A DNA stretch of 64,000 bases, from the NCBI RefSeq assembly GCF_001432305.1, contig NZ_KQ483358.1:2252227-2316226 (forward strand), in the 5' to 3' direction. A model generated the notes under the pieces. The model had not been told where the DNA came from and did no database searches. It saw only the letters and a list, made by a program, of their open reading frames with translations. Shown in pieces: positions 1 to 64,000 of the stretch; the stretch's first letter is position 1; every line of letters starts with the position of its first letter. Made by a program: the position numbers and the translations under genes. Origin of the DNA: Curvibacter sp. PAE-UM (lineage in GTDB: Bacteria; Pseudomonadota; Gammaproteobacteria; Burkholderiales; Burkholderiaceae_C).

Positions 1-267
1 TTCCGCATCGCCAAAGAAGCGGTGATGAAGGCTGGGCAATATGCCTACCGTGACCGTCGTACCAAGAAGCGTGTGTTCCGTCAGCTGTGGATTGCCCGTA
101 TCAACGCGGCAGCCCGTCAGTGCGGCATGACCTACAGCCAGTTCGCCAACGGCCTGAAGAAGGCCCAGATCGAAATCGACCGCAAGGTGCTGGCTGACAT
201 CGCTGTGCACGACATGACGGCTTTCGCCGGCATCGTGGAGAAGGTCAAGGCCAAGCTGGCTGCTTGA
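1..267 (+). CDS. rplT: 50S ribosomal protein L20 (5' truncated by window edge)
   Basis: C-terminal 88 residues of ribosomal protein L20, which binds 23S rRNA early in 50S assembly and in many bacteria also represses its own operon. The reading frame is open from base 1, so the N-terminal quarter or so lies outside the window. The visible part contains the typical family stretches [21 protein letters not shown] and [12 protein letters not shown], followed by the short acidic and alanine-rich end. It is followed 13 bases later by a strong hairpin and then by pheS, as in other betaproteobacteria, where infC-rpmI-rplT precede pheST. Confidence 0.97.
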
Positions 268-280
268 TCTTCACGCCAGG

Positions 281-303
281 AAGGCGGCTGCAAGGCCGCC
301 TTT
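281..303 (+). terminator. Hairpin after rplT, probable terminator
   Basis: A perfect 8-bp stem (AAGGCGGC at 281-288, GCCGCCTT at 295-302) closes a 6-base loop and ends in TTT. It begins 13 bases after the rplT stop. The short T-run suggests termination may be incomplete. Confidence 0.7.
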
Positions 304-317
304 CATGCACAAGAAAC

Positions 318-353
318 AAGGGCTGGAGCTTGAACAAAGCTTTGGCCCTTTTT
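318..353 (+). terminator. Second hairpin with T-run in the pheS leader
   Basis: AAGGGC (318-323) pairs with GCCCTT (345-350), with an inner AGCTT/AAGCT stem and a run of five T ending at 353. It lies 78 bases before the pheS start. It may be a second terminator for the rplT operon or an attenuator for pheST. No phenylalanine-rich leader peptide is evident, so attenuation is only a possibility. Confidence 0.55.
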
Positions 354-430
354 CATTGCGCAGGGCGATCCGGAGAGCGCAGCCCGTGCTGCGCTGCCCC
401 GATCACTTTGTACCCAACGGACAAGAACAC

Positions 431-1483
431 ATGAACGAGTTGGACGCCATCGTCGCCAGCGCACAGGCAGCATTTGCCCAGGCCGCCACCCCGGCGGATC
501 TTGAGAACGCCAAGGCGCGTTTCCTGGGCAAGACCGGTAGCATCACCGAGCTGATGAAGGGCATGGCCGCCCTCAGCGTGGAAGAGAAGAAAAGCCGCGG
601 CGCCGCCATCAACGTGGCCAAACAGGCTGTGGAGGCCGCGCTCAACGCCCGCCGCCAGGCCCTGGCCGACGCCGAACTGCAGCAGCAATTGCAAGCCGAG
701 GCGCTCGATGTGTCGCTGCCCGGCCGCGCGCGCGGCACCGGCGGCCTGCATCCCGTGAGCCTGACCATGGAGCGACTGGAGGCCATCTTCGGCTCCATGG
801 GCTTCGAAGTGGCCCAGGGCCCCGAGATCGAGGCCGACTGGTTCAACTTCACCGCGCTCAACACGCCCGAAGACCATCCCGCGCGTTCCATGCACGACAC
901 CTTCTACGTCGAAGGCGGCAGTGCCAAGGCTCCCAACCTGCTGCGCACGCACACCAGCCCGGTGCAGGTGCGCCACGCGCTGCAGCACGTCAAGCAGCAC
1001 AAGGCGCTGGTTGAGTCTGGCCGGCCCATGCCCGAGATCCGCGTCATCGCCCCGGGCCGCACCTACCGAGTGGACAGCGACGCCACCCACTCGCCCATGT
1101 TCCACCAGTGCGAAGGCCTGTGGATCGGCGAGAACGTCAGCTTCAAGGACCTCAAGTACCTCTTCACCGAGTTCTGCCGCACCTTCTTCGAACGCGACGA
1201 CCTGGTGCTGCGCTTCCGCCCCAGCTTCTTCCCCTTCACCGAGCCCAGCGCCGAGATCGACATTCAGTTCCAGAGCGGCCCGCTGGCCGGCCGCTGGCTG
1301 GAAGTGGCCGGCTCCGGCCAGGTGCACCCGAACGTGGTGCGCAATATGGGTCTGGACCCGGAGAAGCACATCGGCTTCGCCTTCGGCATGGGGCTGGACC
1401 GCTTCACCATGCTGCGCTACGGCGTCAACGACCTGCGCCTGTTCTTCGACGGCGACATCCGCTTCCTGAGCCAATTCCGATGA
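431..1483 (+). CDS. pheS: Phenylalanyl-tRNA synthetase alpha subunit
   Basis: Catalytic alpha subunit (350 aa) of the alpha2-beta2 synthetase that charges tRNA-Phe in the cytoplasm. The N-terminal coiled-coil arm (residues 1-90) is followed by the class II core, with a motif 2 region around [20 protein letters not shown] and motif 3 [18 protein letters not shown] near the C-terminus. The frame is open back to an ATG at 305, but the start at 431 ([10 protein letters not shown]) matches the usual family N-terminus. The extra residues would also run through the leader hairpin. pheT follows 150 bases downstream, with a repeat element in the gap. Confidence 0.97.
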
Positions 1484-1524
1484 TGAGCCACACCCCGGTA
1501 CCACTTGAAGCGATGGTCGGCCCA

Positions 1525-1595
1525 CCGTTCGCGCTGAGCCTGTCGAAGCGCAGCGCCAACCAAGGCAGGGACTTCGACAAGCTCAGTCCGAACGG
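1525..1595. repeat. REP-like inverted repeat between pheS and pheT
   Basis: Two 24-base arms (1525-1548 and 1572-1595) are inverted copies with three mismatches. The core of the left arm is CTGAGCCTGTCGAAG and the right arm carries CTTCGACAAGCTCAG. A related single arm occurs at 11472-11495. Elements with this core are common between genes in Burkholderiales, so this is probably a REP-like palindrome that is transcribed within the pheST message. Confidence 0.7.
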
Positions 1596-1633
1596 ACAAG
1601 TAGCACGCTAACGAATCACGCTGAGAATCTTCT

Positions 1634-4066
1634 ATGCAATTCCCCGAGTCCTGGCTGCGCGAATTCTGCAACCCGCCGCTCTCCACCCAGCAACTGGCCG
1701 ACACGCTCACCATGGCCGGCCTGGAGGTGGAAGAACTGCGCCCCGTGGCGCCGCCCTTCACCCAGATCGTTGTCGGTGAAATCAAGGAAGCCGTGCAACA
1801 CCCCAACGCCGACCGCCTGCGCGTGTGCCAGGTGGACGTGGGGCAGGGTGCTCTGCTGAACATCGTCTGCGGTGCGCCCAACGCGCGTGTGGGCATCAAG
1901 GTCCCCTGTGCTCTCGTCGGCGCTGAACTCCCCCCGGGTGAAGACGGCAAACCCTTCCTCATCAAGCTGGGCAAGCTGCGCGGCGTGGAAAGCCAGGGCA
2001 TGCTGTGCTCGGCCCGCGAACTGAAATTGTCCGAAGACCACGGTGGCCTGCTGGAGCTGGCCGCTGATGCGCCCATCGGCCAGGACATCCGCCAGGTGCT
2101 GAACCTGGACGACACGCTGTTCACGCTGAAGCTCACGCCGAACCTCGCGCACTGCCTGTCCGTCTACGGCGTGGCGCGTGAAGTGGCCGCGCTGACCGGC
2201 GCGCCGCTGAAGGCCCCAAGCTTCCCGCCCGTGGCCGTGAAGAGCCAGGACAAGCAGCCCGTCAAGATCAGCGCGCCCGACCTGTGCGGCCGTTTCTCCG
2301 GCCGCATCGTGCGCAACGTCAACACCAAAGCTGTAACTCCGCAGTGGATGGTGGACCGCCTGGCCCGCTGCGGCCAGCGCAGCGTGACCGCGCTGGTGGA
2401 CATCTCCAACTACGTGATGTTCGAGTTCGGCCGCCCGAGCCACATCTTCGATCTGGACAAGATCCACGGCACGCTGGACGTGCGCTGGGGCAAGCCGGGT
2501 GAACAGCTCAAGCTGCTCAACGGCAACACCGTCACCGTCGATGCCGAAGTGGGCGTGATCGCCGACGACCAGCAGGTCGAGTCCCTGGCCGGCATCATGG
2601 GCGGCGACGCCACCGCCGTGTCGGACGACACGAAGCATGTGTACGTCGAAGCCGCCTTCTGGTGGCCGCGCGCCATTGCCGGCCGCTCGCGCCGTTACAA
2701 CTTCGCCACCGATGCCGGCCACCGCTTCGAGCGTGGTGTCGACCCGCAGCTCACCGTGGAGCACATCGAGCGCATCACCCAGCTCATCGTCGACATCTGC
2801 GGCACCCCCGCCACCGCCTGCGGCCCCATCGACGACCAGCAGGTCAAGATGCCCGTGGCCCAGCCCGTCACGCTGCGCGTGGCGCGCGCCGCCAAGATCA
2901 TTGGCATGCCGCTCACGCAAGCGCAGTGCAGTGATGCGCTCAAGCGCCTGGGTCTGCCGCTCACCGAAGGGCAGGGGACCATCACGGTCACCCCGCCGCT
3001 GTACCGCTTCGACCTGCAGATCGAGGAAGACCTCATCGAAGAAGTCGCGCGCCTGGTGGGCTACGACCACCTGCCGCACACCCCGCCGCTGGCGCCCGTG
3101 GTGCCCAAGACGCGCCTGGAGTCGCAGCGCAGCGCCTTTGCCGTGCGCCGCCAACTGGCCGCCCTGGGCTACCAGGAAACCATCAACTACAGCTTTGTGG
3201 ACGAACGCTGGGAGCACGAGCTGGCCGGCAACCCGAACCCCATCAAGCTCATGAACCCCATCGCCAGCCAGATGGGCGTGATGCGCTCCACGCTGCTGGG
3301 TTCGCTGCTGCAGGTGCTCAAGTTCAACCTGGACCGCAAGACCGAGCGTGTGCGCGTGTTCGAACTGGGCCGCGTTTTCCTGCGAGATGCTTCCGTGACC
3401 GACAGCGACACCAGCGTGGCCGGTTTTGCCCAGCCCATGCGCGTGGCGGGTCTCGCCGTGGGCGGGGTGGACGCCATGCAGTGGGCCACCAAAGACCGCG
3501 CCGTCGACTTCTATGACGCCAAGGGCGACGTGGAAGCCCTGCTGGCCCCGCGCAAACCCGCTTTCGAAGCCGCCGAACACCCGGCCATGCACCCCGGCCG
3601 CTGCGCCCGTGTGCTGCTGGACGGCAAGGCCATCGGCTACGTGGGCGAACTGCACCCGCGCTGGCGCCAGGGCTACGAGCTGGCCCAGACCCCCGTGATG
3701 TTCGAGCTGGAGCTCGACGCCGTGCTGGCGCGCGAGGTGCCGAGCCTGAAGGCCATGAGCAAGTTCCAGGCAGTGGAGCGTGACCTGGCCGTCATCGTGG
3801 CCGAGAGCGTGAGCCACGCCGCGCTGATGAGTGCCATAGTGTCTTCACCTACTGCGGGCCTGCTGCGAAATGCGATACTGTTCGACGTCTACCGCGCCAA
3901 GCCGGGGGCAGCCTCGGCCGGCCTGGCCGAGGGCGAGAAGAGCCTGGCGGTGCGCCTGACGCTCAACAGCGACGAAGCCACCCTGACCGAAGAACAGATC
4001 GAGTCCAGCGTACAAGCCGTGCTGGCCACGCTGCAGAAACAGGTGGGCGCGCGTCTGCGGGCCTGA
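1634..4066 (+). CDS. pheT: Phenylalanyl-tRNA synthetase beta subunit
   Basis: Beta subunit (810 aa, normal length) of phenylalanyl-tRNA synthetase, which binds tRNA and edits mischarged Tyr-tRNA. Domain order is as expected. An EMAP-like tRNA-binding domain comes first (about residues 40-150, NADRLRVCQVDVG), then the B3/B4 editing region (HIFDLDKIHG, FWWPRAIAGRSRRYNF), the B5 domain, the catalytic-like core, and the C-terminal ferredoxin-fold anticodon-binding domain (KFQAVERDLAVIV onward). ihfA follows after 42 bases, a conserved linkage. Confidence 0.97.
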   Translation: MQFPESWLREFCNPPLSTQQLADTLTMAGLEVEELRPVAPPFTQIVVGEIKEAVQHPNADRLRVCQVDVGQGALLNIVCGAPNARVGIKVPCALVGAELPPGEDGKPFLIKLGKLRGVESQGMLCSARELKLSEDHGGLLELAADAPIGQDIRQVLNLDDTLFTLKLTPNLAHCLSVYGVAREVAALTGAPLKAPSFPPVAVKSQDKQPVKISAPDLCGRFSGRIVRNVNTKAVTPQWMVDRLARCGQRSVTALVDISNYVMFEFGRPSHIFDLDKIHGTLDVRWGKPGEQLKLLNGNTVTVDAEVGVIADDQQVESLAGIMGGDATAVSDDTKHVYVEAAFWWPRAIAGRSRRYNFATDAGHRFERGVDPQLTVEHIERITQLIVDICGTPATACGPIDDQQVKMPVAQPVTLRVARAAKIIGMPLTQAQCSDALKRLGLPLTEGQGTITVTPPLYRFDLQIEEDLIEEVARLVGYDHLPHTPPLAPVVPKTRLESQRSAFAVRRQLAALGYQETINYSFVDERWEHELAGNPNPIKLMNPIASQMGVMRSTLLGSLLQVLKFNLDRKTERVRVFELGRVFLRDASVTDSDTSVAGFAQPMRVAGLAVGGVDAMQWATKDRAVDFYDAKGDVEALLAPRKPAFEAAEHPAMHPGRCARVLLDGKAIGYVGELHPRWRQGYELAQTPVMFELELDAVLAREVPSLKAMSKFQAVERDLAVIVAESVSHAALMSAIVSSPTAGLLRNAILFDVYRAKPGAASAGLAEGEKSLAVRLTLNSDEATLTEEQIESSVQAVLATLQKQVGARLRA

Positions 4067-4108
4067 GCGGGACCAAGCAAGAACAACACGAGACAAGACG
4101 GGGCAAGC

Positions 4109-4453
4109 ATGGAAATCACGGTCGAAAGTCTGGAAACCCCCGCGCTGACCAAGGCGCAATTGGCCGAACTGCTGTTTGAGCAGATCGGGCTGAACAAGCG
4201 CGAGTCCAAGGACATGATCGACGCCTTCTTCGACCTGATCGCCGACAGCCTGGTTAACGGCAACGACGTCAAGATCTCGGGCTTCGGCAACTTCCAGATC
4301 CGCACCAAGGCCCCGCGCCCCGGCCGCAACCCGCGCACCGGCGAGGCCATCCCCATCGAAGCGCGCCGTGTGGTCACCTTCCACGCCAGCCACAAGCTCA
4401 AGGAACAGATCCAGGAGCAGGGCAACGGCCAGCCGGCCCGCGCCGCGGCCTGA
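4109..4453 (+). CDS. ihfA: Integration host factor alpha subunit
   Basis: IHF-alpha (114 aa), one half of the heterodimeric DNA-bending protein that shapes the nucleoid and assists recombination and sigma-54 promoters. The HU/IHF fold is complete: [17 protein letters not shown] helix, the ISGFGNF signature, and the DNA-inserting arm [14 protein letters not shown]. Compared with the E. coli protein it has about ten extra N-terminal residues and an alanine-rich tail, both usual in Burkholderiales. It sits directly after pheT and is likely cotranscribed with it. Confidence 0.96.
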
Positions 4454-4501
4454 TCTCTCCCGCCGCGCCTGCGCGCGCGGCCCATACCACCCCCGGTTTT
4501 T

Positions 4502-4600
4502 AGCGGTTCGGAACCGCTGCGGTTGCCCTGTTGCAGTGCACAAACCGCAGCTTTCCTGCATCCCGAAACCCCGAAAAGCGCTGTTTTTCGAAAAAACAGC
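4502..4600 (+). other. Structured ihfA-merR intergenic region with three hairpins
   Basis: The 216 bases between ihfA and the MerR gene hold AGCGGTTC/GAACCGCT (4502-4518), CTGCGGTT/AACCGCAG (4517-4524 with 4543-4550) and a perfect 9-bp A/T-rich stem GCTGTTTTT/AAAAACAGC (4580-4600). The first two compete, because AACCGC at 4512-4517 can also pair with GCGGTT at 4519-4524. The last hairpin may terminate ihfA transcripts, although no T-run follows the stem. Confidence 0.5.
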
Positions 4601-4669
4601 CGCCAGGCTTTGCATCTGTCCACCACTTAGAGTAACCTTGCAGCTTTCTCTCCTATCACATTGATTTCA

Positions 4670-5122
4670 ATGGAGAAAGCGCTCCCACCCATCCCCGCCA
4701 AACGCTACTTCACCATCGGTGAGGTCGGCGACCTGTGTGGCGTCAAGCCTCACGTGCTACGGTATTGGGAGCAGGAGTTCACCCAGCTGCGTCCCATGAA
4801 GCGCCGCGGCAACCGGCGTTATTACCAGCACCACGAGGTACTGATGATCCGCCGCATCCGTGACCTGCTCTACGACCAGGGTTTCACCATCAGCGGCGCG
4901 CGCAACAAGATGCAGGAGCTGCTGCACGCCGAACGCGACAAGAAGCGCGCCGGCGAGGTCATGCTCGACGGCGTGGAAGTGCTGGAGATGAACGAACCGG
5001 CCGACCTGGACGACTTCAGCGAAAGCCAGCTGGTGGACGACGACGAACTGCACGCCGACAAGCTGCACCTGGTCAAACGCGAACTCACCGAAATCCGCGA
5101 TCTGCTCGCAGGCAGCTTCTGA
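4670..5122 (+). CDS. MerR-family transcriptional regulator
   Basis: A 150-aa MerR-type regulator found next to ihfA in many beta- and gammaproteobacteria, with no assigned ligand. The N-terminal winged helix-turn-helix is clear (FTIGEVGDLCGVKPHVLRYWEQEF, about residues 14-37, then RRGNRRYYQHHE). The C-terminal part is acidic and lacks the cysteine cluster of the metal-sensing members. A TTG nine bases upstream (4661) could also start the frame. ATG at 4670 was chosen because it gives the usual N-terminus, but neither start has a clear ribosome binding site. Confidence 0.9.
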   Translation: MEKALPPIPAKRYFTIGEVGDLCGVKPHVLRYWEQEFTQLRPMKRRGNRRYYQHHEVLMIRRIRDLLYDQGFTISGARNKMQELLHAERDKKRAGEVMLDGVEVLEMNEPADLDDFSESQLVDDDELHADKLHLVKRELTEIRDLLAGSF

Positions 5123-5149
5123 GTCTCAGGAGTGGCCCGTTTCTGCGGG

Positions 5150-5155
5150 TATAAT
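5150..5155 (+). promoter_or_regulatory. -10 element of the tRNA-Pro gene
   Basis: A consensus TATAAT lies 12 bases before the tRNA 5' end, which is suitable spacing for a sigma-70 start at or just before the tRNA. No good -35 hexamer is visible 17 bases upstream. Confidence 0.6.
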
Positions 5156-5167
5156 TCGAAGCTCGAT

Positions 5168-5244
5168 CGGTGTGTGGCGCAGCCTGGTAGCGCACTTGCA
5201 TGGGGTGCAAGGGGTCGAAGGTTCGAATCCTTTCACACCGACCA
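5168..5244 (+). tRNA. tRNA-Pro (anticodon GGG)
   Basis: A 77-nt cloverleaf with an encoded 3' CCA. The acceptor stem is CGGTGTG/CACACCG, the D arm contains AGCCTGGTA, the anticodon stem CTTGC/GCAAG encloses loop ATGGGGT with anticodon GGG, and the T loop is TTCGAAT. A terminator follows. Its 3' side begins an accessory region, but no direct copy of the tRNA 3' end was found at the far side. Confidence 0.97.
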
Positions 5245-5260
5245 ATCGATAAATGACAAA

Positions 5261-5293
5261 CGCCGCTAGTGGAAACACTGGCGGCGTTTTTCT
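5261..5293 (+). terminator. Rho-independent terminator of tRNA-Pro
   Basis: A 10-bp stem (CGCCGCTAGT with ACTGGCGGCG, one G-U pair) and a 6-base loop are followed by a run of T, starting 16 bases after the tRNA CCA. Confidence 0.9.
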
Positions 5294-5381
5294 TTGGGCT
5301 CAGGAGATGTGGCGCCCAAGCCTTGTATGCTTGCCGAGGTAAGCAAGGGAAGGTTGGCAAGTCATTTAATCTCTACGCCAA

Positions 5382-7388
5382 ATGCCAGAACGCAACCAAA
5401 TTGCCATCCATCGGTGGCACTACGCAGATGACATTGCTCACTTCTTGACCAAGTCAGTCGAGACCATCTTGGGTGAGTTGGCGTCAAACTATCCCTTTGC
5501 CATCGAGCCTACACAAAGGCATGCATGGCAGGTGCAGATTCGCCATTTGCAGCAGGAATTAGAGCCTTTCCGGGCGCAAGGAAAAATCTACTTCGAATAC
5601 GACGTACCGCGGATGGGCAAACGTATTGATGTCCTGCTACTGCTAGAGCAGGTGATCTTTGTGATCGAGTACAAGGTAGGGGAAAAGACTTACCCGGCAC
5701 ACGCAGTAGCGCAAGTCTGGGATTACGCCTTGGACCTAAAGAACTTCCATGAGACAAGTCATCACCTCTCAATCGTCCCTGTATTGATTGCGACGGATGG
5801 CGAATCCGTACCGATGGTTCTTGAGGCTGACGTCTTGCGTGACGGCATCTATAAACCGGTGTGCACCAATTCAAGTGGGCTGGGTGTCGTTATTCGCGCC
5901 GCTTTGGATTTTTGCGATGGGCCGTCGATAGATCACAAACAATGGGAGTCGGGGCGCTATGCGCCTACGCCGACCATTGTCGAAGCGGCCATGGCTCTGT
6001 ATGCCGGTCATAACGTCGCAAATATTTCGCGTAGCGATTCCGGAGCGCAAAACCTAAGCAAAACGTCCAAAGCGGTTGAGCGTGTGATTGGTTCGGCTCA
6101 GCAAAACAAGAGGAAAGTACTTTGCTTGGTCACGGGAGTGCCTGGTGCTGGCAAGACGCTGGTGGGTCTTAACGTCGCAACCTTGCATACCGATCCGACG
6201 AATGAGCTGTATTCGGTGTATCTGTCGGGCAATGGCCCATTGGTAGCCATCTTGCATGAGGCCTTAGCGCGTGATCGTGTCATTCGTGACGGTGAGCAAG
6301 GAGTTCGAACTAGCAAAGGTCAAGCTCGCCAAGCCGTTAAAGAATTCATCCAGAACGTTCACCATTTTCGCGATGATTGCCTAAGAGACCGTTCGAGGCC
6401 TCCAATTGAGCATGTGGCGATCTTCGACGAAGCCCAAAGAGCCTGGAACTTGGAGCAGACGGCTGCCTTTATGTCGCGCAAGAAAGGAGTCCCGAACTTC
6501 AATATGTCGGAGCCTGAGTTTTTGCTTTCCTGTCTAGACCGGCATCCGGACTGGGCAGTGGTGGTCTGTTTGGTCGGCGGCGGTCAAGAAATCAATACAG
6601 GTGAAGCTGGGATTGGTGAGTGGGTAGGTGCCATACAAAGATATTTTCCTCATTGGTACATCCATGTGTCACCGCGTCTGCACGATAGCGAATACGGTGC
6701 GGGCCAGGTCGTAGAGTCCCTGTCAAATCGTCCTCAAGTGACCTTTGACGATGATCTGCATCTGAACGTTTCTATGCGGTCATTTCGGGCAGAGCATGTA
6801 TCAGCTTGGGTCAAGGCTGTACTCGACTTGGAGCATGAGGACGCACAACGGGCATGGAGTTCTATACGGGATAAATATCGTATTCGTCTGACACGAGATC
6901 TCAGCGTGGCTAAGCGTTGGCTTAAAGAGCACGCTCGTGGTACGGAGCGCTATGGCATGGTCGTTTCGTCGCAAGCCGAACGCCTCAAGCCGCATGCTAT
7001 TGACGTTCGCTCACCCATGGATCCAGTTCATTGGTTCCTAGATGATCATTCGGATGTGCGCTCGTCTTACTACCTCGAGGATGTGGCCACCGAGTTCCAT
7101 GTTCAGGGACTGGAGTTGGATTGGGCTTGCGTGGTGTGGGACGGTGATTTCCGTCATAACGAAGGTAGTTGGAAGCACCACTCATTTGTTGGGAGTCGGT
7201 GGCAGAACATCCATAAACCGGAACGGCAGATGTATCTGAAGAACGCTTATCGGGTTCTACTGACTCGAGCCAGGCAAGGTATGGTCATCGTGGTTCCGCA
7301 AGGAGATCTTGGTGATCCGACTCGTGCACCGGAGTTTTACGACGGGACATTTCAGTACCTTCAGAGCCTCGGGGTACCGGTTATCTGA
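5382..7388 (+). CDS. DUF2075-family protein with N-terminal PD-(D/E)XK-like nuclease region
   Basis: A 668-aa protein of the DUF2075 (Schlafen group 3-like) helicase family. Residues 75-100 resemble a restriction-type nuclease core (Asp83 in KRIDVLLL, then IEYK with Glu96 and Lys98). The P-loop GVPGAGKT is at 252-259 and Walker B IFDEAQ at 347-352. The C-terminal part has helicase-like motifs around [20 protein letters not shown] and [12 protein letters not shown]. Base composition is clearly lower in G+C than flanking genes, and it starts 137 bases after tRNA-Pro, so it is probably acquired. The family is frequent in mobile and defence regions, but no specific role is established here. It converges on the NERD helicase, with 21 bases between the stops. 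Confidence 0.85.
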
Positions 7389-7409
7389 CAGCCAGGTTTT
7401 GATGTGGGC

Positions 7410-9269
7410 TCATGCGAGCGTAAATGCTTGTGCTACAGCCTCTAGCGAGTTCTTCACTCGTTGCACGATGGGGGAGTTGCCGGCGGCGGTGAGAACCAGA
7501 CCATGTGTAGAGCGCGTCATGCCTACGTACAACAGGCGTACCTCTTCTTCCAACGGTTCGTCCTTCCAAGGCATGCTGTCTAGCCCAGCGATAAACACCA
7601 AGGGAAACTCCAGGCCTTTGGCGCTGTGCAACGTGATCAGCTTCACGCTGGGCTTCGACCAGTCAAAACGTGTGGCACCTTGCGTTTGCATGGCTTGTAC
7701 GGTAATGCCCTTGCGCTGTAACGCCTGGCTGACCCCGTCCATGCGGATGCGGGTACGGAAGAGCACAGCGATGTCGTTGAGTGATTTACCCTCGGCAGCG
7801 GCCTTTGTTATGCGCTCGGCGATGAGCTCCGCTTCCTCCGCTGGATTGGCTGCTTCGATCAACACGGGCAGGGGGCCACGGCGTCCGGCGGTAGCTGGGT
7901 GCACAGTCTGGACGGCATCTTCTGTTTCCGGACGCTCGGCTACCAAGTTTTCAGCGCACTGCATGGCCAGGGCTAAGACCTCGGCGGTGTTTCGGTAGTT
8001 GAGTTTGAGCACGCTGGTGCGGCCTTGGGCCTGGATACCCACGCTCGCAAAGCTGAACTTACGCCGTTGTTTCTGGTAGATCGATTGCGCGTCGTCATAG
8101 AGTACGAGTAGCGAGTTGCTGGCAGGGTTGACCATGCGTGCGGCCATTTGCAGCCAGGTCTCGTCAAAGTCGTGGGCTTCGTCGATCAGCAGAGCCAGGT
8201 ATTGGCCGCCGGGGACCAGGCCGGTTTGGACGGCGCGGTTGACGGTCTGGACCAGGGCTTGCCAGTAAGCATCGCCCTGCAAGTCTCTGGGCACGTCGAG
8301 CTGGTAGGCCCGGACCATGTCTAGACACCAGGCGTGGAAGGTACGACAGACAACGAGGTTTTCATCGACACCGCGCTCGCGCAGCAGCGTGGTGATGCGC
8401 TGAGCCAGCGTACGGTTGTAGCAAAGCACGAGGATGGGCTGGTCTGGCCGCGCGGCGGCGGCTAGTTGCTGGGCGCGGAAGACCAGGATCATGGTCTTGC
8501 CGGAGCCGGCCACGCCGTGGATGACGCGGTGCCCTTCGCCAAGCGTGCGGGCGATCTGCTCTTGTTGCAGGTCCATGACCTGCAGCAGATCAGGCAACTT
8601 GGCGCCTTGTGCGCCTTCCTTGCCGTTGAACAACGTACCTTGCTGCACCCGCACCTCGGGGAAGAGGTGCCAGCGCACGCGGTCGCGCTGGGGCAGGGTG
8701 AGGGCTTGGGGGGACCAACCAGCGTACATGGTCCAGAGCAGCTCCTCAAACACTTCAGGATCAATGTCTTCGGCCAGATCGTCGCGCAGCAGTGTCTTGG
8801 TGTCGGGAAAGACTTCAGCGAAGTCGATGCTCTCCACCTGCTTGCGCCGGATGTTGGAGAGTACACAGCCCCAGCCGTAGGGCACACGTGATTTGCCTCT
8901 GAACGGGTCTTGGTCTTGCAGCAGCGCTGGGTCCGTCTCCAGTACTTTGTTGAGCTCCATGGCGTAGCCACGCGCTTGAGACAAGGGGTGAGCCACCGTC
9001 TTGGGGCCGTCTTCCAACTGGAGTTCGACACTGTCGCGGTTGAAGCTCAGCAAGGTGCCCCAGGCCCAGTGTTTGACTTCCAGAATGAGCAGGCCGCGGC
9101 GCGGGCTGAGGATGACGAAGTCGGGCTGGCGGGCCTTGGGGCCGATGGGAACGTTGTGCCAGACCATATAGTCGTCGGACAGGCAGCGCTTGAGCTGGTG
9201 CAGTACCGCGCGCTCGCCGGTATCGCAGCGTCTGTCGATATTGGTGAGGCCTTGCGGAAAAATGGCCAT
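7410..9269 (-). CDS. NERD-domain superfamily 1 DNA helicase
   Basis: A protein of about 619 aa with an N-terminal nuclease-related domain (NERD: TGERAV, PDFVIL, LILEVKHW, the Asp and Glu-x-Lys of a PD-(D/E)XK core) and a complete UvrD/Rep-type helicase. The helicase has a Q-motif, P-loop GVAGSGKT near residue 255, Walker B LLIDEAHDF, motif III DDAQSIY, motif IV LNYRNT, motif V LHSAKGLEFPLVF and motif VI RLLYVGMTRS. It probably unwinds DNA while the NERD domain cuts or binds it; the biological role is unknown. A TTG at 9281 would add four residues, but the ATG at 9269 is preferred. It is transcribed away from the MobA-like gene and towards the DUF2075 gene. Confidence 0.88.
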   Translation of the reverse strand: MAIFPQGLTNIDRRCDTGERAVLHQLKRCLSDDYMVWHNVPIGPKARQPDFVILSPRRGLLILEVKHWAWGTLLSFNRDSVELQLEDGPKTVAHPLSQARGYAMELNKVLETDPALLQDQDPFRGKSRVPYGWGCVLSNIRRKQVESIDFAEVFPDTKTLLRDDLAEDIDPEVFEELLWTMYAGWSPQALTLPQRDRVRWHLFPEVRVQQGTLFNGKEGAQGAKLPDLLQVMDLQQEQIARTLGEGHRVIHGVAGSGKTMILVFRAQQLAAAARPDQPILVLCYNRTLAQRITTLLRERGVDENLVVCRTFHAWCLDMVRAYQLDVPRDLQGDAYWQALVQTVNRAVQTGLVPGGQYLALLIDEAHDFDETWLQMAARMVNPASNSLLVLYDDAQSIYQKQRRKFSFASVGIQAQGRTSVLKLNYRNTAEVLALAMQCAENLVAERPETEDAVQTVHPATAGRRGPLPVLIEAANPAEEAELIAERITKAAAEGKSLNDIAVLFRTRIRMDGVSQALQRKGITVQAMQTQGATRFDWSKPSVKLITLHSAKGLEFPLVFIAGLDSMPWKDEPLEEEVRLLYVGMTRSTHGLVLTAAGNSPIVQRVKNSLEAVAQAFTLA

Positions 9270-9426
9270 GGTCTTCTGCAATCCCTGTGTGCGGCGCTAT
9301 GGCCGGTGGGGCTCGGTGCTTGTCAGATCGGCGCCGGCCCGTGTTTGATTCATTCTATCGAGCGATCTAGCCATCTCAGGCTTTACGCCATATCTCGCTG
9401 CGGGTAAACCCGAATTCGTCACTGGG

Positions 9427-9455
9427 TTGACGTTTATCAAATTAGTATGCATACT
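9427..9455 (+). promoter_or_regulatory. Promoter with overlapping palindromic operator for the MobA-like gene
   Basis: TTGACG (9427-9432) and CATACT (9450-9455) are spaced 17 bases, fitting a sigma-70 promoter. The perfect 12-base palindrome AGTATGCATACT (9444-9455) covers the -10 box, a typical repressor arrangement. The palindrome resembles MarR-type sites, and the related mobA of Comamonas is controlled by the MarR-type MobR. No such regulator gene is in this window. Confidence 0.6.
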
Positions 9456-9542
9456 TACTATTATTGAGTTTGGTGGCTCATGTTGAGCCGGCCGCACTCA
9501 AGCCGAACCGTCGGTGCTGTTTTTCAGTCTTTGGAGATAACG

Positions 9543-11459
9543 ATGCAGTTCTACAAAAGTGGCTTCAGGGGTGGCAACCCCGACGTCAAGCAAGCCGCGC
9601 CGAACCGGCGCAACCGGGGCATCAACGAGCCGCTGCCGGAAAAGGTGGATGTGCTGATTGCCGGCACCGGCCCGGCGGGTCTGTGCCTGGCGGCGCAGTT
9701 GTCGCAGTTCCCGGAGATCGAGACGATGATCGTGGAGCGCATGCCCAGCAACATCATCAAGGGCAAGGCCGACGGCATCAACACGCGCTCCATGGAAATG
9801 TTCCAGGCCTTCGGCTTTGCCGACAAGGTCAAGCGCGAAACCTACTGGGTCAACCAGACCAATTTCTGGATGCCGGACCCCAAGAATCCTGCCCACATCA
9901 AGCGCGCGGGCCGGGTGCAAGACGTGGCCGACGACAGCTCGGAAATGCCGCACATCCTGATCAACCAGGCGCGGCTGCACGAGCTGTTCCTGGAGGTCAT
10001 GAAGAATTCCCCGTCGCGCCTGGAGCCCGACTACAGCTGGGAAATCCTGGGCCTGACGGTGGACACCAGCACCGACGATCACCCGGTGACCGTGACCCTG
10101 AAAGACGCCAGCGGCCTGAACTGGGGGGGCACCCGCACCGTGCGGGCGAACTACGTGGTGGGTTGCGACGGGGCGCATTCGGCCGTGCGCAAGGCGATCG
10201 GCGGTGAACTCAAGGGCGATGCCGCACATCAGGCCTGGGGCGTGATGGACATCCTCGCCAACACCGATTTCCCGGACGTGCGGCAGAAGTGCCTGATCTC
10301 TTCCGCCAGTGAAGGCAATTTGCTGATCCTGCCGCGCGAGGGTGGTTATGTGTTCCGCATGTACGTGGAGCTCGACAAGCTCCGGCCCGACGAGAAGGCG
10401 GCGCAGCGCAAGCTCACGCAGCACGACATGATTGCCGCGGCGAACCGCATCATCAAGCCTTACACGATCGACGTGAAGGAGGTGGTCTGGTGGTCCATCT
10501 ACGACATTGGGCACAGCATCACCGACCGGTTCGACGACGTGCCCGCGGGCGTGGACCGCAACCCGCGCGTGTTCACGGCGGGGGGCGCCTGCCCCACTCA
10601 CAGCCCCAAGGCGGGGCAGGGCATGAATGTCTCGATGCAGGACACCTTCAACCTGGGCTGGAAGCTGGTGCACGTGCTCCAGGGCCGGGCCGATGCCCGC
10701 CTGTTGCGCAGCTATTCCAAAGAGCGGCTGACCGAGGCCAAACGCCTGGTGGAGACGGACCACAAATGGGCGCGGGTCATGTCGGCCCCCACCACCCAGG
10801 CCGAGCGGGAAGGGATTGAGGAGCCGCGCATCATTCGCCAGTTCAAGGAGAACCTGGAGTTCACGGGCGGCCTGGCCGTCAAGTACGACCCGTCCGCGCT
10901 GATCGGCCCGGCAACTTATCAGTCGCTGGCGACCGGCGAGACCATCGGCCGCCGCTTTCACTCCGCGCCCGTGGTGCGGGTGTCGGACGCCAAGCAAATG
11001 CAGCTTGGCCATGTGGCCGAGGCCGATGCGCGCTGGCGCATCTACGCCTTTGCCGGCAAGGCCGACGGTACCGATTCGATCTCGGCCATCCACCAGCTCG
11101 CGGATTGGCTGGAAACCGACGCGAACTCCCCGGTCGTCAAGCACACACGCAAGGGCGAAGACATCGACGCGGTGATCGACTTCCGCGCGGTGTTCCAGCA
11201 AACCTTCGACCAGCTGGCCTACGAGAAGATGCCGTCTCTGCTCAAGCCCAAGACCGGCAAACTGGGCCTGCAAGACCATGAGAAGGTCTTCTGCGTCGAC
11301 CACAAGGGTGTGGGCGATATTTACGACATGCGCGGCATCAACCGCGACAAAGGCTGCATGGTGGTGGTGCGGCCGGACCAATACGTGGCCCACGTGCTGC
11401 CGTTGGACGCGCGCCAGGAGCTGGCGGACTTCTTTGCGGGCATTCTGCTGCCGGCCTGA
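9543..11459 (+). CDS. FAD-dependent aromatic hydroxylase, MobA/phenol hydroxylase family
   Basis: A 638-aa flavoprotein monooxygenase closely resembling 3-hydroxybenzoate 4-monooxygenase (MobA) in length and layout: PF01494 FAD/substrate domain, then a C-terminal thioredoxin-like dimerisation domain. The FAD motif GTGPAG lies near residue 40 and the DG motif GCDGAHSAVR near 215. The third FAD motif, normally GDACHTHSPKAGQGMN, reads GGACPTHSPKAGQGMN here, so Asp348 is Gly and His351 is Pro. That Asp normally contacts the FAD ribityl chain, so activity is doubtful. Start ATG 9543 follows a GGAG ribosome binding site. An upstream in-frame ATG at 9480 is rejected. The true substrate is uncertain. 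Confidence 0.85.
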   Translation: MQFYKSGFRGGNPDVKQAAPNRRNRGINEPLPEKVDVLIAGTGPAGLCLAAQLSQFPEIETMIVERMPSNIIKGKADGINTRSMEMFQAFGFADKVKRETYWVNQTNFWMPDPKNPAHIKRAGRVQDVADDSSEMPHILINQARLHELFLEVMKNSPSRLEPDYSWEILGLTVDTSTDDHPVTVTLKDASGLNWGGTRTVRANYVVGCDGAHSAVRKAIGGELKGDAAHQAWGVMDILANTDFPDVRQKCLISSASEGNLLILPREGGYVFRMYVELDKLRPDEKAAQRKLTQHDMIAAANRIIKPYTIDVKEVVWWSIYDIGHSITDRFDDVPAGVDRNPRVFTAGGACPTHSPKAGQGMNVSMQDTFNLGWKLVHVLQGRADARLLRSYSKERLTEAKRLVETDHKWARVMSAPTTQAEREGIEEPRIIRQFKENLEFTGGLAVKYDPSALIGPATYQSLATGETIGRRFHSAPVVRVSDAKQMQLGHVAEADARWRIYAFAGKADGTDSISAIHQLADWLETDANSPVVKHTRKGEDIDAVIDFRAVFQQTFDQLAYEKMPSLLKPKTGKLGLQDHEKVFCVDHKGVGDIYDMRGINRDKGCMVVVRPDQYVAHVLPLDARQELADFFAGILLPA

Positions 11460-11471
11460 GGCCCGGCTCCG

Positions 11472-11495
11472 GTCGCCCTGAGCCTGTCGAAGGGC
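11472..11495. repeat. Single arm of the REP-like repeat
   Basis: The segment shares the 15-base core CTGAGCCTGTCGAAG (11478-11492) with the left arm of the repeat at 1525-1595. No inverted partner follows, so this is a half element lying directly after the hydroxylase stop codon. Confidence 0.6.
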
Positions 11496-11522
11496 TCTCC
11501 GTTTGGGCGGAGCCCAGCCAAA

Positions 11523-11556
11523 CCCTCTGCAAGTCGTTGATTTGCAGAGGGATTTT
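11523..11556. terminator. Terminator between the hydroxylase and the 58-residue gene
   Basis: A perfect 10-bp stem (CCCTCTGCAA at 11523-11532, TTGCAGAGGG at 11542-11551) is followed by ATTTT. It ends the hydroxylase transcript and, by symmetry, could also serve the oppositely oriented small gene whose stop is at 11566. Confidence 0.85.
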
Positions 11557-11565
11557 AGATTGTTC

Positions 11566-11742
11566 TCAAACTTGCTTGGCGGCTTTGCTGCGGTTACCGG
11601 CCACCACCTCGCGCACGTGCTGCGCCAGGCTGCCGTTCTCTTCCACGACCATGAACTGGGCGAGCAGGGTATTGGCCTGACTTGCCTTGCGCTTGGCGGT
11701 GGGGCGTTTGGCGGGGGGCGAACCGGTGGCGTGGGCGGGCAT
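11566..11742 (-). CDS. Orphan 58-residue basic protein
   Basis: A 58-aa product not recognised from any family. The first 24 residues are rich in Ala, Pro, Lys and Arg (AKRPTAKRKAS), which suggests a disordered nucleic-acid-binding tail. Residues 25-50 look helical (NTLLAQFMVVEENGSLAQHV). The start at 11742 is supported by AGGAG seven bases upstream. An in-frame ATG at 11802 would give 78 aa but lacks this site and would run into the upstream dyads. Two large palindromes upstream imply tight control. It could be an antitoxin-like or regulatory peptide, but there is no direct evidence for that. Confidence 0.6.
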   Translation of the reverse strand: MPAHATGSPPAKRPTAKRKASQANTLLAQFMVVEENGSLAQHVREVVAGNRSKAAKQV

Positions 11743-11791
11743 GGTGGCACTCCTGATGGGTGCATTAAGCGCCAATTTGGCTCTTGGCGTT

Positions 11792-11879
11792 TGAGGTCGC
11801 AATTTGCGACCTCAGGTTGCCTCAGTTGAGCCTGGAGGGGTTCACCAACTTGATATCGCAAACTGCGACTTCAAGTTGG
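11792..11879. promoter_or_regulatory. Two related dyads upstream of the 58-residue gene
   Basis: Dyad 1 at 11792-11814 is a perfect 10-bp inverted repeat around ATT (TGAGGTCGCA/TGCGACCTCA). Dyad 2 at 11845-11879 has outer arms CCAACTTGA/TCAAGTTGG and inner TCGCA-AAC-TGCGA. The two share the core CGCA-N3-TGCGAC-TCA-GTTG in the same orientation, about 58 bases apart. This looks like a pair of operators for one regulator; the regulator is unknown. Confidence 0.55.
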
Positions 11880-11937
11880 GACGGCCGGCCCAGCGGCCCT
11901 GAGGGCTGGCAACAACAGCAGGCGCGCGCCAGGGCGG

Positions 11938-11943
11938 TATGAT
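11938..11943 (+). promoter_or_regulatory. -10 element of the tRNA-Arg gene
   Basis: TATGAT lies 23 bases before the tRNA, inside a GGCGG/CCGCC dyad. No convincing -35 hexamer is seen. Confidence 0.45.
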
Positions 11944-11966
11944 CCGCCACCCACATTTCTTCTCGT

Positions 11967-12043
11967 CAGCCCGTAGCTCAGTTGGATAGAGCAACAGCCT
12001 TCTAAGCTGTGGGTCGGGGGTTCGATCCCCTCCGGGCTGACCA
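11967..12043 (+). tRNA. tRNA-Arg (anticodon TCT)
   Basis: A 77-nt cloverleaf with encoded CCA. The acceptor stem is CAGCCCG/CGGGCTG, the D loop is AGTTGGATA, the anticodon stem ACAGC/GCTGT encloses loop CTTCTAA with anticodon TCT, and the T loop is TTCGATC. It reads AGA codons, which are rare in this G+C-rich genome. Confidence 0.97.
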
Positions 12044-12105
12044 ATCCCAAACGCAGATTTCAGCCGGCAGGCCGCCGCAAGCGCAGGCGGCCGGGCGGCG
12101 CTCGT

Positions 12106-12372
12106 TCAACTGCGTTGCAGCACCAGGCGGGTGGGGGAGACTTGCAGCTTCTCGGCGTCCACCGCGCTGCCCAGTTCCTGCAGGTGGACCTGTAGCAGGC
12201 TGCGGTTGATGACGACGTGGCCCACGGTGTAGTCGCGGCCCTGGTAGCTCACGCGCGAGCCGGGGCGGTACAGGGGCAGATGGACGATGACGGGTTCGGC
12301 GAGGGCCGGCGTTTCGGCCTCGCCGGCGGGCAGATCCTGCGTGGCGTGCAGGTAGGCGGACTCGTTTTTCAC
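12106..12372 (-). CDS. Conserved hypothetical protein, 88 aa
   Basis: A small cytosolic protein without signal peptide or membrane segment. The central part (residues 30-65, HLPLYRPGSRVSYQGRDYTVGHVVINR) reads as a compact beta-rich fold like short SH3-type or KOW-like domains, followed by an LQVHLQELG strand. The start is a GTG at 12372 with no strong ribosome binding site. Codon usage matches the neighbours, so it is a real resident gene. No function can be assigned. Confidence 0.65.
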   Translation of the reverse strand: MKNESAYLHATQDLPAGEAETPALAEPVIVHLPLYRPGSRVSYQGRDYTVGHVVINRSLLQVHLQELGSAVDAEKLQVSPTRLVLQRS

Positions 12373-12441
12373 TTGGGGTGGCTCTTACACGGGAAACGGG
12401 CGGGCCGCCGTGCAAGTGTCAGGGCGCCACCGCCTCAGGAC

Positions 12442-12618
12442 TTACCAGGAGATACGGGGGAAGCCTGCAAGATACCACAGCACGAAGATCGAGATGAGCA
12501 CGGGCAGGCCGATGCCGATGAAAGTCAGCAAAGTCAGGAAAAAAGTCCAGAGCTGGGAGAGCCATTCCCTGAAGACTTCCCGTAGGTCGACGTTCCAAAA
12601 ATGCTCTTGCCGTTTCAT
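12442..12618 (-). CDS. Small single-pass membrane protein, 58 aa
   Basis: A short open frame starting at ATG 12618 and ending TAA at 12442. The first 22 residues are polar and charged (MKRQEHFWNVDLREVFREWL). A hydrophobic stretch follows at residues 24-51 (FFLTLLTFIGIG, then LPVLISIFVLWYLAG), ending FPRISW. This is typical of small inner-membrane proteins with an amphipathic N-terminus. Codon choice is normal for the genome. A 7-bp dyad lies 28 bases upstream. The family is not recognised, and automatic gene callers may miss it. Confidence 0.6.
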   Translation of the reverse strand: MKRQEHFWNVDLREVFREWLSQLWTFFLTLLTFIGIGLPVLISIFVLWYLAGFPRISW

Positions 12619-12645
12619 GTCTCTGCCGTCGTGTTGTCGTGTGGT

Positions 12646-12663
12646 GTGTGAAGTAGTTCACAC
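12646..12663. promoter_or_regulatory. Dyad GTGTGAA-N4-TTCACAC upstream of the small membrane protein
   Basis: A perfect 7-bp inverted repeat with a 4-base spacer sits in the region where the promoter of the minus-strand small gene should be. It is possibly an operator. It resembles the half-sites of CRP-like regulators, but the spacer is shorter than theirs. Confidence 0.35.
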
Positions 12664-12764
12664 TTTGCGCATACTGGGAACGAATGTACCCCCAATTCCG
12701 GCCTTCTGAAAGCGGGAAAAGCGGGCAGATGTAAGGGTATATGTCGGGGGCCGCTGCCGGCGGT

Positions 12765-13310
12765 TCAGACCAGGTCGACGTCGTGCACCTGGTAGCGGCC
12801 GGCCTTGCGGTCGGCAAAGTAGCGCTCCAGCGTTTCCTTGACGGTGCGAAAGGCGATTTCGTCCCAGGGGATCTCGTGCTCGGCGTAGAGCTGGGCTTCC
12901 ATGGTCTCGGTGCCGGGGGCGAACTGGTCGCTCAGCAGTTTGGCGCGGTAGAACAGGTGCACCTGGCCCACACGCGCCACGCTGATGATGGTGAACAGGC
13001 CTTCCATCTCGATCTGGGCGCCGGCTTCTTCGTCGGTTTCACGGGCGGCGCCCTGGGCCGTGCTTTCACCCAGCTCCAGGAAGCCGGCCGGCAGCGTCCA
13101 CTTGCCCTTGCGCGGCTCGATATTGCGCTTGCACAGCAGCACCTTGTCGCCCCAGTAGGGCACGGTGCCCACCACGTTGAGCGGGTTTTCGTAATGGATG
13201 GTGCTGCAGGCGGGGCAGATGGCGCGTTCGCGCGTGTCGCCGTCGTCGGGGAGGCGGTAGACCACGGCCACGCCGCAATTCTTGCAGTGTTTGATGGGGC
13301 TGTGCAGCAT
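12765..13310 (-). CDS. Nudix hydrolase with N-terminal zinc ribbon
   Basis: A 181-aa hydrolase of nucleoside diphosphate derivatives. Residues 8-35 form a zinc ribbon (CKNCG ... CPAC), as in NADH pyrophosphatase-like Nudix proteins. The Nudix box (GX5EX7REUXEEXGU) fits exactly at about residues 76-98, with REx2EE replaced by RETDEE. The substrate is unknown. It stands alone between the small membrane protein gene and a divergent DUF2784 gene, 64 bases apart. Confidence 0.9.
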   Translation of the reverse strand: MLHSPIKHCKNCGVAVVYRLPDDGDTRERAICPACSTIHYENPLNVVGTVPYWGDKVLLCKRNIEPRKGKWTLPAGFLELGESTAQGAARETDEEAGAQIEMEGLFTIISVARVGQVHLFYRAKLLSDQFAPGTETMEAQLYAEHEIPWDEIAFRTVKETLERYFADRKAGRYQVHDVDLV

Positions 13311-13374
13311 GAAAGTGAGTGTAGGGGAAACCGACAGTCTGCTGCTCGGGGCAGGGCCCTATCATCCGGCCATC

Positions 13375-13800
13375 ATGGACACCCTGCTGCTCTGGCAAGT
13401 GCTGGCCGATGCGGTGCTCACCCTGCATGCCGCGGTGGTAGCTTTCGTGCTGGGCGGGGCGCTGGTGGTTCTGCTGGGCGGGCCGGCGGGCTGGGCCTGG
13501 GTGCGGGCGCCGCTGCTGCGCTGGGCGCATCTGGGGGCCATCAGTTTTGTGGTGCTGCAGACCTGGCTGGGTGCCGCTTGCCCGCTGACGGTGCTGGAGA
13601 TCTGGCTGCGCCGGCAGGCGCGCATTGCGGGTGACTACGAGCGCAGTTTCATCGAGCATTGGGTGCAGCGCCTGTTGTATTACGACGCGCCGCCCTGGGT
13701 GTTCGGCCTGGCCTACACCTTGTTCGGCCTGGGGGTGCTGTGGTTGTGGCGGCGCTGGCCGCCGCGGCCCTGGCGCCGGCCGGCCAGGCGCAAGCCTTGA
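13375..13800 (+). CDS. DUF2784 membrane protein
   Basis: A 141-aa inner-membrane protein of family DUF2784, with no known function. Three or four hydrophobic segments are visible (about residues 8-35, 50-68 and 108-128). The family signature CPLTVLEIWLRRQA followed by FIEHWVQRLLYYD is clear. The arginine- and proline-rich tail (RRWPPRPWRRPARRKP) is cytosolic by the positive-inside rule. The start at 13375 gives the usual length. Confidence 0.85.
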   Translation: MDTLLLWQVLADAVLTLHAAVVAFVLGGALVVLLGGPAGWAWVRAPLLRWAHLGAISFVVLQTWLGAACPLTVLEIWLRRQARIAGDYERSFIEHWVQRLLYYDAPPWVFGLAYTLFGLGVLWLWRRWPPRPWRRPARRKP

Positions 13801-13910
13801 TTTAGGTCATTTTGTGGCCTGGGGATGCCCGCCGAACGTCAGTTTGCAGCAAGATCGATACTCATAATTATGAATTCAGTTCCAAGACAGATAAACCGAG
13901 GAGAGCCTGG

Positions 13911-15818
13911 ATGAGTCGTTACGCCGAGTTTCACCGCCGTTCCATCACCGACCGTGAGGCCTTCTGGGCCGAACAGGCCCAGCTGATCGACTGGCAGCAG
14001 GCCCCGAAGCAGATCTGCGACTACAGCAACCCGCCCTTTGCGCGCTGGTACGTGGGCGGCACCACCAACCTGTGCCACAACGCGGTGGACCGGCACCTGA
14101 AAGACCGCGCCGACCAGGCCGCGCTGATCTACGTCAGCACCGAGACCGACGAGGAAAAGACTTACAGCTTCCGCGAACTGCACGCCGAGGTGCAGCGCAT
14201 GGCGGCCAGCCTGCTTGAGCTGGGCGTCAGATCAGGCGACCGCGTGCTGATCTACATGCCCATGATCGCCGAGGCGGCCTTTGCCATGCTGGCCTGCGCG
14301 CGCATCGGCGCCATCCACTCGGTGGTGTTCGGCGGTTTTGCCTCGGGCTCGCTGGCCTCGCGCATCGAGGACGCCGAACCCAAGGTGGTGGTCAGTGCCG
14401 ACGCGGGCTCGCGCGGCGGCAAGGTGGTGGCCTACAAGCCGCTGCTGGACGAGGCCATCCGCCTGTCCAAACACAAACCCGCTGCCGCGCTGCTGGTGGA
14501 CCGCGGGCTGTCGCCCATGGACCTGACGGCCGGGCGCGACCATCTGTGGGGCCCGCTGCGTGAAAAACACCTGAACACCCCCGTGCCTTGCGAATGGGTG
14601 GACGCCACCCACATCAGCTACACGCTTTACACCAGCGGCACCACCGGCAAGCCCAAGGGCGTGCAGCGTGATACGGGCGGTTATGCCGTGGCGCTGGCGG
14701 CGAGCATGAAGTACATCTTCGAAGGCAAGCCGGGCGAGACCTATTTCTCCACCAGCGACATCGGCTGGGTGGTGGGGCACAGCTACATCGTCTACGGCCC
14801 GCTGATCGCCGGCATGGCGACCATCATGTACGAGGGCCTGCCCATCCGGCCGGACGCCGGCATCTGGTGGCAGCTGGTGGAAAAGTACAAGGTCTCGCGC
14901 ATGTTCTCGGCGCCCACGGCGGTGCGCGTGCTCAAGAAGCAGGACCCGGCCTTCCTCAAGAAATACGACCTCTCCAGCCTCAAGGCGCTGTACCTGGCCG
15001 GCGAGCCGCTGGACGAGCCCACGGCGCAGTGGATCAGCCAGGGCCTGGGCGTGCCCATCATCGACAACTACTGGCAGACCGAGACCGGCTGGCCCATCCT
15101 GACGATTGCCAACGGCGTGGAGAAGGCGCCCAGCAAGTTCGGCAGCCCGGGCGTGCCCATGTACGGCTACGACGTCAAGCTGATCAGCGAGAGCACGGGC
15201 GAGGAACTCACGGGGCCCGACCAGAAGGGCGTGGTGGCCATCGAGGGCCCGCTGCCGCCGGGTTGCATGCAGACCGTATGGCGCGACGACGCGCGTTTCG
15301 TCAACACCTACTGGAAGAGCATTCCGGGCAAGCTGGTCTACAGCACCTTTGACTGGGGCATCCGCGACAAGGACGGTTATTTCTTCATCCTGGGCCGCAC
15401 CGACGACGTGATCAACGTGGCCGGCCACCGCCTGGGCACACGCGAGATCGAGGAATGCATCTCCGGCCATCCCAACGTGGCCGAGGTGGCCGTGGTGGGC
15501 GTGGCCGACCAGCTCAAGGGCCAGGTGGCCATGGCCTTTGCCGTGGCCAAGGACGCCAGCGGGCTGACCAGCGACGCGGCACGCCTGAAGCTGGAGGGCG
15601 AGGTGATGAAGCTGGTGGACAGCCAGCTGGGCGCGGTGGCGCGGCCTTCGCGCGTGTTCTTCGTCAACCTGCTGCCCAAGACGCGCAGCGGCAAGCTGCT
15701 GCGCCGCGCGCTGCAGGCCGTGGCCGAGGGCCGCGACCCGGGCGACCTGACCACCATGGACGATCCGGCGGCCCTGCAGCAGGTGCGCGAGCTCGTGGGT
15801 GCCGCGGCCAAACCATAA
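13911..15818 (+). CDS. prpE: Propionate-CoA ligase
   Basis: An acyl-CoA synthetase (635 aa) that activates propionate to propionyl-CoA, the entry step of propionate use. Adenylate-forming enzyme motifs are present: YTSGTTGKPKG near residue 243, DNYWQTETGWP, GRTDDVINVAGHR, and the acylatable lysine in TRSGKLLRR near the C-terminus. Acetyl-CoA synthetase paralogues are close relatives. The N-terminus YAEFHRRSITDREAFW favours PrpE. ATG 13911 follows GAGGAG. No methylcitrate-cycle genes are adjacent. Confidence 0.92.
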   Translation: MSRYAEFHRRSITDREAFWAEQAQLIDWQQAPKQICDYSNPPFARWYVGGTTNLCHNAVDRHLKDRADQAALIYVSTETDEEKTYSFRELHAEVQRMAASLLELGVRSGDRVLIYMPMIAEAAFAMLACARIGAIHSVVFGGFASGSLASRIEDAEPKVVVSADAGSRGGKVVAYKPLLDEAIRLSKHKPAAALLVDRGLSPMDLTAGRDHLWGPLREKHLNTPVPCEWVDATHISYTLYTSGTTGKPKGVQRDTGGYAVALAASMKYIFEGKPGETYFSTSDIGWVVGHSYIVYGPLIAGMATIMYEGLPIRPDAGIWWQLVEKYKVSRMFSAPTAVRVLKKQDPAFLKKYDLSSLKALYLAGEPLDEPTAQWISQGLGVPIIDNYWQTETGWPILTIANGVEKAPSKFGSPGVPMYGYDVKLISESTGEELTGPDQKGVVAIEGPLPPGCMQTVWRDDARFVNTYWKSIPGKLVYSTFDWGIRDKDGYFFILGRTDDVINVAGHRLGTREIEECISGHPNVAEVAVVGVADQLKGQVAMAFAVAKDASGLTSDAARLKLEGEVMKLVDSQLGAVARPSRVFFVNLLPKTRSGKLLRRALQAVAEGRDPGDLTTMDDPAALQQVRELVGAAAKP

Positions 15819-15845
15819 GAATCAGCACCTGAATTCATAAGCGGC

Positions 15846-15875
15846 TTTGTGCCGCCGGGCATTCGGTGGCACAAT
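15846..15875. promoter_or_regulatory. Inverted repeat and possible promoter before odhA
   Basis: TTGTGCCGCC (15847-15856) is repeated in inverse as GGTGGCACAA with one mismatch. The arms coincide with a possible -35 (TTGTGC) and -10 (CACAAT at 15870-15875) spaced 17 bases. It may be a regulated promoter for odhA, or simply a hairpin that slows prpE transcription. No T-run follows. Confidence 0.4.
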
Positions 15876-15994
15876 CGCCCCTGTACTAAGGCTCCTTCCT
15901 GCCACAGTCGCATCCGCCAACCGGTCCAGCCGTGCCGCGGAAGGTTTTTCCAACCAGTCAAAGTTTCCCTCAGGGAAACGGAGGTCAGCGCAAT

Positions 15995-18892
15995 ATGAGC
16001 GAATCCCATCAGGGTTCCAAGGCCGCGTCGTCTGTGTACCAGACGTACAGCGACAACACCTATCTGTTCGGGGGCAATGCTCCGTACGTTGAAGAGATGT
16101 ACGAGAACTACCTCGCCAACCCCGGCAGCGTTCCCGACAACTGGCGCGATTACTTCGACGCCCTGCAGCACGTGCCCGCTGTCGATGGCACGAACGCCAA
16201 GGACATTCCCCACCTGCCGGTCATCAACGCTTTTGCCGAGCGTGCCAAGCAGGGCGTGACCCAGGTGGTGATGGCCACCGGCGCCGACTCCGAGATGGGC
16301 CGCAAGCGCGTGGCCACCCAGCAGTTGATTGCCGCCTACCGCAACGTGGGCCAGCGCTGGGCCGATCTGGACCCGCTCAAGCGCACCGAGCGCCCCTCGA
16401 TCCCCGAGCTGGAGCCTTCCTTCTACGGCTTCAGCGACGCCGACCAGGAAACGGTGTTCAACATCAGCAACACCTTCTTCGGCAAGGACAGCATGTCCCT
16501 GCGCGAGCTGCTCAACGCCCTGCGCGAGACCTACTGCGGCACCCTGGGCGCCGAGTTCATGCACACCACCGACCAGGCGCAGAAGCGCTGGTGGCAGCAG
16601 AAGCTGGAGAGCATCCGCAGCAAGCCCAACTACGGCGCTGAAAAGAAAAAGCAGATCCTGGACCGCCTGACCGCGGCCGAGGGCCTGGAGCGTTTCCTGC
16701 ACACCAAATACGTCGGCCAGAAGCGCTTCTCGCTCGAAGGCGGCGAGAGTTTCATTGCCGCCATGGACGAGCTGATCCAGCTCGCCGGCGCCAAGGGCGT
16801 GCAGGAGATCGTGATCGGCATGGCCCACCGCGGCCGCCTGAACGTGCTGGTGAACTCCATGGGCAAGATGCCGGCGGACCTGTTCGCCGAGTTCGACCAC
16901 ACCGCGCCGGAAGACCTGCCGGCCGGTGACGTGAAATACCACCAGGGCTTCAGCTCCGACGTCACCACACCTGGCGGCCCGGTGCACCTGACCCTGGCGT
17001 TCAATCCTTCGCACCTGGAGATCGTGAACCCGGTGGTCGAGGGCTCGGTGCGCGCGCGCATGGACCGCCGCGGCGACCCCAAGGGCAGCCAGGTGCTGCC
17101 GGTGCTGGTGCACGGTGACGCCGCCTTCGGCGGGCAAGGCGTGAACCAGGAAACCCTGGCGCTGGCCCAGACCCGTGGTTATTCCACGGGCGGCACGGTG
17201 CACATCATCATCAACAACCAGATCGGTTTCACCACCTCCGACCCGCGCGACATGCGCTCCACCGTGTACTGCACCGACATCGTCAAGATGGTCGAGGCGC
17301 CGGTGCTGCACGTCAACGGCGACGACCCCGAGGCCGTGGTGCTGGCCACGCAACTGGCGCTGGAGTTCCGCATGGAGTTCCGCCAGGACGTGGTGGTGGA
17401 CATCACCTGCTTCCGCAAGCTGGGCCACAACGAGCAGGACACGCCCAGCCTGACCCAGCCGCTGATGTACAAGAAGATCGCAGCCCACCCCGGCACGCGC
17501 AAGCTCTACGGTGACAAGCTGGCCACCCAGGGTGTGTTGCCGGCTGCCGGCCCGGACGAGATGGTCAAGGCCTACCGCGCCGCCATGGACGCCGGCCGTC
17601 ACACGGTGGACCCGGTGCTGACCAATTTCAAGAGCAAGTTCGCGGTGGACTGGTCGCCCTACCTGAGCAAGAAGTGGACGGACGCCGCCGAGACGGCCAT
17701 TCCGCTGACCGAGTGGAAGCGCCTGGCCGAGAAGATCACCACCATTCCCGCGAGTGTCACGCCGCACCAGTTGGTGAAGAAGGTCTACGACGACCGCGCC
17801 GCCATGGGCCGCGGCGAGATTCCGGTGGACTGGGGCATGGGGGAGCACATGGCTTTCGCCTCGCTGGTGGCCAGCGGCTACCCGGTGCGCCTGTCGGGCG
17901 AGGACTGCGGCCGCGGTACCTTCACCCACCGTCACTCGGTCATTCACGACCAGAACCGCGAGAAGTGGGACGTGGGCACCTATGTGCCGCTGGAGAACGT
18001 GAGCGAGGGCCAGGCGCCCTTCGTCGTGATCGACTCCATCCTCTCTGAAGAGGCGGTGCTGGGCTTCGAGTACGGCTACGCCTCCAACGACCCCAACACC
18101 CTGGTGGTCTGGGAAGCCCAGTTCGGCGACTTCGCCAACGGCGCCCAGGTGGTGATCGACCAGTTCATCGCATCCGGTGAAGTGAAGTGGGGCCGTGTCA
18201 ACGGCATCACGCTGATGCTGCCGCACGGCTACGAAGGCCAGGGCCCCGAGCACAGCTCGGCCCGCCTGGAGCGTTTCATGCAGCTGGCGGCCGACACCAA
18301 CATGCAGATCGTGCAGCCGACCACGGCCAGCCAGATCTTCCACGTGCTGCGCCGCCAGATGATCCGCAACCTGCGCAAGCCGCTGATCATCATGACGCCC
18401 AAGTCCCTGCTGCGTAACAAGGACGCGACTTCGCCGCTGTCCGAGTTCACCAAGGGCGGTTTCCAGACCATCATTCCCGAGCAGAAGGCCATCAAGGACG
18501 AGAAGAACGTCAAGCGCGTGATCGCCTGTTCCGGCAAGGTCTATTACGACCTGGTCAAGAAGCGCGAGGAGAAGGGCCTGGACGACGTGGCCATCCTGCG
18601 CGTCGAGCAGCTCTATCCCTTCCCGCACAAGGTCTTCGCTGCCGAGCTCAAGAAGTACCCGAACGCCACCGACATCGTGTGGTGCCAGGACGAGCCGCAG
18701 AACCAGGGCGCCTGGTTCTTCGTGCAGCACTACATCCACGAGAACATGCTCGAAGGCCAGAAGCTGGGTTATGCCGGCCGCGCGGCCTCGGCCTCGCCGG
18801 CGGTGGGTTATGCCCACCTGCACCAGGAGCAGCAGAAGGCGCTGGTGGAAGCGGCCTTTGCCAAGCTCAAGGGCTTCGTGCTGACCAAGTAA
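15995..18892 (+). CDS. sucA: 2-oxoglutarate dehydrogenase E1 component
   Basis: A thiamine-dependent decarboxylase (965 aa, normal length) of the 2-oxoglutarate dehydrogenase complex of the TCA cycle. The N-terminal E2-binding stretch (YLFGGNAPYVEEMYENYLANP) is typical. The core has GMAHRGRLNVL, the thiamine motif region HVNGDDPEAVV, and the C-terminal transketolase-like half with LPHGYEGQGPEHSSARLERF. Start ATG 15995 follows GGAGG. A perfect 7-bp hairpin (GTTTCCC/GGGAAAC, 15963-15979) ends just before that ribosome binding site and could influence initiation. It forms an operon with sucB and lpdA. Confidence 0.97.
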   Translation: MSESHQGSKAASSVYQTYSDNTYLFGGNAPYVEEMYENYLANPGSVPDNWRDYFDALQHVPAVDGTNAKDIPHLPVINAFAERAKQGVTQVVMATGADSEMGRKRVATQQLIAAYRNVGQRWADLDPLKRTERPSIPELEPSFYGFSDADQETVFNISNTFFGKDSMSLRELLNALRETYCGTLGAEFMHTTDQAQKRWWQQKLESIRSKPNYGAEKKKQILDRLTAAEGLERFLHTKYVGQKRFSLEGGESFIAAMDELIQLAGAKGVQEIVIGMAHRGRLNVLVNSMGKMPADLFAEFDHTAPEDLPAGDVKYHQGFSSDVTTPGGPVHLTLAFNPSHLEIVNPVVEGSVRARMDRRGDPKGSQVLPVLVHGDAAFGGQGVNQETLALAQTRGYSTGGTVHIIINNQIGFTTSDPRDMRSTVYCTDIVKMVEAPVLHVNGDDPEAVVLATQLALEFRMEFRQDVVVDITCFRKLGHNEQDTPSLTQPLMYKKIAAHPGTRKLYGDKLATQGVLPAAGPDEMVKAYRAAMDAGRHTVDPVLTNFKSKFAVDWSPYLSKKWTDAAETAIPLTEWKRLAEKITTIPASVTPHQLVKKVYDDRAAMGRGEIPVDWGMGEHMAFASLVASGYPVRLSGEDCGRGTFTHRHSVIHDQNREKWDVGTYVPLENVSEGQAPFVVIDSILSEEAVLGFEYGYASNDPNTLVVWEAQFGDFANGAQVVIDQFIASGEVKWGRVNGITLMLPHGYEGQGPEHSSARLERFMQLAADTNMQIVQPTTASQIFHVLRRQMIRNLRKPLIIMTPKSLLRNKDATSPLSEFTKGGFQTIIPEQKAIKDEKNVKRVIACSGKVYYDLVKKREEKGLDDVAILRVEQLYPFPHKVFAAELKKYPNATDIVWCQDEPQNQGAWFFVQHYIHENMLEGQKLGYAGRAASASPAVGYAHLHQEQQKALVEAAFAKLKGFVLTK

Positions 18893-18971
18893 AGGTTTGA
18901 ATCACATGTTCTCTTGCGGGCGGGTTTCAGAAATCTGCCGCGCAACATCAAGAAAAAACGGAAAGAATTAA

Positions 18972-20216
18972 ATGGCTATCGTAGAAGTCAAGGTCCCGCA
19001 GCTGTCCGAATCGGTGGCAGAAGCCACCATGCTGCAATGGAAGAAAAAGGCCGGTGAGGCTGTCGCTGCCGACGAGATCCTGATCGACATCGAGACCGAC
19101 AAGGTCGTGCTGGAAGTGCCGGCCCCGGCCGCCGGTGTGCTGGCCGAACTGCTGGTGGCTGACGGCGGCACCGTGGTGGCCGGCCAGGTCATCGCCCGCA
19201 TCGACACCGAAGGCAAGGCCGGTGCTGCAGCTGCCGCTGCGCCCGCCGCTGCTGCGGCCGCAGCGCCTGCCGTGGCCACTGCCACGGTCTCCGCCTCCAA
19301 GGCCGGCGTGGCCATGCCCGCTGCCGCCAAGCTGATGGCCGACAACGCACTTGCCGCCGGCTCCGTGCCCGGCACGGGCAAGGACGGCCGTGTGACCAAG
19401 GGTGACGTGCTGGCCGCCGTGGCCGGCGGCGGCGCCAAGCCCGCCGCCATTTCCACCGGTGCCCCGACCTCGGTCCTGCCGCAGGTGGCGGCCCCCCGTC
19501 CGCAGAACCTGGGCGAGCGCCCCGAGCAGCGCGTGCCCATGACGCGCCTGCGCGCCCGTGTGGCCGAGCGCCTGCTGCAGTCGCAGTCCACCAATGCCAT
19601 CCTGACCACCTTCAACGAGGTCAACATGGCCCCGGTGATGGAGATGCGCAAGCGTTTCCAGGAGAAGTTCGAGAAGGAACACGGCGTCAAGATCGGCTTC
19701 ATGTCCTTCTTCGTGAAGGCTGCCGTGCACGCCCTGAAGAAGTACCCGGTGCTCAACGCCTCGGTGGACGGCAACGACATCGTCTACCACGGTTACTTCG
19801 ACATCGGCATCGCGGTGGGTTCGCCGCGCGGCCTGGTGGTGCCCATCCTGCGCAACGCCGACCAGATGAGCTTTGCCGACATCGAGAAGAAGATTGCCGA
19901 GTACGGTGCCAAGGCGCGCGACGGCAAGCTGGGCATCGAAGAGATGACCGGCGGTACCTTCTCCATCTCCAACGGCGGTGTGTTCGGCTCCATGCTGTCC
20001 ACCCCCATCATCAACCCGCCGCAGTCGGCCATCCTGGGCGTGCACGCCACCAAGGACCGCGCGGTGGTGGAGAACGGGCAGATCGTGATCCGCCCGATCA
20101 ACTACCTGGCCATGAGCTACGACCACCGCATCATCGACGGCCGCGAAGCCGTGCTGGGCCTGGTCGCGATGAAAGAGGCGCTGGAAGATCCCGCTCGCCT
20201 GCTGTTCGACATCTAA
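18972..20216 (+). CDS. sucB: Dihydrolipoyllysine succinyltransferase (E2)
   Basis: E2 core of the 2-oxoglutarate dehydrogenase complex (414 aa). A single lipoyl domain (lipoylated Lys in [10 protein letters not shown], about residue 43) is followed by an alanine-rich linker, the E1/E3-binding domain ([13 protein letters not shown]), a second linker, and the catalytic domain ending with [13 protein letters not shown]. The active-site histidine is in that last motif. The 79-base gap after sucA contains an imperfect hairpin (TTGCG at 18914 with CGCAA at 18941) and then GGAAAG before the start. Confidence 0.97.
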
Positions 20217-20337
20217 AAGCTACTGCGCGACCTCATGGCGGCGTTGCGGGTCCCGTTCGAGCAATCCTCACGTACCTTGAAGTACGTTCCGGTTGCTCGC
20301 CACCCGCGCCTTGCCCTGAGGCCGCTCGCTACGCTTT
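20216..20337. repeat. Long imperfect palindrome, copy A (sucB-lpdA)
   Basis: The 114-base core (20220-20333) folds into one long stem. The apex is ACGTAC/GTACGT (20270-20275 with 20282-20287), then CGAGCAA/TTGCTCG, CTCA/TGAG further down, and GCGAGCGG-like strands at the base. A diverged copy lies at 46807-46948. Paired positions change together between copies. It has no coding potential and sits between cotranscribed genes, so it is present in their mRNA. Confidence 0.75.
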
Positions 20338-20358
20338 GAACAACCGATTGGAATACCT

Positions 20359-21786
20359 ATGAGCAAACAATTCGACGTGGTCGTCATCGGTGGCGGCCCC
20401 GGCGGCTACATTGGCGCCATCCGCGCTGCCCAGCTGGGCATGAACGTGGCCTGCATCGACGAGTGGAAGAACGAGAAGGGCGGCCCGGCCCCGGGCGGCA
20501 CCTGCACCAACGTGGGCTGCATCCCGTCCAAGGCGCTGCTGCAGTCGTCCGAGCATTTCGAGCACGCCAACAAGCACTTTGCCGACCATGGCATCACGGC
20601 CAGCGACGTCAAGATGGACGTGGCCAAGATGCTGGGCCGCAAGGACACCGTGGTCAAGCAGAACAACGACGGCATCCTCTACCTGTTCAAGAAGAACAAG
20701 GTGGCCTTTTTCCACGGCCGCGGCTCCTTCGTGAAAGCGGTGGACGGCGGCTACGAGATCAAGGTGGCGGGTGCGGCCGAAGAGACCCTGGTGGCCAAGC
20801 AGGTCATCGTGGCCACGGGCTCCAACGCCCGCGCGCTGCCGGGCACGCCGTTTGACGAGGTCAACGTCCTGTCCAACGACGGTGCGCTGCGCATCGGCGC
20901 GGTCCCGAAGAAGCTGGGCCTGATCGGCTCGGGGGTGATCGGCCTGGAGATGGGCTCGGTCTGGCGCCGCCTGGGCGCCGAGGTGACGGTGCTGGAAGCC
21001 CTGCCCACCTTCCTGGGTGCGGTGGATGAGCAGATCGCCAAGGAAGCCAAGAAGGCTTTCGACAAGCAAGGGCTCAAGATCGAGCTGGGCGTGAAGGTCG
21101 GCGAGATCAAGAACGGCAAGAAGGGCGTGAGCGTGGCCTGGACCAACGCCAAGGGCGAGGCCCAGACGCTGGACGTGGACAAGCTGATCGTCTCCATCGG
21201 CCGTGTGCCCAACACCATCGGCCTGAATGCCGAGGCTGTCGGGCTCAAGCTCGACGAGCGTGGTGCCATCGTGGTCGACGACCACTGCAAGACCAATCTG
21301 CCCGGCGTGTGGGCCGTGGGCGACGTGGTGCGTGGCCCCATGCTGGCGCACAAGGCGGAGGAAGAGGGCGTGGCCGTGGCCGAGCGTATCGCTGGCCAGC
21401 ATGGGCACGTGAACTTCAACACCATCCCCTGGGTCATCTACACCAGCCCGGAAATCGCCTGGGTCGGCCGCACCGAGCAGCAGCTCAAGGCCGATGGTGT
21501 GGCCTACAAGGCCGGCACCTTCCCCTTCCTGGCCAACGGCCGCGCACGCGCGCTGGGAGACACGACCGGCATGGTGAAGTTCCTGGCCGACGCCAAGACC
21601 GACGAGATCCTGGGGGTGCACATCGTGGGCCCCATGGCCAGCGAGCTGATCTCCGAGGCCGTGGTGGCCATGGAGTTCAAGGCCAGCGCCGAGGACATCG
21701 CGCGCATCTGCCACGCGCACCCGAGCCTGAGCGAGGCGACCAAGGAAGCCGCGCTGGCCGTGGACAAGCGCACGCTGAACTTCTGA
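20359..21786 (+). CDS. lpdA: Dihydrolipoyl dehydrogenase (E3)
   Basis: Flavin disulfide oxidoreductase (475 aa) that reoxidises the lipoyl groups of E2 and reduces NAD+. The FAD motif GGGPGGY lies at residues 11-17. The redox disulfide is in [13 protein letters not shown], near residues 45-50. A second Rossmann motif ([13 protein letters not shown]) and the C-terminal His-Glu pair (HAHPSLSE) are present. As the third gene of the odh cluster it probably serves this complex first. Confidence 0.96.
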
Positions 21787-21805
21787 AGCACGCGGGTACC
21801 ACGGC

Positions 21806-22906
21806 TTGTCATCGGTACGCGCGGCTTACGAAGCGGAACTGAAAACGCGGGGTTACGCCAGTGACCCCGCGCAGTTGCGCGCCGTCGAGGCGCTGGAGCA
21901 CTGCGCCACCGAGTGGGCCGAGTACAAGGTCAGGCGCTCCAACGCGATCAAGAAGCTGCTCAACCATCCGGACATCCCCAAGGGGGTGTACCTGTACGGC
22001 GGGGTGGGGCGGGGCAAGAGCTTTCTGATGGACTGCTTCTTCAACGCCGTGCCGTTGGTGCGCAAGACGCGCCTGCACTTCCACGAGTTCATGCGCGAGG
22101 TGCACCGCGAACTGGCCGATCTGCAGGGCACGGTCAACCCGCTGGACGCGCTGGCCGAACGCATGGCCGACAAGTACAAGCTGATCTGCTTCGACGAGTT
22201 CCACGTGGCGGACATCACCGACGCCATGATCCTGCACCGCCTGCTGGCGGCCTTGTCCAGGAACGGCGTGGGCCTGGTGGCGACCTCCAATTTCAAGCCC
22301 GACGACCTGTATCCCAACGGCTTGCACCGCGATCGCATCCTGCCGGCCATCGCCTTGCTGAACCAGACGATGGAGCTGGTCAATGTCGACAACGGCACGG
22401 ACTACCGCCGCCGCACCATGGAACAGGTGCAGCTCTACCACACGCCGCTGGGCCCGGAGGCCGACGCGGCCATGTCGCAGGCCTTCGACCGCCTGGCCGA
22501 GGCGCACGACGAAGACCCGGTGCTGCACATCGAGGCGCGCCAGATCCATGCCCGGCGCAAGGCCGGTGGTGTGGTCTGGTTCGACTTCAGGATCCTCTGT
22601 GGCGGTCCGCGCTCGCAGAACGACTATCTGGAAATCGCCACCCAGTTCCACACCGTTTTCCTGAGCGACGTGCCGCACATGCCGGTGCGCATGGCCTCCG
22701 AGGCACGGCGTTTCACCTGGCTGGTGGACGTGCTGTACGACCGCCGTGTCAAGCTCATCCTGTCGGCCGCCGTGCCGCCGGAGCAGCTCTACACCGAGGG
22801 GCCCCTGGTGCACGAATTTCCGCGTACAGTGTCACGACTCAATGAAATGCAGTCACGCGAGTTCCTCGAGTCGGAACGTCGTGTGGTCGACACCCGCCTG
22901 ACATGA
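21806..22906 (+). CDS. zapE: Cell division protein ZapE (AFG1-like ATPase)
   Basis: An AAA-type ATPase (366 aa) of the ZapE/AFG1 family, which in E. coli binds FtsZ and is needed for division under stress. The P-loop is YGGVGRGKS (about residues 65-73), Walker B ICFDEFHV, and sensor region VGLVATSNFKPDDLY. The C-terminal family segment LYDRRVKLILSAA is present. The start is a TTG at 21806 with a poor ribosome binding site, so the first residues are uncertain. It follows lpdA by 19 bases and overlaps the next gene by four. Confidence 0.93.
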   Translation: MSSVRAAYEAELKTRGYASDPAQLRAVEALEHCATEWAEYKVRRSNAIKKLLNHPDIPKGVYLYGGVGRGKSFLMDCFFNAVPLVRKTRLHFHEFMREVHRELADLQGTVNPLDALAERMADKYKLICFDEFHVADITDAMILHRLLAALSRNGVGLVATSNFKPDDLYPNGLHRDRILPAIALLNQTMELVNVDNGTDYRRRTMEQVQLYHTPLGPEADAAMSQAFDRLAEAHDEDPVLHIEARQIHARRKAGGVVWFDFRILCGGPRSQNDYLEIATQFHTVFLSDVPHMPVRMASEARRFTWLVDVLYDRRVKLILSAAVPPEQLYTEGPLVHEFPRTVSRLNEMQSREFLESERRVVDTRLT

Positions 22907-23532
22907 AACGTTTTCTGATCCTGCTGGCCGGCCTGGGCACCCTGGTGCTGGCCGCAGCGCAGCAGTCGGCCTCCTACGACCCGCAGGCCGCGGAGCGCGA
23001 GCGCGTCCGCATCGAGGCCGAACGCCGCCAGGCGCTGGAGCGTTATGGCCAGGAAGAGGCCGACTGTTACCAGCGCTTTGCCGTGAACGACTGCCTGAGC
23101 GAGATGCGCAAGCGCCGCCGTGTCGCGCTGGAAGAGTTGCGCCGCCAGGAAATCATCCTCAGCGACGAACGCCGTGCCGCGCTCGCCGCCGAAAAGATCC
23201 GCCGCACCGACGCGCAGGCCGCCGAGCGCGCCAGCGCGCTGGCTCAGGAGCAGCGCGAAGCGGCGCAGAAGGCAGACCAGGAGCGTCAGCAGCGTGCACG
23301 CCAGAGACAGGCGACGCAGACCGCGCCAGGGCCCGCTGTGGCCGCCTCGGCGCCGGCCCGGCCGGCCTCGGCGGCCGCCAGCGCCGCCGCCGCCGAAGCG
23401 GCCCAGCGCGCTGCATTGCAGCGGGCCTACGAGGAACGGCAGCGGCAGGCCGAGGAGCGCCGCAAGGAGCGCGAGCGAGCCCAGTCCGGGAAGGTGCCGG
23501 GCACCAGCCGGCCGTTGCCGGTGCCGCCCTGA
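22903..23532 (+). CDS. Secreted coiled-coil protein, 209 aa
   Basis: Unknown protein with a signal peptide (MKRFLILLAGLGTLVLAAAQ, cleavage probably after Ala-Ala-Ala). The rest is almost entirely charged helix rich in Glu, Arg and Gln, with an alanine/proline hinge (about residues 140-165) and a short proline-rich end. Two cysteines flank ADCYQRFAVNDCLSE and may form a periplasmic disulfide. The start overlaps the zapE stop (ATGA), indicating translational coupling. Similar proteins follow zapE in other Comamonadaceae as far as I recall; no function is known. Confidence 0.8.
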   Translation: MKRFLILLAGLGTLVLAAAQQSASYDPQAAERERVRIEAERRQALERYGQEEADCYQRFAVNDCLSEMRKRRRVALEELRRQEIILSDERRAALAAEKIRRTDAQAAERASALAQEQREAAQKADQERQQRARQRQATQTAPGPAVAASAPARPASAAASAAAAEAAQRAALQRAYEERQRQAEERRKERERAQSGKVPGTSRPLPVPP

Positions 23533-23556
23533 GAGACCGTGAACAGGCCCTAAGGC

Positions 23557-24324
23557 TCAGCGTCGGTCGTTCAGTGGTTCGAGCTTGACGATCACCAGCG
23601 ACAGGTTGTCGCCGCCGCCGCTGGCGCGTGTGCGGGCCTTCTCGATCAGGAACTCGGAGGCTTCGCGCGCCGAGAGGCTGGAGAGCACCGAGCCCAGTTC
23701 GTCGTTGTTGAAGTAGTGCCAGACGCCATCACTGCAGGCCATGAGCGTGTCGCCTGGACGCAGTTGCGGGATGAAGTGGGTCTCCTGGGGCGGGTCGCTC
23801 TCGGTGCCCAGGCAGCCCATCAGGATGTTGGACTGCGGGTGCACGGCAGCTTCCTCTTCGGTCAGCTCCCCGCGGTTGACCAGGGACTGCACATAGGAGT
23901 GGTCCAGCGTGCGGCGCACCATCTGGTTGGCGTGGAAGTGATAGATGCGCGAGTCGCCGGCATGGATCCAGTGGCAGTCCCCGCCCGGATTGATCAGGAA
24001 GGCGGCCAGGGTGCTGTGCGGTTCCTGCTCAGCGGAGATGGCGGTCAGCTTGATGACGATGTGCGCTTCCTGCACCATCTGGGACAGCATGGCGGAAGCG
24101 TCGTCGGTCTCGGGGGCGTAGCGCTCGAAGAGCTGCTGGGCGGTGAGCATGACCTGGTCGGAGGCCTTGCGCCCGCCGCTGCGCCCGCCCATGCCATCAG
24201 CCACCACAGCCAGCATGCAGCCGATGTGGCGCGGGTGGGTGAATACCGCCACCTGGTCCTGCTGGTATTCGCGATCGCCCTTGTGGATGCCGGTCGCTGC
24301 GGTGAGTCGGTAGCCTTTGCTCAT
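23557..24324 (-). CDS. PP2C-type serine/threonine protein phosphatase
   Basis: A metal-dependent phosphatase (255 aa) that removes phosphate from Ser/Thr. The PP2C motifs are in order: REYQQDQ (residues 18-24), VVADGMGG (41-48), HAGDSRIYH (about 121), ACSDGVW (about 199) and GGGDNLSLVI near the end. These supply the aspartates that hold two Mn/Mg ions. No partner kinase is next to it. It is divergent from the DUF465 gene across 129 bases, which should hold both promoters. Confidence 0.92.
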   Translation of the reverse strand: MSKGYRLTAATGIHKGDREYQQDQVAVFTHPRHIGCMLAVVADGMGGRSGGRKASDQVMLTAQQLFERYAPETDDASAMLSQMVQEAHIVIKLTAISAEQEPHSTLAAFLINPGGDCHWIHAGDSRIYHFHANQMVRRTLDHSYVQSLVNRGELTEEEAAVHPQSNILMGCLGTESDPPQETHFIPQLRPGDTLMACSDGVWHYFNNDELGSVLSSLSAREASEFLIEKARTRASGGGDNLSLVIVKLEPLNDRR

Positions 24325-24453
24325 GTTTTGTATCCGCTGTGTCCCCTGGATCCGGCCCGTGAAGGCTGGATGAAAGTCGTATTATCAAAGCATAAGCCAT
24401 GGACGGGTAGACAAGTATTCCCGATTTGGCGGTTTTCCTACCGGGCCTGATTT

Positions 24454-24657
24454 TTGGATTCCAACCTGCATTCGCCGCAGCGCCGCCTGATCGAGCTGCG
24501 CATGGAGCACGCCGACCTCGACGCACTGATCGACCGCACGAGCCACGAAGTCGTGCTCGACGAGCTGATGATGCGCCGGCTGAAGAAGCGCCGGCTGGTC
24601 CTGCGCGACGAGATCGCCCGCCTCGAACACGAACTCACGCCCGATGAACCTGCATGA
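24454..24657 (+). CDS. DUF465 (YdcH-like) small protein
   Basis: A 67-aa helical hairpin protein of the DUF465 family: LIELRMEHADLDALID and the family motif LKKRRLVLRDEIARLE. Members are widespread in proteobacteria with no firm function. The start used is TTG 24454. The end overlaps the following helicase gene by 14 bases, so the two are probably cotranscribed. Confidence 0.85.
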   Translation: MDSNLHSPQRRLIELRMEHADLDALIDRTSHEVVLDELMMRRLKKRRLVLRDEIARLEHELTPDEPA

Positions 24658-26653
24658 TGCCGTGCGCGCGGCCTTTGCGCCCGAGGGCGTGCTGGCGCGC
24701 ACCGTGGACGAATTCCACCCCCGCAGCGGGCAGACCGACATGGCGCTGGCCGTGGCCGAGGCCATCGAGCAGCGCAGCGTGCTGGTGGCCGAGGCCGGCA
24801 CCGGCGTGGGCAAGACCTACGCCTACCTGGTGCCGGCCCTGCTCAGCGGCGAGCGCGTGCTGCTCTCCACCGCCACCAAGACCCTGCAGGACCAGCTTTA
24901 CGGCCGCGACCTGCCGCGCCTGATCGAGGCGCTGGGCCTGCCGCTGCGCGCGGCCCTGCTCAAGGGGCGCGCGAGTTACCTCTGCCTGCACCGCATGGAA
25001 CTGGCCCGGCAGGAGGGCGCGATGGCCGCGCCGCAGGCCGCTTTTGCCCTGGCCCGCGTGGAACGCTGGGCCCAGCAGACCCGCAGCGGCGACCTGTCCG
25101 AACTGCCGGGGCTGGACGAACGCTCACCGGTGATACCTCTGGTCACATCCACCCGCGACAACTGCCTGGGCAGCAACTGCCCGCGCTACCGCGAGTGCCA
25201 CGTGAACCTGGCGCGGCGCGAGGCGCTGGCGGCCGACGTGGTGGTCATCAACCACCACCTCTTTTTCGCCGACCTGGCGGTGCGCGAATCGGGCATGGCC
25301 GAGCTGCTGCCCAGCGTGAGCACGGTGATCTTCGACGAGGCACACACGCTCAACGAGACGGGCGTGCAGTTCCTGGGCCGCCAGCTGTCGACTGCGCAGG
25401 TGCTGGACTTCTGCCGCGACCTGCTGGCCTGCGGGCTGCAGCAGGCGCGCGGCCTGGCCGACTGGCAGCAGCTGACCGCCGATGTGGAGCGCGCCGCGCG
25501 CGACCTGCGCCTGTGTGCCGGGCGGGCGCCGGCCGGCGGCAGTCGCCACGCCTGGGACGGCGCCGCACCCGAACACATTGCCGCCGACAGCTGGGTGCTG
25601 GCCCTGGGCGCGCTGCAGCGCGCCTGCGGAGAGGCGCGTGCCGCGCTGGAGCACATGGACGAGCTGGGGCCGGACTTTGCGCGCCTGGCCGAGCGTGCCC
25701 GCGCCCTGGCGGCGCTGGCGGATTTCTTCCTGGCCGAACGCGCGCCCGAGGCGGTGCGCTGGCTGGAGGTGTCGCAACAGCTGCGCCTGGTGGAGTCGCC
25801 GCTGGACATTGCCGATGCGGTGCAGACGCGTCTGCTGGCGCCGCGCGAGGGCGAGGTCTCCTCACGCAGCTGGATCTTCACCTCGGCCACGCTGGGCGAC
25901 GATGAGCGCCTGAGCTGGTTCACCGAACCCTGCGGCCTGGGCGATGCGCGCGTGCTGCGCGTGGACAGCCCCTTCGACTACGCGCGCCAGGCCGCCGTCT
26001 ACGTGCCGCGCCAGCTGTCCAAACCGAACGATCCACGGCACAGCGATGAGGTGGCGGCCCTGGTGGCGCGCCTGGCCCCGGTGCTGGGCGGGCGCACCCT
26101 GGTGCTGACGACGACCTTGCGCGCGCTGCGCAGCATCAGCGCCGGCCTGCCGCAGCTGCTGCCGCCGGACTGCGGGCTACAGGTGCTGAGCCAGGGGCAA
26201 TTGCCCAAGCGCGAGCTGCTCGACCGTTTCCGAGAGGGCGTGTTGCCCGGCCAGCCCGGTTGCGTGCTGGTGGCGTCGGCCTCCTTCTGGGAGGGGGTGG
26301 ACATCCCGGGCGAGGCGCTGCAGCTGGTGGTGATCGACAAGCTGCCTTTTCCGCCGCCGGGGGACCCGCTGGTACAGGCTCGCAGCCGCCGGCTTGAAGC
26401 GGCCGGGCGCAGCCCTTTCAACGACTACCACGTGCCCGAGGCGGCGGTGGCGCTCAAGCAGGGGGCGGGGCGGCTGATCCGGCGGGTTTCGGATCAGGGG
26501 GTGCTGGTGATCTGCGATACGCGCCTGGCCAGCATGGGCTACGGCCGCCGCCTGCTGGCCGCCTTGCCGCCGATGCGGCGCCTGGCCAATGAGGCCGAGC
26601 TCGATCAGCGCTTGCTGGATCTCACCACAGCTTCCACCACGGACCCTGTCTGA
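24644..26653 (+). CDS. ATP-dependent DNA helicase, YoaA/DinG family
   Basis: A 669-aa superfamily 2 XPD-like helicase with a predicted iron-sulfur cluster. P-loop EAGTGVGKT lies near residue 50 and DEAH box IFDEAHTLNE near 230. The cluster cysteines are Cys110 or so (SYLCLHR) plus the trio in DNCLGSNCPRYRECH. The C-terminal helicase motifs FWEGVDIPGE and QGAGRLIRR complete the core. Such enzymes unwind damaged forks and D- or R-loops. Length and the motif spacing fit YoaA better than DinG. Confidence 0.9.
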   Translation: MNLHDAVRAAFAPEGVLARTVDEFHPRSGQTDMALAVAEAIEQRSVLVAEAGTGVGKTYAYLVPALLSGERVLLSTATKTLQDQLYGRDLPRLIEALGLPLRAALLKGRASYLCLHRMELARQEGAMAAPQAAFALARVERWAQQTRSGDLSELPGLDERSPVIPLVTSTRDNCLGSNCPRYRECHVNLARREALAADVVVINHHLFFADLAVRESGMAELLPSVSTVIFDEAHTLNETGVQFLGRQLSTAQVLDFCRDLLACGLQQARGLADWQQLTADVERAARDLRLCAGRAPAGGSRHAWDGAAPEHIAADSWVLALGALQRACGEARAALEHMDELGPDFARLAERARALAALADFFLAERAPEAVRWLEVSQQLRLVESPLDIADAVQTRLLAPREGEVSSRSWIFTSATLGDDERLSWFTEPCGLGDARVLRVDSPFDYARQAAVYVPRQLSKPNDPRHSDEVAALVARLAPVLGGRTLVLTTTLRALRSISAGLPQLLPPDCGLQVLSQGQLPKRELLDRFREGVLPGQPGCVLVASASFWEGVDIPGEALQLVVIDKLPFPPPGDPLVQARSRRLEAAGRSPFNDYHVPEAAVALKQGAGRLIRRVSDQGVLVICDTRLASMGYGRRLLAALPPMRRLANEAELDQRLLDLTTASTTDPV

Positions 26654-27443
26654 CCGTGGTGGTGGGGGCTTCGCCGCCGCTGCCCCCGATGTAGCGGCTT
26701 TGCGGGTAGTTGGTTTGCAGCACACGGCGCGCGTCGTCGCGCAGTTGGGGCAGCTGCAGGGCGTCGTAGGACTGCACCAGGATGTGGAGGGCTTCTTCCA
26801 GCGCCGGCGCATCGCGGTAGTCGGCGATGGCCTGCTGGGCGCGGTTGATGGCTGCCAAATAGGCGCCGCGGCTGAAGTAATAACGTGCCACGTGCACTTC
26901 GTACTTGGCCAGCGAGTTGACGATGTGGGTCATGCGCGCGCGCGCATCGGGCGCGTAGCGCGAGTCGGGGAAACGCGTGACCAGTTCCTTGAAGGAGGCG
27001 AAGGACTCCTTGGCGGCCTGCTGGTCGCGCTCGGCCAGGTCCTGGCGCGTCAGCGAGGAGAACAGGCCCAGGTTCTCGTTGAAGTTGACCACACCCTTGA
27101 AGTAGAGCGCGTAGTCCAGGGCCGGGCTGGCCGGGTGCAGGCGAATGAAGCGGTCCAGCGTGGCGATGGCCTGGGCCGGCTCCTCGTTCTTGTAGTGGGC
27201 GTGGGCCTTTTCAAGCTGGGCCTGCTGCGCCAGCGGCGTGCCGGCGGCGCGGCCTTCGAGTTTTTCGAACAGTCCGATGGCCTTGGTGTACTGCAGGTTG
27301 TAGACCTCCTCGCGCGCTTCCGCGAGGATTTCTTCCGGTGTCATCTTGGCGGTCAGATCGACCGGTTTGGTGGAGCAGCCGGCCAGCAGCGCCGCGGCGG
27401 CCAGGAGCAGGGCGGAGACGACCGATAATTTGGCGCTGGGCAT
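26622..27443 (-). CDS. bamD: Outer membrane protein assembly factor BamD
   Basis: Lipoprotein (273 aa) of the BAM complex that inserts beta-barrel proteins into the outer membrane. The signal peptide ends in the lipobox LLAGC (Cys about 22 residues from the start). Five TPR-like helical pairs follow, including KAHAHYKNEEPAQAIATLDRF and ALYFKGVVNF. ATG 27443 gives the compact signal peptide; an upstream in-frame start (27476) is less likely. The 3' end overlaps the helicase gene by 32 bases on the opposite strand. Only 14 bases separate its start from that of rluD. Confidence 0.94.
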   Translation of the reverse strand: MPSAKLSVVSALLLAAAALLAGCSTKPVDLTAKMTPEEILAEAREEVYNLQYTKAIGLFEKLEGRAAGTPLAQQAQLEKAHAHYKNEEPAQAIATLDRFIRLHPASPALDYALYFKGVVNFNENLGLFSSLTRQDLAERDQQAAKESFASFKELVTRFPDSRYAPDARARMTHIVNSLAKYEVHVARYYFSRGAYLAAINRAQQAIADYRDAPALEEALHILVQSYDALQLPQLRDDARRVLQTNYPQSRYIGGSGGEAPTTTVRQGPWWKLW

Positions 27444-27457
27444 CAGAGGCTTACTCG

Positions 27458-28480
27458 TTGAAACATCAAGAACCAATTATATCGACCGACCCCGTCAGCG
27501 AGGACTTTGACGAGGCGGCCGAAGGGGCTTCCGAGGTCGAGCTGCGGCCCTGGACCATCGGGGTGGACCAGCACGGCCTGCGGCTGGACCGCGCCCTGAG
27601 CGCGCTGGTACCCGAGTTCTCGCGCAGCTACCTGCAGCAGCTGATCGAGGCGGGCGCCGTGACCCAGGGCGAGCTGACCCTGCGCAAGCCGGCGCACAAG
27701 GTGCGGGCCGGCGAGCAGGGTTCGATCGAATTGCGCCCCACGCCGCAGAGCCAGGCTTTCCTGCCCGAGGCCATGGCGCTGGACATCGTGCACGAGGACG
27801 AGCACCTGCTGGTGCTCAACAAACCCGCTGGCCTGGTGGTGCACCCGGCGCCGGGCAACTGGCGCGGCACCCTGCTCAACGGCCTGCTGGCGCACGACGC
27901 CAAGGCGGCGCAGCTGCCGCGTGCCGGCATCGTGCACCGCCTGGACAAGGACACCAGCGGCCTGATGGTGGTGGCGCGCACGCGCACCACCATGGATGCG
28001 CTGGTCAAGCTGATCGCAGCGCGCGAGGTCAGCCGCCAGTACCTGGCGCTGGCGCAGCAGCCCTGGAGCGGCCCGGTGCGGCGCGAGGTGGAGGCCGCCA
28101 TCGGGCGCGACCCGCGCAACCGCCTGCGCATGGCCGTGGTGGACCTGTTGCGCCAGCCGGGCAAACCCGCGAAAACGACCTTCGAGCTGCTGTACAACGC
28201 CGCCCAGGGCTGCTGGCTGCGCTGCACCCTGCACACCGGGCGCACGCACCAGATCCGTGTGCATGCGGCTTCCATCGGTCATCCGCTGCTGGCCGACACC
28301 CTCTACGGCGGCGCGCCGGCCGCCGGCATGTCGCGCCAGGCCCTGCACGCCTGGCGCCTGGCCTTCACCCATCCCGTGAGCGGGCGCGAGCTGGTCTTCA
28401 AGGCCGCCCTGCCGCAGGACATGCGCGAGGCACTGGCCGACTGGGGTGTGGGCTACAATGCCCAGCAGGACGTTCTGTGA
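27458..28480 (+). CDS. rluD: 23S rRNA pseudouridine synthase RluD
   Basis: Pseudouridine synthase (340 aa) that modifies helix 69 of 23S rRNA (positions 1911, 1915, 1917 in E. coli). It has an N-terminal S4 domain (LDRALSALVPEFSRSYLQQLIEAGAV) and a catalytic domain with HRLDKDTSGLMVVA; the aspartate is the nucleophile. It ends with TGRTHQIRVHAASIGHP. The TTG at 27458 is chosen because AGAGG lies 8 bases upstream. The bamD-rluD divergent pair is conserved in proteobacteria. Confidence 0.92.
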   Translation: MKHQEPIISTDPVSEDFDEAAEGASEVELRPWTIGVDQHGLRLDRALSALVPEFSRSYLQQLIEAGAVTQGELTLRKPAHKVRAGEQGSIELRPTPQSQAFLPEAMALDIVHEDEHLLVLNKPAGLVVHPAPGNWRGTLLNGLLAHDAKAAQLPRAGIVHRLDKDTSGLMVVARTRTTMDALVKLIAAREVSRQYLALAQQPWSGPVRREVEAAIGRDPRNRLRMAVVDLLRQPGKPAKTTFELLYNAAQGCWLRCTLHTGRTHQIRVHAASIGHPLLADTLYGGAPAAGMSRQALHAWRLAFTHPVSGRELVFKAALPQDMREALADWGVGYNAQQDVL

Positions 28481-28610
28481 AGAACGTGCCCCGGCCCCGT
28501 GCGACATTCGGGTGCCCCTGGTCCGGGATCGTGATGATCCGCAGGCCGACTCTCCTACCGACCCCTCTCATCCTGCGTTGTGAAGACGCATAGCCCGGAT
28601 TCGAAGAGAC

Positions 28611-29257
<647 letters not shown>

Positions 29258-29261
<4 letters not shown>

Positions 29262-30676
29262 CCGAACAGACGCCTGGCGTGACGCCGCCCGAGCCCGACA
29301 GCGACACGCACGCTCCTGCACCGGTCCAGCCGACCGGGACGGTCGAACCCGGTGAGGAAACCGCCCCTGCGGTTACCGAGGCTGAAGACCGGGCCACCAG
29401 GCCGGCGCCAGCGCGCAAGTCGCCCCCCACGCCGCCCGTCGTCGATGCGGGCCAGCGTTTCGCTGCCGTGATTTCCGGTGAGTTCGATGCCGACGAGGAG
29501 GCGCCCGAGGTCGAAGTGTCGACCAAGCGCGTGCTGGCCCCGCAAGCCGAGACACCCAAGCTGCACAAGGTGCTGGCCCAGGCCGGCATGGGTTCGCGCC
29601 TGGAGATGGAGCAGCTCATCATGGAAGGGCGCATCTCGGTCAACAACGAGCCGGCCCACATCGGCCAGCGCATCCAGTTCGGCGACCAGATCAAGGTCAA
29701 CGGCAAGCCCATCCGGGTGCGCATCGATCCGCCGCCGCCGCGTGTCATCGCTTATCACAAGCCGGTCGGCGAAGTCGTCACGCACGACGATCCGCAGAAC
29801 CGTCCCACCGTGTTTCGCAAGCTGCCCAAGCTGCACCAGGGCAAGTGGCAGTCGGTCGGCCGCCTGGACCTGAACACCGAAGGGCTGCTGCTGTTCACCA
29901 GCTCCGGTGACCTGGCCAACAACCTCATGCACCCGCGTTTCGGCCTGGAGCGCGAGTACGCGGTGCGCGTGCTGGGTGCCCTGAGCAAGGAAGAGAAGCA
30001 GCGGCTGCTGGACGGTGTGCAGCTGGACGATGGCACGGCCCATTTCGGCACGATCGAAGAGGGCGGTGGCGAGGGCTCCAACTGCTGGTACCGCGTCACG
30101 ATTTCCGAGGGGCGCAACCGCGAGGTGCGCCGCATGCTGGAGGCGGTGGGTCATGCCGTCAGCCGCCTGATCCGTATCCGCTACGGCGCCATGGTGCTGC
30201 CGCGCGGCTTGAAGCGTGGCGCCTGGATGGAATTGGACGAAGCCGACATCCGTGGCCTGATGCGCGCGGCCGAGCGTCGCCCGGGCGGCGGTGCCGAAGG
30301 CGCCACGGGCGAGGGCGGCGAACGTCCCCCAGCCCAGGGCAAACCCGGCGGCGGGCGCAACCGGCGGCGTGGCGGCGGTGCGCAAGGGCCGGGACCGCGT
30401 GGCTCCGGCGGCCCCATGGGTGACAAGTCTGGCGGCCCGCGCAAGGGCGGTGGCGGTCAGGGCCAGCAGCAGGGGCGAAACAAGGACCGCAATCCGCGCC
30501 AGGGCGGCGGCGGGGATGGCCAGCCCGACCCGATGAAAACCTCCTTCGGCTACATCGGTGCCGACAGCTTCACGCGCCAGCGCCAGGAGCCGCGTCGAGG
30601 CGGCGGTGGGGGTGGCAATGGCGGCGGTGGTGGCAACGGCGGGGCGCGCCGCGGTGGTCGCGGGGGCGGACGCTGA
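29258..30676 (+). CDS. rluB: 23S rRNA pseudouridine synthase RluB with long Gly/Arg tail
   Basis: RluB-family synthase (472 aa) for the peptidyl-transferase region of 23S rRNA (E. coli position 2605). A disordered acidic/proline-rich N-terminus (1-95) precedes the S4 domain (KLHKVLAQAGMGSRLEMEQLI) and catalytic domain (VGRLDLNTEGLLLF, nucleophile Asp204). From about residue 335 the last 135 residues are almost only Gly, Arg, Gln and Pro, an RGG-like RNA-binding tail that the E. coli enzyme largely lacks. It is translationally coupled to scpB. Confidence 0.93.
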
Positions 30677-30685
30677 AAGCGTCCG

Positions 30686-30706
30686 GCCGGGGCGGATCGC
30701 CCCGGC
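30686..30706 (+). terminator. Strong G/C hairpin after rluB
   Basis: A perfect 9-bp stem GCCGGGGCG/CGCCCCGGC with loop GAT lies 9 bases after the rluB stop. No T-run follows, so it may be a weak terminator or an mRNA 3'-end stabiliser. Confidence 0.45.
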
Positions 30707-30730
30707 ACCCTAAGTGTCACTGACACCGGT

Positions 30731-30736
30731 TAAAAT
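30731..30736 (+). promoter_or_regulatory. -10 element before ndk
   Basis: TAAAAT preceded by GGT, 59 bases upstream of the ndk start. A GTGTCA-C-TGACAC palindrome (30714-30726) lies immediately upstream and overlaps the spacer region. The same GGTAAAAT pattern precedes hisZ. Confidence 0.5.
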
Positions 30737-30795
30737 ACAGGGCTTTGCCCATGGTGGGGCAGAAACCCATTTCATAAACAGACTCAGGAACTCAC

Positions 30796-31221
30796 ATGGC
30801 TATCCAGCGCACCTTCTCCATCATCAAGCCCGACGCCGTTGCCAAGAACGTCATCGGCCAGATCTACGCCCGCTTCGAAGGCGCCGGCCTGAAGGTCATC
30901 GCCGCCCGCATGGCCCACCTGTCGCGTGCTGACGCCGAGGCTTTCTACGCCGTGCACAAGGCCCGCCCCTTCTTCAAGGACCTGGTCGACTTCATGATCT
31001 CCGGCCCGGTGATGCTCCAGGTGCTCGAAGGCGAGAACGCCATCCAGAAGAACCGTGACCTGATGGGCGCCACCGATCCCAAGAAGGCCGACAAGGGCAC
31101 CATCCGCGCCGACTTCGCCGACAGCATCGACGCCAACGCCGTGCACGGCTCCGACGCCCCCGAAACTGCCGCCGTGGAGATCGCCTTCTTCTTCGCCGGC
31201 ATGAACATCCACAGCCGCTGA
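30796..31221 (+). CDS. ndk: Nucleoside diphosphate kinase
   Basis: Enzyme (141 aa, full length) that transfers phosphate from ATP to other nucleoside diphosphates through a phosphohistidine. The active site [10 protein letters not shown] holds the catalytic His (about 117). The N-terminus [14 protein letters not shown] and the stretch [11 protein letters not shown] are diagnostic. It is preceded by CAGGAA at good spacing. First gene of the long housekeeping run to position 47505; ndk-rlmN-pilW is a conserved order. Confidence 0.97.
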
Positions 31222-31241
31222 AAGGCGGATGTAACGATGCA

Positions 31242-32387
31242 ATGACGGCCAACCTGCTCGACTTCGACCTCGACGGTTTGGCCGCCTTTTGCGAGCGGCT
31301 GGGTGAAAAGCGCTTTCGCGCCACCCAGCTGTTCCGCTGGATCCACCAGAAAGGTGCTTCCAGCTTTGACCAGATGAGCGATCTGGCCAAGTCCCTGCGC
31401 GAGAAGCTCGCCACCACGGCGCGCATCCAGGGCCTGGAAGTCATCTCCCAGCAGATCTCCGCCGACGGCACCATCAAGTGGCTGTTCGATGTCGGTGACG
31501 GCAATGCCGTCGAATCCGTATTCATTCCCGAGGACGACCGTGGCACGCTGTGCGTCTCCTCGCAGGCCGGTTGCGCCGTGGGCTGCCGTTTCTGCTCCAC
31601 CGGCCACCAGGGTTTCAGCCGCAACCTGAGCACCGGCGAGATCGTCGCCCAGCTCTGGTTTGCCGAGTTTTTCCTGCGCCAGCACCTCAAGCGCTCCGAC
31701 CGTGTCATCACCAATGTGGTGATGATGGGCATGGGCGAGCCGCTGCAGAACTACAACGAACTGATCCCGGCGCTGCGTGTGATGCTGGACGACCACGGCT
31801 ACGGCCTGTCGCGCCGCCGCCTGACGGTTTCCACCTCGGGCGTGGTGCCCATGATGGATCGCCTGGCCCAGGACTGCCCGGTGGCGCTGGCCGTCTCGCT
31901 GCACGCGCCCAACGACGAATTGCGCGACAACCTGGTGCCGCTGAACCGCAAGTACCCCATCGCCGAGCTGATGGACGCCTGCAACCGCTACCTGGCGCAT
32001 GCGCCGCGCGACTTCATCACCTTCGAGTACTGCATGCTCGATGGCGTGAACGACCTGCCCGAGCATGCCCGCCAGCTGGTCGAGCTGGTGCGCCGGCACG
32101 CCACTGGCGGGGGCTGGGGCAAGTTCAACCTGATCCCCTTCAATCCCTTCCCGGCTTCGGGTCTGAAACGCTCACCTAACGAGCGCGTGCAGGCCTTCGC
32201 CAAAATCCTGTTGGATGCTGGTATCGTCACGACTGTGCGCAAGACGCGCGGTGACGATATCGACGCCGCCTGCGGCCAGCTGGCCGGCGATGTCAAGGAT
32301 CGCACCGGGGTGGAGGAGCGCATGGCGCGCCAGCGCAAGCTGCTGCAACCCATGCAGACCCTGCAGAGTCAATCCAAGGAGGTTTGA
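31242..32387 (+). CDS. rlmN: 23S rRNA (adenine2503-C2)/tRNA methyltransferase
   Basis: Radical SAM enzyme (381 aa) that methylates C2 of A2503 in 23S rRNA and A37 in some tRNAs. The cluster motif CxxxCxxC appears as CAVGCRFC (about residues 106-113). [12 protein letters not shown] and the late cysteine in [11 protein letters not shown], which carries the transient methyl group, are both present. ATG 31242 follows ndk by 20 bases. Confidence 0.97.
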
Positions 32388-32390
32388 GGC

Positions 32391-33218
32391 ATGAATGTGA
32401 CTGATGTGATGCGCGACCATGGCCATGGCCGTCGGTGGTTGCTGGCCGCCTGTCTGGCGCTGGTGGCCCTGACGGGGCTGTCCGGCTGTGCCAGCGGCGC
32501 TCCCGGCAGCGGCGAGGACATCGTCACCGATTCCGACGAACCGGCGATCCGCAAACGCGCCCGTACCCGCCTGCAACTGGCCAGCGGCTACTTCGAGCAG
32601 GGCCAGACCACCGTGGCGCTCGACGAGGTCAAGCAGGCCCTCACCATCGACCCCGACTTTCCGGATGCCTACAACCTGCGCGGCCTGATCTACCTGCGCC
32701 TCAACGACATGCGAATGGCCGAAGAGAGCTTCCGCCGCGCCCTGGCCATCAGCCCGAACAGCGCCGACGTGCTGCACAACTACGGCTGGATGCTGTGCCA
32801 GCAGGGCAAATACACCGAGTCCGTGCAGGCCTTCACCCAGGCCCTGGCCAACCCCACCTACGGGGGCCGCGCCAAGACCTGGCTGGCCAAGGGGGTGTGC
32901 CAGATCAAGGCGGGTCGGCCGCTCGATGCCGAGCAGAGCCTGGTCAAGTCCTACGAGCTCGACGCCGGCAATCCGGTGACCGGCTACAACCTGGCCACGG
33001 TGCTTTACCAGCGCGGTGACGCTGCGCGCGCGCAGTTCTACATCCGGCGCATCAACAACAGCGAACTGGCCAATGCCGAGACGCTCTGGCTAGGCATCAA
33101 GGTCGAGCAGCGCATGGGCAACCGTGTGGCGCGCGACCAGCTGGTGACCCAGCTGCGCAGCCGTTATCCGAGATCGCGTGAACTGGGTTCTTTTGAGCGG
33201 GGAGCATTCAATGAGTGA
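32391..33218 (+). CDS. pilW: Type IV pilus biogenesis lipoprotein PilW/PilF
   Basis: TPR lipoprotein (275 aa) that helps the PilQ secretin assemble in the outer membrane. The signal peptide ends in LSGC (about residue 32). At least five TPR units follow, with ASGYFEQGQTTVALDEVKQALTIDPD and DAYNLRGLIYLRLND typical. An AAGGAGG sequence lies inside the end of rlmN, 8 bases before ATG 32391, so translation is probably coupled. The gene overlaps rodZ by 8 bases. Confidence 0.92.
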   Translation: MNVTDVMRDHGHGRRWLLAACLALVALTGLSGCASGAPGSGEDIVTDSDEPAIRKRARTRLQLASGYFEQGQTTVALDEVKQALTIDPDFPDAYNLRGLIYLRLNDMRMAEESFRRALAISPNSADVLHNYGWMLCQQGKYTESVQAFTQALANPTYGGRAKTWLAKGVCQIKAGRPLDAEQSLVKSYELDAGNPVTGYNLATVLYQRGDAARAQFYIRRINNSELANAETLWLGIKVEQRMGNRVARDQLVTQLRSRYPRSRELGSFERGAFNE

Positions 33219-34233
33219 TGAGGTCGTCGGCAGCAGCGCGCCGGTAGCAGACACGCCGGCGGTCGAGCCGGTCGCAGCGGTACCACAGGCCACGGCCGGC
33301 CAACTGCTGCGCCAGGCGCGCGAGGCCGCGGGCATTGACCTGTCGCCTCTGGCGATGGCGCTGAAAGTGTCGGTCAAGAAACTGGAGGCACTGGAGGCCG
33401 ATCGCCTCGACCTCTTGCCCGATGCGGTGTTCGTGCGGGCTCTGGCATCCAGTGTGTGCCGCGCGCTCAAGATCGACGCGGCCCCCGTGCTGGCTCAATT
33501 GCCGCAATCCAAGGTGCCCCGCCTGGACTACGACGAGCCTGGCCTGAACACGCCTTTCCACACGCCGGGGGATGTGGCCAAGACGCCCTTCCTCGACCGC
33601 CTCTCGCGTCCCATGGTGCTGGCCGCGTTGGCCGTGCTGCTGGGCGCCCTGGTCCTGATCTTCTTCCCGTCGACCGAGCAGCGTGCCGAGATTGGTGCCA
33701 TCGTGACCCGTGCCCCTGGGCCGGCAAGCGAGCAAGCGGAGCCGGCACCTGAGCCCGTGGCTGCTGCTGCGCCAGCTCAGGCCCCGGCCCCGGCCCCGGC
33801 CCCGGCCAGAGCGGTGGTGCCGGTGCGTGAGGTCAGCCCGGCTCCGGTGGCCCCGCCTGCCGTGCCGCCGGTCAAGGCGACCAAAGTCGCCGAGGCTGCC
33901 GCCCCCGCGGCACGCGCCGAGACGCCGGTGCTGGCCCCCGCGCCGGTCGCCGCCGTCACGCCGGAGCTGAGCGCCGTGCGCAAGAAGCTGGCGAGTTCCG
34001 GTGTCGTGATCTTCAAGACCAGCGGCCCCTCCTGGATCGAGGTGACCGACGGCAAGGGCGCCATCCAGCTCAGCCGCCTGGTGGAGCCGGGCGAGCCGGT
34101 CGGTGCCTCCGGCCCGCTGCCGCTGAACGTGACCATCGGCCGCGCCGACGTCACCGAGGTGCAGGTGCGTGGCAAGCCTTTTCCGCTCGCTGACGTCACC
34201 CGCGGTGGTGTGGCCCGATTCGAGGTGAAGTAG
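33211..34233 (+). CDS. rodZ: RodZ-like cell-shape protein (HTH, membrane, DUF4115)
   Basis: A 340-aa bitopic protein. The cytosolic helix-turn-helix ([33 protein letters not shown], about residues 28-62) binds MreB in RodZ proteins. A single transmembrane helix ([19 protein letters not shown], about 130-148) is followed by a periplasmic linker of Ala-Pro repeats and a C-terminal DUF4115 beta domain ([22 protein letters not shown]). ATG 33211 is supported by GGAG and by its overlap with pilW. The pilW-rodZ-ispG order is conserved. Confidence 0.9.
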
Positions 34234-35513
34234 TGCAGAACGTGGGCCCGATCGATCAGGCCGCGCCGCGCGCGCGGCGTTCGCGCCAGGCCCGGGTGGC
34301 CTGGGGCGACAACGTCGTCACCGTGGGCGGCGACGCGCCGGTGCGTGTGCAGTCCATGACCAACACCGACACGGTGGATGTCATCGGCACCGCCATCCAG
34401 GTCAAGGAACTGGCCCAGGCCGGCTCCGAGCTGGTGCGCATCACGGTCAACACGCCCGAGGCCGCGCAGGCCGTGCCGCACATCCGCGAGCAGCTCGACC
34501 GCATGGGCATCGCCGTGCCGCTGATTGGCGATTTCCATTACAACGGCCACACCCTGCTGAGCCAGTACCCGGCCTGTGCCGAGACCCTGTCCAAGTACCG
34601 CATCAACCCCGGCAACGTGGGCAAGGGCGACAAACGCGACCGCCAGTTCGGCCAGATGATCGAGGCTGCGCTCAAGTGGAACAAACCCGTGCGCATCGGC
34701 GTGAACTGGGGCAGCCTGGACCAGGAGTTGCTGGCCGGACTGATGGACGAGAACAGCCGCCGCGCCCAACCCTGGGACGCCAAGGCCGTGATGTACGAGG
34801 CGCTGATCACCTCGGCCATCGACTCTGCGCGTTTTGCCCAGGAGCTGGGCATGCCGGCCGAGCAGATCCTGCTCTCCTGCAAGGTCAGCGGCGTGCAAGA
34901 CCTGATTTCCGTCTACCGTGAGCTGGCCAAACGCTGCGACTACCCGCTGCACCTGGGCCTGACCGAGGCCGGCATGGGCACCAAGGGCACGGTGGCCTCG
35001 GCCACCGCCCTGTCCATCCTGCTGCAGGAGGGCATAGGCGACACCATCCGTGTGTCGCTCACCCCGCAGCCGGGTGAATCGCGCACGCAGGAGGTGGTGA
35101 TCGCCTCCGAGATCCTGCAGGCCCTGGGCCTGCGCATCTTCGTGCCCAGTGTCACGGCCTGCCCGGGTTGCGGGCGCACCACCAGCACCACCTTCCAGGA
35201 ACTGGCCAAGCAGATCGACGACTTCCTGCGTTTGCAGATGCCGGTGTGGCGCAAGCAGTACCCGGGCGTGGAAGCGCTCAAGGTGGCCGTCATGGGCTGC
35301 ATCGTCAATGGGCCGGGCGAGAGCAAACATGCCGACATCGGCATCAGCCTGCCGGGCACGGGCGAGGCGCCGGCAGCGCCGGTGTTCATCGACGGCGAGA
35401 AGCGCCTGACCTTGCGCGGCGAGGGCATTGCCCAGGAATTCCAGAAGATCGTCGAAACCTATATCGAGAACCGTTTCGGCGCGCATCAGAAGACCGTCGC
35501 CGAGACGGTCTGA
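34233..35513 (+). CDS. ispG: 4-hydroxy-3-methylbut-2-enyl diphosphate synthase
   Basis: Iron-sulfur enzyme (426 aa) of the methylerythritol phosphate pathway for isoprenoids. It reduces MEcPP to HMBPP. The TIM barrel N-terminus contains [11 protein letters not shown]. The 4Fe-4S ligands lie in CPGCGRTTS and GCIVNGPGE, near the C-terminus. The start is a GTG whose first base is the last base of the rodZ stop, showing tight coupling. Confidence 0.96.
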
Positions 35514-35536
35514 ACCACACGAAGAGTAAAGAGAAC

Positions 35537-36835
35537 ATGGCATCCAAGCCAGAGAAACTGCTTGCCGTCAAAGGCATGAACGACATCCTGCCGCCGGACT
35601 CGGCGCGCTGGGAGTGGTTCGAGGAACAGGTGCGTGCGCTGATGGCGCGTTTTGCCTACCGCAACATCCGCACGCCCATCGTCGAGCCCACGCCCCTGTT
35701 CGTGCGCGGCCTGGGCGAGGTGACCGACATCGTCGAGAAGGAGATGTACTCCTTCGAAGACCGCTTGAACGGCGAGCAGCTCACGCTGCGCCCCGAGTGC
35801 ACGGCCGGCGTGGTGCGTGCCGTGGTGGAGCACAACATGCTCTACGAAGGCGGCAAGCGCCTGTACTACATGGGCCCCATGTTCCGGCACGAGCGCCCGC
35901 AACGCGGCCGTTACCGCCAGTTCCACCAGATCGGGGCCGAGGCCCTGGGTTTTGCCGGTGCAGAGGTGGACGCCGAGATGATCCTGCTGGCCGACGCGCT
36001 GTGGAAGGTGCTGGGCCTGAATGATGTGCGGCTGGAACTCAACAGCCTGGGCCAGCCCGAGGAGCGCAAGCTGCACCGCGCGGCGCTGATCAGCTATTTC
36101 GAACAGCACGCCGAGCAGCTCGACGAAGACGCCAAGCGCCGCCTGCACAGCAACCCGCTGCGCATCCTGGACACCAAGAACCCGGCCATGCAGGCCCTGG
36201 TGGAGGCCGCGCCCAAACTGATCGACTTCCTGGGCGAAGCCTCGCTGGCCCACTTCAACCAGGTGCGTGCCATCCTGGACGCCAGCGGCGTGGCCTACAG
36301 CATCAACCCGCGCCTGGTGCGCGGCATGGACTACTACAACCTCACGGTCTTCGAGTTCATCACCACGCGCCTGGGCTCGCAGGGCACCATCTGCGGTGGC
36401 GGCCGTTACGACTACCTCATCGAGCAGATCGGCGGTAAGCCGGCACCGGCCGTGGGCTGGGCCCTGGGTGTGGAGCGGGTGCTGGAACTGCTGAAAGAGC
36501 AGGGCGCCGACCATCCCCAGCCCGTGCCCGACGCCTACGCCATCATTCCGGATGCTGCTGCTTTGCCGCAGGCCATGCCCGTGCTGCAGACGGTGCGCGC
36601 CGCCGGACTGAGCGTGTTGATGCACGCCGGTACGGGCGAGGGCATGGGCAGCATGAAATCGCAGTTCAAGAAGGCGGACGCCAGCGGCGCGTCTTATGCG
36701 CTGATCTTCGGCGCCGATGAACTGGCCCGTGGCGAAGTCACCGTCAAGGCGCTGCGCGACGGCGCCGGCGCACAGACCTGCCATCCCCTGGCGCAGGCGG
36801 CCGAATGGGCCCCCCGCCTACAATCCCGCACTTGA
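35537..36835 (+). CDS. hisS: Histidyl-tRNA synthetase
   Basis: Class II synthetase (432 aa) that charges tRNA-His. Motif 1 region [17 protein letters not shown], motif 2 [22 protein letters not shown] and the HisRS-specific [15 protein letters not shown] are present. The C-terminal anticodon-binding domain starts at about residue 330. ATG 35537 lies 23 bases after ispG. Confidence 0.97.
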
Positions 36836-36862
36836 TCTCCGCACCTGATCTGAAGAATCCTC

Positions 36863-37525
36863 ATGGCACACCTCGACCTCGAAGAACAAGAGCAGCTTGA
36901 CCAGCTCAAGCAATTCTGGAAACAGTACGGCGGCCTCATCAGCTGGGCGCTGATCGTGCTGCTGGGTATCTACGCCGGCTGGAACGGCTGGCAGTACTGG
37001 CAGCGCAAGCAGGCAGTGCAGGCCACGGCCCTCTACGAAGAGGTCGAGCGCATTGCCGCCAGTGGCGATGGCGCGCGCCTGGACCGCGCCCTGGGCGACA
37101 TGAAGGACAAGTTCGCCGGCACCGCACAAGCACAACAGGCGGGCCTGCTGACTGCGGCTGTGCATGCCTCGGCCGGCCGCAACGACGCGGCCCGCGCGGC
37201 CCTGTCATGGGTGGCCGAGCAATCGGGCGACGAAGGCTACAAGGCCGTGGCGCGCCTGCGCCTGGCCGGCCTGCTGCTCGATGCCAAGTCCTACGACGAG
37301 GCGCTCAAGCAACTGGCAGACAGCTTCCCGGCCGGTTTCGCGGCCCTGGCGGCCGATCGCCGCGGCGACGTCTACCTGGCCCAGGGCAAGAAGGCCGAGG
37401 CGGCTGCCGAATACCAGAAGGCCTGGGCAGGCCTGGAGCCCGGCAGCAGCTACCGCAATGTGGTCGACGTCAAACTGGCTTCCCTGGGGCTGGCGCCCGC
37501 AGCGACGGCCGGGGAGAAGAAGTGA
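36863..37525 (+). CDS. YfgM-like TPR membrane protein
   Basis: A 220-aa protein with a short cytosolic N-terminus (DLEEQEQLDQLKQFWKQYG), one transmembrane helix (ISWALIVLLGIYAGWNGW, residues 25-42) and a periplasmic TPR-like helical domain. In E. coli YfgM associates with SecYEG and the chaperone PpiD. It lies between hisS and bamB, as in E. coli. The stop overlaps the bamB GTG start. Confidence 0.9.
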   Translation: MAHLDLEEQEQLDQLKQFWKQYGGLISWALIVLLGIYAGWNGWQYWQRKQAVQATALYEEVERIAASGDGARLDRALGDMKDKFAGTAQAQQAGLLTAAVHASAGRNDAARAALSWVAEQSGDEGYKAVARLRLAGLLLDAKSYDEALKQLADSFPAGFAALAADRRGDVYLAQGKKAEAAAEYQKAWAGLEPGSSYRNVVDVKLASLGLAPAATAGEKK

Positions 37526-38664
37526 TCCTGTCCCACCCGGTCCTGTCGCGTGCCTGGCGTGGAGCAGGGGCCTTGGCCCTGAGCACCTTGCTGCTGGGCT
37601 GTTCCAGCGCACCCAGCCGTCCCGAGCCGGCCCCGCTGCAACCGGATCCCAAGCTGCTGGGCATGCGCCAGGCTTGGGGCATCGATATCGGCCGGGTCGA
37701 TTTTCCGCTGGTGCTTCAGGTGGCCGGCAACACGGTGGGCGTGGCGTCCAGCGAAGGCCAGGTCAGCCTGCTCGATACGCGTACGGGTGAGCCAGTGTGG
37801 CGCGCCGAGGTGGGCGTGCCGCTGAACGCCGGTGTCGGACACGACGGCCGCATGGCGGCGGTGGTGACGACGGAAAACGAACTGGTGGCACTGCAGGAAG
37901 GGCGTGAACTCTGGCGCCAGCGCCTGAACGCGCCGTCCTATACCGCGCCGTTGGTGGCGGGGGGGCGGGTCTTCGTGCTGGGTGCGGACCGCAGCGTTTC
38001 CGCCTACGACGGCCAGAGCGGCCGGCGCCTGTGGAACCAGTCGCGCAGCGGCGAAGCCCTGGTGCTGCGCCAGCCCGGCGTGCTGATCCCCGTGGGCGAC
38101 ACCCTGGTGGCGGGCCTGTCGGGCCGCCTGGCGGGACTGAACCCCCTCAATGGCAGCGCGCGCTGGGAAGTGCCCATTGCGACCCCGCGCGGTACCAATG
38201 ACGTGGAGCGCCTGGTCGACCTGGTGGCCGGCGTGGCACGCCAGGACGCCGTGGTCTGCACGCGGGCCTTCCAGGCCGCGCTGGGCTGTGTCGACGCGGC
38301 GCGTGGTGCGCTGGTGTGGAGCAAGCCGGCGGTCGGCGCTTCCGGTCTGAGTGGCGATACGACCCTGTTGTTGGGCGTGGAGTCCGACGGCACCGTGATC
38401 GCCTGGCGGCGCGCCGACGGCGAGCGTGCCTGGAGCACGAGCCAGCTGCGTTTTCGCAAGCTGAGCTCCCCCTTGCTGCTGGGGCCGGCCCTGGTGGTCG
38501 GCGACGACGCCGGCCGCCTGCATTTCCTGTCGCGCACCGATGGTGCGCTACAGACCCGCATCGAGACCGATGGCACGCCCATCACCGTCACGCCGGTGCT
38601 CGCGGGCAGCACCGTGGTGGTGGTCACGCGCGACGGCCGCGTCCTGGGCCTGCGCCCTGAATAA
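37522..38664 (+). CDS. bamB: Outer membrane protein assembly factor BamB
   Basis: Beta-propeller lipoprotein (380 aa) of the BAM complex. The signal peptide ends in LLLGC (Cys near residue 27). PQQ-like propeller repeats recur, for example VSLLDTRTGEPVWRAEVG, SAYDGQSGRRLWNQ and AGLNPLNGSARWEV. The GTG at 37522 overlaps the YfgM stop and follows GGGGAGAA. The much longer in-frame extension from 37207 is rejected. bamD is elsewhere in the window. Confidence 0.94.
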   Translation: MILSHPVLSRAWRGAGALALSTLLLGCSSAPSRPEPAPLQPDPKLLGMRQAWGIDIGRVDFPLVLQVAGNTVGVASSEGQVSLLDTRTGEPVWRAEVGVPLNAGVGHDGRMAAVVTTENELVALQEGRELWRQRLNAPSYTAPLVAGGRVFVLGADRSVSAYDGQSGRRLWNQSRSGEALVLRQPGVLIPVGDTLVAGLSGRLAGLNPLNGSARWEVPIATPRGTNDVERLVDLVAGVARQDAVVCTRAFQAALGCVDAARGALVWSKPAVGASGLSGDTTLLLGVESDGTVIAWRRADGERAWSTSQLRFRKLSSPLLLGPALVVGDDAGRLHFLSRTDGALQTRIETDGTPITVTPVLAGSTVVVVTRDGRVLGLRPE

Positions 38665-38679
38665 TCAAGAAAGTCCGAC

Positions 38680-40023
<1,344 letters not shown>

Positions 40024-40143
40024 GCCCCGGCCTGGCCCCGAGTCCGGACTCTTTACTGGGGATTAGCTCCGCTTGTCAAGCGAACGCCAGCCTGCTGTGG
40101 TATGGTGACGACTTCCTTACTACTCTTGAACACGGAGAATATC

Positions 40144-40398
40144 GTGAGCAATAACAAAGGTCAGCTCCTGCAAGACCCCTTCCTCAACGCCCTGCGCCGC
40201 GAGCACGTGCCGGTCTCCATCTACCTGGTCAACGGCATCAAGCTGCAAGGCCAGATCGAATCCTTCGACCAGTACGTAGTCCTGTTGCGCAATACCGTGA
40301 CCCAAATGGTCTACAAGCACGCCATCTCCACCATCGTCCCCGGCCGCGCGGTGAATTTCGCGACTGGCGCCGAAGGCGAAGCCCCCAGCGCACCCTGA
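40144..40398 (+). CDS. hfq: RNA chaperone Hfq
   Basis: Hexameric Sm-like protein (84 aa) that pairs small RNAs with mRNAs. The Sm1 region ([20 protein letters not shown]) and Sm2 motif (YKHAIS) are intact, and the C-terminal tail is short ([10 protein letters not shown]). The GTG at 40144 after ACGGAGAAT gives the standard N-terminus [10 protein letters not shown]. The in-frame ATG at 40102 is rejected. Upstream, TTGTCA (40073) and TATGGT (40101) suggest a promoter, though with long spacing. Confidence 0.96.
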
Positions 40399-40470
40399 GG
40401 TATCGGGGGCCGGCCGCGCAGGCCGCAGGCCTGTGACTTCCATATCGTTCTCTTTCCGGCAGCCTCCTCC

Positions 40471-41655
40471 TTGACCGTCTTGTCAGATCAGCACCCCGCA
40501 TCGACCATCCTGGTCGGGGTGGACTTCGGTCTGCCGCATTTCGACGGCGAACTCGAGGAGCTCGGCCTGCTGGCCGAGACCGCCGGACTGCACCCGGTCG
40601 GCCGTATCACCTGCAAGCGCAAGGCGCCCGACGCGGCGCTGTTTGTGGGCAGCGGCAAGGCCGAGGAGATCAAGCTGCTGGCCCAGCAGCTGGGCGCCAG
40701 CGAAATCCTCTTTGACCAGAGCCTGAGCCCGGCCCAGCAACGCAACCTGGAGCGCACGCTGGAGTTGCCGGTCAACGACCGCACTCTGCTGATCCTGGAA
40801 ATCTTCGCCCAGCGCGCGCGCAGCCACGAGGGCAAGTTGCAGGTCGAGCTGGCCCGCCTGCAGTATCTGAGCACCCGTCTGGTGCGACGCTGGTCCCACC
40901 TGGAACGCCAGACCGGCGGCGCCGGTGTGCGCGGCGGCCCGGGCGAGAAGCAGATCGAGCTGGACCGCCGCATGATTGCCGAGTCCATCAAGCGCACCAA
41001 GGAGCGCCTGCACAAGGTCAAGCGCCAGCGCCAGACCCAGCGCCGCCAGCGCGAGCGTCGCGACGCCTACAACATCTCCCTGGTCGGCTACACCAATGCC
41101 GGCAAGTCCACCCTGTTCAACAGCTTGGTCAAGGCGCGCGCCTATGCGGCCGACCAGCTGTTTGCCACCCTGGACACCACCACGCGCCAGCTCTACCTGG
41201 GCGAGGCCGGGCGCTCGGTTTCCCTGTCGGACACCGTGGGTTTCATCCGCGATTTGCCGCACGGCCTGATCGACGCCTTCCAGGCCACCCTGCAGGAGGC
41301 GGTGGACGCCGACCTGCTGCTGCACGTGGTCGATGCCGCCAACCCGAATTTCCCCGAGCAGATCGCCGAGGTGCAGCGTGTGCTGGCCGAGATCGGCGCC
41401 GAGCACATCCCGCAGGTGCTGGTCTTCAACAAGCTCGACGCCCTGGGGCCGGAGCGCCGCCCGGAACGGGTGCAGGACAGCTACGAACTCGATGGCCAGG
41501 CCGTCCCGCGCATCTTCGTCAGTGCCCGTGACGGGGAGGGCCTGCCCGCGCTGCGCCAACTGTTGGCCCAGCGCGTCATCGCCAGCACCACCGTGGCCCC
41601 GGAAGAGGCCGAAATCGAGGCCGATTTCCCGGACAATCACGCAAGCCCATTCTGA
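40471..41655 (+). CDS. hflX: GTPase HflX
   Basis: Ribosome-splitting GTPase (394 aa) that rescues stalled ribosomes under stress. The N-terminal HflX domain (GSGKAEEIKLLA, VNDRTLLILEIFAQRA) is followed by the coiled linker and the G domain with GYTNAGKSTLFN (about residue 204), DTVGFIRDLPH and NKLD. The start is a TTG at 40471 with a weak ribosome binding site. It lies between hfq and hflK as in E. coli. Confidence 0.94.
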   Translation: MTVLSDQHPASTILVGVDFGLPHFDGELEELGLLAETAGLHPVGRITCKRKAPDAALFVGSGKAEEIKLLAQQLGASEILFDQSLSPAQQRNLERTLELPVNDRTLLILEIFAQRARSHEGKLQVELARLQYLSTRLVRRWSHLERQTGGAGVRGGPGEKQIELDRRMIAESIKRTKERLHKVKRQRQTQRRQRERRDAYNISLVGYTNAGKSTLFNSLVKARAYAADQLFATLDTTTRQLYLGEAGRSVSLSDTVGFIRDLPHGLIDAFQATLQEAVDADLLLHVVDAANPNFPEQIAEVQRVLAEIGAEHIPQVLVFNKLDALGPERRPERVQDSYELDGQAVPRIFVSARDGEGLPALRQLLAQRVIASTTVAPEEAEIEADFPDNHASPF

Positions 41656-41712
41656 TTGGGCACAATGCGTGGGTTCGAGGCGCTGAGCCGAGATTACAGA
41701 GAGAAGCCAAGA

Positions 41713-43068
41713 ATGAAACTTCATGCACCAGCCTTCCGCTGGGCCGCTTTATGGCCCGGCCGCCTGCGCGGCATGTTCAACCTGAACGACCCGCGCTGGG
41801 GTCGAGGTGAGGACAAGCCCTCCGAGGCCAAGCCCGAACCGGGCCGCCCCGAATCCGATGTGCCGCCGCCCCAGGGCAACGGCCGCGGGGCGCGCCCCGG
41901 CAACACCCAGGGCCCGCCCGATCTGGACGAACTCTGGCGCGATTTCAACCGCAAGCTCTCCGGCCTGTTCGGCGGCGGGCGCGGTGGCCAGGGGGGCAAC
42001 GGCGGCACGCCGCCCGACATGAAGGGTGCACGCTTCGGCATCGGCCTGATCCTGGCCATCGTGGCCCTGATCTGGCTGGGCACGGGCTTTTTCATCGTGC
42101 AGGAAGGCCAGCAGGCTGTCATCACCCAGTTCGGCAAGTACAAGACCACTGTGGGGGCTGGTTTCAACTGGCGCTTGCCTTATCCGATCCAGCGCCATGA
42201 GCTGATTTTCGTGACGCAGATCCGCTCGGTCGATGTCGGCCGCGACGTGGTCATCAAGGCCACCGGCCTGCGCGAGTCGGCCATGCTGACCGCGGACGAG
42301 AACATCGTCGAGATCAAGTTCGCCGTGCAGTACCGCCTGAACGACGCTCGCGCCTACCTGTTCGAGAGTCGCGACCCGGCCAGCGCCGTGGTGCAGGCCG
42401 CAGAAACCGCGGTGCGCGACGTGGTGGGCAAGATGAAGATGGACTCGGCCCTGTCCGAGGAGCGCGACCAGATCGCCCCGCGTGTGCGCAAGCTCATGCA
42501 GGACATCCTGGACCGCTACAAGGTCGGCATCGAGGTGGTGGGCATCAACCTGCAGCAGGGCGGTGTGCGTCCGCCCGAGCAGGTGCAGGCCGCCTTCGAC
42601 GACGTGCTCAAGGCCGGCCAGGAGCGCGAGCGCCTGAAGAACGAAGCCCAGGCCTATGCCAACGACGTGGTGCCGCGCGCCATCGGTACCGCTTCGCGCC
42701 TGAAGGAAGAGGCCGAGGGCTACAAGTCGCGCATCGTGGCCCAGGCCCAGGGTGACGGGCAGCGCTTCCGCTCGGTGCTGGCCGAATACCAGAAGGCGCC
42801 ACAGGTCACGCGTGACCGGCTCTACCTGGAGTCCATGCAGCAGATCTATGGCAACGTGACCAAGGTGCTGGTGGATTCGAAGCAGGGCTCCAACCTGCTC
42901 TACCTGCCGCTGGACAAGATCATGCAGCTCGGTGGTGAGGGCGGCACCGCGCCCCTGATGCAGGGTGCCGTGCCCGGGGCCGCACCGGTGCAGCCCCTGC
43001 CGTCTTCCGCCGCTGCCGATGTACGCTCGCGTGAGAACCTGCGTTCGCGCGAACGCGAAACCCGATAA
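41713..43068 (+). CDS. hflK: FtsH protease regulator HflK
   Basis: Membrane SPFH protein (451 aa) that, with HflC, forms a cage around the FtsH protease. A Gly/Pro-rich N-terminal part (to about residue 95) precedes the transmembrane helix (GIGLILAIVALIWLGTGFFIV) and the SPFH/band 7 domain (VQEGQQAVITQFGKY onward), then a long helix. ATG 41713 is used; an internal ATG at 41773 (MFNLNDPRWG) is a common alternative start. hflC follows 10 bases later. Confidence 0.94.
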   Translation: MKLHAPAFRWAALWPGRLRGMFNLNDPRWGRGEDKPSEAKPEPGRPESDVPPPQGNGRGARPGNTQGPPDLDELWRDFNRKLSGLFGGGRGGQGGNGGTPPDMKGARFGIGLILAIVALIWLGTGFFIVQEGQQAVITQFGKYKTTVGAGFNWRLPYPIQRHELIFVTQIRSVDVGRDVVIKATGLRESAMLTADENIVEIKFAVQYRLNDARAYLFESRDPASAVVQAAETAVRDVVGKMKMDSALSEERDQIAPRVRKLMQDILDRYKVGIEVVGINLQQGGVRPPEQVQAAFDDVLKAGQERERLKNEAQAYANDVVPRAIGTASRLKEEAEGYKSRIVAQAQGDGQRFRSVLAEYQKAPQVTRDRLYLESMQQIYGNVTKVLVDSKQGSNLLYLPLDKIMQLGGEGGTAPLMQGAVPGAAPVQPLPSSAAADVRSRENLRSRERETR

Positions 43069-43078
43069 GGAAGCCAAC

Positions 43079-43972
43079 ATGAACCGTATCGGATTCATCC
43101 TTTCCTCGCTGCTGGTGCTGCTGGCACTGGCGAGCTCCATGCTGTTCGTGGTCGACCAGCGCCAGTTCGGCGTGGTCTACGCCCTCGGCCAGATCAAGGA
43201 AGTCATCACCGAGCCCGGCCTCAACGTCAAGCTGCCGCCGCCGTTCCAGAACGTGACCTACATCGACAAGCGCCTGCTCACGCTGGACAGCCCCGACAAC
43301 GAGCCCATGCTGACGGCCGAGAAGCAGCGCGTGGTGATCGACTGGTACGTGCGCTGGCGCATCAGCGACCCCACCGAGTACATCCGTAACGTGGGCCTGA
43401 ACGAGGCCGCCGGTACCAGCCAGCTCAACCGCGTGGTGCGCAACGCCTTCCAGGAAGAGATCAACAAGCGCACCGTCAAGGAGCTGCTCTCGATCAAGCG
43501 CGAGGCCCTGATGTCCGACGTCAAGGACGAGGTGCTCAAGGCCGTGCGCGGCGACAAGCCCTGGGGCATCGATGTGGTGGACGTGCGCATCACGCGCGTG
43601 GACTATGTGGAGTCCATCACCGAGTCGGTCTACGGCCGCATGAAAGCCGAACGCCAGCGCGTGGCCAACGAACTGCGCTCCACCGGCGCCGCCGAGGGCG
43701 AGAAGATCCGCGCCGACGCCGACCGCCAGCGCGAGGTGACGGTGGCCAACGCCTACCGTGACGCGCAGAAGGTCAAGGGCCAGGGCGATGCCGAGGCCGC
43801 GCGCATCTACGCCGAGGCCTTCGGCCGTGACCCGTCCTTCGCCCAGTTCTACCGCAGCCTGGAGGCCTACAAGGCCAGCTTTGCCAGCAAGAATGACGTG
43901 ATGGTGCTCGACCCCAGCAGTTCGGAGTTCTTCAAGGTGTTCCGCGGCCAGGGCGCAGCGCCCAAGAAATAA
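43079..43972 (+). CDS. hflC: FtsH protease regulator HflC
   Basis: Partner of HflK (297 aa), anchored by an N-terminal transmembrane helix (IGFILSSLLVLLALASSML) with the SPFH domain in the periplasm. VDQRQFGVVYALGQIKEV and the helical EAARIYAEAFGRDPSFAQFYRSL are typical. AAGGAAG lies before the ATG. It is followed immediately by the DUF2065 gene. Confidence 0.95.
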   Translation: MNRIGFILSSLLVLLALASSMLFVVDQRQFGVVYALGQIKEVITEPGLNVKLPPPFQNVTYIDKRLLTLDSPDNEPMLTAEKQRVVIDWYVRWRISDPTEYIRNVGLNEAAGTSQLNRVVRNAFQEEINKRTVKELLSIKREALMSDVKDEVLKAVRGDKPWGIDVVDVRITRVDYVESITESVYGRMKAERQRVANELRSTGAAEGEKIRADADRQREVTVANAYRDAQKVKGQGDAEAARIYAEAFGRDPSFAQFYRSLEAYKASFASKNDVMVLDPSSSEFFKVFRGQGAAPKK

Positions 43973-43975
43973 AGC

Positions 43976-44167
43976 GTGAGCAGTGATGCCTTCTGGCTGG
44001 CCATGGCCCTCGTTCTGGTGATCGAGGGCCTTTTTCCCTTCATCTCGCCGGTGGGCTGGCGCCGCATGTTTGCCCAGATCCTTGGCTTAAGCGACGGCCA
44101 GATCCGCTTCTTCGGCCTGTGCAGCATCCTGGCCGGCCTGGCAGGGCTCTGGTGGCTCTTGCCCTGA
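43976..44167 (+). CDS. DUF2065 (YjeT-like) small membrane protein
   Basis: A 63-aa inner-membrane protein with two hydrophobic helices (FWLAMALVLVIEGLFPFI and FGLCSILAGLAGLWWLLP) joined by the loop SPVGWRRMFAQILGLSDGQIR. Members regularly lie between hflC and purA or hisZ; no function is established. Start GTG at 43976, three bases after the hflC stop. Confidence 0.88.
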   Translation: MSSDAFWLAMALVLVIEGLFPFISPVGWRRMFAQILGLSDGQIRFFGLCSILAGLAGLWWLLP

Positions 44168-44208
44168 ATTTCGGTCTGGGGCGCTGCCGGAGCGCCGGTC
44201 CAACCCGG

Positions 44209-44214
44209 TAAAAT
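44209..44214 (+). promoter_or_regulatory. -10 element before hisZ
   Basis: TAAAAT preceded by GG lies 28 bases upstream of the hisZ start and resembles the box before ndk. No good -35 hexamer is visible. Confidence 0.5.
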
Positions 44215-44241
44215 CACGTTTTTAACAGCTCCCCCTTTCCC

Positions 44242-45390
44242 ATGTCCGCCTGGCTCCTGCCGGATCACATTGCCGATGTCCTGCCTTCCGAGGCCCGCCA
44301 CATCGAGGAACTGCGCCGCGACCTGCTCGACATGGCGCGTTGTTATGGCTATGAGCTGGTCATGCCGCCGCTGCTCGAGCATCTCGCCTCGCTGCTGACC
44401 GGCACCGGCCAGGCGCTCAACCTGCAGACCTTCAAGCTGGTCGACCAGCTCTCGGGCCGCTCCATGGGCCTGCGCGCCGACACCACCCCCCAGGTGGCCC
44501 GCATCGACGCACATCTGCTGAACCGCCGCGGTGTGGCCCGCCTGTGCTACTGCGGCCCGGTGGTGCACACGCGCCCGGCCAGCCCGCACGCCACGCGCGA
44601 ACCGCTGCAGTTTGGTGCCGAGATCTACGGCCATGCCGGCCCCGAGGCTGACCTGGAGGCCTTGCAACTCGCGCTGGACTGCCTCAAGGCGGCCCGTCTC
44701 CCGGGCTACACCGTGGACCTGGCTGACGTGCGCATCGTCAGCGCCCTGCTAGAAGGTGTGCCAGCCGATGCCGAGACCCTGACCGCGATCCACGCGGCCC
44801 TGGCGGCCAAGGATGTGTCGGCGCTGACCCAACTCACCGGCGCCTTCCCGGCCGCTTCCCGCCAGGGCCTGCTGGCCCTGCCGCGCCTCTACGGCGATGC
44901 GAGCGTGCTGGATGAGGCCCGCAAGGTCCTGCCGGCCCTGCCCGCGATACACCAGGCGCTGGACGGCCTGAAATGGCTGGCCGGCCAGCTGGAGGGCACC
45001 ACCCTGGGCTTCGACCTGGCCGATCTGCGCGGTTATGCCTATTACAGCGGCATGCGCTTCGCCGTGTATGCCGAAGGGGTGAGCGACGCGCTGCTGCGTG
45101 GCGGCCGTTACGACGAGGTGGGGGCCGTGTTCGGGCGCAAGCGTCCGGCCGTGGGCTTCAGCCTGGACCTCAAGACCCTGGTGGGTGCCGTGCCGGCGCG
45201 TGCGCTGCGTGCGGCCATCCGTGCACCCTGGAGCGAGTCGGCCTCGCTGCGCGCGGCCATCGCGCGCCTGCGCCAGGAGGGCGAAACCGTGGTCTGCGTG
45301 CTGCCCGGGCACGAGAGCGAGATCGACGAATTCCATTGCGACCGCGAGCTGACCGATGTGGCAGGTCGCTGGGTCGTCAGCGCCATCTGA
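44242..45390 (+). CDS. hisZ: ATP phosphoribosyltransferase regulatory subunit
   Basis: HisZ (382 aa), a catalytically inactive histidyl-tRNA synthetase paralogue that activates the short HisG and lets histidine inhibit it. Class II-like motifs are degenerate but recognisable: [59 protein letters not shown]. Its presence implies a short-form hisG elsewhere in the genome. It follows the DUF2065 gene by 74 bases and is 42 bases from purA. Confidence 0.94.
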
Positions 45391-46806
<1,416 letters not shown>

Positions 46807-46948
46807 AAACTTGTGAATAAATCTACTGCGCAACCCGATCGCGGCGTTGGGCGGTGCTCGCCATCCTCACGTACAGGAAGTACGTTCCGGTGGCTGCGCT
46901 CCGTCCGCCTTGCGCTCGGGCCGCTCGCTACGATTTCTTCACAAGTTT
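46807..46948. repeat. Long imperfect palindrome, copy B (purA-gpt)
   Basis: The core (46823-46932) is homologous to the element at 20216-20337. Both share CTACTGCGC, CATCCTCACGTAC or CAATCCTCACGTAC, GAAGTACGTTCCGG and CCGCTCGCTACG. The core folds on itself with apex ACGTAC-AGGAA-GTACGT (46869-46885). It is embedded in a perfect 11-bp inverted repeat AAACTTGTGAA/TTCACAAGTTT (46807-46817, 46938-46948), so the whole 142 bases can form one stem. It starts 1 base after the purA stop and may shape the purA mRNA end. Confidence 0.75.
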
Positions 46949-46980
46949 CGCGTACCTGATAAACCAAGAGGAACAGCACG

Positions 46981-47505
46981 ATGTTGACCGAAGACGGCAA
47001 GCACCTGTACGTGAGCTACGGCGAGTACCACAACCTGGTCGAGAAGCTGGCCATCAAGATCCACCAGTCGGGCTGGGAGTTCGACACCATCCTGTGCCTG
47101 GCCCGCGGCGGCATGCGCCCCGGCGACATCCTCTCGCGCATCTTCGAGAAGCCCCTGGCCATCATGTCCACCAGCTCCTACCGGGCCAACGCCGGTACCG
47201 AGCAGGGCCATCTGGACATTGCCAAGTACATCACCACGCCCCAGGGCGAGATCGCGGGTCGTGTGTTGCTGGTGGATGATCTGGCCGATTCCGGCCACAC
47301 CCTGCAGGCCGTGGTGAACATGCTGCGTGAAAACTATCCGCCCATCACCGATCTGCGCACGGCCGTGATCTGGACCAAGGGCGTGTCGAGCTTCCAGCCT
47401 GATTACTCGGTGGATTACCTGCCCACCAATCCCTGGATCCACCAGCCCTTCGAGGTCTACGACCGCATGCACATTGCCGATGTGCTGGCCAAGTGGAAGG
47501 TGTGA
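46981..47505 (+). CDS. Purine phosphoribosyltransferase (hypoxanthine/xanthine-guanine type)
   Basis: A 174-aa type I phosphoribosyltransferase for purine salvage. The PRPP-binding motif VLLVDDLADSGHT is at about residues 92-104, and the substrate loop LARGGMRPGDILSR near residue 41. It lies after purA, which supports a purine role. The choice among hypoxanthine, xanthine or guanine as substrate cannot be made from sequence reading. ATG 46981 lies 48 bases downstream of the palindrome. Confidence 0.88.
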   Translation: MLTEDGKHLYVSYGEYHNLVEKLAIKIHQSGWEFDTILCLARGGMRPGDILSRIFEKPLAIMSTSSYRANAGTEQGHLDIAKYITTPQGEIAGRVLLVDDLADSGHTLQAVVNMLRENYPPITDLRTAVIWTKGVSSFQPDYSVDYLPTNPWIHQPFEVYDRMHIADVLAKWKV

Positions 47506-47511
47506 ACTAGG

Positions 47512-47610
47512 CTCACCCCCAGGCTACGCGCACTTCGTGTCGCTACGCCACCCCCCTTGCCGGGGGCGCACCCAGCGGCCCGGCCAAGCCGGTTCCGCGG
47601 GTGCCCGCGA
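47512..47610. repeat. Intergenic cluster of three hairpins
   Basis: CCCCC/GGGGG (47552-47566), CCGGC/GCCGG (47580-47592) with outer GCGG/CCGC, and CGCGGG/CCCGCG (47596-47609) follow one another, after the stretch GCTACGCGCACTTCGTGTCG. I recall closely similar G/C-rich sequences between genes in other Comamonadaceae, so this is probably a family-wide repeat. It has no coding potential. Confidence 0.5.
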
Positions 47611-47652
47611 ATAAGTCCTCTCGGTCCTGCATCGCGCTATGCTCTGCTGACC

Positions 47653-48858
47653 ATGAGCGACAAACGCACCAGCCTGATCCACCATCCCTACACGCCCCCC
47701 GAGGGCTTCGCCGCGCCGCAGCCCGGGGTGTACAAGGCTTCCACCGTCTTCTTTCCCAATGTGGCGGCCATGCGCAGCCGCGAGTGGAAGGACAAGACCG
47801 GCTACACCTACGGCCTGCACGGCACACCCACCAGCTATGTGCTGGAAGAGCGCCTGGCCACGCTGGAAGGCGGTGCGCAGTGCCTGCTGGTGCCCAGCGG
47901 CCTGGCGGCCATCGCCACCGTGGCCCTGTCGCTGCTCAAGAGTGGCGACGAAGTGCTGATCCCCGACAACGCCTACGGGCCCAACAAGGCCCTGGCCCAG
48001 GGTGAGCTCAAGAACTGGGGCATCACGCACCAGCATTACGACCCGCTGGATCCGCAGGAGCTGGCGCGGCGTATCAGCCCGAAGACCAAGCTGGTCTGGC
48101 TGGAGGCGGCCGGTTCGGTCACGCTGGAGTTTCCTGACCTGCGCGAGCAAGTGCGTGTCTGCCGCCAGGCCGGCGTGCTCAGCGCACTGGACAACACCTG
48201 GGGCGCCGGCCTGGCCTTCAACGCTTTCGACCTGGCGCATGAGGGAGCAGGGGGGCAGGGTGTGGACATCTCGATCCATGCGCTCACCAAATACCCCAGC
48301 GGTGGCGGCGACGTGCTGATGGGCTCCATCGTCACACGCGACCCCCAGCTGCACATCCGCCTCAAGCTCACCCACATGCGCCTGGGCCTGGGCGTGGGCA
48401 TGAACGACGTCGAGGCGGTGCTGCGCGCGCTGCCCAGCATGGCGCTGCGCTACCGCGAGCACGACCGCACGGCGCGCGTGCTGGCACGCTGGTGCCAGGC
48501 CCGGCCCGAGTTCGCCCAGGTCTTGCACCCGGCGCTGCCGGGCTCCCCCGGCCACGCGCACTGGCAGGCGCTGTGCGGGGCAGAGGAGGGCAAGGCTGCT
48601 GGCCTGTTCAGCGTGATCTTCCACGAGCGCTACAGCGCCGCCCAGGTCGACGCCTTCTGCGACGCCCTGCGCCTGTTCAAGCTGGGCTACAGCTGGGGCG
48701 GGCCCATCAGCCTGGTCGTGCCTTATGAGCTGGCCGGCATGCGCCAGGGCTGGCCGGCGCACCTGGCGCGCGGCACGCTGGTGCGTTTCTCCACCGGCCT
48801 GGAGGCGGTCGAGGACCTGCAGGCCGATCTGCAGCAGGCCTTGGCGGCGCTGGGCTGA
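47653..48858 (+). CDS. metC: PLP-dependent cystathionine beta-lyase family enzyme
   Basis: A 401-aa enzyme of the Cys/Met metabolism PLP family. The cofactor lysine is in SIHALTKYPSGGGD (about residue 210). YTYGLHGTPT, LVPSGLAAIA and DNTWGAGLAFNAF are typical of cystathionine beta-lyases, which release homocysteine from cystathionine. A closely related gamma-lyase or synthase activity cannot be excluded. ATG 47653 gives the usual start; the frame continues open upstream to 47557. Confidence 0.82.
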   Translation: MSDKRTSLIHHPYTPPEGFAAPQPGVYKASTVFFPNVAAMRSREWKDKTGYTYGLHGTPTSYVLEERLATLEGGAQCLLVPSGLAAIATVALSLLKSGDEVLIPDNAYGPNKALAQGELKNWGITHQHYDPLDPQELARRISPKTKLVWLEAAGSVTLEFPDLREQVRVCRQAGVLSALDNTWGAGLAFNAFDLAHEGAGGQGVDISIHALTKYPSGGGDVLMGSIVTRDPQLHIRLKLTHMRLGLGVGMNDVEAVLRALPSMALRYREHDRTARVLARWCQARPEFAQVLHPALPGSPGHAHWQALCGAEEGKAAGLFSVIFHERYSAAQVDAFCDALRLFKLGYSWGGPISLVVPYELAGMRQGWPAHLARGTLVRFSTGLEAVEDLQADLQQALAALG

Positions 48859-48925
48859 TACCCCTCATGGCATTGGTGTTTTCCTGACTAGGCAGTCGCC
48901 GGGCGGCTCGCTAGTCTTGTTCTCC

Positions 48926-49747
48926 ATGAGCGAGAACAGCCAAGAAGCCGACCACAGCCTGCCCGTCAACCCCGCGCCTTACGTGCCGCCGCCCCCGGTG
49001 GGGCCCCGGCGCGAGATCGTGCCCCTGGGTTTTGGCGATCCGTTCCGCTGGCTGGTGCGTGGTTGGCACGACGTGACGGCCGAGATGGGCATCGCGTTGT
49101 TCTACGGCATGTGCTTCTGGGCCATGGCGCTGACGCTGGGCGCGGTGTTCCGCTACAAGCCCGAGTACGCCATGTCCATCGTCTCGGGTTGTCTGCTGGT
49201 CGGCCCTTTCCTGGCCCTGGGCCTGTACGAGGTGAGCCGCCGGCGCGAACAGGGCCTCACGCCCGACCTGGGCGCCTCGCTCACCTGCTGGGACCAGCGC
49301 ATCGGCAGCATGGGCATGCTGGTGCTGGTGCTGGTCGTGCTGGAGCTGCTCTGGGGTCGGGCCTCGCTGGTGGTGTTCGCAGTGTTCTTCAACACCGGCA
49401 TGCCGTCCACGGCTGGCGTGCTGCAGGCCATCTTCAACCCCGAGAACTGGGAGTTCGTGGCGGTCTACCTGGTGGTGGGCGGTGTTTTTGCCGGCCTGGT
49501 CTTCGCTACCTCGGTCGTCTCCATCCCCATGATCCTGGACCGCGACACCGACGCCATCTCCGCCTCGCTCACCAGCCTGCAGGTCTTTTTCACCCACCTG
49601 CCGGTGCTGCTGCTGTGGGGCGCGCTGATCACCGCGCTGGTCGCCGTCGCCCTGATTCCCTGGGGCCTGGGCCTGCTGCTGATCGGCCCCTGGCTGGGGC
49701 ATGCGACCTGGCATGCCTACCGCGGCTCGGTGCGCTGGATTGATTGA
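48926..49747 (+). CDS. DUF2189 polytopic membrane protein
   Basis: A 273-aa inner-membrane protein of the DUF2189 family. After a proline-rich N-terminus (to about residue 45) there are five or six hydrophobic segments, including MGIALFYGMCFWAMALTLGA, IVSGCLLVGPFLALGLYEVSR and LGLLLIGPWLGHATWHAYRG. The last motif is characteristic. The function is unknown. An upstream in-frame extension to 48725 overlaps the PLP enzyme and is rejected. Confidence 0.85.
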   Translation: MSENSQEADHSLPVNPAPYVPPPPVGPRREIVPLGFGDPFRWLVRGWHDVTAEMGIALFYGMCFWAMALTLGAVFRYKPEYAMSIVSGCLLVGPFLALGLYEVSRRREQGLTPDLGASLTCWDQRIGSMGMLVLVLVVLELLWGRASLVVFAVFFNTGMPSTAGVLQAIFNPENWEFVAVYLVVGGVFAGLVFATSVVSIPMILDRDTDAISASLTSLQVFFTHLPVLLLWGALITALVAVALIPWGLGLLLIGPWLGHATWHAYRGSVRWID

Positions 49748-49764
49748 GTCGTTAATATGAAGGC

Positions 49765-50687
<923 letters not shown>

Positions 50688-50688
<1 letters not shown>

Positions 50689-51461
50689 TGAACAACATGA
50701 TGAGGTGGTGGCCCGTTTTCCTGCGCAACCTGCTGGTCTGGCGCAAGCTGGCCATTCCCAGCCTGGTGGGCAATATCGCCGAGCCGCTGATGTGGCTGGT
50801 GGCCTTCGGTTACGGCCTGGGGGCGCTGGTGGGCAGCGTGCCGCTCGATGGGAACCAGGTGCCCTACATCCTCTTCCTGGCCAGCGGCTCGATCTGCATG
50901 AGCGCCATGAACGCGGCCACCTTCGAGGCCCTGTACTCGGCCTTCTCGCGCATGCACGTGCAAAAGACCTGGGACAGCATCATGAATGCGCCCGTGGCCC
51001 TGCGCGACGTGCTGCTGGCCGAGATGCTGTGGGCCGCCTTCAAGTCCTCCTTCACCGTCACCGCCATCCTGGGCGTGATGGTGGCGCTGGACATCAGCCG
51101 CAGCCCCATGCTGCTGCTGGCCTGGCCCATCCTGTTGCTGGCCGGCATCACCTTCAGCTGCCTGGCCCTGATCTTCAACGCCCTGGCCAAGGGTTACGAC
51201 TTCTTCACCTACTACTTCACGCTGTTTCTCACGCCCATGATGTTCCTCAGCGGCGTGTTCTTCCCGCGCGACAACCTGCCGGTGGTGCTGCAGCATGTCT
51301 CGGCCTGGCTGCCGCTGACGCAGGCGGTGGAACTGGTGCGTCCGCTCTTCATGGGCCGCTGGCCCGCTGATGCGCTGCTGCACCTGGGCGTGCTGGCGCT
51401 TTATGCGCTGGTGGCCTGGTCCATCGCCCTGGCGCTCACGAAACGCCGTTTCCGCGGCTAG
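50688..51461 (+). CDS. ABC transporter permease, NodJ type
   Basis: ABC-2 type permease (257 aa) with six hydrophobic segments (for example IAEPLMWLVAFGYGLGALVG and TFSCLALIFNALAKGYDFF) and the family motif LFLTPMMFLSGVFFPRDNLP. It partners the preceding ATPase. The start is ATG 50688, overlapping the ATPase stop by one base, with GGAGGAGG upstream. GTG 50685 is a possible alternative. Confidence 0.9.
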
Positions 51462-51474
51462 ACCGGGATCACCC

Positions 51475-51825
51475 ATGGCCTGGATCATCACCAAATACCT
51501 GCTGACGGCCGCGCTGGTGGTGCTGGTCTCGGAGCTGGCCAAGCGCAGCGACCGCCTGGGCGGCCTGCTGGCGGCCCTGCCGCTGGTGACCGTGCTCACC
51601 CTGATCTGGCTTTACGTGGAAAAGCAGCCGCCGGACAAGATCGCCAACCACGCCTGGTACACCTTCTGGTACGTGCTGCCCACGCTGCCCATGTTCCTGG
51701 CCTTTCCGCTGCTGTTGCCGCGCCTGGGTTTCTGGCCCAGCCTGCTGGCCTGCGCCCTCATCACCGTGGCCTGTTTCGGCCTGCTGGCCTTGCTCTTGCG
51801 CCACTTCGGCATTGAGTTGCTCTAG
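51475..51825 (+). CDS. DUF3147 membrane protein
   Basis: A 116-aa protein with four hydrophobic segments (about residues 3-20, 28-46, 60-80, 88-108), of family DUF3147, function unknown. The motif LVVLVSELAKRSDRLGGLLAALPLV is typical. It follows the NodJ-like gene by 13 bases and may share its transcript. Its stop codon TAG forms the first CTAG of the inverted-repeat element that follows, so the insertion has left the frame intact or supplied the stop. Confidence 0.82.
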   Translation: MAWIITKYLLTAALVVLVSELAKRSDRLGGLLAALPLVTVLTLIWLYVEKQPPDKIANHAWYTFWYVLPTLPMFLAFPLLLPRLGFWPSLLACALITVACFGLLALLLRHFGIELL

Positions 51826-52094
51826 GGCCTGTTCCCACTAATTTCTCAATTGCGAACGTGGTTAAAACCGCGCCAATCTAGGCGCGCGACGACGCCCAGG
51901 CTAATCGCCTGGGCTAGGAGTGCAACAACGAGTGGCGCGGTTTTAACCACGTTCCCTCCGGGTTGCGGCCAAAAAAGCCATGCGGGGTGTTGCGCGGACT
52001 GGCCGGGGGGTGACCCCGGCGGCGTCCACGCGCCTACCGCATGGCTTTTTTGATCCACAACGCATTTTGAGAAATTAGTGGGAACAGGCCCTAG
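51822..52094. mobile_element. 273-bp non-coding element with 28-bp terminal inverted repeats (MITE-like)
   Basis: Outer arms 51822-51849 and 52067-52094 are perfect inverted copies beginning CTAGGGCCTGTTCCCACT. Inside are two long hairpins. Hairpin 1 has a perfect 22-bp stem (51854-51875 with 51933-51954) and an inner 8-bp stem GCCCAGGC/GCCTGGGC. Hairpin 2 has a perfect 16-bp stem (51970-51985 with 52037-52052) and an inner GCCGGGG/CCCCGGC. If CTAG is a 4-bp target duplication, the element proper is 51826-52090. It holds no open frame of note. This fills the gene-free stretch from 51826 to 52192. The rest (52095-52192) has an AGGGCGT/ACGCCCT hairpin and a possible extended -10 TGCTAGAGT. Confidence 0.7.
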
Positions 52095-52192
52095 CCTCCC
52101 GCGCCCGGTGATGAATAATTTCCACAGGGCGTGGAACAAAACGCCCTGAACTGCTAGAGTGGCCTTCATTCACCGAACGCAGAAAGCACACC

Positions 52193-52384
52193 TTGGTAAC
52201 ACCCAATTACGGATACGAAAAACGCCAGAAAGAGCTGGCCAAGAAGCGCAAGAAGGAAGACAAGCTCAAGGAAAAAGCCCAGCGCAAGCTCGGCGGTCCG
52301 GTGGGCGAAGAGGGCGCGCCTGAAGAGGGTGGCGACACACCAGAAGCCGACGCCTCTGCAACCGGGGACACCCCCCAGCCATGA
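52193..52384 (+). CDS. Small highly charged protein, 63 aa
   Basis: A 63-aa cytosolic protein. Residues 1-33 are strongly basic and helical (YEKRQKELAKKRKKEDKLKEKAQ), and the rest is acidic and disordered. I recall similar short proteins starting with NYGYEKRQKELAKKRKKE across Burkholderiales, without a known function. The start is a TTG at 52193 with a weak ribosome binding site. It overlaps the next gene by four bases. Confidence 0.72.
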   Translation: MVTPNYGYEKRQKELAKKRKKEDKLKEKAQRKLGGPVGEEGAPEEGGDTPEADASATGDTPQP

Positions 52385-53004
52385 AGTGGCTGTCGGTCAT
52401 GGCAGGGCTGCTGGTCCTGCTTTGCGGCTGTGCGGCCCCGGACAAGTCATCTGTCGCCGGGCAGCCCAGTGAGACGGTGGCGAGCACCACGGCGGACGTG
52501 ACCGGCAAGGTGGGCAGCATGGCCAAAGACTCCGGCTCCAGCCTGGTGCAGAAAGCCAGCCAGCCGCTGAACGACCTCAACCTGCTGGAGAACCGCATTC
52601 CCGCCGTGCTGACGGCCGCCGCGCAAAAGGGCCCTTATGCCGCGCCTGCCGATGCCTCCTGTGCGGCCTTGCGGACCGAGCTGGATGAACTGGACGCCGC
52701 CCTGGGGCCCGACATCGATGCCCCCGCGGTTCCCGGGAGCGATCCGAGCCTGGTGGTGAAGGCGGTGGGTTATGTGGGCCAGAAGGCCGTGGACTCGGTG
52801 TCGACCACGGTGAACACGGTGGTCGATGGCGTGCTGCCCTTGCGCAGCTGGGTGCGCAAGCTCAGCGGGGCCGAACGTTATTCCGACGAGGTGGCGGCCG
52901 CGGTTTCTGCCGGCCGGATCCGGCGGCCCTTCCTCAAGGGCTGGGCCCGGGGCGCTGCTTGTGCGTCACCGTCTGTCCAGAGCGTCGGGAAAACGACGCC
53001 CTGA
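52381..53004 (+). CDS. Putative lipoprotein, 207 aa
   Basis: A 207-aa protein with a lipoprotein signal (lipobox LLCGC, Cys17). The mature part is Ser/Thr/Ala-rich at first, then has a helical middle (LNLLENRIPAVLTAAAQKGPY) with a cysteine in DASCAALRTELDELD, and a C-terminal segment VVDGVLPLRSWVRKLSGAERYSDEV. No family was recognised by name. ATG 52381 overlaps the stop of the preceding gene (ATGA). Confidence 0.75.
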   Translation: MKWLSVMAGLLVLLCGCAAPDKSSVAGQPSETVASTTADVTGKVGSMAKDSGSSLVQKASQPLNDLNLLENRIPAVLTAAAQKGPYAAPADASCAALRTELDELDAALGPDIDAPAVPGSDPSLVVKAVGYVGQKAVDSVSTTVNTVVDGVLPLRSWVRKLSGAERYSDEVAAAVSAGRIRRPFLKGWARGAACASPSVQSVGKTTP

Positions 53005-53038
53005 ATCCGTGACGGCTGCCTGAGCCGCTCGCCGAGTC

Positions 53039-54100
53039 TCAGGCCCCGTCGGCGACCAGTTCCTGCGCCAGCGCCTGCATGGCCGCCACCGAGCGGTCCT
53101 TGGGCTGGATGTCCTGCGCGCTGCCGAACTGCTTGAAGTTGCGCGCCATGGACTGCCGGTAGACCGGGTCGTAGTGCGTGAGCAGCAGGTCGCGCACCAC
53201 CTCTTCGATGTGGCCGCTGCGCACCGCCTGCTTCCAGCCGTCCACCACCTGCTTGCCCTTGAGTTCGGTCAGCGCGTCCAGGCGCTCGCAGAAGGCCTCG
53301 CCGTCCTGGACGAAGAAGTCGTAGTCCTCCAGCAGCAGGGCCACGCGTTCCTCGTCGGGCAGCAGCAGGTTCAGGCAGGGGCCGGCGCGCATGGCCTCGA
53401 TCAGCGCGGCCGGCACGGCCACGTTGCCCACCTTTTTGCTTTCGCTCTCCACGTAGACGGGGCGCTTGGGGTCGAAGCGGCGCAGCGCGTCCCAGATGCG
53501 GGTGTCGAATTCCTTTTGTGTGGGCTGGGCCACGCCGGGTATGGCACCCAGCACCGAACTGCGGTGGTTGGCCAGCGCCTCCAGGTCCAGCACCTGGGCG
53601 CCGGCGGCCTGCAGGGCCTGCAGCAGCCGCGTCTTGCCCGAGCCCGTGGTGCCGCAGACCACGCGCCAGTCGAACATGGGGGCCAGGCGCGGGATGTCCA
53701 GCAGCAGGGCTGCGCGGAAAGCCTTGTAACCACCTTCGATGATGGTCACACGAAAACCGATCTCGCTGAGGATCAGGCTCAGCGAGCCGCTGCGCTTACC
53801 GCCGCGCCAGCAATAGGTGAGCGGTTTCCAGTCCTTGGGTTTGTCGATCACTTCTCGTTCGATGTGCGCCGCGATATTGCGCGCGGCCAGGGCCCCTCCG
53901 CGTTTCTTGGCTTCGAAGGCATTGACCTGCTTGTAGAGCGTGCCGATGTCGTGGCGCTGCTGGTTGTCCAGCGTGGGCCAGTTCACGGCACCGGGCAGGT
54001 GGTCTTCGGCGTATTCGTTTTCGCTGCGCGCGTCGATGACGGTGTCGAAGGTGTCGAGCTGGCGCAGGGCGTCTTCGGCGCTGATCGTGAACAAGGGCAT
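53039..54100 (-). CDS. mnmH: tRNA 2-selenouridine synthase
   Basis: Enzyme (353 aa) that converts 2-thiouridine to 2-selenouridine at tRNA wobble positions, through a geranylated intermediate. The rhodanese domain (residues 1-130) has the catalytic cysteine in YCWRGGKRSGS. The P-loop domain has CGTTGSGKTRLL near residue 148. Its function needs selenophosphate, so selD should be elsewhere in the genome. The ATG overlaps the tesA stop by one base, forming a tesA-mnmH operon. Confidence 0.93.
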   Translation of the reverse strand: MPLFTISAEDALRQLDTFDTVIDARSENEYAEDHLPGAVNWPTLDNQQRHDIGTLYKQVNAFEAKKRGGALAARNIAAHIEREVIDKPKDWKPLTYCWRGGKRSGSLSLILSEIGFRVTIIEGGYKAFRAALLLDIPRLAPMFDWRVVCGTTGSGKTRLLQALQAAGAQVLDLEALANHRSSVLGAIPGVAQPTQKEFDTRIWDALRRFDPKRPVYVESESKKVGNVAVPAALIEAMRAGPCLNLLLPDEERVALLLEDYDFFVQDGEAFCERLDALTELKGKQVVDGWKQAVRSGHIEEVVRDLLLTHYDPVYRQSMARNFKQFGSAQDIQPKDRSVAAMQALAQELVADGA

Positions 54101-54735
54101 CAGAGAATCTTTTTCAACTCAGGCCAGACGTTGTCCAGCATCAGGGGCTGGGCTTCGCTGGTGGGGTGGATGCGGTCGCTCTGGAACAGGCGCTGGGCGT
54201 CGGGGATGTCGGCCACGCCTTTGAGGAAAAAGGGCAGCAGGGCCACCTTTTCGCTGCGCGCTACCTGCTGGAAGAGCCCGGCAAAACGGCGCCCGTAGTC
54301 GGCGCCGTAATTGGGCGGCATCTGCATGCCCAGCAGCAGCACGCGGGCGCCGGCTTTTTTCGACTGCTGGGTCATCCATTCGAGGTTGGCGCGCGTGGCG
54401 TCCAGCGCCAAGCCGCGCAGCGCGTCGTTGCCGCCGAGTTCGATGATCACGTGCGTGGGCTGGTGCTGGGCCAGCAGGGCGGCCAGGCGCGAACGCCCGC
54501 CGAAGGTGGTTTCGCCGCTGATGCTGGCGTTGACCACGCGCACCGCCTGCTTCTCCGCGGCCAGGCGCTGCTCCAGCAGGGCTACCCAGCCGCTGCCGCG
54601 TGGCAGGCCGTATTCGGCACTCAGCGAATCCCCGAGCACCAGTACCGTGCGGGGTGTGGCCGCCTGGGATAACCCCAGGAAACCGCCCAGCAGGGCGAGC
54701 GCGATACAGTAGCGACGCAAGAAAGAAAACTTCAT
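54100..54735 (-). CDS. tesA: Periplasmic acyl-CoA thioesterase/arylesterase TesA
   Basis: SGNH-fold hydrolase (211 aa) exported by a cleavable signal peptide (RRYCIALALLGGFLGLSQA). Block I GDSLSAEYGL carries the serine, block III GGNDALRG the asparagine, and block V SDRIHPTSEAQ the Asp and His. It acts on thioesters and small esters. ATG 54735 overlaps the start codon of the divergent ABC ATPase gene by two bases. Confidence 0.93.
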   Translation of the reverse strand: MKFSFLRRYCIALALLGGFLGLSQAATPRTVLVLGDSLSAEYGLPRGSGWVALLEQRLAAEKQAVRVVNASISGETTFGGRSRLAALLAQHQPTHVIIELGGNDALRGLALDATRANLEWMTQQSKKAGARVLLLGMQMPPNYGADYGRRFAGLFQQVARSEKVALLPFFLKGVADIPDAQRLFQSDRIHPTSEAQPLMLDNVWPELKKIL

Positions 54736-55405
54736 GTCCGAACCCATCATTTCCGTGGAACACGTGCTCAAGTCGGTCACCGACTCAACCGGCACGCTCG
54801 ATATTTTGCGCGATATCCATTTCAGCGTCCCGCCGCGCCAGACCCTGGCCATCGTCGGCGCCTCGGGTTCGGGCAAGAGCACGCTGCTGTCCATCATGGC
54901 TGGGCTGGACACACCCTCAAGCGGCACCGTGCGCCTGGACGGGCAGGACATGTTCGCCCTGAACGAAGACGAGCGTGCCGCGCTGCGCGCGCAGAAGCTG
55001 GGTTTTGTGTTCCAGAGCTTCCAGCTGCTGGGCCACCTGACCGCGCTGGAAAACGTGATGCTCCCGCTGGAACTGGCCGGCCGCAAGGACGCCCGCAAGG
55101 CCGCCACCGAGATGCTGGATCGCGTGGGGCTGGGCCAGCGCCTGGGCCACTACCCCAAGGTTTTGAGCGGCGGCGAGCAGCAGCGCGTGGCTCTTGCGCG
55201 GGCCTTTGTCGTGCAGCCCGCCGTGCTGCTGGCGGATGAACCTACCGGTAGCCTGGATTACGCGACGGGGGAGACCGTGATGGAACTGATGTTTGCGCTG
55301 AACCGCGAGCAGGGCACGACCCTGGTGCTGGTGACGCATGACACGGGGATTGCGCAGCGATGTGAGCGACGGATCACGATTGAGGCGGGGAAGGCGAGTG
55401 GGTGA
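54734..55405 (+). CDS. ABC transporter ATP-binding protein, YbbA/LolD type
   Basis: ATPase (223 aa) of the MacB/LolD class. Walker [10 protein letters not shown] (about residues 41-49), Q-loop [18 protein letters not shown], signature [15 protein letters not shown] and Walker [12 protein letters not shown] are present. In E. coli ybbA lies divergent from tesA and is followed by a large permease gene. Here no permease follows, and an accessory gene comes next. AAGAAAG precedes the ATG. Confidence 0.9.
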
Positions 55406-55547
55406 CGTTGGCCGGTATGCCTGATCAAGAGAGGCCTGGTTGCCTGGTTTTTATGCTTTAGGCGGCAGCCCCAGTGGGGTGATTGAGACAGAGCGGGGAT
55501 CTTAATATCCGTCTTATGCGTTCATAACTCTAGATGGAGCGGTTGCG

Positions 55548-56285
55548 ATGACCGAACAACAAGTTCAATGGGCTGAGTGGGCGCAGATCACCAGTGTTCC
55601 GTTGCGCCAGGAAAACGAGGTTGGTGAAGTCATCGCCGCCGCCAGCGGCTGTCTCATCCAGTACAGGAACCGTCGTTTTTTGTTGACGGCCGCTCATGCC
55701 GTGCCTGGGGCACACTGGGCAATCTTGCTTGGATTCAATGCTGCGGCTAACCTCTTCGAGGTATACAGACTGCGTGGGTTTAACGCAGTAGCGGTAACAA
55801 AGCGACAGTGGGTTGAATTACGAGATATAGATTTTTGTTTTGAAGAGGTAGGACCTGATGTCGATCCTGTTTTTGAGCACAGGACTCCCATGGGAGTGTT
55901 CTCAGAAAAACGTCTACGGCATGTGTTTACGACCGATTTGACGACGTCACCACGCGCTGGACAGATGTATGCTTTCTCCGGGGAGATTAAGGCCGAACGC
56001 CATGGGCCGGATTGGGTTTCAACGTCTGTGACATATCCGGGGTTGCGTTATACGAACTCCAATGGCGAGTTCCATACCTTCCAGATTCCCGTGCCACATC
56101 CTGGCCACGAATCGTTCAAAGGGTGCAGCGGTGCACCAATCGTCGGTGAAGACCGGGATGCTGTTGCCCTTGTGCTCACAGGCGATGAGAAAGAAAACAC
56201 TATCACGGGCATCTCGCTGTCTTTTGTGAAGCCCACACTTGACCTGTACTGCGCTTCGGTCCCGTCTCCATACCCTGCTAGTTAA
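55548..56285 (+). CDS. Trypsin-like serine peptidase domain protein, accessory
   Basis: A 245-aa protein with a chymotrypsin-like fold by motif. The His is in LLTAAHAV (about residue 50), the likely Asp is in ELRDIDFCF (about 93), and the Ser is in FKGCSGAPIVGED (about 193). There is no signal peptide, so it is probably cytosolic. Base composition is clearly lower in G+C than its neighbours and it stands alone between an ABC ATPase and rlmB, which suggests transfer. Single trypsin-like proteins of this type occur in some bacterial conflict loci, but no partner is seen here. Confidence 0.7.
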   Translation: MTEQQVQWAEWAQITSVPLRQENEVGEVIAAASGCLIQYRNRRFLLTAAHAVPGAHWAILLGFNAAANLFEVYRLRGFNAVAVTKRQWVELRDIDFCFEEVGPDVDPVFEHRTPMGVFSEKRLRHVFTTDLTTSPRAGQMYAFSGEIKAERHGPDWVSTSVTYPGLRYTNSNGEFHTFQIPVPHPGHESFKGCSGAPIVGEDRDAVALVLTGDEKENTITGISLSFVKPTLDLYCASVPSPYPAS

Positions 56286-56453
56286 CTTTTCCGAGTGTGT
56301 GTTTGGTACCTCTCTCGTTGTAGGTACGCGACCCGATATCAAAAGCACCAAATGAAAATTCAAAGCACCCCGTTCCGTCTGACGGGGTAGGGGTCGGGGG
56401 AGCAAGTGGAGAGACGCTCTTCGGCGGCGAGTAGGAGCAGGGATAATCCCCCC

Positions 56454-57188
56454 ATGTCCTCCCCCAAAGTCCTGTTCGGCTTCCACGCCGTGGGCGTGCG
56501 CCTGAAGACGGCGCCGCAATCCATCATCGAGATCTATTTCGAGCCGACCCGGCGCGACGCGCGCATGCGCCAGTTCCTGGAAAAGGCCAAGGAAGCCAAT
56601 GTGCGCCTGATCGAGGCCGACGGCCTGCGCCTGGCCAAGCTGGCGGGCAGCCATGGCCACCAGGGTGTGGCTGCGCGGGTGGAGCCCCTGGCCCAGATCA
56701 ATTCCCTGGACGACCTGCTGGACGCGCTGACCGAGCCGCCCCTGCTGCTGGTGCTCGACGGCGTGACCGACCCGCACAATCTGGGCGCCTGCCTGCGCGT
56801 GGCCGACGGGGCCGGGGCGCATGCGGTGATCGCGCCCAAGGACCATGCGGTGGGCGTCAACGCCACCGTGGCCAAGGTGGCCAGCGGCGCGGCCGAGACC
56901 GTGCCCTATTTCATGGTGACCAACCTGGCGCGCACCCTGGGCGAGCTGAAGGAACGCAATATCTGGTGCATCGGCACCAGCGACGATGCGCCCAAGACCA
57001 TCTACCAGGTGGACCTCAAGGGCCCCACGGCCCTGGTGCTGGGTGCCGAAGGCGAGGGCATGCGGCAACTGACGCGCAAGACCTGCGACGAACTGGTGGG
57101 CATACCGATGAAGGGCGCGGTGGAAAGCCTGAACGTCTCGGTGGCCAGCGGGGTGTGCCTGTACGAAGCCTTGCGGCAACGCGGCTGA
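56454..57188 (+). CDS. rlmB: 23S rRNA (guanosine2251-2'-O)-methyltransferase
   Basis: SpoU-class methyltransferase (244 aa) acting on G2251 of the 23S P-loop. An N-terminal RNA-binding domain ([12 protein letters not shown] to about residue 75) is followed by the knotted SAM domain with [25 protein letters not shown] and [17 protein letters not shown] 56454 is used. The 168 bases before it hold a CCCCGT/ACGGGG hairpin (about 56371-56389) but no gene. Confidence 0.94.
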
Positions 57189-57211
57189 TCGCCTACGCAC
57201 TCACCAAACAA

Positions 57212-57239
57212 AACGGCCCTCTGAGGGCCGTTGTTGTTG
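57212..57239. terminator. Terminator after rlmB
   Basis: A perfect 9-bp stem AACGGCCCT/AGGGCCGTT with loop CTG, followed by TTGTTGTTG. It separates rlmB from the convergent small gene that stops at 57252 and can serve both strands. Confidence 0.85.
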
Positions 57240-57251
57240 ATGGGGGCCGGT

Positions 57252-57545
57252 TCAGGCCGTGACGTCGAGGACCGTGCCGCTGAGCTGGCTCAGGGTGTTG
57301 ATGCGTTTGCGTGTGCCGCCGTTGTTGTTGTCACTGCGCGGGGGCTGGTTTTCCAGGCCGCGCACCTTGTCGTCGGCGCTGGCCGATTCCTGGCGCGCCA
57401 CGGCCGCCTGCTGCTCCAGCTGGCTCACCCGGTTGGCGGCCTGCGCGGCCTCGCGCCGGGCCATCTGCAGCTGGGCCTGGTACTGGCTCAGCTGGGCCCG
57501 CGCACCGGGCGTGCTGCCGTTGATGGACTGCATGGCCATGACCAC
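57252..57545 (-). CDS. Coiled-coil hypothetical protein, about 97 aa
   Basis: A soluble protein with a central heptad-rich helix (YQAQLQMARREAAQAANRVSQLEQQA, about residues 22-47) and a polar C-terminus (QPPRSDNNNGGTRKRINTLSQLSGTVLDVTA). A GAGGAG ribosome binding site lies 6 bases before a GTG at 57545. The ATG at 57539 is 12 bases from it and is a less likely start. It lies just after the 68-residue gene on the same strand, and the two are probably one operon. No function known. Confidence 0.65.
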   Translation of the reverse strand: MVMAMQSINGSTPGARAQLSQYQAQLQMARREAAQAANRVSQLEQQAAVARQESASADDKVRGLENQPPRSDNNNGGTRKRINTLSQLSGTVLDVTA

Positions 57546-57555
57546 GATGGTCTCC

Positions 57556-57762
57556 TCAGGCCTTTTCGTTGACGAGGCGGCCGGTGGTCTGGCCCTGGGT
57601 GTTGACCACGGGCGCCTTGGGTTTGTTGCTATCTTCCTGGCGCTGGGCGCGTTGCTGGATCTGCTCCTGCTCGGCACGGTATTCCGCGGCGCGGTTGCGC
57701 TCCGGGGCACGCGGCTTGGGCGGGGCGGAAACGCTGCTGGTGGAGGAGGTGACTTCGGCCAT
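57556..57762 (-). CDS. Small helical protein, 68 aa
   Basis: A 68-aa polar protein. The N-terminal 20 residues are Ser/Pro/Val-rich and the middle is a charged helix (RNRAAEYRAEQEQIQQRAQRQ), ending TGRLVNEKA. CGGAG lies before ATG 57762. It is first of a two-gene operon with the coiled-coil protein downstream. No function was recognised. Confidence 0.65.
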   Translation of the reverse strand: MAEVTSSTSSVSAPPKPRAPERNRAAEYRAEQEQIQQRAQRQEDSNKPKAPVVNTQGQTTGRLVNEKA

Positions 57763-57893
57763 GGGGAACTCCGGGGGAACAAGTGCCTAAATCTTAGTCA
57801 CATGCCGGCCCCTGTCAACCGCCTTCCGCCCGGCGGTCCTGTCATGGGCACATGGCATGATGGCCGCGACCTGATCACTGTCTTTGCCCCGCC

Positions 57894-59474
57894 ATGCCCC
57901 AGGAAAAAACCGACCGCCGCCAGCTCTTGCGCCTGGCGGCCGCCACCGCCAGCACGCTCTGGCTGCCGCGCAGCGCCTGGAGCCTGGCCCGTCTGCAGCA
58001 GGACCCGTTTGCCCTGGGCGTGGCCAGTGGTGCGCCGACGTCTGACGGCGTGGTGCTGTGGACGCGCCTGCACTTCGACCTGCCGCAACGCGCCGAGTTC
58101 ACGCTGCGCTGGGAAGTGGCGCACGACGAGGGGTTCACGCGCATCGCGCGCAGCGGCCAGGTGCAGGCTGTGCCGGCGCTGGGCCATGCCGTGCACGCCG
58201 AGGTGGCGGGCCTGGAGCCCGACCGCTGGTATTTCTACCGTTTCATGCTGGGCGATGCTGTCAGCCCGGTGGGGCGCACGCGCACCTTTCCGCGGCCGGA
58301 CGCCTCGCCTGCGCGCCTGCGCCTGGGTTATGCCTCCTGCCAGCGCTGGGAGCACGGTTATTACGCGGCCTGGCGCCATATGCGCGCCGAGCAGCTGGAC
58401 GCGGTGATGTTCCTGGGCGACTACATCTACGAATACCCGGGGGCCCAGCAGGCGGTGCGCGCCGTGACGGGCGGCTGGGTGCGCACGCTGGACGAGTACC
58501 GCGCCCGTTATGCCCTGCACCGCAGCGACGCCGACCTGCAGGCCATGCACGCGGCCTGCCCCTGGCTGCCGACCTGGGACGACCACGAGGTGCAGAACGA
58601 CTACGCGGCCCTGCACGAGGGCACGGGCACGCCGCTGCTGGGCACGGTGGACGACTTCGCCGCGCGCCGCGCGGCTGCCTACCAGGCCTGGTACGAGCAC
58701 ATGCCGGTGCGCGCCTCTATGCTGACGCAGGGGCTCGCCGGCCTGGCACGCGGCGCCGAGACGCGCATCTACCAGCAAGTGCCTTTCGGGCGCCTGGCCT
58801 CGTTGCACCTGCTCGACGGCCGCCAGTACCGCGACCGCCAGCCCTGCCTGAAAGATGGCCAGCCCGGCGGCCGCCTGGTGGACCCGGCCAAATGCCAGGG
58901 GTGGGCCGATCCGCAGCGCAGCTATCTGGGCGCCGCGCAGGAGCAGTGGCTGGACGGCGCGCTGGCCAGGTCCGCCGGCCGCTGGAACGTGATCGGGCAG
59001 CAGACCCTGTTCGGCCCGCGCGATGCTTTGCCCGGCCCGGGCCAGCGCCTGTGGAACGACGGCTGGGACGGTTACGCCGGCAACCGCAGGCGTGTGACCG
59101 ATGCACTGCAGCGTCACGCCGTGAGCAACCCGGTGCTGTTGGGCGGCGACGTGCACGAGAACTGGGTGGGCCACGTCAAGGCCGATTACGCCGACACCAG
59201 CAGCCCGACGGTGGGCGTGGAGTTCTGCGGCACCAGCATTTCGTCGCGCGCCAGTGCCAGCGCGGTGGAGAAGACACCCGAGCGCCTGGCCGAGAACCCG
59301 CATTTCGTGTTCGGCGACGCGCAGTACCGCGGCTACGGCGTGGCCGAGTTCACGCCCGGGCGCCTCACGACCACGCTGCGCGCGGTGCAGGACGCCACCA
59401 GGGCCGACTCGGACGCCTTCACGCTGGCCCGTTTCGAGGTGGTTGCCGGCCGGCCCCGCATCGAGCGGCAATAA
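57894..59474 (+). CDS. PhoD-family alkaline phosphatase/phosphodiesterase
   Basis: A 526-aa exported metallophosphatase. The N-terminus DRRQLLRLAAATAS is a twin-arginine signal. An N-terminal fibronectin-like PhoD domain (FALGVASGAPTSDGVVLWTRL) precedes the catalytic domain with LGYASCQRWEHG, MFLGDYIYEY, TWDDHEVQNDY and LLGGDVHENW, the Asp, Asn and His residues that bind Fe and Ca in PhoD. It releases phosphate from phosphoesters outside the cytosol. No Pho box was identified with confidence. Confidence 0.9.
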   Translation: MPQEKTDRRQLLRLAAATASTLWLPRSAWSLARLQQDPFALGVASGAPTSDGVVLWTRLHFDLPQRAEFTLRWEVAHDEGFTRIARSGQVQAVPALGHAVHAEVAGLEPDRWYFYRFMLGDAVSPVGRTRTFPRPDASPARLRLGYASCQRWEHGYYAAWRHMRAEQLDAVMFLGDYIYEYPGAQQAVRAVTGGWVRTLDEYRARYALHRSDADLQAMHAACPWLPTWDDHEVQNDYAALHEGTGTPLLGTVDDFAARRAAAYQAWYEHMPVRASMLTQGLAGLARGAETRIYQQVPFGRLASLHLLDGRQYRDRQPCLKDGQPGGRLVDPAKCQGWADPQRSYLGAAQEQWLDGALARSAGRWNVIGQQTLFGPRDALPGPGQRLWNDGWDGYAGNRRRVTDALQRHAVSNPVLLGGDVHENWVGHVKADYADTSSPTVGVEFCGTSISSRASASAVEKTPERLAENPHFVFGDAQYRGYGVAEFTPGRLTTTLRAVQDATRADSDAFTLARFEVVAGRPRIERQ

Positions 59475-59526
59475 TCGCGCGGTCCGGGCCCTTGGCGCCC
59501 GGCTGCTTGCTACTCCAGAGTTGTTG

Positions 59527-60525
59527 ATGAAGAAATATCTGTTCCTGCTGCTGGCCCTGTGGGCCACCACCCTGGTCCGGGCGCAGGAAGCGCCCCCGCC
59601 CGTTCCCGCCACTCCTGCTGTCGATGCCGCACCGGTGGCCCCGCAAGAGGTGGTGCCCGTCCAGAACTCGGTCGTCGCGCCGGTGGTCGTGCCCGACGCG
59701 GCGCCAACGGCGGCTGCCGAGGCCGGGCCGCGCGTGGCTCCGGTTGTTGCACCGGTGCTGGTGCCGGCGGTGGCGGCCCCCGTGCCGCTGGCGCCGCCCG
59801 AGCCACTGGTGGCGAACGGCCGGTGGGACGGTGACTTCAATGCGGGTTTCTCGCTGTCGGCGGGCAACACCGACAGCCAGAGCTTCAACCTGGGGCTCGA
59901 CACCAGCTACCAGCGGCCGGACGACAAGCTCTCGCTGTCGGCCCAGTACCTGGAAAGCCGCACGCGCAGCGTGAGCAATGGCGTGGTGACGACCGGCCTC
60001 TCGGCCCTGCAGTGGCGCCTGGGCGGCCGTTACGACCGCGACATCACGCCGCGGGAGTTCGGTTTCGTGGGGATGGAGTTCAGCCATGACCGCATCCGGC
60101 AGCTGGACCTGCGCACCGTGCTCAGCAGCGGCCTGGGCCATCACCTGGTCAAGGCCCGCGACGACCAGTGGGACGTCTACGGCGGTCTGACCTATCGCGA
60201 GGATCTGTACGGTGGCAGCGGCGTGCTGATCAACGATGTGCTGCAGACCCGCATGGAGACGACCGAAATCCTGCTGGGCCAGGAATCGAGCCACCAGCTG
60301 GGGGGCACCGCGGCGCGTTTCAGGCAGAAGTTCGTGCTCTACCCGAGCCTGTTCACCGACAAGGGCACACGCGCCACGCTGGACGCCGGCCTGTCGCTCG
60401 ACATCCACAAGAGCCTGAGCCTGAGCGTGAAGCTGCAGGGGCGCTACGACAGCCTGGCCCAGGCGCCGGCCGAGAAGTACGACCTGCTGTTCATCACCGG
60501 CCTGAGCGTGAAGTTTGGCAGTTAG
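59527..60525 (+). CDS. DUF481 outer membrane beta-barrel protein
   Basis: A 332-aa protein with a signal peptide (KKYLFLLLALWATTLVRAQ), then an 80-residue Ala/Pro/Val linker, then a DUF481 (YdiY-like) beta-barrel from about residue 95: GFSLSAGNTDSQSFNLGLDTSY, SALQWRLGGRYDRDI, and a final strand LLFITGLSVKFGS. The terminal residues are Gly-Ser, not the usual aromatic. It follows phoD by 52 bases. Its role is unknown. Confidence 0.85.
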   Translation: MKKYLFLLLALWATTLVRAQEAPPPVPATPAVDAAPVAPQEVVPVQNSVVAPVVVPDAAPTAAAEAGPRVAPVVAPVLVPAVAAPVPLAPPEPLVANGRWDGDFNAGFSLSAGNTDSQSFNLGLDTSYQRPDDKLSLSAQYLESRTRSVSNGVVTTGLSALQWRLGGRYDRDITPREFGFVGMEFSHDRIRQLDLRTVLSSGLGHHLVKARDDQWDVYGGLTYREDLYGGSGVLINDVLQTRMETTEILLGQESSHQLGGTAARFRQKFVLYPSLFTDKGTRATLDAGLSLDIHKSLSLSVKLQGRYDSLAQAPAEKYDLLFITGLSVKFGS

Positions 60526-60528
60526 TTT

Positions 60529-61098
60529 TCAGAAATTTTGCGCGAGCCACAAGCGCAGGCGCATGCCGACGCTGGTGGTGTAACCCACCGCCGCGTGGCG
60601 GATGTTGCCCTGGGGGTCGAGCACGATGAAGGCCGGCACGGCCTGCAGGCCGTAGCGTGCCGACAGGCTGCCGTCGGCATCGACGGCGGTCAGCCAGGGC
60701 AGCTGGCGCTGCGCCAGCACGCGGGCCACCTGCGCGGCCTCGCCCGAGCGCATGGCGATGGTGAGCACGGGCCAGTCCTGCTGCAGGCTGGTGATGCTGC
60801 TTTCTTCCATGCGGCAGATCGGGCACCACTCGGCCCAGACGTGCAGGGCCACGGCGCGGCCGGGGTAGCGGGCCCGCCATTGTTCCAGCGTGATCTGCGT
60901 GCCGGCCGGCGCACCGGCCAGAGGGGCGCTGAAGGCCGGCGCCGGCCCGGTGGGGACGTGGCGGGCCTGCCAGGCGCTGACGCCCACCACGACGGCCACG
61001 ATGACCAGCAACGAGACGGCATGCGAGCGCCAGTCCCTGAGCCAGTTCCAGAACCAGGTCTTGAGGCCGGCCCCCAGGCGTTGCCAGACCGTCGTCAC
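60529..61098 (-). CDS. Membrane-anchored thioredoxin-fold protein (TlpA/ScsD-like)
   Basis: A 189-aa protein with one N-terminal transmembrane helix (HAVSLLVIVAVVVGVSAW, about residues 26-43) and a periplasmic thioredoxin domain. The active site is WCPIC (about residues 91-95), and the cis-proline loop reads LQAVPAFIVLD. CPIC fits the ScsD-like reductases that maintain thiols in the periplasm. It overlaps serB by four bases and converges on the DUF481 gene. Confidence 0.88.
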   Translation of the reverse strand: MTTVWQRLGAGLKTWFWNWLRDWRSHAVSLLVIVAVVVGVSAWQARHVPTGPAPAFSAPLAGAPAGTQITLEQWRARYPGRAVALHVWAEWCPICRMEESSITSLQQDWPVLTIAMRSGEAAQVARVLAQRQLPWLTAVDADGSLSARYGLQAVPAFIVLDPQGNIRHAAVGYTTSVGMRLRLWLAQNF

Positions 61099-61811
61099 GT
61101 CAGGACTTCCAGCAGACGGTCCAGCCCGCCGCTGTTGATGGCCACCATGGCCTGCTCACGCACTTTGGGTTTGGCGTGGTAGGCCACGGACAGGCCGGCC
61201 TCGCCCATCATGGGCAGGTCGTTGGCGCCGTCGCCCATGGCGATGGCCTGCTGCGTGGTTATGCCCAGTTGCGCGCAGGTCTGCTGCAGCATGCGGCGTT
61301 TTTCCGCGCCGTCGCAGATGTCGCCCCAGGGCTGGTCGACCAGGCGGCCGGTGAGCACGCCGTCCACGATCTCCAGCACGTTGGAGCGGGTGTAGTCGAT
61401 GTCCAGCAACTGCTGCACATGGTCGGCAAAAAAGGTGAAACCACCGCTGACCAGCAGTACCTTCAAACCCGCGCGCTTGCAGGCGGAGATCAGTTCGGCC
61501 GCGCCCGGGTTCAAGCGCAGGCGTTCGCGCTTGACGGCCTCCAGGTCGGCCGTGGTCACGCCCTTGAGCAGGGCCACGCGGCGGCGCAGGCTGTCCTTGA
61601 AGTCGGTGATCTCGCCGCGCATGGCGGCTTCGGTGATGGCGGCCACCTCGGCCTTGCGGCCCACGGCGTCGGCGATCTCGTCCACGCACTCGATGTTGAT
61701 CAGCGTGGAGTCCATGTCGAAGGCGATCAGCTTGAAGTCGCGCAGGCGCAGCGGCGGGGTGAAACCTTGCAGCACGAGGCCGGGGGCGTGTTCGGTAGAG
61801 GGAGCAGTCAT
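61095..61811 (-). CDS. serB: Phosphoserine phosphatase
   Basis: HAD-superfamily enzyme (238 aa) for the last step of serine synthesis. Motif I AFDMDSTLI holds the nucleophilic Asp (about residue 32), motif II is LLVSGGFTFF, motif III includes a conserved Lys in AEKRRM, and motif IV is GDGANDLPMM. The N-terminal ACT-like part of the E. coli enzyme is missing, as is normal for this shorter type. ATG 61811 is used rather than 61862. Confidence 0.94.
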   Translation of the reverse strand: MTAPSTEHAPGLVLQGFTPPLRLRDFKLIAFDMDSTLINIECVDEIADAVGRKAEVAAITEAAMRGEITDFKDSLRRRVALLKGVTTADLEAVKRERLRLNPGAAELISACKRAGLKVLLVSGGFTFFADHVQQLLDIDYTRSNVLEIVDGVLTGRLVDQPWGDICDGAEKRRMLQQTCAQLGITTQQAIAMGDGANDLPMMGEAGLSVAYHAKPKVREQAMVAINSGGLDRLLEVLT

Positions 61812-61819
61812 GGGTCGGT

Positions 61820-62440
61820 TCAGGATTTCAGGTAAAGCGTGTCGGACCAGGTCGCCAGCCACTGCGGGCGGTAGGCGACAAAAATAGCGGCCATCATGCC
61901 GGTGACAAAGGCGTCGCCCCAGGCCATGAGCCAGAGGGCCACCCAGGCCAGTTCGTCACCGATATTGGGCAGGCTGTGGCCGGCGGCCTGGGCCAGCAGG
62001 CTGGCGGCGAAGAGGCACAAGACGGTGCCGAAGAAACCGCGGCCCAGCACGTAGACAAAAGGGTGGTGCGGCACAAAACGGCGCAGCAGGCCGCCCAGGC
62101 CCAGCGCCAGCGTGGCCGGCACCAGCCCTTGCCACAGCAGCAGGGCCAGGGCCTGCTCGCCCGTGGCCGGGGTGATGAGCCAGGTGATGGCGCCCACCCC
62201 GGTGAGCACGGGGACCGCGAGCGGCCAGCCCAGGCTCAGCGTGACCAGGCAGGCGCCCGACCACTGCAGCTGCAGCGGCATGGCGTGCCAGAAGGGCAGG
62301 GCCCAGAGCAGCGGCAGCAGGGCCAGGGTGGCCAGCAGCGGCGTCTGCAGGCCGTTGCGGGCCAGCAGGCGCCAGGGCCGCAGCCACAGGGCCGGCAAGA
62401 GGATGAGCAGCGCGAGCAGGGGTTCGAGCAGCGTGGCCAT
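61820..62440 (-). CDS. COG3235 (CbiM-like) integral membrane protein
   Basis: A 206-aa protein with six hydrophobic segments. The C-terminal signature MAWGDAFVTGMMAAIFVAYRPQW identifies the COG3235 family, distantly related to the CbiM permease subunits of cobalt uptake systems. No ATPase or other transporter component is next to it, so transport is uncertain. It starts nine bases after the mfd stop and probably lies in its transcript. Confidence 0.82.
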   Translation of the reverse strand: MATLLEPLLALLILLPALWLRPWRLLARNGLQTPLLATLALLPLLWALPFWHAMPLQLQWSGACLVTLSLGWPLAVPVLTGVGAITWLITPATGEQALALLLWQGLVPATLALGLGGLLRRFVPHHPFVYVLGRGFFGTVLCLFAASLLAQAAGHSLPNIGDELAWVALWLMAWGDAFVTGMMAAIFVAYRPQWLATWSDTLYLKS

Positions 62441-62449
62441 GTTCGTGCC

Positions 62450-64000
62450 TCAGGCCGCGGCGTCTGCCGTGCGCGGGGTGCCGAGCGCGCGCAGCACGTC
62501 GCGCACCAGATGGGCGCGGGCCTTGGGGTCGGGCAGCTCGCGCTCGATGCGCAGCTTCTCGTTGCCGGCCAGCTTGATGTGGCGGTTCTTCTGCACCAGC
62601 TCGATCACCTTGGCCGGGTCCACCGGCGCGTCCTTGCGGAAGGTGATGTTGATCAGGTGCGGCGCCGCGTCCACCTTGACCACGCCATAGGGCTGGCTGA
62701 TGACACGCAGGCGGTGCACGTCGATCAGCGTTTGCGCCTGGGGCGGCAGCTTGCCGAAGCGGTCGACGATCTCTTCCATGAGCGCGTCGATCTGCTCGGT
62801 CTTTTTTGCGGTGGCAAGTTTCTTGTAGAAGGACAGGCGCATGTGCACGTCACCGCAGTAGTCGTCAGGCAGCAGGGCGGGGGCGTGCAGGTTGATGTCG
62901 GTGGTGACGCTCATGGGCGAGAGCAGGTCCGGCTCCTTGCCTTCGCGCAGGCAGCGCACGGCCTCGCTGAGCATCTCGTTGTAGAGCTGGAAACCCACCT
63001 CCAGCATATTGCCGCTCTGGTTTTCACCGAGCACCTCGCCGGCGCCGCGGATTTCCAGGTCGTGCATGGCCAGGTAGAAGCCCGAGCCCAGCTCTTCCAT
63101 GGCCTGGATGGCGTCCAGCCGTTGCGAAGCCTGCTTGGTCAGGCTTTCCTTGTCCGGCACCATGAGGTAGGCATAGGCCTGGTGGTGGCTGCGGCCGACC
63201 CGGCCGCGCAGCTGGTGCAGCTGGGCCAGGCCGAACTTGTCGGCCCGGCTGATCACGATGGTGTTGGCCGAGGGCACGTCGATGCCGGTCTCGATGATGG
63301 TGGAACACAGCAGCAGGTTGGTGCGCTGGGCCACGAAGTCGCGCATCACGGCTTCGAGCTGGCGCTCGGGCATCTGGCCGTGGGCCACATCGATGCGGGC
63401 CTCGGGCAGCAGCAGCTCCAGGCTGGCACGGCGGTTCTCGATGGTCTCGACCTCGTTGTGCAGGAAGTAGACCTGGCCGCCGCGTTTCAATTCACGTAGC
63501 ACGGCTTCGCGGATCACGCCCTTGTCCTCGTTGCGCACAAAGGTCTTGATGGCCAGGCGGCGTTGCGGCGCGGTGGCGATCACGCTCAGATCACGCAGGC
63601 CTTCGAGCGCCATGCCCAGGGTGCGCGGGATGGGTGTGGCGGTGAGTGTCAGCACGTCGACCTCGGCGCGCAGGGCCTTGACGGCTTCCTTGTGGCGCAC
63701 GCCGAAACGGTGTTCCTCGTCGATGATGAGCAGGCCCAGGTTCTTGAACTTGGTGTCCTGGCTCAGCAGCTTGTGCGTGCCGACCACGATGTCCACGCTG
63801 CCGTCGGCAATGCCCTTGAGCGCGGCCGTGATCTCCTTGCCGGAGCGGAAGCGGCTCATCTCGGCGATCTTCACCGGCCATTTGGAGAAACGGTCCACCA
63901 GGGTCTGGTAGTGCTGCTCGGCCAGCAGGGTGGTGGGCGCGAGGAAGGCCACCTGGCGGCCACCGGTGACGGCGACAAAGGCCGCGCGCAGGGCGACCTC
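62450..64000 (-). CDS. mfd: Transcription-repair coupling factor Mfd (C-terminal part)
   Basis: The last 517 residues of Mfd, which removes stalled RNA polymerase and recruits UvrA. The window ends just before or within helicase motif I. Visible are VAFLAPTTLLAEQHYQ, DIVVGTHKLL, LLIIDEEHRFGVRHKE (Walker B), TLTATPIPRTLG, then RecG-like helicase motifs (LICSTIIETGID-type: LLCSTIIETGIDVPSANT) and QLRGRVGRSHHQAYAYL. The C-terminal UvrA-masking domain begins near LLSPMSVTTDINL. The stop is at 62450. Confidence 0.96.
   Translation of the reverse strand, partial: EVALRAAFVAVTGGRQVAFLAPTTLLAEQHYQTLVDRFSKWPVKIAEMSRFRSGKEITAALKGIADGSVDIVVGTHKLLSQDTKFKNLGLLIIDEEHRFGVRHKEAVKALRAEVDVLTLTATPIPRTLGMALEGLRDLSVIATAPQRRLAIKTFVRNEDKGVIREAVLRELKRGGQVYFLHNEVETIENRRASLELLLPEARIDVAHGQMPERQLEAVMRDFVAQRTNLLLCSTIIETGIDVPSANTIVISRADKFGLAQLHQLRGRVGRSHHQAYAYLMVPDKESLTKQASQRLDAIQAMEELGSGFYLAMHDLEIRGAGEVLGENQSGNMLEVGFQLYNEMLSEAVRCLREGKEPDLLSPMSVTTDINLHAPALLPDDYCGDVHMRLSFYKKLATAKKTEQIDALMEEIVDRFGKLPPQAQTLIDVHRLRVISQPYGVVKVDAAPHLINITFRKDAPVDPAKVIELVQKNRHIKLAGNEKLRIERELPDPKARAHLVRDVLRALGTPRTADAAA

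Follow-up and report, generated by a model that had tools for sequence, protein, structure and literature searches.

A copy of a widespread, mobile and non-autonomous palindromic family of about 266 bp in the genome of Curvibacter sp. PAE-UM

Described elements and the copy in the window

The ERIC sequences, or IRUs, of enterobacteria are intergenic elements of 127 bp with terminal inverted repeats (TIRs) of 7 bp and TA termini, whose transcripts fold and whose orientation to genes has known effects, and they exemplify MITEs without a known transposase partner (PMC2229807, as far as the available part of that source goes). According to the same portion of the source (PMC2229807), the TA-type MITEs Correia/NEMIS and RUP have TIRs (24 bp in NEMIS), TA termini and a target duplication, RUP being accompanied by an IS630 partner with matching ends, and the CIR elements of Caulobacter and Brucella, of about 110 bp, consist of two hairpin arms joined by a linker, with GANTC sites and no terminal stem. 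MITEPsy1 of Pseudomonas syringae, which is 100 bp long with 18-bp ends like those of ISPsy2, inserts at CTAG or YTAA with a 4-bp duplication and was shown to transpose (available part of PMC3189936). The repeats of Pseudomonas fluorescens, such as R6 and R200, are intergenic sequences of a gammaproteobacterium with sizes of 50-352 bp, some with long inverted repeats, which are most frequent between convergent genes (accessible text of PMC2718517), and REP or REPIN sequences are described as palindromes of 20-40 bp tagged with GTAG or CGTC at one end (PMC3733652, again for the part available). Finally, the accessible part of a review cites a MITE in Polaromonas sp. JS666 (PMC10969869).

The window analysed here, a stretch of 64,000 nucleotides from Curvibacter sp. 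PAE-UM, holds one copy of a widespread family of mobile, non-autonomous palindromic elements of about 266 bp, which works like a TA-type MITE such as ERIC. Among the defining features of such MITEs that were tested, the element shows terminal inverted repeats that are kept in diverged copies, a TA duplication with empty sites, and multiple, dispersed and mostly intergenic copies; the exception is a known autonomous relative with matching ends, none having been found in the searches. As with ERIC, there is no known transposase partner, the termini are TA, the location is intergenic, the transcripts are predicted to fold and the orientation to genes matters, but the terminal stem reaches ~25-28 bp, two inverted arms meet in a three-way junction, the sequence is a different one and the range is order- and phylum-wide. 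No blastn match (E <= 0.001) for the window copy was found in 5,426 genomes of E. coli, a species in which the ERIC sequence occurs. With Correia/NEMIS and RUP the element shares TIRs, TA termini and target duplication, but neither length nor inner architecture, nor was a partner like that of RUP found for it; with MITEPsy1 it has the CTAG target in common, but not the size, the ends or the extent of the duplication; and with CIR it shares two linked hairpin arms, but not the length, the lack of a terminal stem or the GANTC sites. From the P. fluorescens repeats, none of which is of ~266 bp in the available account, it is set apart by description. Two candidates were rejected: a REP or REPIN moved by RAYT, since an element of ~266 bp with long TIRs does not fit the palindrome definition, and a known RNA family, with no Rfam 15 match at gathering score in a scan of the whole window and none in a permissive scan of the element. 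No description of the family was found in the literature searched, which lay largely outside subscription papers. Polaromonas sp. JS666 is of the same bacterial family as many of the carriers, and its MITE could be a member of the repeat family described here, at least one member of which would then have been discovered before.

An earlier note, made from the letters of this locus alone, had described perfect terminal repeats of 28 bp around two perfect stems of 22 and 16 bp, in a nesting beyond chance, and this description was borne out. Perfect inverted repeats of at least 14 bp within 300 bp occur exactly three times in the window, with 28 bp (51822..52094), 22 bp (51854..51954) and 16 bp (51970..52052), all of them in the element (Table 1); in 30 first-order Markov windows the longest inverted repeat was of 12-15 bp. 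RNA folding predicts a three-way junction of -189 kcal/mol (z = -16), with none of 200 shuffles folding as low, and the same junction is predicted on both strands, with z-scores of -16 and -19. The '-' strand, called sense hereafter, is the orientation that matches the family consensus, and covariance model R1, which was built with the window copy included, spans 51822-52094 end to end with 301 bits on '-' vs 157 on '+'. CTAG does stand at both ends, and the left one holds the stop TAG (51823-51825) of the gene at 51475-51825; the DUF3147 label given to this gene did not survive, as Pfam gave no family at E <= 0.001. The statement that no transposase lies nearby also held, with none of the 11 predicted proteins at 47.6-56.3 kb matching a Pfam transposase family and four matching nothing. 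The element is overlapped by mechanical ORFs only (107 aa on '-'), no sigma-70 promoter match was obtained in or near the window copy, and the two terminator-like hits both lie outside the element. Elsewhere in the window, a sucA RNA motif is present at 15908-15990 (Rfam RF01070, 82 bits).

Table 1. Positions of the element, its parts and the neighbouring genes, counted from the first nucleotide of the window
Feature	Position	Strand	Basis
Whole element (GGG..CCC, 267 bp)	51825..52091	-	R1 covariance match and empty sites in L245 and L246
Left copy of TA target duplication, within CTAG 51822-51825	51823..51824	.	Empty sites: single CTAG, flanks overlapping by 2 bp
Right copy of TA target duplication, within CTAG 52091-52094	52092..52093	.	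Empty sites
Left terminal inverted repeat: 28 bp when CTA is counted, 25 bp of them within the element	51825..51849	+	
Right terminal inverted repeat	52067..52091	-	
Hairpin of arm 2, with a perfect outer stem of 22 bp, an internal loop and an apical stem rich in GC	51854..51954	-	
Arm 1 hairpin: perfect 16-bp stem, prolonged outward on both sides by imperfect pairing	51970..52052	-	
Junction motif CCC-NNN-GGG between the arms, sense CCCGGAGGG	51954..51962	-	Cross-phylum conservation
Island in arm 2, reading CCAATCTAGGCGCGCG on the window strand, with the shared motif C(A/T)AGGC	51873..51888	+	
Island in arm 2, reading GGAGTGCAACAACGAGTGG on the window strand, with the shared motif GCAAC	51917..51935	+	
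Island in arm 1, TAGGCGC on the sense strand	52030..52036	-	
Island in arm 1, GCGCAACACCCCGC on the sense strand	51982..51995	-	
Upstream gene, stop TAG within target CTAG, membrane-protein-like by eye	51475..51825	+	
Next predicted downstream gene, 63 aa, without Pfam match, ~100 bp from the element	52193..52384	+	

Target site and dispersal

The orthologous locus lacks the element in two relatives (L245 and L246), which read ..CTCTAG.. where the window reads ..CTCTA[GGG...CCC]TAG... Only the TA inside CTAG is doubled, CTAG not being wholly duplicated, and the 4-bp duplication expected by the earlier note has to be replaced by one of 2 bp. A third relative (L247) also has CTCTAG there, with a right flank that aligns less exactly, and the stop TAG of the upstream gene is also present in the empty sites. 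The G and C beside the TA were assigned to the element because, from copy to copy, the left flank finishes with N-T-A-G and the right one starts with C-T-A-N, the outer N being free to differ. The target is mostly CTAG or TTAG (YTAR), with weaker GG and CC further out, and such a TA target explains the stop codons at the border of the element. Of the 22 genomes with both flanks aligned at the thrB locus, two carry the element (L009 and L190/L291), placed after the stop codon of the upstream gene and before the start of thrB; in the 20 genomes without it at most ~100 other bases separate the genes. In the proposed mechanism, insertion would take place at TA with duplication of these two bases, preferably within CTAG/YTAR and hence often at stop codons.

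Besides the window copy, the 3.6-Mb genome of the same strain has eight others, of which three contain runs of N that interrupt them, as well as a single lone end and two short derivatives, L059 and L066, in which deletion has left little but both ends. The family is present in 16 of 26 genomes of the genus, this one included. In the taxonomic family, blastn with the window copy gave matches in 76 of 399 genomes, some of them weak or partial only. An exact 21-base end pattern was found in 73 stretches of named genomes, not all of them whole copies, from Hylemonella, Acidovorax, Curvibacter, Thiobacillus, Rhodoferax, Ca. Tenderia, Neptuniibacter, Mariprofundus and others, the stretches in Hahella and Zhongshania having no partner end. 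At E <= 0.001, a covariance model built from 38 diverse copies had matches in 113 out of 300 genomes from the order and in 76 out of 398 from the phylum, nearly all at full length among the matches listed, and copy numbers are lower bounds because at most 6 (order) or 4 (phylum) candidates per genome were scored. The multiple copies and empty sites that had been proposed for a search of Burkholderiales genomes were thus both found, the copies being dispersed, and the family extends far beyond that order, across the phylum; a sequence restricted to the orthologous position in relatives, with gradual drift of the stems, is not what was encountered. Length is nearly constant, as 90 of 152 full-length copies have exactly 264 nt from GGCC to GGCC. 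These 152 derive from 164 unique hits, and 147 were left after removal of copies with runs of N or a length outside 255-270. From the long copies of the genus search that were still to be fetched, 60 were taken, G016:C52:35268 and G018:C34:171033 being left out.

Copies are also carried by plasmid-named records of Azotobacter chroococcum, Pseudomonas aeruginosa and Halomonas, as confirmed by the covariance model, and a plasmid-named record of Variovorax gave a blastn match over 85% of an Acidovorax copy. Moreover, an IMG/VR contig has a whole copy together with proteins that match PHROGs head and lysis families. Searches of the phage collection with the window copy and L365 gave no match, and those of plasmids with the window copy and L228 gave none of relevance. 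In the viral contig L330, a whole copy (11133-11405) in the rarer orientation is located between an unassigned ORF and an acetyltransferase-like gene.

Within the genus most copies are old, the nearest neighbour being in the same genome for 6 of 76 copies, and for 3 of 4 in one Acidovorax. Five other genomes (G217, G156, G187, G320 and G032) have two fetched copies each that are 96-98% alike within the genome and 74-90% alike to all else fetched, the picture being less clear in other genera, and the family may be active in some lineages only. That these are old immobile repeats, vertically inherited and decaying, is very improbable: like-flanked copies in several species (L185/L187/L189 and L040/L182), the few near-identical copies inside genus genomes and the derivatives L059 and L066 would fit such a history, but the empty sites, the non-orthologous positions, the copies on plasmids and a phage contig and the within-genome pairs of these five genomes do not.

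Runs of ten N break a hairpin arm in L057, L060 and L009 (at ~378, 1,701 and 3,222 kb of the same genome), and several metagenome contigs (L090, L091, L113 and L125) end inside a copy; the hairpins seem to break sequencing or assembly. In L059, L066, L087, L106, L116 and L132, palindromes of ~40-50 bp have both ends almost joined, the junction in L059 and L066 fitting a deletion between short direct repeats, and joined-end palindromes of this kind are a possible source of REP-like palindromes. In Candidatus Tenderia (L081, L104 and L095) there are relatives that share the ends of the family but are longer, at 308-317 bp, or shorter, at 93 bp.

Stems, islands and ends

In an alignment of 38 copies (A1, with 38 of 40 representatives, the arm-inverted L181 and L203 being left out), 94.8% of the cells in 82 pairs form standard pairs, double changes occur in 72 of the 82 pairs, and covariation scores 0.512, compared with no more than 0.094 for slid partners; the least-changing part of the stems is formed by the first nine or so terminal bases. 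In the 127 copies of the 147 that remain at under 95% identity, the 77 pairs predicted on both strands comprise 9227 Watson-Crick, 153 G-T, 132 A-C and 211 other cells, G-T and A-C being equal within error (p = 0.24). RNase P from the same bacterial family served as a small control (28 of 30 fetched loci, without L352 and L354 as unusually long; 55 of 60 genomes matched), in which G-T accounts for 29 of 47 non-Watson-Crick cells vs 153 of 496 in the element (p = 4e-5), and at its strand-neutral pairs the excess of G-T over A-C is only 29 to 13, which makes the strand test supportive rather than decisive as to upkeep at the DNA level. Among 51 cross-phylum copies the counts are 145 G-T vs 81 A-C, with strand and alignment picked by a model that credits G-T. 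The about equal rarity of both mismatches in the first set points to complementarity being maintained at the DNA level, the cross-phylum set being less clean. The structured RNA that the earlier note had offered as an option is disfavoured, as the thing under selection, by the near-equal pairing on both strands in the first set, the cross-phylum set being less symmetric.

Template switching homogenises the arms of inverted repeats and also inverts the spacer (PMC8794818 and PMC8604942, in their available parts), and both signatures are present in the family. In 28 close pairs of copies there are 30 double stem changes vs 92 single ones, ~10 times the expectation for independent changes by the arithmetic of this analysis, and two of 147 copies (L181 and L203) have an inverted arm 2. 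From this pattern, template switching is a plausible means of upkeep for the stems: the arms would be kept complementary at the DNA level, most likely by a polymerase that switches between them, copying changes from arm to arm and sometimes inverting an arm.

Mean conservation is 0.80 in unpaired vs 0.84 in paired columns (p = 0.09) and hence not higher where pairing is absent, so the conserved islands account for just a portion of the loops, and stems contain some of them as well. Among the 72 columns that reach 95% conservation or more, 58 belong to the inner part, the other 14 falling within the 30 outermost columns at each end. In arm 1, the internal loop has C(A/T)AGGCG to one side and CAACGC to the opposite one throughout the phylum, most positions being conserved at 80-90% or more, and arm 2 shows the majority sequence CGGCGTTGC plus a kept GCCT(T/A)G, which are the reverse complements of the arm 1 islands. 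The CCC and GGG of the junction are at least 90% conserved in the 51 cross-phylum copies, which are the best-strand rows from 52 sources (without L372, L399 and L411), L392 having been dropped as a duplicate of L364. In a genus-weighted consensus, the same nine letters, CTAGGCGCG, are placed near-equally in arm 1 and in inverted arm 2, and the two arms are read here as inverted copies of one module.

The copies of Mariprofundus and Neptuniibacter align with this consensus at their ends only, yet the full model matches them (E ~1e-26 and ~1e-30), and both length and fold are preserved. Whereas the ends differ at three or more of nine bases from GGG(C/T)CTGTT in 7 of the 51 cross-phylum copies, with the whole model still matching, they are kept in the other 44.

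In the search for a mover, IS630 (NF033545) passed the cut-off in 2 of the 26 genomes of the genus, that of the strain itself not being among them, and the terminal repeat, which the earlier note had proposed to look for around transposase genes, was not seen at four IS630 hits (three over the cut-off), whose inverted repeats are other sequences than the ends of the element. Among 25 contigs with end sequences, in which a partner was sought up to 4 kb away, long-range candidates were found in three (L133, L095 and L118), and none of ten ORFs scanned in them matched a transposase. Neither IS630 transposase as the partner nor the end sequences as borders of a longer autonomous element gained support, and this non-exhaustive search of IS630 hits and 25 contigs found no autonomous element with matching ends.

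It is conceivable, if rather doubtful, that the family consists of ordinary MITEs, in which a DDE transposase (e.g. IS630/Tc1-like, with a TA target) would read the terminal repeats only and the arms would be incidental or serve a host function. The conserved ends in 44 of the 51 distant copies raised the weight of this explanation and lowered that of the reading preferred here, and the TA duplication, the YTAR target and the precedent of RUP and IS630-Spn1 (PMC2229807, available part) go in the same direction, but the scarcity of IS630 in the genus, the different repeats beside it, the contig search without a transposase and the preservation of length and fold where the ends differ weigh against it. 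The preferred reading, held with slightly better than even confidence, is that of a non-autonomous element of the MITE kind that inserts at TA, is recognised by its fold, is moved in trans and has its arms kept at the DNA level. An enzyme acting in trans would recognise the folded element through paired stems and conserved islands, the outermost bases helping; such a mover would read the folded core, with the ends as a possible second signal. Among the options of the earlier note, the non-autonomous transposon is the one supported, by dispersed copies, empty sites and target duplication, and the structured RNA is not favoured. A more speculative proposal, to be taken as tentative, is that the family represents a class of mobile DNA read largely by its folded shape, a three-way junction of two-fold symmetry made of two inverted modules with the islands C(A/T)AGGC and GCAAC, and moved across Pseudomonadota by an enzyme working on extruded or single-stranded DNA. 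In such a class, homogenisation by template switching would leave the stems free, apart from the outermost bases, to adopt almost any sequence so long as it is complementary.

Gene neighbourhood and implications

A small gene caller trained on the window (58 genes, 84% coding) called both neighbours for 145 of 152 copies, which are mostly intergenic. Between co-directional genes the sense strand runs along transcription in 77 copies and against it in 21 (p = 1e-8), with 43 vs 4 where the downstream start lies within 15 nt and 34 vs 17 otherwise. Ten such downstream proteins were scanned, of which eight match NCBIfam and four are over the curated cut-off (dapE, thrB, rimI and coaD); as the match begins within the first seven residues for dapE, thrB and coaD, the start codons 3-13 nt past the element belong to real genes in these cases. 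No bias with respect to the replication fork was found (12 with vs 11 against, partial copies included and the terminus assumed half-way from dnaA). In the distant set the counts are 11 vs 5, in the same direction and not significant, with a gene caller trained on the window only (43 loci, 30 with both neighbours called; L364, L366 and L372, duplicates of L392, L399 and L406, were left out, as were L375, L379 and L382 near contig starts). The copy in the window belongs to the rarer orientation, and ~100 bp separate it from the next predicted start. Both strands fold alike, and the bias observed implies that the element affects the downstream gene in a strand-specific manner, through which copies between co-directional genes would persist mainly in one orientation.

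In L185, L187 and L189, the element lies between a purine-rich, ribosome-binding-like sequence (GGAGGAG in two of them, GGGGGA in the third) and an ATG common to all three, flanks that are suggestive of a Shine-Dalgarno sequence split by insertion.

The strong orientation bias between co-directional genes could also be expected of a structured RNA or cis-regulatory mRNA element on the sense strand (e.g. an RNase III/E site or a re-initiation hairpin) spread by recombination. This explanation, which also draws on the very stable fold, the known orientation effects of ERIC (PMC2229807, available part), the real start codons 3-13 nt past the element and the excess of G-T over A-C in the cross-phylum set, is unlikely, as Watson-Crick pairing is near-symmetric on both strands in the first set, no Rfam match was obtained, insertion is precise at TA and the window copy is in the rarer orientation.

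The family is present in over a third of the sampled genomes of the order, yet without a description in the literature searched. Its drifting but paired stems, conserved islands and near-constant length allow the recognition of shape to be separated from that of end sequence, and the question of how ERIC-like elements move without a known transposase becomes directly testable. Moreover, strong covariation alone is no proof of a functional RNA, as a DNA process can yield it. Finally, the element is found between the stop and start codons of housekeeping genes, often with too few bases for a ribosome binding site, and this short gap raises a testable question, that of translation across a hairpin.
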